Source of the DNA: Muribaculum sp.
Lineage (GTDB): Bacteria > Bacillota > Clostridia > Lachnospirales > Lachnospiraceae
DNA: 40,023 nt
Direction of reading: 5' to 3'
Assembly: GCA_023663735.1 (NCBI GenBank)
Contig: JAMPGV010000023.1
Span: 1 to 40,023, forward strand
Shown: positions 1-40,023 of the stretch, piece by piece
Numbering within the stretch: the stretch's first letter is position 1
Layout of the letters: every line of letters starts with the position of its first letter
The notes under the pieces: model-generated
What the model was told of the DNA's origin: nothing
Seen by the model: the letters and a program-made list of their open reading frames with translations, nothing else
Database searches by the model: none
Program-made: the position numbers and the translations under genes

Positions 1-112
1 GCCCATACTCGTGCGGCTTGAACGGTCCGCGAAGCATATCCGCCACGTTCCAGATGACGGTAGCTTTTTCCGCTATATTGATTCCCACATCGCTGATTTT
101 ATCGTTTCCCAT
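1..112 (-). CDS. hsdM: Type I restriction-modification DNA methyltransferase subunit M, N-terminus only (runs off left edge)
   Basis: Reading the minus strand from the ATG at 112-110 gives 37 codons with no stop before the window edge. The peptide contains VIWNVADMLRGPFKPHEYG, which matches the start of one class of HsdM proteins (IW-VAD-LRG---YG, normally followed by VILPMTVIKR). HsdM is the SAM-dependent adenine methyltransferase of type I restriction systems and works with HsdS and HsdR, which would lie outside the window. A G-rich ribosome site (GCGGGGGA) sits about 10 bases upstream, and a good minus-strand promoter lies at 163-191. The catalytic NPPY motif is not in view, so activity cannot be judged. 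The family call rests on N-terminal similarity recalled from known HsdM proteins. The plus-strand frame open across this segment is its shadow. Confidence 0.75.
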   Translation of the reverse strand, partial: MGNDKISDVGINIAEKATVIWNVADMLRGPFKPHEYG

Positions 113-162
113 CTTTGTCAATCCCCCGCTTCTCGCATATTAGCTCTTAGCCTCTTCTATAG

Positions 163-191
163 ATTATACCATCCTATTGTTAAATTCTCAA
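163..191 (-). promoter_or_regulatory. Sigma-A-type promoter for hsdM
   Basis: On the minus strand TTGAGA (191-186) and a perfect TATAAT (168-163) are separated by 17 bases, with TGG before the -10 box. The predicted start lies about 45 bases upstream of the hsdM ATG. Confidence 0.75.
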
Positions 192-267
192 ATGAAACCC
201 AAACTGACACAAGCGTATATCTTGCTACATCCCACTTTTGGGACACATCTATTCACACAACTTTTGC

Positions 268-296
268 TTGCCGGTTCGGCACACCTGTGCTACAAT
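268..296 (+). promoter_or_regulatory. Sigma-A-type promoter for the 338-835 gene
   Basis: TTGCCG (268-273) and TACAAT (291-296) are separated by exactly 17 bases, with TGC directly before the -10 box (extended -10). It is divergent from the hsdM promoter, so the two genes share a 225-bp control region. Confidence 0.7.
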
Positions 297-337
297 ACAT
301 TTTCAGCAGTCCCCGAATGATGAGAGGAGGAACGACG

Positions 338-835
338 ATGTTTCGGATAGACGCCGATTCGCTGCATTGGATAGACAAACGGGAAGATAATTGCGACGAT
401 TTATGTTTACACGGACATGCGGCCGCCTATATCGGAGACCGAAAATTAGAGTATCATGCGACGGTCAGCGCGACCGCCCTATTTTTGCTGAAGACACTGA
501 CAGAAGATCATATCATCTATGAGGACAATCAGATGCTGCCCTGCTGCGGCTTTTTTCTGATTGCAGACGAACGGCTGGAGAACTGTGACATATCCGGCTG
601 TCCCAACGGCATCGACTGGTCTGTTCTGCATGACGGAGAACAGATCCGCCTGATTTTGGCGGACGGATTCGAGATCACCGTGCCTTTAAACGCATACCGG
701 GAAGAAGTCTTCCGCTTTGCGGACAAAATTGAGGCCTTCTATCTGGCAAGTCCTCCGAGAAAGCTCCCGGAGGACGAATTTGAGCGGAACGGATATACTG
801 CGTTTTGGAACGAGTGGCGGCGCAGAAGAGGCTAA
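338..835 (+). CDS. Uncharacterised 165-aa protein
   Basis: I do not recognise a family. The ATG at 338 was chosen because GAGAGGAGG lies 8 bases upstream and a strong promoter lies at 268-296. The open frame continues upstream only because it is antisense to hsdM. The protein is soluble-looking, with no signal peptide or membrane segment. It has several cysteines and histidines near the start (NCDDLCLHGHA) and a CCGF in the middle, and it ends in a basic tail (EWRRRRG). It lies between a type I methyltransferase and a nuclease-like helicase, facing the helicase tail to tail with only 11 bases between their stop codons. A role linked to the restriction system is possible by position only. It could equally be an unrelated housekeeping protein. 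Confidence 0.75.
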   Translation: MFRIDADSLHWIDKREDNCDDLCLHGHAAAYIGDRKLEYHATVSATALFLLKTLTEDHIIYEDNQMLPCCGFFLIADERLENCDISGCPNGIDWSVLHDGEQIRLILADGFEITVPLNAYREEVFRFADKIEAFYLASPPRKLPEDEFERNGYTAFWNEWRRRRG

Positions 836-846
836 TAAATACAACC

Positions 847-3330
847 TTATGTTTGATAATTTTTGCGTTTGTACGTGCATCCCGATGTCCGGTAGTTGGA
901 ACAGCCCCAAAATTCACCATAAGGTCCCTTAATTTTTTTCAGTTGACCGCCGCATATGGGACACGCGAATTTTTCCATCTTCAATGGGGCTTCGTACCAT
1001 TGCTTTAACGTCAACGCAAACTCCGATTCTTGATTCCTAATCGTAACAAAGAAAACCTTCTTTTTTGCCCTTGTTAAAGCTACATAATAGAGCCTTCTTT
1101 CCTCCGCAAAAGGATATTGATCGCAATTCTCGAGCAACAAATTTAATAGTGGAGCGTCCTGCTTTCTGCTCGGAAATCCCATCTTAAATCTTTTATTATT
1201 AATAATAAAAACGTAATCCGCCTGCAATCCCTTTGATTTATGTGCAGTCATAAAATTCATTTGCAAATCAGGACGCTTATCATATCTCACATCTATCACT
1301 TGTGTATTGTTATTAAAGCTGCAGATAAGCGATTTGTTATCCTTCAATAAGTCCACATCAAAAGAGTATCTTCCTATGAAGAAAACTGTGCTATTTTCAG
1401 GTAAATCATCTAATTTCTGAATCGTAAAATCAATCGCCTTCTTTTCCGTATACCCGTTTATTTCACCCAAAACATATTTTTCAGCAGATGTCCTGCCCTT
1501 CAAATTCTTTTTAATTTGAGCAGGATTCTGCATTATAAATCTACCGCTGATTTCAATCAATTCTCTGGAAAAACGATATGTTGTCTCTATCCTGCCAATC
1601 TGTGTTGGACCCCAATAATGTTCAAAGTTAAGTATAAAACCAATATCGCTTCCGGAAAAACGATAAATACTCTGCCAATCGTCTCCTACACAAAACAAGT
1701 CAAAGTCCTTGGATTGCCTTATACTGTACAACAATGAAAAACGTGCTTTGGAAATATCCTGATATTCATCGACAATCACATACTTATAAGGACTAACATA
1801 TTTTCCTGTTTGCACATACTTTTTTGCCAGATGAATCATATCGTTAAAATCAATTTCATTATGCTCTCTCAACCAAACGCAATATGAATCAAAAATGGGT
1901 TCCAGTAAAGATAAAAGCACATTATTACTTTGTACATAGCGGTTTTTAATATTCAATTGCCTAACGGTCTGAATATTATAACCATTACTTTTTATCAGAT
2001 TGATAGTTGTTTCAAATAGATCAATCATATTTTTTAACGCCAAATTATCTTTACTTGAAATTTCTTTCCATAGTTCTTCTTCAGATTTTGGCAAAAATTT
2101 TACGTCCTGTTCTAAAAGCTTTTTCTGCAAATTATCTAATAACACACCATCAAATTTTTCATAAGCGTAGCATTCAATCAACACTGTATGATTTGCTTTA
2201 TGAGTCTCTCGTTTCCATTGCATGGAAGCTTGATAATTTTGAGATGCGGCCATACCATGAGCGTCCTTAAAGTAAGAAGGCACATCGCCCTGTTTATTAA
2301 TGCCAAAATACTCAATGTAAATGTGATAATCCGGCAAATAAAAATCGGGTTTATACTGAGCATATTCGTCGGTGCGGGTATCTGTCTCATACGGTTGCTC
2401 ATAAACATAATTCACTCCATTCCGAAACAAAAAATTAGCAATGTCCATCTCGCCGTAACTTTTGACTGTTTCGTTATTTAAAGTAGTTGGAGGATTGAAG
2501 CTTAAATATTCTCTGTATTCTTCTTCCGTATTAAATTCAAACTCTGATTTAGCAAGGACATGATTATACAGCAGATAGGAGTTAAGCATTTTTAAATATG
2601 CCACCGATTTCATATTTTTCTGCAATTCTTCCTTGATAAATTGAGACATATTTAACTGCGTAATTTGAGGCTTGACTCCCTCAACATCGGTTATAATGTT
2701 CATACCGAGCTTGTGAAAGGTAGAAGCCTCTATTTTACAACCTGTTTCTCTGGAAATCCGCTGACTCATTTCAGCAGCTGATACATTGGTAAAAGATAAG
2801 ACCAATATATCTTCGGGTTTATACATTCCACTTTTCAGTAAAAACTTGATCTTCCCAATAATTGTTGTAGTCTTGCCTGTTCCGGCACCAGCTATAACCA
2901 GTTGATTGTGCATTTCCATTACAATACACATCATTTGCTGCATATCAAGCTTCTGCCCCTCTACATCTCCGATAAGAGTAGCTGCACCTTGTATTTTTGC
3001 GAGTGCTGTCTGCTCATTATGAACACTTATTCTTTGTTTTAGGGATTGCGCAACACAATATAATTCTTTCTGCCAGACTTGCAAGCGCTTATAATTTGAC
3101 GCTCTTTTTACTTTTATTATGTTCGAGTCTTTGACATCTTCTAACAAAGAATCATTTTTTCTATACCATTCCCACCCGCGATTCGGTTGGATAAAGGAAT
3201 TTCCGTTTTCCAATAAACAGTTTGCTTCTTGCAAAGCTGCCTCAATCCGCAACAGATACTCGGAACATTTATTCTCCTGTAATCGTTTCTTTTCCATATA
3301 GGGCGCAAAAAGTTTTGCAATCCAATTCAT
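847..3330 (-). CDS. UvrD/Rep-family helicase (helicase IV-like) with inserted nuclease-like domain and C4 zinc ribbon
   Basis: Superfamily 1A DNA helicase of 827 aa. Visible motifs: Q-motif region LDMQQ near residue 128, Walker A AGAGTGKTT near 147-155, TNVSAAEM (motif Ia), motif II VDEYQD, motif III GDDWQSIYRF, a late TAHKSKGLQADYV and VALTRAKKKV (motifs V/VI). Residues about 290-390 form an insert with GEMDIANFLFRNGV, then YKPDFYLPDYHIYIEYFG and WKRETHK, the layout of a PD-(D/E)xK nuclease (D329, E340, K373 as candidate residues). The C-terminus has CPICGG and GCSNYRTSGC, a topoisomerase-type zinc ribbon. This resembles helicase IV (HelD of E. coli). The ATG at 3330 follows AGAGG by 7 bases; an ATG ten codons earlier lacks a ribosome site. 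A possible promoter TTGCAA-17-TAATAT lies upstream. Repair or phage defence are both possible roles. Confidence 0.88.
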   Translation of the reverse strand: MNWIAKLFAPYMEKKRLQENKCSEYLLRIEAALQEANCLLENGNSFIQPNRGWEWYRKNDSLLEDVKDSNIIKVKRASNYKRLQVWQKELYCVAQSLKQRISVHNEQTALAKIQGAATLIGDVEGQKLDMQQMMCIVMEMHNQLVIAGAGTGKTTTIIGKIKFLLKSGMYKPEDILVLSFTNVSAAEMSQRISRETGCKIEASTFHKLGMNIITDVEGVKPQITQLNMSQFIKEELQKNMKSVAYLKMLNSYLLYNHVLAKSEFEFNTEEEYREYLSFNPPTTLNNETVKSYGEMDIANFLFRNGVNYVYEQPYETDTRTDEYAQYKPDFYLPDYHIYIEYFGINKQGDVPSYFKDAHGMAASQNYQASMQWKRETHKANHTVLIECYAYEKFDGVLLDNLQKKLLEQDVKFLPKSEEELWKEISSKDNLALKNMIDLFETTINLIKSNGYNIQTVRQLNIKNRYVQSNNVLLSLLEPIFDSYCVWLREHNEIDFNDMIHLAKKYVQTGKYVSPYKYVIVDEYQDISKARFSLLYSIRQSKDFDLFCVGDDWQSIYRFSGSDIGFILNFEHYWGPTQIGRIETTYRFSRELIEISGRFIMQNPAQIKKNLKGRTSAEKYVLGEINGYTEKKAIDFTIQKLDDLPENSTVFFIGRYSFDVDLLKDNKSLICSFNNNTQVIDVRYDKRPDLQMNFMTAHKSKGLQADYVFIINNKRFKMGFPSRKQDAPLLNLLLENCDQYPFAEERRLYYVALTRAKKKVFFVTIRNQESEFALTLKQWYEAPLKMEKFACPICGGQLKKIKGPYGEFWGCSNYRTSGCTYKRKNYQT

Positions 3331-3463
3331 ACTTTTACCTCTTTCGTAATCTGCATTCATAAAGCAACAGAATTCTTATCCTTAACCGCAATCATATATT
3401 ATTATATTTGCGAATTTCTTGCAATGCTTTTATAAAAGATTACTTTTCCAGTAACAGTACAAA

Positions 3464-3486
3464 TAGGGGAATATAAAATTCCCCTA
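3464..3486 (-). terminator. Hairpin terminator overlapping the LysM gene stop codon
   Basis: A perfect 9-bp stem, TAGGGGAAT and ATTCCCCTA, encloses a 5-base loop and is followed on the minus strand by TTTG. The TAG stop codon of the LysM gene is the first stem triplet. The T-tract is short, so termination may be partial. Confidence 0.55.
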
Positions 3487-4980
3487 CCCCTCTCCCACCA
3501 TATAGCTCTGGTACCGCAGTCCCAGAGGAATCTCTATCTTCTGACCCGGATAAATCTTGTCAGGATCCGCAATCCCGTTTGTGGGATATGCGGCAATCTC
3601 TTCATAAGAATCTGTATGACCTGTATAACTGCGTGAAATTGCGGCCAGCGTATCTCCGCTCCGCACCACATGGTAATACGGAAACAAGGTAAACGTTCCG
3701 ATCACCCGCTCTTGAATCGCATAAGCGTTGTCCTCCACCTCGCTCCCCTCGAAGGTCTCAAACAAAAGGATCCATTTGCTCTGTTCCGCCGCGGTAATCG
3801 GTATGTAGAGCGCTGCCTGACGCCCTTCAAACTCGCCCTCAAAACGCAAAAACTCATGAAACTTTGTCTGATACCTTGTGCCGCCGCTCCACGAACCGCT
3901 TTCTCCCAGCATCGTGTCCGTCAAACGCTCCGCACCGCCGTCTTCCATATAGCGGACAATAGCTTCAGCGGAGGAAAAATCCACATCCTGCCACTCCTGC
4001 CTAAGCAGGATTCTTCCATAATCGTCCTTCCGCTCAAAGAGGATGCGGTTTCTCTGATCTCTCACCACCACCTGTCCGATCTCCGGCCAGACAATAACAT
4101 CCGCCAGATCTTCCTTGTTCTTTGAGAGTGCAAAAGATCCGGAACTGATTTTCTCCAGATGATATTCCTCCGTCAGCTCCTGCCCCAAGGCGCTCTCCAG
4201 AATCTCCTCAAGCCCGCCGGCCAAGACATATTCGTCGATTTTCTCACTCTCTCCCAAAAGCTCTTCCGGAACGCCGCATTCAAAAGTGATCATCTTTTCC
4301 TTCGGCCTCTTTTTCTCCTCCGACTGATGATAGAAAATAAGGGGTGCGGCGGCATTCGTGCCGATGTTAAAATCCTGCGGAATCTCTATGTAGAACAGAT
4401 CGTTCATAAAAGCCGTGGACGAATACGTCTTAGTCTTAAAATCCTTTGCGGCCTTCGCCCCAAAATAGTGCTTCACCCGGTCGGTTCCCCAGAAATGCAG
4501 AAGCGTTTTCGGCCACTCGCGGCCGGAGTCCCTGTCGGTATCCTGCTGCGGCACGGTTCCGGCATACACGTATTGTTTCAGATACTTCTGATATTTCTCG
4601 GCTCCGCTTTCCATAAAACGGTTCGGAATCCCCAGATAGCTGTCTGCTGCCCTCCTACCGCCCTGTCCTTCCTCGAGCGGCTCCGGTTCCAGAAACGTGC
4701 CGCCCCACACCTTTCTCCAATGCCAAGGACGCCCGGAAGACGCTGTCTGCACCTGTGCCGATTCCTGTACCGGATTCTGCTCCTGCGTCTGCTCACGCAC
4801 GGATTCCGATACGGATTCCCGTACAGAATCCCGCCCGCCGTCCTCCCCGCCGTCAGACGGGTTCCATGCGATACCCAGCAGCAAACAACCGAACAGCACA
4901 TGACTCATGATGACGTATACCGCCCACCCGGATAAAGGCAGCAGCTTTCCCAACTGCTTCAAAATCACATCCCTGAACAA
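3484..4980 (-). CDS. Membrane-anchored LysM-domain protein
   Basis: 498-aa protein of unknown precise role. One N-terminal membrane helix (about residues 17-38, WAVYVIMSHVLFGCLLLGIA) is followed by an acidic Glu/Gln/Ser-rich low-complexity stretch, a central domain I do not recognise, and a C-terminal LysM domain (HVVRSGDTLAAISRSYTG, then IYPGQKIEIP). LysM modules bind N-acetylglucosamine polymers such as peptidoglycan, so the bulk is expected outside the membrane, tied to the wall. The start is TTG (4980-4978): GGAGGG lies 6 bases upstream and no ATG fits. About 285 bases separate it from the upstream lipoprotein gene, so it may be its own transcript. A cell-envelope or spore-envelope role is inference. 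Confidence 0.85.
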   Translation of the reverse strand: MFRDVILKQLGKLLPLSGWAVYVIMSHVLFGCLLLGIAWNPSDGGEDGGRDSVRESVSESVREQTQEQNPVQESAQVQTASSGRPWHWRKVWGGTFLEPEPLEEGQGGRRAADSYLGIPNRFMESGAEKYQKYLKQYVYAGTVPQQDTDRDSGREWPKTLLHFWGTDRVKHYFGAKAAKDFKTKTYSSTAFMNDLFYIEIPQDFNIGTNAAAPLIFYHQSEEKKRPKEKMITFECGVPEELLGESEKIDEYVLAGGLEEILESALGQELTEEYHLEKISSGSFALSKNKEDLADVIVWPEIGQVVVRDQRNRILFERKDDYGRILLRQEWQDVDFSSAEAIVRYMEDGGAERLTDTMLGESGSWSGGTRYQTKFHEFLRFEGEFEGRQAALYIPITAAEQSKWILLFETFEGSEVEDNAYAIQERVIGTFTLFPYYHVVRSGDTLAAISRSYTGHTDSYEEIAAYPTNGIADPDKIYPGQKIEIPLGLRYQSYMVGEG

Positions 4981-5060
4981 AACGATCCCTCCTCCGTATC
5001 TTCACCGACCGCTTTGTCCTGCCGCCCGCCGGTGTCTGCCAATGTTTTCTTTGACGTACT

Positions 5061-5087
5061 TTTCCGCAAAACAGGCGATTGCGGAAA
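5061..5087. other. Inverted repeat in the 4981-5266 intergenic region
   Basis: A 9-bp perfect stem (TTTCCGCAA / TTGCGGAAA, 9-base loop) sits about 80 bases upstream of the LysM gene start. There is no T-run, so it is more likely an operator or 5' leader hairpin than a terminator. Nothing else recognisable is present in this 286-bp gap. Confidence 0.4.
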
Positions 5088-5266
5088 CATCGTCTATTAC
5101 GAAAATACACGGCAAAACCATCAAAAAGAAAACATTTCTGCATAGTAATTGCATCATTCCGACATAACTTTTGCATCAACTCCGGTGGATCTATGAGAAA
5201 GCATCGTTCTATTCAGATTTCTGATTTTCCCCGTTTTCATTTACAAGCATACTATATACGCGATCA

Positions 5267-6955
5267 CTACAGAATCGAACCCTGTCCCTCCGGCATCTGC
5301 GGCAGTTCTCCATTCTGTCCGCCCTCCGGCATCTGAGGTTTTCTGCCGTCCTGTCCAAACTTCCCTCTTCCGCCTTGTCCGCCTTCCATGCCGTCCTGTC
5401 CAAACTTCTCTCTTCCGCCTTGTCCGCCGAAACCGCCCATTCCATGGCCGCCCGGTCCCATACCCATACCGCCTCCGTAAATCGTCTCCGTCATCTCCAC
5501 CTGCGTACTCTCTTCTCCCATACAAACCGTGTAGGTCTCGCCTACCCGGATGTCTCCACAGCTTAACACTGCCGAATTGTATGACTTTTCCGCCGTACAG
5601 TTAAGCAGCACGTTTCCCGAGGCATCCTTCAGTTCCACTGTGCTGCCCGCCGTCTGCATATCCCGCACATTGACCAAGATGGAACACTGGCTGGAATTCT
5701 GCCCGAAATTCTGTGCCATTCCGGAGGAACCCAGAGCGATCACCGTACCGCCGGTAACGGACGCCTCCCCGTCATAGTCCAGCGCACCGTTTCCGCTGTT
5801 CGACGGCCCATACACCACAAGACTGCCGCCCTTTACATACAGAGTGCCGTTGGAGTCAATGCCGTCCCCGTCCGCATTCACCACAATGTTTCCGCCGGAG
5901 ATCAGAATGGAATGACTTTCCCGCAGTTCTCCCGCCGCATTCAGCCCATCGTCCACGGCCCGCACATGAATGTCGCCGCCCGCGATCTCCACGCTGCTGC
6001 CCTCGATTCCCTCATTGCTCTGCGCCACATTGACCATTCCGCCCGCGATCACCAACTCCGTGTCGGAATGGATTCCGTCGTCCCCCGCGGTAATCGCCAG
6101 ACTTCCCCCTGCGATATAGGTATAACCCACCGTCGCATCCTCGTCATTGCCGGAATGGATCCCGTCCTGTCCGGCGTCAATCACCAAACTGCCATTTGCT
6201 ATGCGCACGCTGTCCTTGCCTTCCAGCCCATGCTTTCCCGCCGTGATTTCATAACTGCCGCTTGCGATGACCAGATCGTCCTTGCAGGCAATCCCGTTTC
6301 CCACCTCAGACTTCACACGCAGCAGTCCTTCCCCGTTAAACGTAATATCCTCTCTGGCGTAGACTGCTCCGTCGATATTGTGTTCGTCAATCGCTGCATA
6401 TTCGCCGGTGCTTTCCAGCAGATTTTCGCTGCCTGCCGCGGTTGTCACAAAGACTTTATCCGCACAGTCCACATACAGCGCCGCGCTTCCTGCACAAGAA
6501 ATGCTCGCTCCGTCGAACACCAGCTGCACCTTATCCGCCTTCTGTGCGCTGACTTGCAATCTTCCCTGTAGATTGCCGGTCAACAGATAGCTTCCTCCGC
6601 CCGTGACCGTCACCACATTTCCTTTGACCTCCACGGATTCAGAATCCGCCTGTGCGGTATCTCCCTGCAAAGTAATCCGCACACACTCCGACTCGTCATA
6701 TCCGACTTCCAGATCTCTGCCGCTGAACAGATCTGCCGTGTCAAGCAGCGTCACTTCTCCCGCCGCACCCTGTCCGTTCGTCTGCTGCAGATTTCCGCCG
6801 TCTGCCGCAACGCTCTCCTTTGCGGCCGGATGCTCCGCATTGCCACAGCCCGCCGCCAGCATTGAGAATGCCAGCAAGGCCGCCAAAACGACGCGCCGCA
6901 TCCGACGCCCATCGACAGGAACAGTTTTATCATATTCATTCTTACCCATCGCCAT
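5267..6955 (-). CDS. Carbohydrate-binding domain-containing lipoprotein (Cthe_2159/DUF4353-like beta-helix)
   Basis: 562-aa secreted lipoprotein. After MRRVVLAALLAFSMLAAGC a lipobox (LAAG/C) is visible. The bulk is a repetitive right-handed beta-helix-like region with recurrent motifs (ITAGDDGIHSD, IDAGQDGIHSGND, VNADGDGIDSNG) of the type found in Cthe_2159, a cellulosomal-organism protein that binds acidic plant polysaccharide. The last 90 residues are Gly/Met/Gln-rich with two near-identical GGQGGREKFGQDG-type repeats, probably disordered. The ATG at 6955 follows AAAGGA by 5 bases. It is third in an operon with the VTC-domain protein and the DUF4956 membrane protein, a gene set that co-occurs in many Clostridia, often with a CotH kinase (absent here). 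The ligand is unknown. Confidence 0.85.
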   Translation of the reverse strand: MAMGKNEYDKTVPVDGRRMRRVVLAALLAFSMLAAGCGNAEHPAAKESVAADGGNLQQTNGQGAAGEVTLLDTADLFSGRDLEVGYDESECVRITLQGDTAQADSESVEVKGNVVTVTGGGSYLLTGNLQGRLQVSAQKADKVQLVFDGASISCAGSAALYVDCADKVFVTTAAGSENLLESTGEYAAIDEHNIDGAVYAREDITFNGEGLLRVKSEVGNGIACKDDLVIASGSYEITAGKHGLEGKDSVRIANGSLVIDAGQDGIHSGNDEDATVGYTYIAGGSLAITAGDDGIHSDTELVIAGGMVNVAQSNEGIEGSSVEIAGGDIHVRAVDDGLNAAGELRESHSILISGGNIVVNADGDGIDSNGTLYVKGGSLVVYGPSNSGNGALDYDGEASVTGGTVIALGSSGMAQNFGQNSSQCSILVNVRDMQTAGSTVELKDASGNVLLNCTAEKSYNSAVLSCGDIRVGETYTVCMGEESTQVEMTETIYGGGMGMGPGGHGMGGFGGQGGREKFGQDGMEGGQGGRGKFGQDGRKPQMPEGGQNGELPQMPEGQGSIL

Positions 6956-7033
6956 TCATTCCTTTCATTTAACCAGATCATCCCAACGACGCGGATCTAT
7001 TCCCGCGCCCGATTTTCCTACTCTCCGCCCCGC

Positions 7034-7726
7034 TTACAGCTCGCATACGGACTGCTCCCCTCTCGAAAGTAGGATCTCCAGATTGCCGTTTCTGCAGCGG
7101 AGTTTATCAATCAATTCTTTCTCGTTTGCATCTTTTTTAAGTTCCACCCGGTAAGCCAGTTTAAACAGGCTCCCCATATTACTCGTCTTCACGGACAACA
7201 GCACATGACTGGACGTAAACTGTTCCAGAAGATCCTCAAACACATCTCCGTAATCCAAATTTTCCGGGATGGTAATATGCAGCACCTTGGATCTCTCCTT
7301 CGCCTCCCCATACTGCCCAATCAGATTATAACACAGGCTGACGCTTCCCAAAATGACTGCAAACAGCGCCGCATACGCAAGATATCCCATCCCCGCGATC
7401 AAACCTGCTCCCATGGCCAGAAAAATGGCGCTTATTTCTCTTGCCGTGCCGGGAGCCGAGCGGAAACGTACTAAGCTGAAGGTTCCGGCCACGGCCACTC
7501 CCGCTCCCACATTTCCGTTCACCATCATAATCACCACGCACACTACTGCGGGCAGAAGCGCCAGCGTCGCAAGGAAACTGCGGCTGTGCCTGCTCCGCCA
7601 GCCATGTACCGCCGCCAGAAACAGGCCGATTGCCAGAGACACGCCGATGCAAAGCAGGAAATTTCCCACAGAAATCACACTCTGTGAAGAGGTATCGAAT
7701 ACCCCTCTGAATAAATTGTCAAGCAT
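7034..7726 (-). CDS. DUF4956 family membrane protein
   Basis: 230-aa protein. Membrane helices can be seen near the N-terminus (SVGNFLLCIGVSLAIGLFLAAVHGW), then at FLATLALLPAVVCVVIMMVNG, VGAGVAVAGTFSLV, and IFLAMGAGLIAGMGYLAYAALFAVILGSV. The RFRSAPGTAREISAIF segment between helices is characteristic of DUF4956. A soluble C-terminal domain of about 85 aa follows. The ATG at 7726 has GGGAGGAAG 6 bases upstream; the reading frame continues upstream only because it overlaps the preceding gene. It overlaps the VTC gene end by 8 bases, so the two are translationally coupled. Biochemical function is unknown. Its constant pairing with VTC-domain proteins suggests a membrane partner in polyphosphate or envelope metabolism (inference). 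Confidence 0.9.
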   Translation of the reverse strand: MLDNLFRGVFDTSSQSVISVGNFLLCIGVSLAIGLFLAAVHGWRSRHSRSFLATLALLPAVVCVVIMMVNGNVGAGVAVAGTFSLVRFRSAPGTAREISAIFLAMGAGLIAGMGYLAYAALFAVILGSVSLCYNLIGQYGEAKERSKVLHITIPENLDYGDVFEDLLEQFTSSHVLLSVKTSNMGSLFKLAYRVELKKDANEKELIDKLRCRNGNLEILLSRGEQSVCEL

Positions 7727-8450
7727 ATTTTCTTCCTCCCGCCCTTTTCTCTTCTTCCTCCATCGCCCATATTTGCTCATAGGCTCTTCCGTACTTGGAA
7801 AAACTCGTTTTAAAGATACCGTTTTCCGTAAGCAGCGCGCACAGCCAGAGCGGCATGGCCGAAGCGATCTTGATCTCCATCAGTGCGGTCTGAGGCTCCA
7901 AAATGGGCGTTCCGTAGATTCCGGCGCACAGGGACAGCTCCTGCTGCCGCCAGAGAATCGATTCGTCAAAAGTGATCCGAAGATCTCTGTCCTGCTTCCC
8001 ATAGAAGGCCTCCCGCTCATAAGAGAGATAGACGACAGGCGCAAGCCCCCGGTACATTTCTTTAAAATAATCGATCTCCTCCGCGATCTGCCCCTTCTTA
8101 GGAAGCGGTTTTCCAGCCATTAGATACTCCATGGCTTCCCGCTCGCGAATCCGGATGCGCCGCTTATAGACCACTCCCTTATATTTTTTCTTAAGCTCCA
8201 GAAAAACGCTGCTCTCCCGGTCGGCGCGCCCGTAACTGCGAAGGCGCATCTTCTCTTTATACACGGGCCGCTCCAGCGAACGCCGCGCCAGCGTATAGTC
8301 CGGCGTGTCAAAATAGAGATTGCAGATACTGCTCCGCCCGTATTCGTCCGGCGCCATATACGGCTCCATGGCGGCGAGCAGCCGCGCCTTCTGTTCTTGT
8401 GTGACGAGATATTTCAGTTCGTATCGTTGGAAAATATCCTGATAGCTCAT
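7719..8450 (-). CDS. VTC-domain (polyphosphate polymerase-like) protein
   Basis: 243-aa stand-alone VTC domain. In yeast the Vtc4 domain makes polyphosphate from ATP inside a basic beta-barrel tunnel; bacterial homologues are annotated as polyphosphate polymerase domain proteins. Conserved tunnel elements are visible in order: RYELKYLV near residue 9, NLYFDTPDY, KMRLRSYG, FLELKKKYKGVVYKRR, YEREAF, LRITFD, LMEIKI and SKYGRAYE. The basic and acidic residues alternating along strands fit a triphosphate-tunnel fold. The ATG at 8450 follows AGGAG by 11 bases. It is the first gene of the operon with DUF4956 and the carbohydrate-binding lipoprotein. No CotH gene accompanies it in view. The substrate is unproven for this bacterial subgroup. 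Confidence 0.9.
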   Translation of the reverse strand: MSYQDIFQRYELKYLVTQEQKARLLAAMEPYMAPDEYGRSSICNLYFDTPDYTLARRSLERPVYKEKMRLRSYGRADRESSVFLELKKKYKGVVYKRRIRIREREAMEYLMAGKPLPKKGQIAEEIDYFKEMYRGLAPVVYLSYEREAFYGKQDRDLRITFDESILWRQQELSLCAGIYGTPILEPQTALMEIKIASAMPLWLCALLTENGIFKTSFSKYGRAYEQIWAMEEEEKRAGGRKYA

Positions 8451-8626
8451 GTCTTTTTCCGCTCCTGTTCCGGCTTCTTATTGGATCCGGTATTTCAGCT
8501 TCCGAAAGACATTCTAATAGATCAACCTAAAATAGACTTTAAATTTCCTGTAAAAAATCTGATAGAAAAGCAGAAACCTTGAAGGTATGATACAGACAGC
8601 AGAATCCGCATTGATATAGATATCGC

Positions 8627-8652
8627 ATAGGCTCTCGGAATTGCGAGCCTAT
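8627..8652. other. Hairpin downstream of the 8657-10021 lipoprotein gene
   Basis: Perfect 8-bp inverted repeat ATAGGCTC / GAGCCTAT with a 10-base loop, 4 bases past the lipoprotein stop. It lacks a T-tract on either strand, so it could be a weak or factor-assisted terminator or a 3'-end stabiliser. The rest of the 8451-8656 gap shows no gene; it must carry the start signals of the VTC operon, but I see no convincing promoter boxes. Confidence 0.4.
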
Positions 8653-8656
8653 ACTT

Positions 8657-10021
8657 CTATGATTGTTCATCACTCGATTTGTTCAGACATTTCACAAAGT
8701 ACGAATCCCTAGACAGATAGGTCTTGGGGATCAGAACATAAGCAAGCGTACATTCGCCCTCTGTGTTGTCCTGTTTAAGAGAAATGGAGCTTCCCATTAC
8801 AATATACTCATCTCCGACGTCAGTTCTCTGCCACTCATATTTCGTATTGCCGCTGTGGCTGTCAAGTTTGACGCAAAGGGAATATTTGCTGAAATCCGGC
8901 ACAACTTTTTCTTCCAATGCGCTGCGAATACTGCCGTTTTCCACAAGATTGTGGCTGTCACAGCTTTTGATAAATTCTTCGTACTTTGTCGAGTCAGGTA
9001 TGTAAAGCCCCATAAAACCGTGCATATTGAATTCCTTCCAAACCGCTTGCATTGCCGTTTCAGAGAAGCCATATGCTTCCCCTGTGATAAAGTCGGGATC
9101 GAAGTTCAGATCTCCATCCTTGATCCGCCGCCACTCACCGCCATCGGCACATGGGATACTGTCAGAGATAAAACTTCCGCTGGAACGGGGCAAAGCCGCA
9201 ACATTGCAAAACCCCGCACCCTCCGTATGGGAGAGTTTATAGCCGTCCTCTGTGCGCAGGACAGCGTTTGCGGGAGCGGTGTTCAGTTCGACGAAATAGA
9301 CATACCGTTCCTGTTCATAATCCTTGTAATCATCAAGCATATCGTCAATCGATACACCACATTGTTTGGCAAGTATGCGCAGCTGTTCATCACTCGAAAG
9401 AAAGTACATTCCGTTCATTTCGGTATTGCACTCAATAGAATTCAAGTGTATATCCTCATCCGTGTAAACAAGCGGCGCCGTGGATTCGGGCGTGACGCCC
9501 TTCAGCATTTCAGCATAAAGCTCTACGAACTTTTGGGCAAAGCCGTCACTGAGCGCGCCCTGAAAATCCCCCTCCTCCGTGCAGACGGTCATACTTCCTG
9601 TATCGGGATTGCAAAAGGAGACCCTGCGCGAACCGGCATCCATGGCAACGGGTTCTGAATGAAATTCGCTTTCCGGATCTATCTGTGAACCGATTACATA
9701 TAATTCATTCATCGTGTCGCTGTCTATCGTCATGATGGGTTCTGTGTTATCGCGGATGACGTCAAACTTTAAAAACAACTGTTCATCAGATGCGCTATGC
9801 TTGCGTGGCATTATTCCAAAGTTAAACGCATAAATCGCTCCGCTTGTATCCATGAAAATTCCATGATCCTGATATCCCCATGCATAGTTCGTATAGCGGT
9901 CAATTAAGAATATCTCTGCTGTTTGAGGCAGCGGAAACCTTTCGCCGTCATTGCCTGTTACCTTACCGCATGACGTCAACACAAGCCCCATCATGCCGAT
10001 GACTAATAGGATTTTTTTCAT
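8657..10021 (-). CDS. Lipoprotein of unknown function
   Basis: 454-aa secreted lipoprotein. The signal peptide MKKILLVIGMMGLVLTSCG ends in a lipobox (LTSC), giving a diacylglycerol anchor on the outer face of the membrane. I do not recognise a domain in the mature part. It has many acidic residues, several scattered cysteines (for example YLSSDEQLRILAKQCGVSID and FIKSCDSH), and no internal membrane segment. The ATG at 10021 was chosen because AAAGGA lies 9 bases upstream and the signal peptide begins there. It lies 30 bases after the MgtC-type gene, so the two are probably co-transcribed. A sensory or binding role beside MgtC is guesswork. Confidence 0.85.
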   Translation of the reverse strand: MKKILLVIGMMGLVLTSCGKVTGNDGERFPLPQTAEIFLIDRYTNYAWGYQDHGIFMDTSGAIYAFNFGIMPRKHSASDEQLFLKFDVIRDNTEPIMTIDSDTMNELYVIGSQIDPESEFHSEPVAMDAGSRRVSFCNPDTGSMTVCTEEGDFQGALSDGFAQKFVELYAEMLKGVTPESTAPLVYTDEDIHLNSIECNTEMNGMYFLSSDEQLRILAKQCGVSIDDMLDDYKDYEQERYVYFVELNTAPANAVLRTEDGYKLSHTEGAGFCNVAALPRSSGSFISDSIPCADGGEWRRIKDGDLNFDPDFITGEAYGFSETAMQAVWKEFNMHGFMGLYIPDSTKYEEFIKSCDSHNLVENGSIRSALEEKVVPDFSKYSLCVKLDSHSGNTKYEWQRTDVGDEYIVMGSSISLKQDNTEGECTLAYVLIPKTYLSRDSYFVKCLNKSSDEQS

Positions 10022-10051
10022 AATGATTGTCCTTTCATCCAATCCCATGGC

Positions 10052-10732
10052 TTATAGTTCATTGATCGTTCCCACACCGTCTATTTCCTGCAAAATGTGT
10101 AAATAAGCGTCTCTGGCGATCCCCTTCGGTATCTTAAATGTCGTCACAATCTGGAAGTACTGTCCTTTTGCCTTGGGCTTGTCCACCACAAAGGTATCAA
10201 TAAAACAGTTGTCCTCCTTTAATTTCCGGGAAATCAGCGTAATCTCCCTGCCGGTTGCCACTTCAATATAAAGTGTCATGTACTTTGAATGCCTGTAAAC
10301 CCGATTTTCTATATGCGGAACAAAATGTACTCCCGCAAGCCAGAGTCCGGTTAATATCACTGCACCGTCAATGAAACCAATCCCCACCGCAAGCCCGATA
10401 CAGGCACAGGTCCAGATGCTCGCCGCAGATGTAAGCCCCTTAATCCGATGTCCGGACACAAGGATAGAACCCGCCCCCAAAAATCCCACACCGCTGATAA
10501 CCTGTGCGGCAATCCTTGAGATATCAAACCGTTCCGGATAAAGCGCCTCAAGGTATTGTTCCAGAAGCATAACCATCGTAGCGCCAAGGCACACGGTAAT
10601 TGTGGTTCTTGCACCGCCGCCGCGCCGTTTTGCCCCCCTGTCAATCCCTATGATCATCCCCAGCACTAAGGAAGCAATCATTCTGATAAAAATATTACCC
10701 CATGTCCAATCTGAAAAAGAGTGTGTAAACAT
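10052..10732 (-). CDS. MgtC/SapB family membrane protein
   Basis: 226-aa protein with an N-terminal membrane domain and a cytoplasmic C-terminal domain. Diagnostic MgtC motifs: GMIIGIDRGAKRRGGGARTT, then VISGVGFLGAGSIL and IKGLTSAASIW. Four to five helices cover residues 15-145. Residues 150-226 (YMTLYIEVA... to VGTINEL) look like an ACT-like ligand-binding fold, as in MgtC proteins of pathogens. MgtC proteins support growth at low magnesium and regulate F-type ATPase and other targets in some species; family members differ in role. The ATG at 10732 has GAGGAG 8 bases upstream. The upstream 190 bp also drives a divergent small gene. I could not identify a magnesium riboswitch in the short leader. 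Confidence 0.92.
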   Translation of the reverse strand: MFTHSFSDWTWGNIFIRMIASLVLGMIIGIDRGAKRRGGGARTTITVCLGATMVMLLEQYLEALYPERFDISRIAAQVISGVGFLGAGSILVSGHRIKGLTSAASIWTCACIGLAVGIGFIDGAVILTGLWLAGVHFVPHIENRVYRHSKYMTLYIEVATGREITLISRKLKEDNCFIDTFVVDKPKAKGQYFQIVTTFKIPKGIARDAYLHILQEIDGVGTINEL

Positions 10733-10790
10733 ATCGCTTTCTCCTCAGGATGGCCATTCGGCCGCCTTCTGCCTTAAATAAGTTCTATTA

Positions 10791-10819
10791 TTGAAAACTT
10801 TTCCGTTTCCCGCTATAAT
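10791..10819 (+). promoter_or_regulatory. Strong sigma-A-type promoter for the small membrane gene
   Basis: TTGAAA (10791-10796) and perfect TATAAT (10814-10819) are separated by 17 bases. The predicted start is about 100 bases upstream of the 10927 ATG, leaving a moderate 5' leader. The 10733-10926 region is shared with the divergent mgtC gene. Confidence 0.8.
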
Positions 10820-10926
10820 AAAGCTGTGTTCGACTTTGAGAAAACACAATTCCGTTTTCATGATCCACAACCGTTTCAGAATCGCAGAAGAGTCATAAAG
10901 ATGATAGGATTCGGAAAGGAGTGTTT

Positions 10927-11235
10927 ATGGCTTTTATGTCCATAATGTTCGCTATGCTTGCGTTCTTCGGGATTGTCTTCGGTTTCCTCGGGTTTTTATC
11001 TCTGGTTGGAATCATTTTTCTGATCGTCGGAATCGTCAATCGACAAAAACCAAAGTATGCGGGGAAAAAATCGCCGACCGCCTGTATCGTTTCGGGCGTG
11101 ATGTTTCTGCTCCTGCCGGTCGGTACAGCGATTTTCATAGGAATCAGTATCATCTGGTCAATCCTTTCCGGTTTTTTCGGAGATTTCCATTATCTGTGTT
11201 TGATCCTCTCAACCGCCTCCACGGTATTCTCATAG
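10927..11235 (+). CDS. Small hydrophobic membrane protein, 102 aa
   Basis: No family recognised. Three likely membrane helices: residues about 3-20 ([18 protein letters not shown]), 21-36 ([15 protein letters not shown]) and 51-75 ([21 protein letters not shown]), with a short basic loop ([10 protein letters not shown]) between the second and third. The ATG at 10927 sits 6 bases after AAAGGAG; a GTG two codons earlier directly abuts the ribosome site and is unlikely. A near-consensus promoter lies at 10791-10819. Its last 46 bases overlap, tail to tail, the end of dapL on the other strand, so its final ~15 codons are constrained by dapL. A real but uncharacterised gene. Confidence 0.75.
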
Positions 11236-12404
11236 CTCCCGAAAGCGGTCAGTCTGAAATACCCTTCCCCGTTCGGTCCGAATCCGGCTCCGGGCGTCCC
11301 CACCACATTCACCTTCTCAAGCAGATCATCAAAAAACTCCCAGCTTGTCATGCCGTCCGGCGTCTTCAGCCAGATATACGGCGCATTCACGCCTCCGGAA
11401 ACCGTGTATCCGGCTTCCCGAAGCCCTTGCAGAATGTAACGGGCATTCTTCATATAGTAAGCGATCTGCTCTTTCAACTGCGCCTTTCCTTCCTCGGAAT
11501 ACACGGCTTCTCCCGCCCGCTGTACAATATAGGGCGCGCCATTGTACTTGGTGCCGTGGCGTCTCGCCCAGAGGGAATGCAGCGCCGTCCCGCCGCATTT
11601 CAATTCTTTGGGTACCACCGTAAATCCCAGACGCACGCCGGTAAATCCTGCATTTTTGGAAAAGGAGCGAAGTTCGATAGCACAGCCCTGCGCCCCTTCG
11701 CACTCATAGATGCTGTGGGGTACATCCGCCTCCGAGATATAGGCTTCATAGGCCGCATCATAGATGATGACGGCGCCCACACGGTTCGCATAATCCACCC
11801 ACTCCTGCAGCTGTGCCTTCGTGACCGTGGCTCCGGTGGGATTGTTCGGAAAGCACAGATAAATCAGATCCGGCGTCTCCTTGGGAAGCTCCGGAGCGAA
11901 ATCGTTTTCCGCCCTGCACGGCATATAGATCACGTCGGACCATGTCTCGCTCTCCCTGTCATAGGTTCCCGTCCTGCCCGCCATCACATTGGAATCCACA
12001 TACACCGGATACACGGGATCACACACCGCAATCCGGTTGTCCGGGCCGAAAATCTCCTGAATGTTGCCGGAATCACATTTTGCGCCATCCGATATAAAAA
12101 TCTCGTCTGCGCCAATCCTGCATCCCCGGGCGTTATAATCATGCTCCGCAATGGTATTCCGCAGAAATTCATATCCCAGATCCGGCGCATATCCGCGAAA
12201 CGTCTCCGCCCGCCCCATCTCGTCCACCGCGGCGTGCAAGGCCTGAATGATGGCCGGAGCCAGCGGCTGCGTCACATCGCCAATACCCAGCCGAATGATT
12301 TTTTTGTCGGGATTGGCCGCCGCAAAGGCGTTGACTTTCTTCCCGATGGTGGAAAACAGATAACTGCCGGGCAATTTTAAATAATTCTCATTCACTTTAA
12401 CCAT
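11190..12404 (-). CDS. dapL: LL-diaminopimelate aminotransferase
   Basis: 404-aa class I/II PLP-dependent aminotransferase converting tetrahydrodipicolinate to LL-diaminopimelate in one step, the short route to meso-DAP and lysine. Family signatures: N-terminus [63 protein letters not shown], and the PLP lysine at about residue 250 in [16 protein letters not shown]. Length matches the family (about 400-410). The ATG at 12404 has GGAGGGA 7 bases upstream and overlaps the end of dapF by 8 bases, giving translational coupling with the epimerase that acts next in the pathway. The 3' end overlaps the convergent small membrane gene by 46 bases. Confidence 0.96.
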
Positions 12405-13269
12405 GGTTGTTCCCTCCTTCGATCTCCCCCTCAAATACCGTGACGGCCGGTCCGGTCATAAAAATCAGATTCCGTTCCCTGTCCCATTCGATCATAAGCT
12501 CGCCGCCCAAAAGCTTCACCGTAATGCTCTCCTCCGTCAACCCGTTCAACACACAGGCCACGGCCGTGGCGCAGCACCCTGTTCCGCAGGCCAGTGTCTC
12601 GCCGCTCCCGCGCTCCCAGACACGCATAAACACATGCCGCCTGTCCAGAATCTCCACAAACTCTGCGTTGACCCGTCTGGGGAACCGCTCATGGTTCTCA
12701 AACAGCGGGCCGATGCGCTCGATTTCCAGATGCTCCACATCCTCCAGAAACACCACCGCATGGGGATTTCCCATGGACACGCAGGTCATACGGTACTCTC
12801 TGCCGTCTACGACAATCGGCTCGTCCACCGCCTGTTCCCCCGCCGCGTCCACCGGCACCAGATCCGGCCGCAGAACCGGACTGCCCATATTGACCCGCAC
12901 CTGCGTCACGGCACCTCGGCTGTTCTCCGTCCTGCCCTCCACGGTCAGATCCAGATATTTGACCTGTCCCCCGCTGACAATGCTGATATGCTCCGAGTCG
13001 GTCAGTCCCTTGTCATAGACAAATTTTGCCACACAGCGGATGCCGTTTCCGCACATCTCCGACCTGCTTCCGTCCGCATTGAACATCTCCATCTCGAAAT
13101 CCGCTTCCTCGGCGGGATTGACAAAGATGACGCCGTCCCCCCCGACGCCAAAATGCCTGTCGCTCAGCCGTCTCGCCAATTCCGGTTTTTCCTCTGCGGG
13201 AACTTTCTCCGTAAATCCGTTCAGATACACATAATCGTTTCCGCATCCCTGCATTTTTGTAAACCTCAT
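12397..13269 (-). CDS. dapF: Diaminopimelate epimerase
   Basis: 290-aa cofactor-independent epimerase converting LL- to meso-diaminopimelate. It uses two cysteines, visible as Cys73 in [10 protein letters not shown] and Cys228 in [11 protein letters not shown]. Other conserved parts are the N-terminal [34 protein letters not shown] and MGNPHAVVF. The usual family length is about 275-290. The ATG at 13269 follows AGAGGA; upstream in-frame codons lack a ribosome site and are not family-like. It precedes dapL by an 8-base overlap. The gene upstream is the ANTAR regulator, 118 bp away across a short tandem repeat, so a shared transcript from glnA is possible but unproven. Confidence 0.96.
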
Positions 13270-13346
13270 ATTTCCTCTCATTCCGCCGCACAAGCAGCTT
13301 CTTCCTTCAGATTCTAATCCGGATTTTAACCCGGGGCAACACCCGT

Positions 13347-13396
13347 GTTCAGCTCTTTGTCTCAACCCCTCATCTCAGCCTTTTATCTCAGCCTTT
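13347..13396. repeat. Purine-rich 12-13 bp tandem repeat across the ANTAR gene stop codon
   Basis: Four degenerate copies at 13347-13358, 13359-13371, 13372-13384 and 13385-13396. On the transcript strand the unit reads AAAGGCTGAGAT (two near-perfect copies, two diverged). The copy nearest the gene includes its TGA stop (13390-13388). Confidence 0.65.
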
Positions 13397-13936
13397 CATC
13401 ATAGAAAGCACCATCTGTGCCGTCTCCGCCAGATTGGTTCCGCTGTCCATACTGCATTTTTGCAGATACCGATGAGCCTCCTCCTCGTCCATATGATTGC
13501 GGCTCATCAACAGTTCTTTTGCCAGACGGATACTCTCCGTCTCCGCGTCGCTGCGCACCTTTGCTCCCGGCTGTCTCCTTCTGCGCCGCCGCAGGATCTG
13601 ATCCTCCATCATATGTACCGTGTCGATCAGATCGTTGACCTTCAGCGGCATGGAGAGACACATGATGTCATTGCCATGGCACTCCTGTAAAATCCCCGGA
13701 GAAGCCATCAGCAGCAGCTCAAAACCACAGGGCAGGCATTTTTGCAGCTGGCTGTACATCATATCGGCCAATTTGTAACTACAGATCACAATGCCGTCAT
13801 GCAGCCCATCCGCCTGACTGATGGCCTGTGCGCCCGTCGTACAGCATCCCGTCACCTGACAGCCGTTTCGCACCAAGACATTTTTGATCCCCTTGGCGTC
13901 CTCCAGTCTGGGAAGTACCACTATAATATTTGTCAA
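13388..13936 (-). CDS. ANTAR-domain RNA-binding antiterminator (response-regulator-like)
   Basis: 182-aa protein. Residues 1-115 resemble a degenerate receiver domain (IIVVLPRLEDAKGIKNVLVRNG at the start, IVICSYKLADMM in the middle). The usual acidic phosphoacceptor site is not clear, so control may not be by phosphorylation. Residues about 125-180 are a three-helix ANTAR domain (DAETESIRLAKELLMSR, DEEEAHRYLQKCSMD, LAETAQMVLSMM). ANTAR proteins bind paired hexaloop hairpins in nascent RNA and prevent termination; nitrogen genes are frequent targets. The start is TTG (13936), 5 bases after AGGAGGTG, with no ATG available. It lies 35 bases after glnA and is probably co-transcribed, which makes the glnA leader its most likely target. 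Confidence 0.88.
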   Translation of the reverse strand: MTNIIVVLPRLEDAKGIKNVLVRNGCQVTGCCTTGAQAISQADGLHDGIVICSYKLADMMYSQLQKCLPCGFELLLMASPGILQECHGNDIMCLSMPLKVNDLIDTVHMMEDQILRRRRRRQPGAKVRSDAETESIRLAKELLMSRNHMDEEEAHRYLQKCSMDSGTNLAETAQMVLSMMKG

Positions 13937-13971
13937 ATGCCCACCTCCTTTGCATTTTTCTCAACAAAGGT

Positions 13972-15303
13972 CTAGTATTTGTACAAATATTCCTGAATCT
14001 CCCACTGGGACACCTGCGGATGGTATCCGTTCCACTCCTCCCACTTGGCCTCAATGTAGTGTTTGGCCACATGATCGCCCAGAACCTGCCGGATAAAATC
14101 GTCTTTTTCCAATTCTTCTATGGCGGCCATGAGACTGTAAGGCAGGTTCTCGATTCCCGCCGCCACGCGTTCCTTGTCCGTCATGGCAAAAATGTTCTCG
14201 TCCACCCGGGCGGGAGGCATAATCCGGTTAGCGATACCGTCCAGCCCGGCCATCAGGCATACCGCCAGCGTCAGATACGGATTCGCGGCAGAATCCGGAC
14301 TTCTAAGCTCGATGCGGGTTCCCGCGTCCTTCACTTTGGGAATGCGGATCAGCGGACTCCTGCTGGTCGTACTCCACGCAATGTACACGGGCGCCTCAAA
14401 ACCGGGAATCAGACGCTTATACGAATTGACCAGCGGATTGGTGACGGCCGCCATGCCTTTCACATGCTTCATCAGCCCTCCGATAAACCAATACGCCTCC
14501 TTGCTCAGTCCCAATTCGTCCGAGGCGTCCGCAAAAATATTTTTGCCGTCCCTGTGCAGAGACATGTTGATATGCATACCGGAACCGTTGACGTCCCGCT
14601 TGGGCTTCGGCATGAAGGTCGCATGGAGTCCGTGCCGTCTGGCTATGGTTCGCACCGCCAGCTTAAAAGTCATGATATTATCCGCAGTCCGCAGCGCCTC
14701 GTCATAACGAAAATCAATCTCATGCTGCGCCGGAGCCATCTCATGATGGGACGCCTCAATGACAAATCCCATCTCTTCCAAAGTCAATACCATGTCCCTT
14801 CTGGCATTCTCTCCGAAGTCCAGCGGCCCGATGTCAAAATAGCCCGCCTGCTCGTTGCTCTCCGTGGTCGGCATTGTATTTTCGTCCGTATTAAAGAGGA
14901 AGAACTCGCACTCCGGCCCCACCTCAAAGGTATACCCCATCTGAGCAGCCTTGGCAATGGCGCGCTTCAACACATAGCGGGGATCTCCCTCAAACGGCTC
15001 GCCGTTTGGACGGTATACATCGCAGATCATGCGTGCTACTTTTCCCTGCTGGGGCCTCCACGGAAAGATCGCAAAGGTAGAATAATCCGGATGCAGATAC
15101 ATATCCGATTCCTCAATACGCACAAAACCGTCAATCGCCGATCCGTCAAACATACATCGATTATCCAGCACGCGTTCCAACTGGCTGGCCGTGACAGCCA
15201 CATTTTTCAGATTCCCGAACATATCCGTAAATTGCAGGCGGATAAATTCCACATCCTCCTCTTCCACCATTCTGATAATGTCTTCTCTGGTATACTGATC
15301 CAT
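13972..15303 (-). CDS. glnA: Glutamine synthetase type I
   Basis: 443-aa GSI enzyme that condenses ammonium and glutamate using ATP. Features: FTDMFGNLKNV near residue 25, FDGSAIDGFVRIEESDMYL (50-70), catalytic glutamates in EVGPECEFFLF (E131, E133), MPKPKRDVNGSGMHINMS, and the ATP-site segment WSTTSRSPLIRIP with ELRSPDSAANPYL. The length equals the B. subtilis-type GSI-alpha enzyme, and no adenylylation insert is apparent. The ATG at 15303 (MDQYTREDI) matches the family start; an ATG four codons upstream is possible, and neither has a strong ribosome site. Two hairpins lie directly before the start and could modulate initiation. It is followed at 35 bp by the ANTAR gene and preceded by a 200-nt structured leader. 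Confidence 0.96.
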   Translation of the reverse strand: MDQYTREDIIRMVEEEDVEFIRLQFTDMFGNLKNVAVTASQLERVLDNRCMFDGSAIDGFVRIEESDMYLHPDYSTFAIFPWRPQQGKVARMICDVYRPNGEPFEGDPRYVLKRAIAKAAQMGYTFEVGPECEFFLFNTDENTMPTTESNEQAGYFDIGPLDFGENARRDMVLTLEEMGFVIEASHHEMAPAQHEIDFRYDEALRTADNIMTFKLAVRTIARRHGLHATFMPKPKRDVNGSGMHINMSLHRDGKNIFADASDELGLSKEAYWFIGGLMKHVKGMAAVTNPLVNSYKRLIPGFEAPVYIAWSTTSRSPLIRIPKVKDAGTRIELRSPDSAANPYLTLAVCLMAGLDGIANRIMPPARVDENIFAMTDKERVAAGIENLPYSLMAAIEELEKDDFIRQVLGDHVAKHYIEAKWEEWNGYHPQVSQWEIQEYLYKY

Positions 15304-15502
15304 CTTCCTTCCCATCCGTGCGCTGCGGTACGCACTCATACAACGGAACGCATTCCGTTGACGTTCTTACACAGTTGAACTCGCCTTTTTATCCAACCTC
15401 ACTCAAATGCGCCTACCGCACGGCCTCCAAGAGTTCCGGACGCCGCCTTAGGCCACAAAAAAGGACACTCTTACCCTTCCCTGTAAGAACGCCCTTGTTC
15501 CA
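15304..15502 (-). promoter_or_regulatory. Structured glnA leader RNA with candidate ANTAR target hairpins
   Basis: Transcript-sense leader of about 200 nt. Hairpin P1 (15501-15486) is GGAAC, hexaloop AAGGGC, GTTCT. After a 7-nt linker, P2 (15478-15461) is AAGGGT, hexaloop AAGAGT, GTCCTT, directly followed by TTTT. The ANTAR consensus is two adjacent hexaloops with A at position 1 and G at position 4, the second near a terminator. Loop 1 fits fully; loop 2 has A1 but A4 instead of G4. The 3' half of P1 can instead pair with a distal copy (CGTTCTTACAG with CTGTGTAAGAACG near 15373-15361), and the 3' half of P2 can pair with GGAACTCTT near 15439-15431. Just before the start codon lies a perfect 8-bp hairpin (15360-15341, CAACGGAA/TTCCGTTG) and a weaker GTGCG/CGCAC hairpin. 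Regulation by the neighbouring ANTAR protein is inference. Confidence 0.5.
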
Positions 15503-15508
15503 GTCTCC

Positions 15509-15538
15509 ATCATATCAATTTCCATGCAGGATTGTCAA
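15509..15538 (-). promoter_or_regulatory. glnA promoter
   Basis: Perfect TTGACA (15538-15533), an 18-base spacer, and TATGAT (15514-15509). The expected start is near 15502, at the foot of hairpin P1. Confidence 0.7.
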
Positions 15539-15647
15539 GGCTTACGGGATGATTTATACGGGATCTTCTTGGCAGATTGCATATTCCGCTTCCCGTTTTC
15601 ATATTCTTTACAAAGAGAAATGCCCGAGAGGGCCAGGGAGTATATGG

Positions 15648-16151
15648 ATGAGCGCAAAGACTAAAATTGTGGTACTTCATATGAAGGAATTGATCTATAC
15701 AGGTATCTTCGCCACATTGGGCATTCTGCTCGTGATTATGCTGGTCATTATGTTCCTCCCCAAGGAACAGGAAGAGACCCCTGAAGATCCGAATACGCCG
15801 CCCCAGACAGTCAGTCCTGATGCCGCGGACAATGTTTCCGCAGCCGCATACATACCCGGCGTCTATACCACGGAACTCGTGCTGGGCGGTCAGGCCATCG
15901 ACGTGGAAGTCATCGTCGGACAGGAGTCCATCACCTCGATCCGGCTCATGAACATGAGCGAATCCGTCACGACCATGTATCCGCTTCTGGAACCCGCACT
16001 GGAATCTATCTGCACCCAAGTCTACGAGACCCAGTCTCTGGACAATATCACCTACACCGCAGAGAGCAAATATACCTCGCTCGTGCTGCTGGAAGCCATC
16101 CGCAATTCGCTGAATAAGGCACAGCCGCAGAACAATACGGAAAACGAATAG
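15648..16151 (+). CDS. Membrane-anchored protein with divergent FMN-binding-like domain
   Basis: 167 aa. A short basic start precedes one membrane helix (about residues 15-37, IYTGIFATLGILLVIMLVIMF) and a Pro/Glu-rich linker. Residues about 68-160 (YIPGVYTTELVLGGQAIDVEVIVGQESITSI ... TYTAESKYTSLVLLEAIRNSL) resemble FMN-binding domains of the NqrC/RnfG type, in which a flavin is attached to a Thr in an SGAT-like motif. Here the expected SGAT position reads YTAESKYTS, so covalent flavinylation is doubtful and no ApbE gene is nearby. The ATG at 15648 follows AGGGAG by 8 bases; the long open frame before it is antisense to glnA. A clear terminator follows at once. It diverges from glnA and points towards nadE. 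Function unknown. Confidence 0.75.
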   Translation: MSAKTKIVVLHMKELIYTGIFATLGILLVIMLVIMFLPKEQEETPEDPNTPPQTVSPDAADNVSAAAYIPGVYTTELVLGGQAIDVEVIVGQESITSIRLMNMSESVTTMYPLLEPALESICTQVYETQSLDNITYTAESKYTSLVLLEAIRNSLNKAQPQNNTENE

Positions 16152-16157
16152 GCGGAG

Positions 16158-16180
16158 GGGAGGCGGGAGCCTCCCTTTTT
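16158..16180 (+). terminator. Rho-independent terminator
   Basis: GGGAGGC, loop GGGA, GCCTCCC (perfect 7-bp GC stem), then TTTTT, starting 6 bases after the stop of the 15648-16151 gene. The stem could also act on transcripts from nadE, but no T-tract follows on that strand. Confidence 0.9.
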
Positions 16181-16210
16181 GCGGTGTGCTGCCATATATG
16201 ATCTACCGTA

Positions 16211-16264
16211 TGTGCTTTATCGCATGTGTTCTTTCATTGTGTTCCCTCATATGTGTTCTTTCGA
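16211..16264. repeat. 13-14 bp tandem repeat downstream of nadE
   Basis: Four degenerate copies beginning TGTGTTCTTTCAT-like at 16211, 16225, 16238 and 16252, ending 9 bases before the nadE stop codon. On the transcript strand the unit is purine-rich (ATGAAAGAACACA). Confidence 0.6.
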
Positions 16265-16273
16265 TTCTTCCCG

Positions 16274-18187
16274 TCAGCCCAGTTCCTCCAGCTGTGCCAT
16301 CCACGCCGCAGCGCTGGCGTCCGAAGGCATCCGCAGATCCCCTCTGGGGGACACCGCCACGCTTCCCACTTTCGGCCCGTCCGGCAGACAAGAACGCTTA
16401 AACTGCTGGCTGAAAAATCTCCGGTAAAATGTCTTAAGCCATTTCAGGATCACCGCTTCCTCATACGCTCCCCGAAAAGCCGCTTTCGCCACACGATACA
16501 CTTTGGCAGGCTCGAATCCGCAACGCAGCATATAATACAGGAAAAAGTCATGCAGCTCATAGGGTCCCACCAGATCTTCCGTCCTCTGCGAAATATTCCC
16601 CTCCACAGGCGGCAGCAGTTCCGGGCTGACCGGCGTCTCCAGCACATCCGACAAAATTTCCGTCAGTTCCGCATTGCCGCAATTATCCGCATAATACCGC
16701 ACCAGATGGCGCACCAGCGTCTTCGGCACACCCGCGTTCACACCGTACATGGACATATGATCCCCATTGTAAGTGGCCCAACCCAGCGCAAGCTCCGACA
16801 TATCTCCCGTCCCGATGACCAGCCCGTTTTCCCGGTTGGCAATATCCATCAAAATCTGTGTGCGTTCTCTGGCCTGACCGTTCTCATAGGTGATATCATG
16901 ATTGTCCATATCCTGCCCGATATCTCGAAAATGCACTGTTACCGCCTCTTTGATGTCGATTTCCTCCAAAGACGCCCCCAGAATTTGGGAGAGTTTACAG
17001 GCATTTTCATAAGTTCTGTCCGTGGTTCCAAAACAAGGCATCGTCACCGCCCGGATGCCGCTTCTGTCCAGCCCCAGCATATCAAACGCACGCACCGTCA
17101 CAAGCAGCGCCAGAGTGGAATCCAACCCGCCGGAAATTCCGATTACCGCAGAGCGTAAACTCGTGTGTTCATACCGCTTTTTCAACCCGTATGCCTGAAT
17201 GGACAAAATCTCCTCGCAGCGCCGGTTTCTCTTCTCCTCGTCTGCCGGCACAAACGGCGTACAGCCAAATGTTCTCTCTAATACAGTCTCGCCTATGCAA
17301 AGCGCAAACGGCACCGTCACATACCGCGCCTGAGGCGTTTTGCCAAAAGTCCCCATCCTGCGCCGCTCTGCCAAAATACGATGGATATCCAGCTCTCCTG
17401 TCACGGTCTCCCCCACAAAACGCTTCGACTGCGCCAGAATCACACCGTTCTCCGCAATCAGATTATGCCCTCCGAAAACCAGATCCTGCGTAGACTCTCC
17501 CTCGCCCGCGGAAGTATAGACATACCCCGCCAACAGTCTGGCGCTGGCTGATTTCACCAAAAGCTCTCTGTATTCGTCCTTGCCCACCGTCTCGTTGGAC
17601 GCAGAGAGATTGACGATCACAGTCGCCCCCATCAGCGCATGACTGGTGGAGGGCGGATTTGCCACCCACAAATCCTCACAGATCTCACAGCCCACCGCCA
17701 GCCCGCTCATATTCGTACAACGAAACAGCACATTCGATCCAAAGGGAATCTCCTCCCCCTCAAACACATAGGCTGCCGCTTCCGCATTCCCTTCGGCAAA
17801 GTGTCTTCCCTCATAAAATTCCGCATACATCGGCACATTCACCTTGGGTACCATTCCGATGACTTTTCCGTCCCGGACAGCCGCCGCCACATTGTAAAGT
17901 TTCCCTTCCCGCTCTATCGGAAGCCCCACAAAAACCAGCGCATCTTCTCCCGCCGTCGCCTCTGCCACGACGGACAAAGCCCTCTTTGCCTCCTCCAGCA
18001 GCAATTCCTGCAAAAACAGATCCCCGCAGGTATAGCCTGTCAGACAAAGTTCCGGAAAGACGATAATCTTCGCCCCTTTCTCATAAGCGGCCTTTAATTC
18101 CGCACAAACGGCCTGTGCATTGTACGCCGGATCCGCCACTTTGATTTTGGGTGTGACCGCCGCCACCTTAAGAAAACCGTGATTCAT
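16274..18187 (-). CDS. nadE: Glutamine-dependent NAD+ synthetase
   Basis: 637-aa two-domain enzyme making NAD+ from deamido-NAD+, ATP and glutamine. The N-terminal nitrilase-like glutaminase shows its triad: Glu in VFPELCLTGYTCGD, Lys in VPKVNVPMYAEFYEGRHF, and Cys in VGCEICEDLW. The C-terminal synthetase has the PP-loop SGGLDSTLAL, then MPCFGTTDRTYENA, MDNHDITYENGQARERTQ and GTGDMSELALGWATYNGDHM. Length fits the bacterial type of about 640 aa. The start chosen is ATG 18187 (MNHGFLKVAAVTP), the family-typical beginning; an ATG four codons earlier is possible, with AAAGG close upstream. It follows hslO across 180 bp of tandem repeat, so it may depend on read-through from hslO or a weak promoter inside the spacer. 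Confidence 0.96.
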   Translation of the reverse strand: MNHGFLKVAAVTPKIKVADPAYNAQAVCAELKAAYEKGAKIIVFPELCLTGYTCGDLFLQELLLEEAKRALSVVAEATAGEDALVFVGLPIEREGKLYNVAAAVRDGKVIGMVPKVNVPMYAEFYEGRHFAEGNAEAAAYVFEGEEIPFGSNVLFRCTNMSGLAVGCEICEDLWVANPPSTSHALMGATVIVNLSASNETVGKDEYRELLVKSASARLLAGYVYTSAGEGESTQDLVFGGHNLIAENGVILAQSKRFVGETVTGELDIHRILAERRRMGTFGKTPQARYVTVPFALCIGETVLERTFGCTPFVPADEEKRNRRCEEILSIQAYGLKKRYEHTSLRSAVIGISGGLDSTLALLVTVRAFDMLGLDRSGIRAVTMPCFGTTDRTYENACKLSQILGASLEEIDIKEAVTVHFRDIGQDMDNHDITYENGQARERTQILMDIANRENGLVIGTGDMSELALGWATYNGDHMSMYGVNAGVPKTLVRHLVRYYADNCGNAELTEILSDVLETPVSPELLPPVEGNISQRTEDLVGPYELHDFFLYYMLRCGFEPAKVYRVAKAAFRGAYEEAVILKWLKTFYRRFFSQQFKRSCLPDGPKVGSVAVSPRGDLRMPSDASAAAWMAQLEELG

Positions 18188-18237
18188 ACCGACCACCATA
18201 CCTTTCCGATCATTTTGAAATTATGGAACTGCAAAAT

Positions 18238-18356
18238 TTCAAGACTCCCGATTCTGAGATTTCCGATCTCAAGATTCTCGATTCAAGATTTCCGATCTCA
18301 AGATTCCCGATTTCAAGATTTCCGATTTCAAGATTTCCGATTTCAAGATTTCCGAT
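18238..18356. repeat. 15-bp tandem repeat array between hslO and nadE
   Basis: Eight head-to-tail units, seven of 15 bp and one of 14 bp (18283-18296). The consensus is TTCAAGATTTCCGAT. The three units nearest hslO (18312-18356) are identical and a partial ninth follows; units towards nadE are progressively diverged. On the transcript strand the unit reads ATCGGAAATCTTGAA. The array begins about 5 bases after the hslO stop codon. It is too short-period and spacer-free to be CRISPR. Confidence 0.9.
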
Positions 18357-18367
18357 TTCAAGTTCCA

Positions 18368-19246
18368 TCACCGGGAACGTCCGTACAGTTCCTGCAATTC
18401 CTCTACGGAGAAAACATAATTGCGGTTACAGAAGTGACAGTTGACCTCGATCTCCCTGCCCTCGTCGATCATCTCCTGCAACTCTTTCCTGCCAATGCTG
18501 ATCAACGCTTTTTCTACGCGTCTCTTGTCACAGTTACAGGCAAACCTACAGGGAAGCGTGTCCGTCATCTCGGGACGCAGTCCCTCCAGCACCAATTCCA
18601 GCATCCGTTCGGGTGAGTCTCCCGCGTCCAGCATCGTCGTCACTGGCGCAATCTTCTGTAGGTTTTCCTCCAAACGGACAATGACGGATTCTTCCGCAAA
18701 GGGCATTAACTGTACGATAAAGCCGCCCGCCTGACGCACCGTGTTCGACCGCTCCATGAGAACCCCCAGACCCACGCAGGAAGGCACCTGTTCCGAAGCG
18801 GCAAAATAATAAGTCAGATCTTCCGCGATCTCTCCCGTCTGCAATTCAGTCTGCCCCACATAGGGTTCCTTTAATCCCATATCCTTGATAACGCTCAGAT
18901 AGCCCCGTCCGACGGCTCCGCCCACATCCAGCTTTCCCTGTGCATTAGCCGGTAGAATCACATCCGGCACATTGGCGTATCCTTTTACGTTTCCCTTGGC
19001 GTCCGCCGTGACCGTCAGGCCGTTCACCGGCCCGTCTCCCTTGATCTGCAATGTCAGGATATCCTGTTCGCCCTTTAACATACTGCCCATCATCACGCCG
19101 GCGCTGAGCAGCCTCCCCAGCCCCGCTGTCACCACCGGACTGGTATTATGTGCTTTTCTTGCCTCTTCTACCAGTTCTCTCGTTGTACAGGCAAACGCAC
19201 GGATCTGTGCGTCGGCCGCCGTAGCCCGCACGATATAATCACTCAT
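18368..19246 (-). CDS. hslO: Redox-regulated chaperone Hsp33
   Basis: 292-aa cytoplasmic holdase switched on by oxidative unfolding. The zinc site of the redox switch is visible as Cys237 and Cys239 (FACNCDKRR) and Cys270 and Cys273 (NCHFCN), the CxC/CxxC pattern of Hsp33. The core domain has SAGVMMGSMLKGEQDILTLQ, GDGPVNGLTV and GNVKGYANVP as in the family, and SEQVPSCVGLGVLM follows. Length is standard (about 290). The ATG at 19246 has an AGGAGCGAGGG ribosome site. Upstream lies the methyltransferase gene (106 bp away, with a small repeat), downstream a 15-bp tandem array and nadE. All are on one strand and may form one transcription unit. Confidence 0.96.
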   Translation of the reverse strand: MSDYIVRATAADAQIRAFACTTRELVEEARKAHNTSPVVTAGLGRLLSAGVMMGSMLKGEQDILTLQIKGDGPVNGLTVTADAKGNVKGYANVPDVILPANAQGKLDVGGAVGRGYLSVIKDMGLKEPYVGQTELQTGEIAEDLTYYFAASEQVPSCVGLGVLMERSNTVRQAGGFIVQLMPFAEESVIVRLEENLQKIAPVTTMLDAGDSPERMLELVLEGLRPEMTDTLPCRFACNCDKRRVEKALISIGRKELQEMIDEGREIEVNCHFCNRNYVFSVEELQELYGRSR

Positions 19247-19334
19247 GTCCCTCGCTCCTGTCTTCCGCTATCCGTTCCTGCCGGATCGCTTCTCTGCTTT
19301 ACCTGTCGGTTATCTATTATTTTATCTATTTTAC

Positions 19335-19365
19335 CTTGGCTTTATCTTGGCTTTATCTTGGTTTT
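19335..19365. repeat. 11-bp tandem repeat across the methyltransferase stop codon
   Basis: CTTGGCTTTAT twice in exact tandem (19335-19345, 19346-19356) plus a partial third copy (from 19357). The TAA stop of the methyltransferase (19355-19353) lies inside the second copy. On the transcript strand the unit is ATAAAGCCAAG. Confidence 0.7.
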
Positions 19366-20267
19366 CCCGCTGTCTTTCCACATTCTCCCGCCACAAAGCA
19401 GACTCTCTCGCTCACATCGCTCACCGCCCCGAGGGTATCCGCATCCAAAACCTCCACAATCCGCATCCCTGCCCGCTGTACAAGCCCCTTCATCTGCTCC
19501 ACGCGATATCCCCGCTGGATATGAGTCTCCGTAAACCGCCTAAACAGCTCCCCGTCCTCCTGCACAAACACAGTCAGGTCATACTCGTTCAGGCACCGTT
19601 CCCCGTCATAGCTGTTTTCCCAGATAAAACTACAGTCCTCGCGGTTCTCCGCAATGACCGTATCGCCGATGATTTCCCGATACTTATAATCCGTATTAAA
19701 GTCAAAAATAAACACTCCGCCCGGATACAAGTAGGTGTTGACCAGCCGGAAAACCTGCAAAAGCTCTTCTTCCTCCAAAATATAATTGAGGGAATCACAT
19801 ACGCTGACCACGGTTCCCACCGTGCTGTAGAGTTCCAGTTCGCGCATATCCTGCAAAAGATAAAGAATCTCCGACCCGCTCTCCACCCGCTTTTCCATCG
19901 CAACATTCAGCATGGAGGGCGCATTGTCCACGCCGATCATATCATAGCCCTTTTGATATAAAAGTTCTGTCAGCGTCCCTGTCCCACAGCCCAAATCCAC
20001 CACCAGATCGCGTTCTGAAGCCAGCGCATCCCGCTCGCCCTCCGCCGTGTCCGTGGAAGTATCCCGCTCAACAGTCTCGGGAACCGGAACTTCCCGCACA
20101 GGAGCCGCTCCCACAAATGCGCCTCCCATAAAAGCTTCTCCGCGCACAGGCTGGGACACGCCATATTTTTCAATCAACGCCGCCACGGTGCCGCACCAGC
20201 GCTCATAAGGCACATTGTCCATCAGTTCATCGTATATTCCGGCAAAATCCGAATACGTCTCTGCCAT
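19353..20267 (-). CDS. Class I SAM-dependent methyltransferase with acidic insertion
   Basis: 304 aa. The N-terminus YSDFAGIYDELMDNVPYERW is typical of a Firmicute methyltransferase family of about 250 aa. SAM motif I is LVVDLGCGTGTLTELL (about residues 88-103), followed by GVDNAPSML (motif II), LLQDMREL and VVSVCDSLNYIL. Substrate is unknown. Unusual: between the N-terminal helix and motif I, where relatives go directly into the Rossmann fold, residues about 40-87 form an insertion rich in Ala/Gly/Val/Pro then Glu/Asp/Thr (GEAFMGGAFVGAAPVREV, then VERDTSTDTAEGERDALASE). The ATG at 20267 follows GGAGAAG by 6 bases. It lies 15 bp after the small exporter gene and upstream of hslO. Confidence 0.88.
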   Translation of the reverse strand: MAETYSDFAGIYDELMDNVPYERWCGTVAALIEKYGVSQPVRGEAFMGGAFVGAAPVREVPVPETVERDTSTDTAEGERDALASERDLVVDLGCGTGTLTELLYQKGYDMIGVDNAPSMLNVAMEKRVESGSEILYLLQDMRELELYSTVGTVVSVCDSLNYILEEEELLQVFRLVNTYLYPGGVFIFDFNTDYKYREIIGDTVIAENREDCSFIWENSYDGERCLNEYDLTVFVQEDGELFRRFTETHIQRGYRVEQMKGLVQRAGMRIVEVLDADTLGAVSDVSERVCFVAGECGKTAGKPR

Positions 20268-20282
20268 CTTGTCTTCTCCGCC

Positions 20283-20759
20283 TCAAAATACCGCTCCCAG
20301 CGCTCCGAATACCCCGGCGCTGAGCAGCCCCATAATCACGCCTGCCAGAATCACCCCGAGAAGTACCGCCGTCACGCTGGATTTGAAATCCATATCCAGA
20401 AGACTTGCGGCAAGCGTTCCCGTCCACGCTCCCGTTCCGGGAAGCGGAATCCCCACAAACAAAAGCAATGCCACAAACAGTCCCCTGCCCGCTTTCTCCT
20501 GCAATTTTGCACCACCCTTATGCCCTTTCTCCAGACAAAATGTGAAAAACTTCCCAATTACAGGCTTATCCGCCCCCCATTCCAGAACTTTTCTGGCAAA
20601 GAGAAAGATAACGGGGACAGGAACCATGTTCCCCAAGATGCAGATGATATAGCTGGGCAAGAGGGGCAGTCCGAAGCCCACCGCATAGGGAATTGCACCT
20701 CGCAGCTCAATCAGGGGTACCATAGAAATCAAAAAGATAATCAGATAATTTTTCAACAT
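20283..20759 (-). CDS. Small multi-drug export family membrane protein (COG2426)
   Basis: 158-aa integral membrane protein with about four to five helices. Family signatures are SMVPLIELRGAIPYAVGFGLP near the start, ILGNMVPVPVIFLFARKVLEW, and the re-entrant-like GIPLPGTGAWTGTLAASLLDM near residues 103-122. The paired P-x-x-E-x-R-G-A-I-P and G-x-P-x-P-G-T-G-A-W-T-G segments resemble the DedA-like inverted-repeat fold. The name multi-drug export is historical and the substrate unproven. The ATG at 20759 has GGAG 7-8 bases upstream. It sits between hisC and the methyltransferase on the same strand. Confidence 0.88.
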   Translation of the reverse strand: MLKNYLIIFLISMVPLIELRGAIPYAVGFGLPLLPSYIICILGNMVPVPVIFLFARKVLEWGADKPVIGKFFTFCLEKGHKGGAKLQEKAGRGLFVALLLFVGIPLPGTGAWTGTLAASLLDMDFKSSVTAVLLGVILAGVIMGLLSAGVFGALGAVF

Positions 20760-20790
20760 ATGCTTGCTCCATTCTCACTCTTTTTCTTGA

Positions 20791-20878
20791 TTCTTTTCCG
20801 AACCTTTCTCCAAACTCTTTTCCGAACTTATTTGCCGACCCGTTTAATTCCTTATTCCATCTCCACTTTTATCTCCAC
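20791..20878. repeat. Two short tandem arrays downstream of hisC
   Basis: Array 1 (20791-20839) has four degenerate 12-13 bp copies of TTCTTTTCCGAAC type. Array 2 (20855-20878) is TTCCATCTCCAC followed by TTTTATCTCCAC, and spans the hisC stop codon (20871-20869). Transcript-sense units are purine-rich (GTTCGGAAAAGA; GTGGAGATAAAA). Confidence 0.6.
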
Positions 20879-21951
20879 GCGCTTCCTTCTTTTTCCATTC
20901 CTTTTTCCCATTTCTTGAGAAATGCCACAAGCGCATCCATCTCCTCATCCGTCCCGATCGTGATTCGCAGATAATCGGCAATTCTCGGCTTATTCCAATG
21001 GCGCACATAAATATCGTTCTCCCGAAGGGCTTTGAACAGTTGTTCTCCGGGAATTTTCTCATGTTTTGCAAAAATGAAATTGGCTTGAGAATCCGGAAAA
21101 CGGAATCCAAGGCTCCGCAGTTCCTCTTTCATGCGCTCTCTGGTTCGTATGATTTTCGCCGTGGTCGCCTTAAAATAGGCGTCGTCCCGCACCGCCTCCA
21201 CTCCAAGCATCTGGGACGGATAATTCATTGTATAGGAATTAAAAGAAAATTTCACATCGTTCAAATACCGGATCAGTTTCTCGCTGCCAATGGCAAAACC
21301 GATGCGCATACCGGCCATCGCTCTGGATTTAGAGAAAGTCTGCACCACCAGCAGGTTCTCATACTTTCCCAGAAGCGCAAGCGCGCTGTCTCCGCCAAAG
21401 TCCACATAGGCCTCATCCACGATCACGACCACGTCCCGGTTCTCTTTCAGGATCTCCTCCACCGTGTCAAGACTCTCCCCTACCCCCGTCGGCGCGTTGG
21501 GATTCGGAAAGATCACTCCTCCGTTGGGTCTGCCGTAATCCTGTGGACGAATGTGCCAATTCTCGTCCAAGGCACAGGTCTCATAGGGAATCCGAAAAAG
21601 CTCCGCCCACACGTCATAAAACGAATAGGTTACATCCGGAAACAGAATGGGCTTCCCGCCATTAAAAAATGTTAGGAAAGCCATGGCCAGCACATCGTCC
21701 GAACCCACTCCCACAAACACCTGCCCCGGCTTTACTTTATAGTATTGTGCCAATTCCTCCACCAAAAGATCCGCATTGGAATTGGGATAGAGCCTTAAGC
21801 GGCCGCAGTTTAATTCCGCCGCCGCACGTGCCACACCCGGCGCGGGAGGATACGGGCATTCATTGGTGTTTAATTTAATCATTTTCGGCTTGTTCGGTTG
21901 TTCTCCGGCCACATAAGGCACTACTTTCCGCACGTTTTCTTCCCAGCTCAT
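20869..21951 (-). CDS. hisC: Histidinol-phosphate aminotransferase family enzyme
   Basis: 360-aa class I/II PLP aminotransferase, in histidine synthesis converting imidazole acetol phosphate to histidinol phosphate. Features: IKLNTNECPYPPAP near residue 25, LRLYPNSNADLL, VGVGSDDVLAMAF, FPNPNAPTG, IVDEAYVDFGG, the PLP lysine about residue 208 in TFSKSRAMAGMRIGFAIG, and the C-terminal VRHWNKPRIADYLRITIGT. Length is normal. The ATG at 21951 has AAGGAG 7 bases upstream, and a recognisable promoter lies at 21993-22021. No other his genes are nearby, so it is a stand-alone copy; closely related enzymes can act on other amino acids, and substrate is inferred from family only. Its 3' end overlaps a short tandem duplication. 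Confidence 0.92.
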   Translation of the reverse strand: MSWEENVRKVVPYVAGEQPNKPKMIKLNTNECPYPPAPGVARAAAELNCGRLRLYPNSNADLLVEELAQYYKVKPGQVFVGVGSDDVLAMAFLTFFNGGKPILFPDVTYSFYDVWAELFRIPYETCALDENWHIRPQDYGRPNGGVIFPNPNAPTGVGESLDTVEEILKENRDVVVIVDEAYVDFGGDSALALLGKYENLLVVQTFSKSRAMAGMRIGFAIGSEKLIRYLNDVKFSFNSYTMNYPSQMLGVEAVRDDAYFKATTAKIIRTRERMKEELRSLGFRFPDSQANFIFAKHEKIPGEQLFKALRENDIYVRHWNKPRIADYLRITIGTDEEMDALVAFLKKWEKGMEKEGSAWR

Positions 21952-21992
21952 GATGTTCTCCTTCGTTTTGACTACAGCCTGTTTAAGTCATT

Positions 21993-22021
21993 ATTGTAGC
22001 ATACCACAGTTTATTCGTCCA
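21993..22021 (-). promoter_or_regulatory. hisC promoter
   Basis: On the minus strand TGGACG (22021-22016), a 17-base spacer, and TACAAT (21998-21993) preceded by TGC (extended -10). It lies about 40 bases upstream of the hisC ATG. Confidence 0.6.
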
Positions 22022-22027
22022 GTCATT

Positions 22028-22099
22028 GCCGCAGACATTTGCCGGATGTTTGCCGCAGATATTTACCAGACGTCCGCCGCAGATATTTACCGAACATTT
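22028..22099. repeat. 24-bp tandem repeat upstream of the hisC promoter
   Basis: Three copies starting GCCGCAGA(C/T)ATTTRCC at 22028, 22052 and 22076, plus a stray GCCGCAGAC at 22114. It occupies the spacer between the hisC promoter and the end of the glycosyltransferase gene. Confidence 0.7.
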
Positions 22100-22177
22100 T
22101 GCAAACCCATATCGCCGCAGACTTTTTACAGGTTTCTTATAACTATGCGATCTTGGCGTTTATTGCCGCGCTCCACT

Positions 22178-23233
22178 TTATGTCTGCGGGTTACAGCCGG
22201 TTTCGGAGCGGCGGTTGAACGCCTCCTGCCTGTACACCGCCGCCTGTTCGGGAAGTCCCATCGCCTCATAACAGGCAATCAGTCCTTCCAATGCGTCCTC
22301 GTTTCCCGTTCTCCGGGAGATCGCCGGAACAGACTCATACGCCGCATTATAATACCAGACGGCCGCCTCCTCATAATCTCTCTGCCCGGCATAAAAATTG
22401 CCCATCTCACAACAGATTTCCGAACAGCCCTCCCCGGCGATCAACTTCACGGCATATTTGAAAAACGCGGCGGTATCTCCGCGCAGTCTGGCCGCTCTGG
22501 CGGCCACGCAGCAGGCCTCCTCAAATTCCTCAGCCCCTCTGTCCACATCTTTCGCAGAGTCCGCAAAGAATGCTTCCGCCAGAAGAAAATCCTCGTCGCT
22601 TCCCGCCACAAAAAGTTCCCTCGCATACATTCCGTGCAGATGCGCCGACAGGCGCACGCCCCTTTGCACCTGCTGCCGGAAATTGGCCAAATCCCTCTCC
22701 GCATGACTGCGCTCGGGCAGATGCGTGATCACAATATCGCTGTCATAAACCACCGGATCCAGCCGCACAGACTCATGAATCGGCTCCGTCCACACAAACT
22801 CCCGCCGCCGTTTGAACAATTTCGGGCGGTATTCCTCGTCAAAATTATATACCGTCCCGAATTGAAGCTGATTGCTGTATTTCATCTGCACAATCTCAAT
22901 CTCCGGCAACAGATTGTCCTTCAACAGTCTGTAACGCCGCCTGTTCTCTTCGTCCAGCACCTCGTCGGCGTCCGCAGAATAAATATAATCCATATGCGCT
23001 TTGGAAAAAGCAAAATTGCGCGCCGCACTGAAATCATCCACCCACTCAAAATCATAGATCTGCTGCGTATACCGCGCCGCAATCTCCTTTGTCCGGTCTG
23101 TGGAACCCGTGTCCACGATGATGATCTCATCCATTAAATCGGCCACACTGTCCAGACATCTGGCCAGTACCTTTTCCTCATTCTTGACAATCATGCACAG
23201 CGAAATGCTGATCTTTGCGCCCTCTGCTCCCAT
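22178..23233 (-). CDS. Family 2 glycosyltransferase with C-terminal helical repeats
   Basis: 351 aa. The GT-A domain shows ISLCMIVKNEEKVLARCLDSV near the start, IIIVDTGSTDRT, and the metal-binding DAD motif in YIYSADADEVLDEEN. WTEPIHESVRL is typical of the SunS/WaaE-like subgroup, which transfers sugars to peptides or lipid-linked acceptors. The C-terminal 130 residues are helical and TPR-like (FEEACCVAARAARLRGDTAAFFKYA, DYEEAAVWYYNAAYES). The start ATG 23233 follows GGAGAGG by 5 bases. It lies 41 bases after the prepilin peptidase gene, so it may belong to the tail of the Tad operon and glycosylate a pilus or surface protein. That is a positional guess; it might equally belong to wall polymer synthesis. 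Confidence 0.88.
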   Translation of the reverse strand: MGAEGAKISISLCMIVKNEEKVLARCLDSVADLMDEIIIVDTGSTDRTKEIAARYTQQIYDFEWVDDFSAARNFAFSKAHMDYIYSADADEVLDEENRRRYRLLKDNLLPEIEIVQMKYSNQLQFGTVYNFDEEYRPKLFKRRREFVWTEPIHESVRLDPVVYDSDIVITHLPERSHAERDLANFRQQVQRGVRLSAHLHGMYARELFVAGSDEDFLLAEAFFADSAKDVDRGAEEFEEACCVAARAARLRGDTAAFFKYAVKLIAGEGCSEICCEMGNFYAGQRDYEEAAVWYYNAAYESVPAISRRTGNEDALEGLIACYEAMGLPEQAAVYRQEAFNRRSETGCNPQT

Positions 23234-23274
23234 TTGCCCTCTCCTTTTTACGCTGTATGCTTTTCCCGCCTTCC

Positions 23275-24000
23275 TTAAATGTACCATTTCCCGGCGTCAA
23301 AAGCAACCCAAAGCCAGAATGCCGCTGCGATATAAGGCACAAACGATACCGGATTCTTAAGCCGCCCGTTTCTTGCGATATTGCCGCTGCTAAACTGTAC
23401 CAATGTCATTCCCCCGAAGGCAACCGCCATGTGGATTACATATCCCGCAAAACCCTGCCCTTCCGCAGCCAGCATGATCGCACAGACACAAAAGGCATGG
23501 CAGTCCGCCCTGCCGTAAAAGCGCACAAAAAATACCTCCTGCAAAATAATAAATCCCATAAGTCCCGCAAATCTCATCACAAATATCATCACAAATCTCA
23601 TGGACGAAACAGAACTCCCAAGGCTGCACCCTGTAATCTCCCCGTCCGTCAAGACCTGCTTATGCCACTTTATCAAAAGCATCAGGGCGGACGTCGTCCC
23701 CGCCGCCCACCATACAAACCGATAGACCATCTGTTCCCACCAGTCCATGACGGAGGCTGCCAGAAGACAGCCTCCGAATACGCTCCAGAGGGTGATTCCG
23801 AAAAGCGAGCTTTCCCACAAGATTACGATACCGGCCGCATTCACCGCACATACCGACGCAAGGATTCCTTTCGCCGCCGCTGTCAGCCGCAGATTCCACT
23901 CCACATCCCGGCTTCCCACCCGGAACAGCCCCGCCATGGTTCCTGCCATCACTCCTGCTGCCACCCAGCCATAAACGATCATTTTTCCGGCCGCAGACAC
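23275..24000 (-). CDS. Prepilin peptidase-like membrane protein (A24 family, TadV/CpaA-like)
   Basis: 241 aa with about six to seven hydrophobic segments. A24 aspartyl prepilin peptidases use one Asp after a helix and a second in a GxGD-type motif. Candidates here are the Asp in LLAASVMDWWEQMVYRFVWW and the Asp in FYGRADCHAFCVCAIMLAAE, followed by a C-terminal NPVSFVPYIAAAFWLW, the position of the usual PFGPFLA segment. The GRAD form departs from GFGD, so the assignment is moderate on sequence alone. Its place at the end of a Tad operon, which otherwise lacks a peptidase, strengthens it. The start may be GTG 24000 or ATG 23982. It would cleave the Flp and pseudopilin leaders on the cytoplasmic side. 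Confidence 0.68.
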   Translation of the reverse strand: MSAAGKMIVYGWVAAGVMAGTMAGLFRVGSRDVEWNLRLTAAAKGILASVCAVNAAGIVILWESSLFGITLWSVFGGCLLAASVMDWWEQMVYRFVWWAAGTTSALMLLIKWHKQVLTDGEITGCSLGSSVSSMRFVMIFVMRFAGLMGFIILQEVFFVRFYGRADCHAFCVCAIMLAAEGQGFAGYVIHMAVAFGGMTLVQFSSGNIARNGRLKNPVSFVPYIAAAFWLWVAFDAGKWYI

Positions 24001-24040
24001 TTCTATTTTCCATCCCTCCTCGTATTCCTATTTTACACGA

Positions 24041-27000
24041 TTACCGCAGTCTGGTCCGCAGTTCGTCCAACACGGTTCCCTGCACTCCCAATACCGCCAG
24101 CGCCGGATGCACCTCCAGCATCTTCCCGCCTTTGTAGGCACGCACGGTAATCGTATATTCCTCACACTCCTCCACATCCAGCGGAATTGTAAACGTCAGC
24201 TGTTCCTCTCTCTTATACATGGGATCCGCCTCATAGGTATATACATGACACAACTCCGGATTCCGCATTACAAATTCTTCTGGAAATTCCACCTCAACCC
24301 GGTCTGCATATCCCCACGAGGTAATGTGAAGACATCCCTCTTCGCCCCGCTTAAACTGCGGCGTATGCGGCTCCAATGTCCTCGTTACCGCGGCACACAG
24401 ATCAAACTCTGTGATATGATAGTCCACACGGTTCTCATTTCCCACATGATCCGCCGCATAAGCCGTCACCTTAAAATCTCCGCTGAAGATCGGTTCGTCT
24501 CGGCAAATCTCCACCGTAATTACGCCCTGCTCGTCCGGGTCATACCGCATGACGCAGCCGTTATCTGTATTCTCGATCTCCAGATACAGTTCCTTTACCC
24601 CGCTGAGATCATCCTGCGCCGTCACGCGCAAACAGATTGTTTCCTCCCTTCGATCCAGAAGCGCTCTGTCCTCCAGCATCTCCAGACCGTGAATCTGCGG
24701 CGCTTCTCCGTCGCCCACCAGCCATAGACCGTTCTCCTGATCTGCGGTATACTCCGAATAAACCACCTCTTCTCCGCACACGGCTCCCCCGATGGGAATC
24801 ACCGGAATCTTGTGTCCGTGCGCCGACCGCTCCGGCAACAGCTCCCGAATCAGCGACAGGCGTCTGCATCTGAGACTTCTGGAGGCTGCCACATAATTTC
24901 CGTTGCTTAAACAGCTCTCCCCCTCGGAGGCAAAGCGCAGCAGATTCGTCTGCAGATCCCACTCTCCGTCCTTTACTTCCCCGGAAGGCGCATAAACGGA
25001 ATTTCTGACCGGATCTCCCGCCCTGTCCGCACTTTCCAGAATGGCATAGTTGGGCTGGTACTGTTCGGAAGCCGGTCCCTGAAGCCGGCATCCGAAAGAC
25101 AAAGTGATTGGCGTGCGTCCGTCCGCCCTCACATAATAGGTCTTATTTTCGTTGGCCGGATATACATTTTCTCCGATGTTGATCGCTAAGGGTTCCGTGA
25201 TCAGCGGCCATTTTACATCCGGACTTCCTCCGATCCGGCCGCCGATGGGAATATGTATCGCCTCTCCGCCGTTTCCCGCCCGATCCACCGCCAGCACATG
25301 AAGGTATTGCGTTCCTTCAGACAGCGCAATCTCCAGTTCTGCACGCTCCAGAAAATACCCCTCCCCCGCAGCCAGTTTCGTCTCGGGATCAGCGTCTACG
25401 CAATACCAATATCCCTTGACACCGGACGTCAACGTATTGACAGTCATATTGGACAGGGAAATGCGTTCCGTATCCCCTGCGGCGTAGGACTCCGCCCTAT
25501 GATAATAAACGGTTCCGTGATCCTCAGGTTCCCGCCAGCGGATCACTATCCTCTCTCCCGCCAGCGGAGATTTGTCCACACTGCCTACGGCAATCTGATC
25601 CGGAGCCGCCAGATCCTTCGCCCATACGCCGTCCAGATCGTTTTCTCCCAAATAGCCCACGTCCTCGGCCTCGAATTCAATTCCGCCGTCTCCCGCTCTC
25701 ACCCCTGCCGTCTGTTCATAAGAATATGCCGCGGCGGTATTGACATAACTGCTCCCCCCATAAGAGGGCTTTGCGCTGATCACATACCCGTCATACGGAT
25801 AACCGCAGAAATATTCCTCCGTCCTGCCGCAGCTTAATCCGTATCCCGCGACGGCGCCGCATGTAGTAGGTTTCTTCGCCTGTGTGTTGTTCTTGCGCGT
25901 CCCGTGTATGGGACATTTGTGCGTATAATAATCCGTCTCATGACCGGTGCAGGATTGTCCCAGCGATGCATCCGCCCCACAGTTCGGACAATACTCCTCG
26001 TCGCTTCCTCCCCAATACCAGGTTTCGCTTCCGGTGTAAATATGTTCCAGTTTCTCTGTACATTTTATCACGGTCGTATAACATCCGCCGGATTTGGAGG
26101 AATCTCCTTGGTGGACATGATTGCACACGCCCTCCACATGACGGTGTACCTTCATCTCTCCCGCACGGCCTCCGAGATAGCCTCCGCCGCCTCCGGAAGC
26201 GCCTTTCTCACCCTCTCTTCCCTGTTCCACAAGACTTTGTGACGAACCGCCTGCCAGACCGTCCCCGCAGTCGCCGGCGCCGCCCCCGCCGCCTGCCAGA
26301 AGCAGAATACCGTCCGCCTCCGTACCCGCCACGGAATAGCCTCCACCGCACGCATATGCCGTCCCGATGCCGCCTCCGTTAAAACCGTTCTGCCCGGCCA
26401 CGCTAAATTCTACCGTCTCCCCTCGATCCAGCCAAAAAGATCCCGTTACCTTTCCACCCAATCCACCTTGATAGAGTCCATAGTCTCCCCCCTGTGCGCC
26501 GTAAGCGGTGATCCGGTACAGTCCCGCATAAGGCGCCTGCAGGGAGGATGCCTTGTTGGTCAATCCCGCCTGTTCCTTCCACTCCAGTGAACTTTGCAGA
26601 TCGTCCGCAGCATAAATCTGCTTCCAAGTTTTGCCGTCCCTGCTCTGATACAGCTTATACTGTTTCTCCCTGCCGTCGTTCTGGCTCCAGCTTAGATCCA
26701 CGGCTCCGGTTCCGCCGTTCGCCTCATAGTTATCTCCGGCGTCCAGCCGCAGTTCCACCCATTGGGCATAAAGCGTCAGATCCCGCGCAGGAACCAGCTC
26801 TGCCCCCGCATCACCCGCCGGCAGTTGGAACTCCTTGTCATAATACCATCCCCCAAAGGACAGGTTCTCCTTTACGGGACGGGGCAATCTAATCGGATTC
26901 CGCTCATAGACTGCGGTAATCCGATCCACATTGCCGTCTCCCCCGCCAAACGTATAGTCTTCCCCGCGGAGTCTCCCGCCAAAAGGATCGCTCTGCCGCC

Positions 27001-28087
27001 ACTCCACAAAGCGCTGTGTCCCCCGCACGGCGTCCAGCGCCGCTCCGCCCTGTACATCAAAACATACCAAAGCGCCTGCAGGAGCCTCCAACAGATCTGT
27101 CCGCACTTGGCAATGCTGTCCGTAATCACCGTTTAGCCGCGTGATTCCCTCCGTGCCGTCATAGCTTCCCCCCGCCGGATCAATCTCCAAAACGCCCCGG
27201 GAAGGACGCCACTTGGCATACAGAACCACAGTTGCCGCTTCCGGATTTTCGCCGTAATCCTCTGCACAGAGATTTAAGATTTCCGCGCCGTCCGCATAAT
27301 CGGTTCCGCTTCCGTCGGCCTCCGTATTCCAACCGACAAATTCCCATCCCACCCGCGTATAGGCGTTGTAACTGAGATGCTTAAGCGGCGTGACCTCCCG
27401 TCCTTCATACCGCTCACTGTTTCCGTACAGGTGGAAGCTGGGGGCCATATATCCCGCATATTCCTGCGCATTCGCCTGATAGACAATCCGGTAACGGTTG
27501 GCCGACACGGCTCTGCACACATGCTCTTTCGTATCCATTCCCTGTTCCAGATTCCTGTTGAAGGGACAGAGATAGTAATAGCACAGCCCATGTCCCACTT
27601 CCAGATACCGGATACTGCCTGCGGCTTCCCTGCTCATATAAAAATTGCCGTATACAATCGGTTGGCCGCAGTCCGCGCAGATCGGACGCCACGCTGAAAA
27701 ATGTTTTTGCATACAGGGACTTTTTACAAATTTCACTCCGTGATACACTTCTTCGGGCGGATAGCTCGTATGACAGCAATTCACACTGGAAAGCTTCACC
27801 TGCCATTCTGCCACCGGAATGGTTCCCGTGCGCTTCACCGTATAATAGTGTTCGCCCGTCTGCGCTTTCGCCAGACTTTCCTCCACACCTGTCACCACAT
27901 CGTCCGATCCGTCATCCTTGTACCATTTCACATTCCGATCCCCCGCATTCGTGGTCCACGCCTGTCCGTCCGGAGAAAATGTGACATAAGGGCTGTCATA
28001 GATGGTCTCCGCACACACGGGTATGCCACGGCACAGCACGCCGAACAAAATTCCCAACCAAACCCCATAATGCCGCATTCTTCTCAT
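24041..28087 (-). CDS. Giant secreted surface protein with InlB-type repeats and glycine-rich domain
   Basis: 1348 aa, the largest gene in the window. A signal peptide (residues 1-26, ending GIPVCA) is followed by a Cys-rich module (about 104-191: CC, CADC, several spaced Cys), an InlB/Listeria-Bacteroides repeat (about 223-293, GWEFVGWNTEADGSGTDYADG to LYAKW), a second one (about 385-445, NLSFGGWYYDKEFQLPAG to LYAQW), a fibronectin-III-like stretch, a glycine-rich ALK/LTK-type domain (about 520-650, YGAQGGDYG to GGGGGYLGGRAG), a second Cys/His-rich module (CPNCGAD, HKCPIHGT), and Ig-like C-terminal domains. There is no LPxTG motif or C-terminal membrane anchor. Its ATG overlaps the stop of the CpaB gene (ATGA), so translation is coupled to the Tad operon. 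A pilus-linked adhesin is the best guess. Confidence 0.85.
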   Translation of the reverse strand: MRRMRHYGVWLGILFGVLCRGIPVCAETIYDSPYVTFSPDGQAWTTNAGDRNVKWYKDDGSDDVVTGVEESLAKAQTGEHYYTVKRTGTIPVAEWQVKLSSVNCCHTSYPPEEVYHGVKFVKSPCMQKHFSAWRPICADCGQPIVYGNFYMSREAAGSIRYLEVGHGLCYYYLCPFNRNLEQGMDTKEHVCRAVSANRYRIVYQANAQEYAGYMAPSFHLYGNSERYEGREVTPLKHLSYNAYTRVGWEFVGWNTEADGSGTDYADGAEILNLCAEDYGENPEAATVVLYAKWRPSRGVLEIDPAGGSYDGTEGITRLNGDYGQHCQVRTDLLEAPAGALVCFDVQGGAALDAVRGTQRFVEWRQSDPFGGRLRGEDYTFGGGDGNVDRITAVYERNPIRLPRPVKENLSFGGWYYDKEFQLPAGDAGAELVPARDLTLYAQWVELRLDAGDNYEANGGTGAVDLSWSQNDGREKQYKLYQSRDGKTWKQIYAADDLQSSLEWKEQAGLTNKASSLQAPYAGLYRITAYGAQGGDYGLYQGGLGGKVTGSFWLDRGETVEFSVAGQNGFNGGGIGTAYACGGGYSVAGTEADGILLLAGGGGGAGDCGDGLAGGSSQSLVEQGREGEKGASGGGGGYLGGRAGEMKVHRHVEGVCNHVHQGDSSKSGGCYTTVIKCTEKLEHIYTGSETWYWGGSDEEYCPNCGADASLGQSCTGHETDYYTHKCPIHGTRKNNTQAKKPTTCGAVAGYGLSCGRTEEYFCGYPYDGYVISAKPSYGGSSYVNTAAAYSYEQTAGVRAGDGGIEFEAEDVGYLGENDLDGVWAKDLAAPDQIAVGSVDKSPLAGERIVIRWREPEDHGTVYYHRAESYAAGDTERISLSNMTVNTLTSGVKGYWYCVDADPETKLAAGEGYFLERAELEIALSEGTQYLHVLAVDRAGNGGEAIHIPIGGRIGGSPDVKWPLITEPLAINIGENVYPANENKTYYVRADGRTPITLSFGCRLQGPASEQYQPNYAILESADRAGDPVRNSVYAPSGEVKDGEWDLQTNLLRFASEGESCLSNGNYVAASRSLRCRRLSLIRELLPERSAHGHKIPVIPIGGAVCGEEVVYSEYTADQENGLWLVGDGEAPQIHGLEMLEDRALLDRREETICLRVTAQDDLSGVKELYLEIENTDNGCVMRYDPDEQGVITVEICRDEPIFSGDFKVTAYAADHVGNENRVDYHITEFDLCAAVTRTLEPHTPQFKRGEEGCLHITSWGYADRVEVEFPEEFVMRNPELCHVYTYEADPMYKREEQLTFTIPLDVEECEEYTITVRAYKGGKMLEVHPALAVLGVQGTVLDELRTRLR

Positions 28088-28743
28088 TCGTCACACACCT
28101 TTACCACCCGCAGAGTCCCTCCGGCAAGCTCCGTATAAAACCGCTCTACCTCCTCCGCGTCCAAATACACGTTGACGCGCTGCGCCGCCGAGACATGATC
28201 CGACCCTTCGATCACATTGCCGCCCCCGTCAAACACCTGCTCCACAAACACCTGCTGCCAGACTGGGTGCGCCTGCCCGTCCCCGGAGACCGTATAAATG
28301 TGAATCCGGTCTCCTCTGCGCAGCACGCCTCCCACAACCTGATATAAATCATCCGCCTTGAATCCGGCAATGACCGGCTGGCTCATCTCCGCCGTAATCT
28401 CGCACCGCTCCTCAAACATGCCTTCCGTCAACAGCGTTCCCGCATCAATGGAAAACTTTGCGGTCAACCCCGTAATCTCCTCCGGTTCCGTCAATGCTTT
28501 TGCGGGGATCACACTCTTGTCCACCTCCTGCGCCTTCAGATAAACCGCATAATTTTCTTGTGTGATCTCCTCTCCTTTCGGAATCTCTTGAACAGCGGTG
28601 TAGATCCGGCCGCGCTCATATCCGCTCAACATCCTTTCCTCCGTCTGCAGCATGACCAAAAAGATGCCTACAGCGGCTACAAACGCCGCCAGAACACTTC
28701 CCATCCACACCTTAGACCACACGATTCCCCTTCCTTTTCTCAT
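28084..28743 (-). CDS. cpaB: SAF-domain pilus assembly protein (CpaB/RcpC-like)
   Basis: 219 aa. One N-terminal membrane helix (about residues 14-32, GSVLAAFVAAVGIFLVML) is followed by an SAF domain (YTAVQEIPKGEEITQENYAVYLKAQEV, then GLTAKFSIDAGTLLTEGMF) and an RcpC-like region (GGVLRRGDRIHIYTV, VNVYLDAEEVERFYTEL). In Gram-negatives CpaB/RcpC helps the outer-membrane secretin; in Gram-positive Tad systems it probably lies in the wall space, where its SAF domain may bind glycan. The start ATG 28743 overlaps the preceding stop as ATGA, and its own stop overlaps the giant surface gene the same way. The length is shorter than many CpaB proteins. Confidence 0.85.
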   Translation of the reverse strand: MRKGRGIVWSKVWMGSVLAAFVAAVGIFLVMLQTEERMLSGYERGRIYTAVQEIPKGEEITQENYAVYLKAQEVDKSVIPAKALTEPEEITGLTAKFSIDAGTLLTEGMFEERCEITAEMSQPVIAGFKADDLYQVVGGVLRRGDRIHIYTVSGDGQAHPVWQQVFVEQVFDGGGNVIEGSDHVSAAQRVNVYLDAEEVERFYTELAGGTLRVVKVCDE

Positions 28744-29342
28744 CGCTTTTCTCCTTCCTCAGCCACAATATCCACCAATTTCCCCTTATGAGCCTGTATC
28801 GTCATCCCCGGAAACCCTTTCACTAAAAACCGGATCTCGCTGTAGACGCCGGTATGTTCCACCGCCACCCCGTTCGGTGTCCTCACGATTCCTCCCACGC
28901 CGCTTGCAATTTGGATCTCCTGACCGTCTCTTCCCACGCGGACCGCATCTACACGCCCGTCTTCCACGTTATAGACGATGTAGTCCACAATCTCCACGGG
29001 GCCTGCGATCAAACCTTGGTTTGCACATTCCCACTCCCCGTCCAGCCCCAGATTCCCCTGCACCGCATCCAGATAGATCGCATAGGCATCCGACGCATCC
29101 GCAATTAAGACTTTATGCGTCCTCCCATATTCCTCCACATCAATCAATGCGGAAGCAAGATTGGCGGCCGCCAGCGCATCCTCCAGATAATCCGACGCGG
29201 CGCGCCATGCCGCCAGCCAAATCTGCGTATATGCCAGAATCCCCAGCAGTAATAGGAAGAAAAGCCCCGCAGCCCACTCCACCTGCCCCCGGTCTTTGGC
29301 GCTAATACTTTGCCGTTGACACACGTGTTTCTTCAAATTCAT
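28740..29342 (-). CDS. TadE/TadF-like minor pseudopilin
   Basis: 200 aa. A basic N-terminus precedes GQVEWAAGLFFLLLLGILAYTQIWL, a Gly-x-x-Glu followed by a hydrophobic helix as expected for a class-IV pseudopilin processed by a prepilin peptidase. The rest is an extracellular domain with no recognised motif and two Cys or fewer. ATG 29342 has GGAGGAA 5 bases upstream; the frame continues upstream only through overlap with the previous gene. It overlaps the preceding DUF4320-like gene by 41 bases and the CpaB gene by 4. By analogy TadE/TadF proteins prime or cap the Flp fibre. The call rests on position and N-terminal architecture. Confidence 0.72.
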   Translation of the reverse strand: MNLKKHVCQRQSISAKDRGQVEWAAGLFFLLLLGILAYTQIWLAAWRAASDYLEDALAAANLASALIDVEEYGRTHKVLIADASDAYAIYLDAVQGNLGLDGEWECANQGLIAGPVEIVDYIVYNVEDGRVDAVRVGRDGQEIQIASGVGGIVRTPNGVAVEHTGVYSEIRFLVKGFPGMTIQAHKGKLVDIVAEEGEKR

Positions 29343-29703
29343 GTTTTCCTCCCAGCAGTCCTTGGATTCGGAGTACAATCTTCGCTCCATAGCCTGCCTC
29401 TCCCATGGTAGTACCCGTCAGATCAATCCCGGTAACGCCTAATTGTTCCAGTTCCCGCACAAGTTCCGGCCTGTCCTCGGCCAAAAGTCCGCCCGTAGTC
29501 TCCATGCGCAGGATGTAACGTCTGGCCAGCTGGCTGACCTCCGATTTCCGTTCGATCAGCTGCATATGTTCCAGAAATACCAGCATTACCACCGTCATGG
29601 ACAGCACCAAAATCCCCGTCACCATAAGATTGGCCACATTGCCAGACTCCCTATTCTGCCAGCTCTTTCTCTTCCTGTTTGCCCGTCCTGTGTTCCGCCT
29701 CAT
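29302..29703 (-). CDS. DUF4320-like / TadE-type pseudopilin
   Basis: 133 aa. A very basic leader (MRRNTGRANRKRKSWQNRESG) precedes NVANLMVTGILVLSMTVVMLVFL, a single hydrophobic helix, then a small domain (QLIERKSEVSQLARRYILRMET ... VSTAKY). This matches the layout of DUF4320 proteins encoded in Firmicute Tad loci. The Gly before NVAN could be the leader-cleavage site. The ATG at 29703 follows AGGAGGGG. Its last 41 bases overlap the start of the TadE-like gene. It probably forms part of the pilus base or a minor pilin complex. Certainty on the family name is moderate. Confidence 0.72.
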   Translation of the reverse strand: MRRNTGRANRKRKSWQNRESGNVANLMVTGILVLSMTVVMLVFLEHMQLIERKSEVSQLARRYILRMETTGGLLAEDRPELVRELEQLGVTGIDLTGTTMGEAGYGAKIVLRIQGLLGGKHEFEETRVSTAKY

Positions 29704-29717
29704 CTTCCCCTCCTATA

Positions 29718-29972
29718 CTATACCCCGGAGACGGCGCCCACGCCGTTTAAAATGGTATTGGCTTTGTCGGTCATCGCTTTCACAATGGTTTCGATAAATC
29801 CCGCCAGACTGTCCTTCATGACCACACACAAAAGAAGTGCGATAATACAGAGTCCGACCGTCACCAAAATGCCGTCGATGCCCGGATCCTTTTTCATCCG
29901 GACGGTTCTCTTTTCATGCAGCTCCCGCCCTGCCATATTTTTTGTCGCTTTTTTGGATATCATTTCTCTCAT
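29718..29972 (-). CDS. Flp-type major pilin candidate (Flp1-like)
   Basis: 84 aa. A hydrophilic leader of about 31 residues ends KKDPG, followed by IDGILVTVGLCIIALLLCVVM and a short tail (KDSLAGFIETIVKAMTDKANTIL). Cleavage after that Gly would leave a mature chain of about 53 residues, the size of Flp pilins. The canonical Glu at +5 is absent; an Asp at +2 is the only acid nearby, and the usual Tyr is missing, so it belongs to the divergent Gram-positive Flp1-like group at best. ATG 29972 has GGAGGAAAC upstream; the longer upstream frame has no ribosome site. It is placed between tadC and the pseudopilin genes, as expected for the pilin. Confidence 0.75.
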   Translation of the reverse strand: MREMISKKATKNMAGRELHEKRTVRMKKDPGIDGILVTVGLCIIALLLCVVMKDSLAGFIETIVKAMTDKANTILNGVGAVSGV

Positions 29973-30046
29973 GTTTCCTCCCGTCCGCGCACTTGATGCG
30001 CCTTCACCAATGATTTGTTGTGTTGTTTTCTTTTGCCGTTTTCGCT

Positions 30047-30883
30047 TCAAAAAGTAAATGCGGCCGCAAACATTTGTGTCATACACGCATAAAGGACAAT
30101 TCCAAGCACCGCCGCCAGAATCCCCAGCTGATAGAACGTGACGCTTCTGTCCAACGCGCCTTTCTTCCGCCCCATAACCGACACTTCCATATCTTTTACC
30201 TGCTCTGCGATATCAGCCAGCAGTTCCACCGCTTTGCCGGATTCCAACGCCTGCAGGAGCGTGATGCAGAGCGTGTCGATATAGCGGTTGTCAAATTGGC
30301 TCTGGAAACGATTCAACGCCTCGTACACATCCGCTTTGACCGTCACCGAACCCGCCAAATCCAGAAGCGCCCGCTTCAGCCGCTCTTCCCGCACGCCCGC
30401 ATAACACTCCGCCAGCGCATCCGTCACATACACTCCCGCGCGGATCTGCATCTCCAGACCATGGTAGACAAGTTTCAGTTCCGGCAGCAGTCTCTCGTTG
30501 TCACGGTAATCCAGATACCGCACCAAAAGATCCGGAAGGATGTACATAACGGCAGCTGCGGGGATCATGCTCCACAACGCAATCTGCATTCCGATGATCC
30601 ATCCGATAAAAGCCAGCGACAGTTTCAGCACCAGCCACGAAACCGGATGCAGCCAGCTTCCGAAATGGTATGCAGCGCCCTTTTTCACCAGCCATTCCTG
30701 CGTCCGCCGGTACCACCCGCTGTCCCGCCCCTTTACCGCCAGATAGCCCCGCAGTTCCTCACACGCGTACAGAAACTCCCTGCATTCCCCGCTTCGTCCC
30801 AGAGACACAATTCCTAAAAACAGACACGCTGCAGCCGACGGCGGCAGACATTGCAGCCAGAATAACACCGTTTCCTCTCTCAA
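30047..30883 (-). CDS. tadC: Tad pilus inner-membrane platform protein TadC-like
   Basis: 278 aa, type II secretion F-domain protein. Membrane segments: residues about 8-28, 85-125 (WLVLKLSLAFIGWIIGMQIALW, then IPAAAVMYILPDLLV) and 250-275 (YQLGILAAVLGIVLYACMTQMF). The cytoplasmic T2SSF region has ELKLVYHGLEMQIRAGVYVTDAL, FDNRYIDTLCITLLQALESGKA and LADIAEQVKDMEVSVM. It pairs with TadB to form the platform that TadA drives. The start is TTG (30883): a perfect AAGGAGGTG ribosome site lies 5 bases upstream and no ATG is available. It begins 4 bases after the tadB stop, so co-translation is likely. Confidence 0.88.
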   Translation of the reverse strand: MREETVLFWLQCLPPSAAACLFLGIVSLGRSGECREFLYACEELRGYLAVKGRDSGWYRRTQEWLVKKGAAYHFGSWLHPVSWLVLKLSLAFIGWIIGMQIALWSMIPAAAVMYILPDLLVRYLDYRDNERLLPELKLVYHGLEMQIRAGVYVTDALAECYAGVREERLKRALLDLAGSVTVKADVYEALNRFQSQFDNRYIDTLCITLLQALESGKAVELLADIAEQVKDMEVSVMGRKKGALDRSVTFYQLGILAAVLGIVLYACMTQMFAAAFTF

Positions 30884-30887
30884 ATGC

Positions 30888-31838
30888 TCACCTCCTTTCC
30901 GAGAGTTTTCTCACAAACAAGATCAGAATGAACATCACCGTCCCGAGGGCGATCCTGCCCGGCAGCGTCTCTACGAGCAGTTTCCAGACGGAAGCCTCGA
31001 TCAGGCCGTCCACAATCGCCAGCGCCGCAGCCGACATTGACAACAGCAAAAGCATATTGATCACGGCCTCCCGCAGCATGGCTCTGCGCTCTTCCCCCAG
31101 CCGGAGATACTCCCGCATCATTCTGCGGCTGCTGTTCACCAGATGGGTAAAATCCGCACAGTAACGCACACTGATTTCCATATTCCGGGCAAGCTCTTTG
31201 AACTTGGGATGTTCTATCTTCTCCGCCATGGATAAAAGAGCCAGTCCCGCGTCCCCCGTGGTCTGTGCCTCAAAACTGCATTCATCCAGCGCGGAACGGA
31301 GCGGTTCCTCCAGATACTTGCTGATCTGCGCGAAGATGCCTGTCAGCTCTCCCGCTGTAATGCTGTAGTTGCCCAGAAAATCCAAAAATTTGATCAGACT
31401 GCCATTGACGCTGCGAAAGGCTCTCATCTTGCAGATCTGCAGGATCCCATATTCCACAGCGGCAAACGCCGCCAGTCCCACAAGCGCCCCTTTCCAGCCA
31501 CCCCCCGCAAACAGGACGACAGACAGCAGCGCGGCTGCCAGAACATGCGCAGCCGTCCACAGCTCCGCCGTGAGAAAGGGCAGACGTCTCTTGATTCCGC
31601 TGTACTGCAGCTCCTGCTCGATGCGATACCAGAAGGAATGCCTCTGCTGCAATGCCGATAACTGCTTCCGGTTCTCCAGAAGCCTCCGGCGCGCCGCCTC
31701 GTCCATCTCCTCCTTTCCCCTGCGCATCAGCCTGCTGACACGCTCCAGCCACCGCATTCCGAAACACAACATTCCGCAGCCTGCGCACAACAGGCAAAAG
31801 ATAATTCCATAAACCAGTTCTCTATAATACGCTCTCAT
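30888..31838 (-). CDS. tadB: Tad pilus inner-membrane platform protein TadB-like
   Basis: 316 aa. An N-terminal helix (about 8-28, LVYGIIFCLLCAGCGMLCFG), a basic cytoplasmic stretch, two mid helices (AAHVLAAALLSVVLFAGG, GALVGLAAFAAVEYGI), a T2SSF-like cytoplasmic domain (LIKFLDFLGNYSITAGELTGIFAQI ... HPKFKELARNMEISV) and two C-terminal helices ending VMFILILFVRKLSERR. The start ATG 31838 has AAGGAG 8 bases upstream; upstream in-frame Met codons lie inside tadA and lack ribosome sites. It overlaps tadA by 17 bases. Known role of the family: platform for fibre assembly with TadC. The N-terminal half is more divergent than the C-terminal half. Confidence 0.85.
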   Translation of the reverse strand: MRAYYRELVYGIIFCLLCAGCGMLCFGMRWLERVSRLMRRGKEEMDEAARRRLLENRKQLSALQQRHSFWYRIEQELQYSGIKRRLPFLTAELWTAAHVLAAALLSVVLFAGGGWKGALVGLAAFAAVEYGILQICKMRAFRSVNGSLIKFLDFLGNYSITAGELTGIFAQISKYLEEPLRSALDECSFEAQTTGDAGLALLSMAEKIEHPKFKELARNMEISVRYCADFTHLVNSSRRMMREYLRLGEERRAMLREAVINMLLLLSMSAAALAIVDGLIEASVWKLLVETLPGRIALGTVMFILILFVRKLSERR

Positions 31839-32967
31839 ATTCAAGACTCCTTTTCTTTTCATTCCATCCTTTACAGGCATAAATTTCCCGCACCTTATAG
31901 TGATCCATAAACACAAAGGTCTGAAAGCAGTCCATCTGCCGCATCAGCTCATCCCGGGAATAGCGGCTGTCATACATGGCATAATCCACCAGCTTATCCG
32001 CCGCCTTGTCCGCGGAGGAAGCATGGATAGTCGCCGCGCAGAGCTGCCCCGTGCAGGCTGCATTCAACAGATAAAGCGCCTCCTCTCCTTTGATTTCACC
32101 GATGATAAAACAGTCCACATCCATGGTGAGGCCCGCAATGCTGATCTGTTTTAGATCGTAACTGACCCGGCTCTCCGTACTGCCCGGCAGACTGTGCAGA
32201 AACATCATATCCGGATGGTACAGAGTGGTAAGTTCGTCCGCCTGCTGGGTCACAAGCACCGCCATGTCATCCGGCAGCGTCTCTTTCAAAGCATTCAAGA
32301 GCGTCGTTTTGCCGGAGGAATTGCCCCCGCAGATAATGGTGGAACCCTGCCTAAACCGCCGCACCAGCAGCTGCGCCGTCTCCTCGCTCATCATTTCCCG
32401 GCGGATCAGATCGCGTATCTGGGGAAACACTCTGGGGACTTTCCGGATGCACAGATACGGTTCGCTGTAGGTATTCACAAGAGGCATAGACAAGGTAAAA
32501 CGCAGGATAAAATCCGGATGACTCTCCGTGTCGGTGAAACGCTGGATCGCGTTGAGATTGGAAATATTGACCTGATTCTTGGTGGCAATATAGTCGATGA
32601 ACTGCCGGTATTCTCTCTCGTCGGCAAATTCGATTCCCGCATCCGTGCGCCTGCCCATGCGCTTGATGCGGATGTTGTCATAACCGATTACCCGAATGTC
32701 CGATATGGACGGGTCGTCAATCAGGGGAGAAAGTTTGGAATAGCCGAAAATATATTGTGCGAACGCTTCCAGAATCCGTTCCGCCCGCTCTCCCGCCGCA
32801 ATTCCCCTTCGCTTTATATGTTCTCCCGCTTCCCGCAGGAACTCTTCCCGGCTTAAGTTCCCCCGCCGCATCTGTACCAGAGACGATTGTTTCTGCGTCA
32901 GATAATCGTCCACCAGCTGGCGGAGTCCCTGCTCCACATAACCGGCCTGTTCTTTGTCTTCTCTCAT
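31822..32967 (-). CDS. tadA: Tad pilus assembly ATPase TadA/CpaF-like
   Basis: 381 aa, cytoplasmic secretion ATPase of the VirB11/CpaF family that powers Flp pilus assembly. The N-terminal domain has FGYSKLSPLIDDPSISDIRVIG, the CpaF signature. The ATPase core has Walker A GGNSSGKTT (about 214-222), an Asp-box-like QQADELTTLYHPDMMFL, Walker B CFIIGEIKGEEAL (about 286-298) and a His-box-like AATIHASSADKA. Departures from consensus are Asn-Ser-Ser in Walker A for the usual Thr-Gly-Ser, and Lys for Arg in GExRGxE. The ATG at 32967 has AGGAGGT 6 bases upstream. First gene of the operon; no TadZ/CpaE gene is seen. The upstream leader is about 220 nt. Confidence 0.92.
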   Translation of the reverse strand: MREDKEQAGYVEQGLRQLVDDYLTQKQSSLVQMRRGNLSREEFLREAGEHIKRRGIAAGERAERILEAFAQYIFGYSKLSPLIDDPSISDIRVIGYDNIRIKRMGRRTDAGIEFADEREYRQFIDYIATKNQVNISNLNAIQRFTDTESHPDFILRFTLSMPLVNTYSEPYLCIRKVPRVFPQIRDLIRREMMSEETAQLLVRRFRQGSTIICGGNSSGKTTLLNALKETLPDDMAVLVTQQADELTTLYHPDMMFLHSLPGSTESRVSYDLKQISIAGLTMDVDCFIIGEIKGEEALYLLNAACTGQLCAATIHASSADKAADKLVDYAMYDSRYSRDELMRQMDCFQTFVFMDHYKVREIYACKGWNEKKRSLEYESVL

Positions 32968-33178
32968 CAAACCTCCTGACCCGGCCTGCCGCGGGAAACA
33001 CATCCCGAAAAAGTGCGCAAAAGAGCGGAAAACGGCTGTCCGCAAACCCGCGCCGACAGGCTGTAAACGTGCATTTACTTCCTTCCGAATGGACTTTTTG
33101 ACTCACTATTCAAAATAAAAAACGGTAAATCCGACCGAGACGGTCCTGTGAAAAATCAGACGCCCCACAACGATTTTC

Positions 33179-33228
33179 TTGGGGTAAAACAAACTTACAC
33201 CCTTTTGGCGGGAATGTCAATACCCCAA
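33179..33228 (-). promoter_or_regulatory. Possible tad operon promoter bracketed by an inverted repeat
   Basis: On the minus strand TTGACA (33220-33215), 17 bases, TAAGTT (33197-33192). An 8-bp inverted repeat TTGGGGTA (33179-33186) / TACCCCAA (33221-33228) flanks the two boxes. The -10 box is weak, so this is a candidate only; the other 100-200 bases of leader up to tadA show small hairpins but no known riboswitch. Confidence 0.35.
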
Positions 33229-33260
33229 AATAAAAATATGCGCAGCAGTGCGAAAACACC

Positions 33261-33288
33261 TTGCAAGTCTTCCGTAACATGGTACAAT
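33261..33288 (+). promoter_or_regulatory. Promoter for the BMP-fusion gene
   Basis: TTGCAA (33261-33266), 16-base spacer, TACAAT (33283-33288) preceded by TGG (extended -10). About 70 bases upstream of the GTG start at 33365. Confidence 0.65.
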
Positions 33289-33364
33289 AAGAATCATGTG
33301 ATAAACATTTACAGAAGACTCAATCACTCTCACTCCAATGATCTCAAACGAGGAGGTTTTAAAC

Positions 33365-35299
33365 GTGGCAATACCCGATTACGCAGCGGCGCTGAAACAG
33401 GGACGGCGGAGTTACCAAGCCGCCCTAACCAAGGGCGAATACCCTTATCTTCCGGTGCTGGATGATATTTTATCTTATACGGAGACGACGACCCCGGTCA
33501 ATCTGGGGCTGATCGACATTCCCCTCTCCCGGATCGTGGGTACGAAGACGGCGGGGCGCACCAACGCCTTTGCCCATAATTTCCTGCCCCTTCTCCCGGA
33601 GAACTCAGAGTTTGCGTTCAAATGGTCTTCGCTCTATGAGCATCAGGTGGACGACGGAATCCGTGATCCCATCGTCGCCTATGAATTCATGAACCAGTTC
33701 TATGTGCAGGAGGGCAACAAACGGGTCAGCGTCATGAAATTCTTGGGGACGTACAGCATTCCCGGCACCGTGACCCGGTTGATTCCCAAGCGCAGCGAGG
33801 AGAAGGAAAACCGCCTTTATTATGAATTTCTGGACTTCTACGAGGTCTCCAAATACTGCGACATCTGGTTTACCAGAGAGGGCAGTTATGCGAAACTGTT
33901 GAAACTCATGGGCATACAGGAGAAAGCGGTCTGGAGCGACGAAGATAAACTGTTTTTCCACTCCGCCTACACCACGTTTGAGAAGGCCTTTTCCAAAGCA
34001 CACGGGGAAAAACTGGATCTGACCGTATCGGACGCCTTTCTGATCTATGTGGAGATCTACGGATATGAGCAGGTGGCGCAGGAATCAGAGCAGGAAATGC
34101 AGGCCGCCCTCCAGAAGCTCTGGACGGAAATCAAGCTGGCAGACAAGGGAAATCCCGTGGAACTGCTGGAGAATCCGGAAGAATCAAAGTCCTCTCTTCT
34201 GGGCAGACTGATTCCCACGGGTTCCGTGTCGCCGGAGACGCTCAAGATCGCCTTTGTCTATCCCCGCACCACCGCGACCTCCAGCTGGACCTACGCCCAC
34301 GAGCTGGGGCGGCTGCATCTGGAACAGGCCTTTGACGGGAAACTGGAAACCATGGCCATCGACAAAGCCGACACGGAGGAAGCGGTACAGAACGCCATCG
34401 AACAGGCGGTGGAGGCGGGATGCAACCTGATTTTCACCACCGCAAGCCAGATGATTAACCAGAGCGTCCGCTCCGCCGTCCTGCACCCCAAACTGCGGAT
34501 CTACAACTGTTCGATCCTAATGTCCTACTCCTCCGTCTGTACATACTACGCGCGGCTGTACGAGGCCAAATTCCTGATGGGAGCCATCGCCGCCGCGCTG
34601 TCCCAGACCGATCGTCTGGGCTATGTGGCGGATTATCCCGTCTATGGCGCTACAGCCAACATCAACGCGTTTGCTCTGGGCGCCAAAATGATCAATCCCT
34701 ATGTGAAAGTGCATTTGGAATGGTCCAAGGTACAGTCCGGCAACGCGAGAGAGCGGCTCCAACAGGAGGGAATCGTCTTCATCTCAGACAACGATATGAT
34801 AACGCCGGAACACGCCTCCAGAGAGTACGGCCTATACGCCAAGAAAGAGGACGGCAGCTTTGAGAATCTGGCCACGCCCATCCTGCACTGGGGGAAATTT
34901 TATGAGCGCATCGTGCGGGACATCTGCCGAGGCAATGCCGATTCCGGCACTCAAAAAGGCACAAAAGCCGTCAATTACTGGTGGGGCATGTCGGCGGACG
35001 TCATCGACTTGATCTGTTCCAACTCCATGCCGCACGAGACCCTGCGGCTCATCGAATTTCTGAAAGATTCCATCCGTTCCGGCAGTTTCCAGCCCTTTTC
35101 CGGCGTGATTTACTCACAGGATCAGGAACTGCGCTGTGCGGAACAGAGCTGTCTCACCCCCGAGGAGATCATCACTATGGACTGGCTGGCAGACAATGTG
35201 GTGGGACAAATACCCGAATTTAAAGATTTGACGGAGGAAGCCCAGACGCTCGTACAGCTTCAGGGCATTAAAGCAGATGAAGCAGGCACCGAAAAATAA
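33365..35299 (+). CDS. BMP-family ligand-binding protein with N-terminal ParB-like domain, cytoplasmic
   Basis: 644 aa. Residues about 80-140 (HQVDDGIRDPIVAYEFMNQF, then YVQEGNKRVSVMKFLG) match the ParB/sulfiredoxin-type N-domain, in which PI-V and a G-[EN]-[RK]-R-motif bind nucleotide. Residues about 290-600 are a BMP/PnrA-type periplasmic-binding fold: LKIAFVYPRTTATSSWTYAHE, NLIFTTASQMINQSV, YYARLYEAKFLMGAIAAALS, RLGYVADYPVYGATANINAF and INPYVKVHLEWSKV. PnrA proteins bind purine nucleosides for an ABC importer. Here there is no signal peptide, lipobox or permease gene, so it probably senses a ligand inside the cell. The start is GTG 33365 (GAGGAGG 8 bases upstream), not the ATG nine codons earlier, which lacks a ribosome site. 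It overlaps the phosphoesterase gene by 23 bases. Function unproven. Confidence 0.85.
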   Translation: MAIPDYAAALKQGRRSYQAALTKGEYPYLPVLDDILSYTETTTPVNLGLIDIPLSRIVGTKTAGRTNAFAHNFLPLLPENSEFAFKWSSLYEHQVDDGIRDPIVAYEFMNQFYVQEGNKRVSVMKFLGTYSIPGTVTRLIPKRSEEKENRLYYEFLDFYEVSKYCDIWFTREGSYAKLLKLMGIQEKAVWSDEDKLFFHSAYTTFEKAFSKAHGEKLDLTVSDAFLIYVEIYGYEQVAQESEQEMQAALQKLWTEIKLADKGNPVELLENPEESKSSLLGRLIPTGSVSPETLKIAFVYPRTTATSSWTYAHELGRLHLEQAFDGKLETMAIDKADTEEAVQNAIEQAVEAGCNLIFTTASQMINQSVRSAVLHPKLRIYNCSILMSYSSVCTYYARLYEAKFLMGAIAAALSQTDRLGYVADYPVYGATANINAFALGAKMINPYVKVHLEWSKVQSGNARERLQQEGIVFISDNDMITPEHASREYGLYAKKEDGSFENLATPILHWGKFYERIVRDICRGNADSGTQKGTKAVNYWWGMSADVIDLICSNSMPHETLRLIEFLKDSIRSGSFQPFSGVIYSQDQELRCAEQSCLTPEEIITMDWLADNVVGQIPEFKDLTEEAQTLVQLQGIKADEAGTEK

Positions 35300-35912
35300 A
35301 CGGCTGAACATCCTGTTGCTGGCCGACCAGAAATCCAGATTTTTATATGACTTTTATGATCCGGAACAGCTCAAAGACATTGACCTGATCATCTCCTGCG
35401 GCGATCTGCCCACGGATTATCTGAGCTTTTTCGTCACGCTCTGCAATGTTCCTCTGCTGTATGTAAAGGGCAATCACGACGAAAAATATGACGAAAAACC
35501 GCCCGAGGGATGCGTCTGCATCGAGGACGACATCTATGTGCATGAGGGCGTGCGCATTCTCGGGCTTGGCGGATCCATGGAATATATTCCAAAATCCGCC
35601 AATCAATACACTGAACTCCGTATGCGTCTGCGGGTACTACGGCTGTGGTTTAAGCTTCTGAGACACAGGGGCTTTGACATTCTGGTCACTCATGCCCCGG
35701 CCTATCAGGTCAACGACCTGCCGGATCTGCCCCACAGAGGCTTTGCGGTGTTCCGCACGCTGATGGAAAAATACGAACCCCGCTTCTTCTTCCACGGGCA
35801 TGTCCACGCCAATTACAGCACCAATTTCAAGCGGCGGGACAAGTTCGGGAACACCACCGTCATAAACGCCTTTGAATACCATATCGTAGACTACTACCAA
35901 GACCCGTCTTAA
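35277..35912 (+). CDS. Calcineurin-like metallophosphoesterase
   Basis: 211 aa. Motifs in order: CGDLPTDY (GD), YVKGNHDEKY (GNHD/E), LVTHAPAYQ (H) and FFHGHVHANY (GHxH), so most of the dimetal site is present. The first motif, usually DxH, reads LLLADQKSRFLYDF, with the His replaced; this variant occurs in a Clostridial subfamily I recall, so it may bind metal differently. Soluble, with no signal peptide. ATG 35277 lies inside the end of the BMP-fusion gene (23-base overlap), so the pair is translationally coupled. The stop TAA overlaps the stop of the convergent germination gene (shared TTAA at 35909-35912). Substrate unknown; a nucleotide second messenger is only a guess from the partner gene. 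Confidence 0.9.
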   Translation: MKQAPKNKRLNILLLADQKSRFLYDFYDPEQLKDIDLIISCGDLPTDYLSFFVTLCNVPLLYVKGNHDEKYDEKPPEGCVCIEDDIYVHEGVRILGLGGSMEYIPKSANQYTELRMRLRVLRLWFKLLRHRGFDILVTHAPAYQVNDLPDLPHRGFAVFRTLMEKYEPRFFFHGHVHANYSTNFKRRDKFGNTTVINAFEYHIVDYYQDPS

Positions 35913-37357
35913 TCGTGCAGGCGGCCTCTGTCCCACACCTTGCTGGGCTGTGCGCAGGACGTGGGGCTGCGCAGGAGCAGCGCTTTCAGCGCCTGCCCGT
36001 TCCACGGGAACAAGGGCCAGAAATAACTCATGCCGCCGAACGTGGGCGTGGTCAGGGCGGAGAGCAGTACAAGCCCCGTTCCGATCCCGAATCCCCACAC
36101 GCCGCCCGCCGCCGTGGCCGCCAGAAGAAATATGCGGTACACCCTAAGCGCGTCCGCCAGCTCCAGACTCGACAACGACATGGAGGCCAGAAGCGTGACC
36201 GCCCCGTAAAACAGCACTTCCGTGGAGGCCCAATTCAACGTCACCGCGATATCCCCGATCAGCAATCCCCCCACGATGGCCAGCGACCCGGAGAACCTTC
36301 CGGGACTCAGAGACGCAGCATATTTAAACAAATCCAGAATGAATTCCACCGCCAGACAATAGAAAATCATCCGCCCGGCTCCCGGCAGATCACTTCCTGT
36401 CAACTGCCATTTGACGGCAAGCTGTGGAAAATAGGCAGTGACCAGCAGAAAAAGCGGCATCAGAAACAGACTCACCGGGATACAGGCCATCCGCACCAGA
36501 CGGAAATAGCTGCCCACCAGCGGCGATTTGTAATAGTCCTCCACACTCTGCGTGAATTGGAACACCGTGCCGGGGAGAATCAACACCAGCGGGGAATTGT
36601 CCACAAGGATCAGAATATGGCCCTCCATGAGATAACTGCAAGCCACGTCGGGCCGCTCCGTGTACTGTACGGACGGCAGCGGATTCCACCATCTGTGCGG
36701 CACCAGAAGTTCCTCCAGACTTTTGCTCCCCATCGTAAGCGAAGTGATCTGCAGCGTATCCAGTTTCCGACTCAAAGCGTCCAGCAGTTCGCTGTTCACA
36801 TTGTCCTCCAGATAGGCCACCGCCACATCCGTCCGGCTGACTTCCCCCACGGAATGCATGGAGAAAACCAGCCGGGGCGAGCGGACGCGGCGGCGGATCA
36901 GATTTGCGTTAAACAAAAGCGTCTCCACAAACCCGTCCCGCGCCCCCTTGGTGATGCGCTCCGCATCCGGCTCCGCCACCCCACGCGTCGGATAACTGCG
37001 GGCGTCAATGATCAGCGCCCGGTCAAATCCCTCCACAAAGAGCAGGGACGGCCCGCTCACCAGATTCTTTAACAGCTTGTCCCAGTCCGCTTCCGCCTCC
37101 ACCTGCGCAAAACCGATTTTGGCATTCATATAGCGGATCAAATCCTCGATCCGGCCGTCTTTCGTAAAAACGGGATTCTGTAGATCCGAGAAAATCTGCT
37201 GCAGCACCTCCGTCTTGCAGAAACCGTTGACGCCGATCCAATAGGCAGGCGTCTCCCCCAGATATAAATCCCGGGTGACCAGATCGAAGCTTGCCTCCAC
37301 GGGAAGTTTTTCGCGTAAAACCGCAATATTTTCGGACAGATTGGCAGATACTGTCAA
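35909..37357 (-). CDS. GerA-family spore germination protein, SpoVAF-like
   Basis: 482 aa. The N-terminal half is a soluble GerA domain (LREKLPVEASFDLVTRDLYL, then FVEGFDRALIIDARSYPTRGVAEPD and GFVETLLFNANLIRRRVRSPRL). The C-terminal half has about five membrane helices (from RMACIPVSLFLMPLFLLVTAYF to FGIGTGLVLLSALTTPTFG). The two halves match GerAA/SpoVAF subunits of spore inner-membrane germination complexes; length and the FPEPD-like site favour SpoVAF. The start is TTG (37357) with AAAGGAGGG 6 bases upstream. No gerB, gerC or spoVA genes are adjacent, so it acts alone or with partners elsewhere. Its presence indicates a spore former or a recent descendant of one. It converges with the metallophosphoesterase, sharing stop bases. 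Confidence 0.93.
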   Translation of the reverse strand: MTVSANLSENIAVLREKLPVEASFDLVTRDLYLGETPAYWIGVNGFCKTEVLQQIFSDLQNPVFTKDGRIEDLIRYMNAKIGFAQVEAEADWDKLLKNLVSGPSLLFVEGFDRALIIDARSYPTRGVAEPDAERITKGARDGFVETLLFNANLIRRRVRSPRLVFSMHSVGEVSRTDVAVAYLEDNVNSELLDALSRKLDTLQITSLTMGSKSLEELLVPHRWWNPLPSVQYTERPDVACSYLMEGHILILVDNSPLVLILPGTVFQFTQSVEDYYKSPLVGSYFRLVRMACIPVSLFLMPLFLLVTAYFPQLAVKWQLTGSDLPGAGRMIFYCLAVEFILDLFKYAASLSPGRFSGSLAIVGGLLIGDIAVTLNWASTEVLFYGAVTLLASMSLSSLELADALRVYRIFLLAATAAGGVWGFGIGTGLVLLSALTTPTFGGMSYFWPLFPWNGQALKALLLRSPTSCAQPSKVWDRGRLHD

Positions 37358-37432
37358 GTGAAGCCCTCCTTTGCCATGTCATGTGGGAAACCAGATTTTA
37401 TTGTCCTAGTTTTTCCCCGATGCGCAATCCTA

Positions 37433-37461
37433 TTCCTTTTTAGAGGAAAGCATGGTATGAT
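37433..37461 (+). promoter_or_regulatory. Extended -10 promoter upstream of the MITE and TIGR01440 gene
   Basis: TATGAT (37456-37461) preceded by TGG, with a weak -35 TTCCTT (37433-37438) at 17 bases. Its transcript would run through the MITE before the 37792 gene. Confidence 0.45.
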
Positions 37462-37487
37462 AGGCAGGAGATATTGTGTCAATAAGT

Positions 37488-37758
37488 TAGATGTTTGCGA
37501 AACGCTACATTTCGTAGAGGGTCATTGTGCAAATTGCACATTCAACGCAGACACGCTTTCGCTCCCACCTCACCGTAAGCGGCAAGGTGAGAAGCACTTC
37601 TAAGGCTTGCACCATAGGGTGCTTCGCCAAGAAGTGCTAAATCTCACCTCAAGGCGCTAAAATACAGCGCCTAAGTGCCAACGGTTCGCTAGGGTCTGCT
37701 TATGAATATACAATCTGCACAATTCGGATTCCAGAAAATAGCGTTTCGCAAACGCCTA
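37488..37758. mobile_element. 271-bp MITE with terminal inverted repeats and 11-bp target duplication
   Basis: The element begins TAGATGTTTGCGAAACGCTA (37488-37507) and ends with its complement TAGCGTTTCGCAAACGCCTA (37739-37758), 20 bp with two mismatches. Imperfect inverted repeats continue inward in register: ATTGTGCA(A/G)ATTG at 37524-37536 and complement at 37711-37723; GCAGAC at 37547-37552 and complement at 37694-37699. Direct repeats TGTCAATAAGT flank it at 37477-37487 and 37759-37769. It has no coding capacity. The interior holds a long nested hairpin (37586-37648, tip GCACC-ATAG-GGTGC) and another (37653-37671, GGCGCT/AGCGCC). Removing the element and one repeat restores a continuous 5' region. 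The parent transposase is unknown; an 11-bp duplication would fit IS4-type elements. Confidence 0.85.
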
Positions 37759-37791
37759 TGTCAATAAGTGAATGAGAGGAAAAGGAAAGAA

Positions 37792-38352
37792 ATGAATAAG
37801 GAAATGACAATGATCGGTGAAGAGGCCTACCGGGCGGCCAAAGAAATTCTGGAGATTGCCCGCTTGGAAAAAAACAGTCTGTTTGTGGTGGGCTGCTCCA
37901 CCAGCGAAGTGGGCGGCGCGGGAATCGGCACCTTCTCCAGCCCGGAGCTGGCCGAGGCGGTCTTCGGCGGTGTCTATCAGGCCACACAGGAAGCGGATGT
38001 TTATCTTGCGGCTCAGTGCTGCGAACATCTCAACCGCGCCTTGATTCTGGAGCGGGAAGCCGTCAAGCGATACGGTCTGGAAGCGGTAAACGTCGTACCC
38101 CAGCCCAAAGCGGGCGGCTCCTTTGCCACGGCGGCCTACAAAGCGTTTGAACACCCCACAGCCGTGGAACACATCAAAGCTCATGCGGGCATGGATATCG
38201 GGGATACGCTCATCGGAATGCATCTGCGGGACGTGGCGGTACCTGTGCGCATCCGCACCACACAGATCGGAGACGCCCATGTGGTCTGCGCGCGCACCAG
38301 AGCGAAGTTCATCGGCGGCGTCAGAGCCGTCTATGACGACAGTCTTATTTGA
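37792..38352 (+). CDS. TIGR01440 / UPF0340 family protein (YwlG-like)
   Basis: 186 aa, uncharacterised but conserved in Firmicutes (B. subtilis YwlG). Family marks: VVGCSTSEVGGAGIGTFSSPE (start about residue 32, with a conserved Cys), DVYLAAQCCEHLNRALILERE, and VVPQPKAGGSFATAAYKAF; GMHLRDVAVPVR and RTKFIGG-like RAKFIGGVRAVYDD near the end. Soluble and cytoplasmic. The ATG at 37792 has AAAAGGAAAGAA just upstream; a GTG at 37768 touches the MITE target duplication and is unlikely. The MITE lies between the probable promoter and this gene, so expression may be affected. The stop overlaps the stop of convergent murG by 8 bases. Confidence 0.92.
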   Translation: MNKEMTMIGEEAYRAAKEILEIARLEKNSLFVVGCSTSEVGGAGIGTFSSPELAEAVFGGVYQATQEADVYLAAQCCEHLNRALILEREAVKRYGLEAVNVVPQPKAGGSFATAAYKAFEHPTAVEHIKAHAGMDIGDTLIGMHLRDVAVPVRIRTTQIGDAHVVCARTRAKFIGGVRAVYDDSLI

Positions 38353-39412
38353 CCGCCGCATCCTCGATCAGCCGCATAATCTTGGGGACGGCGTCCGTCT
38401 GACTGCTGCGTCCCATGGTTTCGGTATATTTTTTCCTCTCGGCAAACAGTTCATGGACTCTGGCCACCAGCAGATTGGTGGTCAGATCATCCTCGTTTAT
38501 CACAATGGAAAATCCCTGCGCCTCGAACGAGGCGGCGTTTAACAGCTGATCCCCCCGGCTGCTGGCAGCGGGCAGAGGAATGAGAATATTGGGCTTTTTG
38601 AGCGCCAGAAGCTCGCAGATAGCGTTTGCGCCCGCCCGGGAGATCACAAGATCCGCCATGGCGAACAGATCTTTCAGCTCCGCTTTCACATATTCAAACT
38701 GCTTATATCCCGGCGTACTCAGAAAAATATTGTCGATCTTGCCCCTCCCGCACAGATGCACCACCTGAAAATCCTCCAGCAGGACAGGGAGCGCCTCACG
38801 GACAGCCTTGTTCACATTGGCCGCACCCAGACTTCCGCCGATCACCATAAGGACGGGTTTATTGGCGGTAAATCCGCACATATCCAGCCCGGCCAGCTTA
38901 TTTCCCTTTGTCAGTTCGCTGCGGATGGGCGATCCGGTGAGAACGGCTCTGCCCTCCGGCATGTTCTGCATCGTCTCCGGGAAATTGCAGCAGATCTTCG
39001 CCGCCACGGGAATGCAGAGTTTATTCGCAAGCCCCGGCGTCATATCGGACTCGTGGATGATACAGGGGATGCCCAGCGAAGCCGCCGCGCGCACCACGGG
39101 TACGCTGACAAAGCCGCCCTTGGAAAACACGACGTCGGGCCGCAGTTCCTTCAAATACTTTCGAGCCTCCCCGAAGCCTTTCACCACACGGAACGGATCC
39201 GTGAGATTCTTGACGTCCAGATACCGCCGGAATTTCCCCGTGGCAATGCCGATATACGGTATTTCAAAATCCGCAATCAGCCTCTTTTCTATTCCGTCAT
39301 AAGATCCCATGTAAGACACTTCGTACCCCGCCTCCCGGAGCGCGGGAAGCAGCGCGATATTCGGCGTCACATGGCCTGCGGTTCCCCCGCCGGTCAACAC
39401 AATCTTTTTCAT
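38345..39412 (-). CDS. murG: UDP-N-acetylglucosamine transferase MurG
   Basis: 355-aa GT28 enzyme converting lipid I to lipid II on the inner face of the membrane, the last cytoplasmic step in peptidoglycan precursor synthesis. Motifs: KIVLTGGGTAGHVTPNIALLP at the start (glycine loop 1), VFSKGGFVSVPVVRAAA (loop 2), IHESDMTPGLANKL, GGSLGAANVNKAVREALP (loop 3), and the UDP-GlcNAc-site VISRAGANAICELLALKKPNILIPLP. The ATG at 39412 begins the family-typical MKKIVLTGGGTAGH. The ribosome site is weak. It is unusual to find it outside the mur-fts cluster; many Lachnospiraceae carry a second, isolated copy, which could be the case here. It overlaps the TIGR01440 gene tail to tail. Confidence 0.95.
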   Translation of the reverse strand: MKKIVLTGGGTAGHVTPNIALLPALREAGYEVSYMGSYDGIEKRLIADFEIPYIGIATGKFRRYLDVKNLTDPFRVVKGFGEARKYLKELRPDVVFSKGGFVSVPVVRAAASLGIPCIIHESDMTPGLANKLCIPVAAKICCNFPETMQNMPEGRAVLTGSPIRSELTKGNKLAGLDMCGFTANKPVLMVIGGSLGAANVNKAVREALPVLLEDFQVVHLCGRGKIDNIFLSTPGYKQFEYVKAELKDLFAMADLVISRAGANAICELLALKKPNILIPLPAASSRGDQLLNAASFEAQGFSIVINEDDLTTNLLVARVHELFAERKKYTETMGRSSQTDAVPKIMRLIEDAAVK

Positions 39413-39528
39413 ATGATTCCCATCTGCGCCTTGAGCGCATACTCCAATCAATCGTTAAAAGCATATTGAAAACATATTTGTCGAAAACACATTTTTCCGC
39501 CTGTATGGCGCTCCGATTCTAGTATATG

Positions 39529-39765
39529 CTACAACATACTCTCCAATGCCTGTGCAAGCTGATCCGGACAGGATGTATTCTTCACACCGCAGCGGATGCC
39601 TTTTAGGCGGCTGATCGCTTCCTGCGGAGTCATGCCCTTCACAAGCGCGCCAATCCCCTGCAGATTCCCATTGCAGCCGTTGGTAAATTTCACGGATTCG
39701 ATCACGCCGTCCGCCAGTTCAATGTCGATAGCGGTGGAACAGGTTCCCTTGGTCTGGTATCTCAT
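39529..39765 (-). CDS. TSCPD-domain protein (TIGR03905)
   Basis: 78 aa, small soluble family common in Clostridia. The domain name reflects the C-terminal NTSCPDQLAQAL, present here at residues about 64-76. Upstream parts FTNGCNGNLQGIGALVKGMTP and IKGIRCG-like LKGIRCGVK are also conserved, with Cys residues that may bind metal or be redox-active. The ATG at 39765 follows AGGAGGAG by about 8 bases; an in-frame ATG seven codons upstream is adjacent to the same site and less likely. A strong promoter lies at 39813-39841. A related domain occurs at the C-terminus of some B12-dependent ribonucleotide reductases, but the role of the free protein is unknown. Confidence 0.9.
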   Translation of the reverse strand: MRYQTKGTCSTAIDIELADGVIESVKFTNGCNGNLQGIGALVKGMTPQEAISRLKGIRCGVKNTSCPDQLAQALESML

Positions 39766-39812
39766 AGTATCTTCTCCTCCTGTCATGAATCATTCACCCA
39801 TCATCAGAAAGT

Positions 39813-39841
39813 ATTATAGCAAAATTTTACAATTTCCGCAA
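39813..39841 (-). promoter_or_regulatory. Promoter for the TSCPD gene
   Basis: On the minus strand TTGCGG (39841-39836), 17 bases, perfect TATAAT (39818-39813) preceded by TGC (extended -10). About 45 bases upstream of the ATG. Confidence 0.75.
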
Positions 39842-39890
39842 CAATTTGCATATCTGCTCTTCCAAAATGCGTCCGTTCCGTTTTGTCTGA

Positions 39891-39924
39891 ATTGTGAAAA
39901 AACTTTTGTTTGTTTTTTCACAAT
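39891..39924. promoter_or_regulatory. 13-bp perfect inverted repeat near the right edge
   Basis: ATTGTGAAAAAAC, 8-base spacer TTTTGTTT, GTTTTTTCACAAT. It is AT-rich and symmetric, so it could be a repressor operator or a bidirectional terminator-like hairpin with T-runs. It lies 50 bases upstream of the TSCPD promoter. No gene is seen from 39842 to 40023. Confidence 0.5.
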
Positions 39925-40023
39925 CATGAAATCGCAAAATATAGCAAGACAGCCTTTTCCTCCCCCACTAGATGTTGTAAAATCCGCCAGAAATTACAAA
40001 TTTTGCATGGCTTTCCCTGCTTT

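Follow-up and report, generated by a model that had tools for sequence, protein, structure and literature searches.

Does the ANTAR protein encoded just behind glnA control the transcription of glnA itself, and if so, through which structure in the leader? The window, i.e. the whole stretch of 40,023 nucleotides analyzed here, carries both genes on the minus strand, and the ANTAR gene is indeed located 35 bp 3' of glnA, as the first-pass annotation had it (Table 1). That annotation described the glnA leader as an apparent ANTAR antitermination switch starting at about the first transcribed base and composed of two adjacent hexaloop hairpins with alternative downstream partners, through which the protein would regulate its own operon. 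The likely start of glnA is the ATG listed in Table 1, which is preceded by GGAAGGAAG, and the upstream ATG of the longest open reading frame is disfavored. We also note that 8.5 tandem copies of a 15-base unit (18236-18366) lie in the window just past the open reading frame 16274-18199, which by eye resembles glutamine-dependent NAD synthetase.

Table 1. Coordinates of the features discussed in the text.
Feature	Position	Strand	Remarks
Promoter TTGACA-18-TATGAT, extended -10 like	15509..15538	-	11/12 consensus matches
Hexaloop hairpin P1, GGAAC-AAGGGC-GTTCT, presumed antiterminator	15486..15501	-	Loop 15496-15491, A1 and G4
Intrinsic terminator, 14 pairs	15461..15496	-	5' arm 15496-15483, apical loop 15482-15475, 3' arm 15474-15461
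T-tract after terminator stem	15457..15460	-	Sequence
Second hairpin of the first-pass annotation, GGGT-AAGAGT-GTCC	15463..15476	-	Drawable, not conserved
Possible shifted-register second hexaloop, AAG-AGTGTC-CTT (A1, G4, 3 bp)	15461..15472	-	Inside terminator 3' arm
glnA, type I glutamine synthetase, 443 aa	13972..15303	-	ATG 15303, TIGR00653
ANTAR protein, 182 aa, TTG start, pseudo-receiver and ANTAR domain	13388..13936	-	PF03861

Promoter and 5' hairpin of the glnA leaders

Leaders for comparison were obtained from the genus (ANTAR-protein match in 80 of 101 genomes), from its relatives (37 of 61), and from 80 named loci, mostly titled Lachnospiraceae or Acetatifactor and including Kineothrix, Lactonifactor and Lachnotalea. 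The 153 fetched loci, minus two that lack a glnA match and plus the window, yielded 152 leaders; removal of 16 that had a promoter below 10/12 or were too short, and of 25 duplicates, left 111. The promoter drawn by the first-pass annotation is borne out in the window, and 136 of the 152 collected leaders, 25 of them being duplicates, have a promoter with at least 10 of 12 consensus positions.

Directly behind the promoter, a hexaloop hairpin with a stem of 4 bp or more, starting 3-14 nt after the -10 element, is found in 93 of 111 distinct leaders versus ~25 in shuffles, so that the first of the two proposed hairpins, the one with the hexaloop AAGGGC (P1), holds. Loops of 3, 4, 8 and 9 nt are likewise above the shuffles (72, 54, 85 and 47 of 111), all below the count for loops of six, and the loop-8 hairpins are largely the P1 stem minus its closing pair; loops of 5 and 7 nt show no excess over shuffles (19 and 15 of 111 leaders). 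When only the stem serves as anchor, G4 is present in 89 and A1 in 81 of the 93 leaders, G1 being found in 10, and in the four leaders without G4 another hairpin had been picked. Anchoring on the loop sequence gives at least four contiguous stem pairs in 93 of 96 leaders, a count that presupposes G4; the claim of a conserved G4 rests on the stem-only anchor and on the gdhA leaders described below.

A 4-bp hexaloop hairpin in this place is missing in 18 of the 111 leaders, in some of them through spacing or loop size only. Upon reading, the element is absent in eight of the 111 glnA leaders (L052, L063, L064, L078, L100, L204, L211 and L222), all of which had been fetched beside an ANTAR gene. 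Six other glnA leaders (L182, L186, L187, L190, L196 and L199) present 5-nt or otherwise altered loops at the place of P1, e.g. GAAC-AGAGC-GTTC, which perhaps reflects a changed specificity of the ANTAR protein.

The 4-bp core of P1 starts 8 nt past the -10 element in the window, where the fifth pair is G-U, and 6-8 nt past it in 84 of 96 leaders. Since this is the usual spacing between the -10 element and +1, we infer that transcription begins at the foot of P1 or no more than a few bases away from it, which supports the earlier placement of the leader structure at about +1.

The first-pass annotation proposed covariance among glnA leaders as a check on both stems; the second stem gives no pair signal, and P1 gives a limited one. 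P1 stem double-change cells number 5 in 67 glnA leaders, chosen for having the stem, versus 2.0 in shuffles, and 9 in 44 mixed leaders versus 4.0; one P1 pair changes from G-C to A-U in 7 of the 44 mixed leaders. As for the number of P1 pairs showing a double change, 126 of 500 shuffles equal or exceed it for the 67 leaders, and 113 of 500 do so for the mixed set. Slid controls reach maxima of 11 and 13 double-change cells, yet only 36-63% of their cells are paired. The covariation of P1 is thus modest.

Terminator overlap and the search for a second hexaloop

The terminator in the window reads AAGGGCGTTCTTAC-AGGGAAGG-GTAAGAGTGTCCTT and is followed by TTTT, in agreement with the stem running into a T-tract that had been noted before. 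The first 11 bases of its 5' arm are the hexaloop and the 3' stem of P1, and P1 and the terminator are therefore mutually exclusive. A terminator that uses the P1 loop and 3' stem is found in all 89 leaders examined, one defect being allowed (39 of 89 have one), and at least four T within eight follow in 88 of them. Four leaders in which a different hairpin had been selected (L100, L113, L114 and L119, of which L113 also shows a P1-like hairpin by eye) were omitted from the 89-leader analyses of terminator, second hexaloop and shifted register. The covariation set of 67 leaders derives from the 81 of 89 with an apical loop of at most 16 nt, thinned to 71, of which 66 were used together with the window; in it the terminator has 63 double-change cells versus 22 in shuffles. 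Loop position 3 swaps G-C for A-T jointly with the other arm of the terminator, and position 4 is constantly G across the 89 leaders. The terminator is far more stable than P1, both in the window (-15.3 versus -3.2 kcal/mol) and in the medians of the 89 leaders (-18.0 versus -2.9 kcal/mol), and it is contained in the minimum-energy fold of the leader; the default state should thus be off, and P1 would need help to form. As judged from these comparisons, the glnA leader is a real, conserved transcription attenuator.

The gdhA leaders add a constraint. Of 34 genomes with gdhA, 30 leaders from the genus were used, and 16 of these carry, near +1, a hexaloop hairpin of 3 bp or more closed by a C-G pair; its loop has A1 in all 16 and G4 in 14. 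A terminator is present in 14 of 16 gdhA leaders with the hairpin versus 2 of 14 without it; in the gdhA leader of the own genome the hairpin is present and the search used found no terminator. In 8 of the 14 gdhA leaders that have both hairpin and terminator the loop lies outside the terminator arm, so the loop is conserved there without that pairing duty. Simple mutual exclusion does not explain the gdhA leaders whose terminator excludes the loop. In the gdhA leaders L342, L343, L344 and L359, the hexaloop hairpin directly precedes a terminator of which it is not part.

The remaining parts of the two-hairpin switch, namely a second loop AAGAGT and alternative downstream partners, fare differently. 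Every piece can be drawn in the window; across leaders, a hexaloop hairpin at the second place occurs in 27 of 89 versus 23.8 in shuffles, with no excess of pair counts over shuffles. The earlier doubt about loop 2, namely its departure from the G4 rule, proves well founded, as G4 occurs in 3 of these 27. The partner GTAAGAACG (15370-15362) is a 9-nt complement to the 5' arm of the terminator in the window, to which it is private: 82 of 83 leaders are without a downstream complement of at least 8 nt to the 5' arm, and the longest such complement averages 4.36 nt over the 83 leaders versus 4.41 in shuffles. The complement at 15362-15370 may be debris of a duplicated leader. The other partner (15437-15429) amounts to merely 6 contiguous nt. 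Some hairpin on the 3' arm of the terminator may matter, since loops of 8, 9 and 10 rather than 6 nt are enriched there (32, 43 and 29 of 89 leaders versus 21.2, 22.6 and 18.9; none of 200 shuffles is as high). With these counts, we regard the two-hairpin switch with loops AAGGGC and AAGAGT as extremely improbable. What stands of the proposed antitermination switch is an ANTAR leader at about +1; the two canonical hexaloops and the downstream partner do not.

Canonical second sites were also sought on either side of P1. A second A1/G4 hexaloop with at least 4 bp occurs downstream in 5 of 89 leaders versus 3.2 in shuffles and upstream in 3 of 89 versus 2.2. An upstream canonical first hairpin was found in 0 of 20 loci of the order set and in 1 of 19 other targets, these loci having been refound by a pattern that contains G4 (5 of 25 and 4 of 23 were not refound); the loop-1 counts of refound loci are, for this reason, no evidence for G4. 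Loop 2 of the earlier reading and an upstream canonical first hairpin, both near shuffle frequency, were rejected, as were the downstream partners. An upstream A1/G4 hexaloop is clear in L293, the one case among the 19 other targets, before a GSIII-like gene judged by sequence, and is seen by eye in L287 (GSIII), which suggests that dual and single hexaloop sites may coexist.

A more serious contender is a dual-hexaloop site made of P1 and the 3-bp loop AAG-AGTGTC-CTT in a shifted register, in which each terminator arm is an ANTAR hexaloop and the protein holds both apart. Such a 3-bp A1/G4 loop is present in 44 of 89 glnA leaders versus 5.7 in plain shuffles, which ignore the terminator. A pairing-preserving null was used afterwards: 39 of 50 unbulged glnA leaders have A1, G4 and at least 3 bp versus 21.9 expected from pooled pairing frequencies, and none of 500 simulations is as high; this null, however, treats the glnA sequences as unrelated, which they are not. 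Among the 60 of 89 leaders with such a loop, 33 have a linker within the 5-12 nt described for eut leaders, and 52 have one of 9-14 nt. Nevertheless, a perfect complement of the 5' arm automatically yields AAG-AACGCC-CTT, the stem has only 3 bp in the window, and 10 of 39 glnA leaders with a bulged or mismatched terminator lack any stem pair in this register. Other targets and families show no excess (6 of 25 versus 5.5 expected; A1 in 14 of 25 versus 16.6), and the wider-set loci for this loop were refound by the pattern containing G4 (3 of 50 were not refound). The shifted-register loop would then largely follow from complementarity within the terminator, and we consider the dual-hexaloop site unlikely, without dismissing it.

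Distribution of the element and the ANTAR protein

In the own genome (~87% complete) the exact P1 pattern, which was written after the leaders had been seen, occurs three times, always in a leader: before glnA, gdhA and a CP_ATPgrasp_2 gene. Weak matches are meaningless, as up to two mismatches give 244 places in the own genome versus 414 for the reversed control. Run on the own genome, the glnA-trained model R1 recovers the leaders of glnA (E 5.8e-12) and of the ATP-grasp gene (4.9e-4) and misses that of gdhA. In relatives, model matches also precede genes for GSIII, amt, P-II, glutamate synthase, carA, glmS, dapF and ABC transporters.

Forty places were fetched, 38 of them from model matches in relatives, and 24 of the 40 are followed by a gene related to nitrogen or amino acids. 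These comprise GSIII (6), ATP-grasp (4), ABC transporter ATPase (4), a glutamate-synthase-like glutamine-amidotransferase protein (2), dapF (2), and one each of ammonium transporter, P-II, glutamate synthase, carbamoyl-phosphate synthase, glmS and alanine symporter; 20 were named by Pfam and one separately, and L280, L282 and L293 were judged from their first residues. The remaining 16 include glnA again (3), gdhA (1, added by hand), the unclear open reading frame L298, and 11 places without a convincing hairpin or a nameable gene (L275, L276, L283, L284, L285, L289, L290, L295, L299, L300 and L302).

Two target genes deserve mention in their own right. In two relatives (L264 and L265) dapF has its own copy of the leader element, and in the window dapF, identified by sequence, sits after the ANTAR gene. 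The element also recurs before a circularly permuted ATP-grasp type 2 gene (L121, L273, L282 and L291; three named by Pfam, L282 by sequence), and this recurrence suggests a nitrogen-related role for that gene.

The ANTAR domain of the protein in the window scores 55.8 bits against PF03861 (Pfam cut-off 27.3), and the protein matches EutV and Rv1626 along most of their length. Ser53 aligns with the phospho-aspartate Asp54 of EutV, and the receiver is consequently a pseudo-receiver. Lys149, Glu160 and Met172, which contact the loop in the EutV complex, are the 3 of 11 named EutV RNA contacts that are identical here, and the corresponding K140, E151 and M163 never vary. EutV Tyr164, which stacks on G4, corresponds to His in 80 of 87 distinct segments, to Tyr in five and to Phe in two, and EutV Arg168 corresponds to Gln.

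Across 196 genomes of the order, a match to model R2 (E ≤ 0.01) is found in 103 and an ANTAR gene in 132, the own genome containing one ANTAR gene. The match is present in 92 of 132 genomes with an ANTAR gene versus 11 of 64 without (odds ratio 11); the p-value of 4e-12 is a guide only, because the genomes are related and some belong to the training set. More generally, p-values are overstated, as leaders adjacent to ANTAR genes formed part of the training data of the models. Outside the own family the figures are 72 of 110 versus 11 of 64. Forty-four of the 92 strongest matches in ANTAR genomes have an ANTAR gene no more than 8 kb away, a number that may be low, as the stronger matches and most, not all, ANTAR places were included.

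These data bear on whether ANTAR is a mere neighbor of an attenuator that is constitutive, with P1 as a 5' stabilizing hairpin, or is controlled by some other factor. The model match in 11 of 64 ANTAR-negative genomes is compatible with this alternative. Against it stand the retention of G4 and A1 under the stem-only anchor, the nitrogen genes downstream, and the co-occurrence and adjacency of ANTAR genes, which together make it very unlikely. Conservation, the shared nitrogen genes and the ANTAR co-occurrence lend strong support to the earlier proposal of autoregulation, in which the ANTAR protein acts on its own operon through the leader, and an ANTAR protein very probably regulates the glnA leader.

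Proposed mechanism and comparison with known ANTAR systems

We think it likely that the leader acts as an attenuator under ANTAR control, in which a single hexaloop hairpin, located at the extreme 5' end of the message, is obligatory. By default, RNA polymerase would complete the terminator stem ~40 nt after +1 and halt before glnA. The active ANTAR protein would grip the 5' hairpin, through the A1 and G4 hexaloop and the C-G closing pair, as it emerges from the polymerase; with P1 held in this way, the 5' arm of the terminator would be occupied, the terminator would not form, and glnA and the ANTAR gene would be transcribed. Binding would thus amount to read-through, and one hexaloop would suffice. 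The location of the ANTAR gene inside the read-through operon would create a positive loop, and the same element would control the other nitrogen genes. As the receiver is devoid of a phospho-aspartate, the nitrogen signal would be relayed by a protein partner.

We call this a single-hexaloop variant of ANTAR leaders, which would be new, with the 3-bp second loop as its rival. Chances appear even that, throughout the order, ANTAR antitermination relies on one hexaloop right at the start of the transcript and dispenses with the recruiting first hairpin, which is regarded as obligatory. If this holds, an antiterminator at the start of the message replaces recruitment, and a very short ANTAR switch (~40 nt) lies at the core of a nitrogen regulon. 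It would also provide a nitrogen-control system, along with a searchable motif, for a family that is common in the gut. An AmiR/NasR-like gene (nitR) follows glnA in solvent-producing clostridia.

No described Rfam RNA accounts for the leader; this candidate was rejected with zero matches in the window at the gathering threshold and zero at E ≤ 1 in 15250-15560. Among the matches listed from the open-access literature, no paper deals with single-hexaloop antitermination of glnA. Known ANTAR antitermination requires two hexaloops (PMC3369931, PMC8934654). Of the traits of a dual-hexaloop ANTAR target, the A1/G4 antiterminator loop, its overlap with the 5' arm of the terminator and an ANTAR gene in the genome are all found here; in place of two tandem A1/G4 hairpins there is one conserved hexaloop. 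The ANTAR protein, for its part, does not have the acceptor Asp of phospho-receiver response regulators.

The EutV-controlled eutP, eutG, eutS and eutA leaders of Enterococcus faecalis (PMC3369931, PMC8934654) resemble the present leader in the A1/G4 hexaloop, the ANTAR regulator, and the overlap of the antiterminator hairpin with the 5' arm of an intrinsic terminator. This is in contrast to their upstream first hairpin, which is required in vivo (PMC3369931, PMC8934654); the hairpin here is located at about +1, no second A1/G4 hexaloop with 4 bp or more is conserved, and EutV is phosphorylated on Asp54, at which the protein here has Ser53. The AmiR-amiE and NasR-nasF leaders likewise represent ANTAR antitermination of nitrogen genes, and AmiR also has a pseudo-receiver (PMC8934654); unlike the leader here, they possess dual hairpins. 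Their signal comes through AmiC or a NIT domain. The ANTAR sites predicted by Ramesh et al. 2012 (PMC3369931) also precede nitrogen genes, glutamine synthetase among them, along with glutamate/glutamine synthase and ammonium transporter genes of other bacteria. That search was seeded with dual A1/G4 hairpins, and single-hexaloop leaders were outside its target. Walshe et al. 2022 (PMC8934654) narrowed the motif bound by ANTAR proteins down to a single hexaloop and ascribed the requirement for two hairpins to a recruitment step; they allowed for single sites where transcription imposes no time limit, leaving their part open. The single-hexaloop sites described here sit where time is shortest, which makes the model of Walshe et al. 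2022 (PMC8934654) directly testable.
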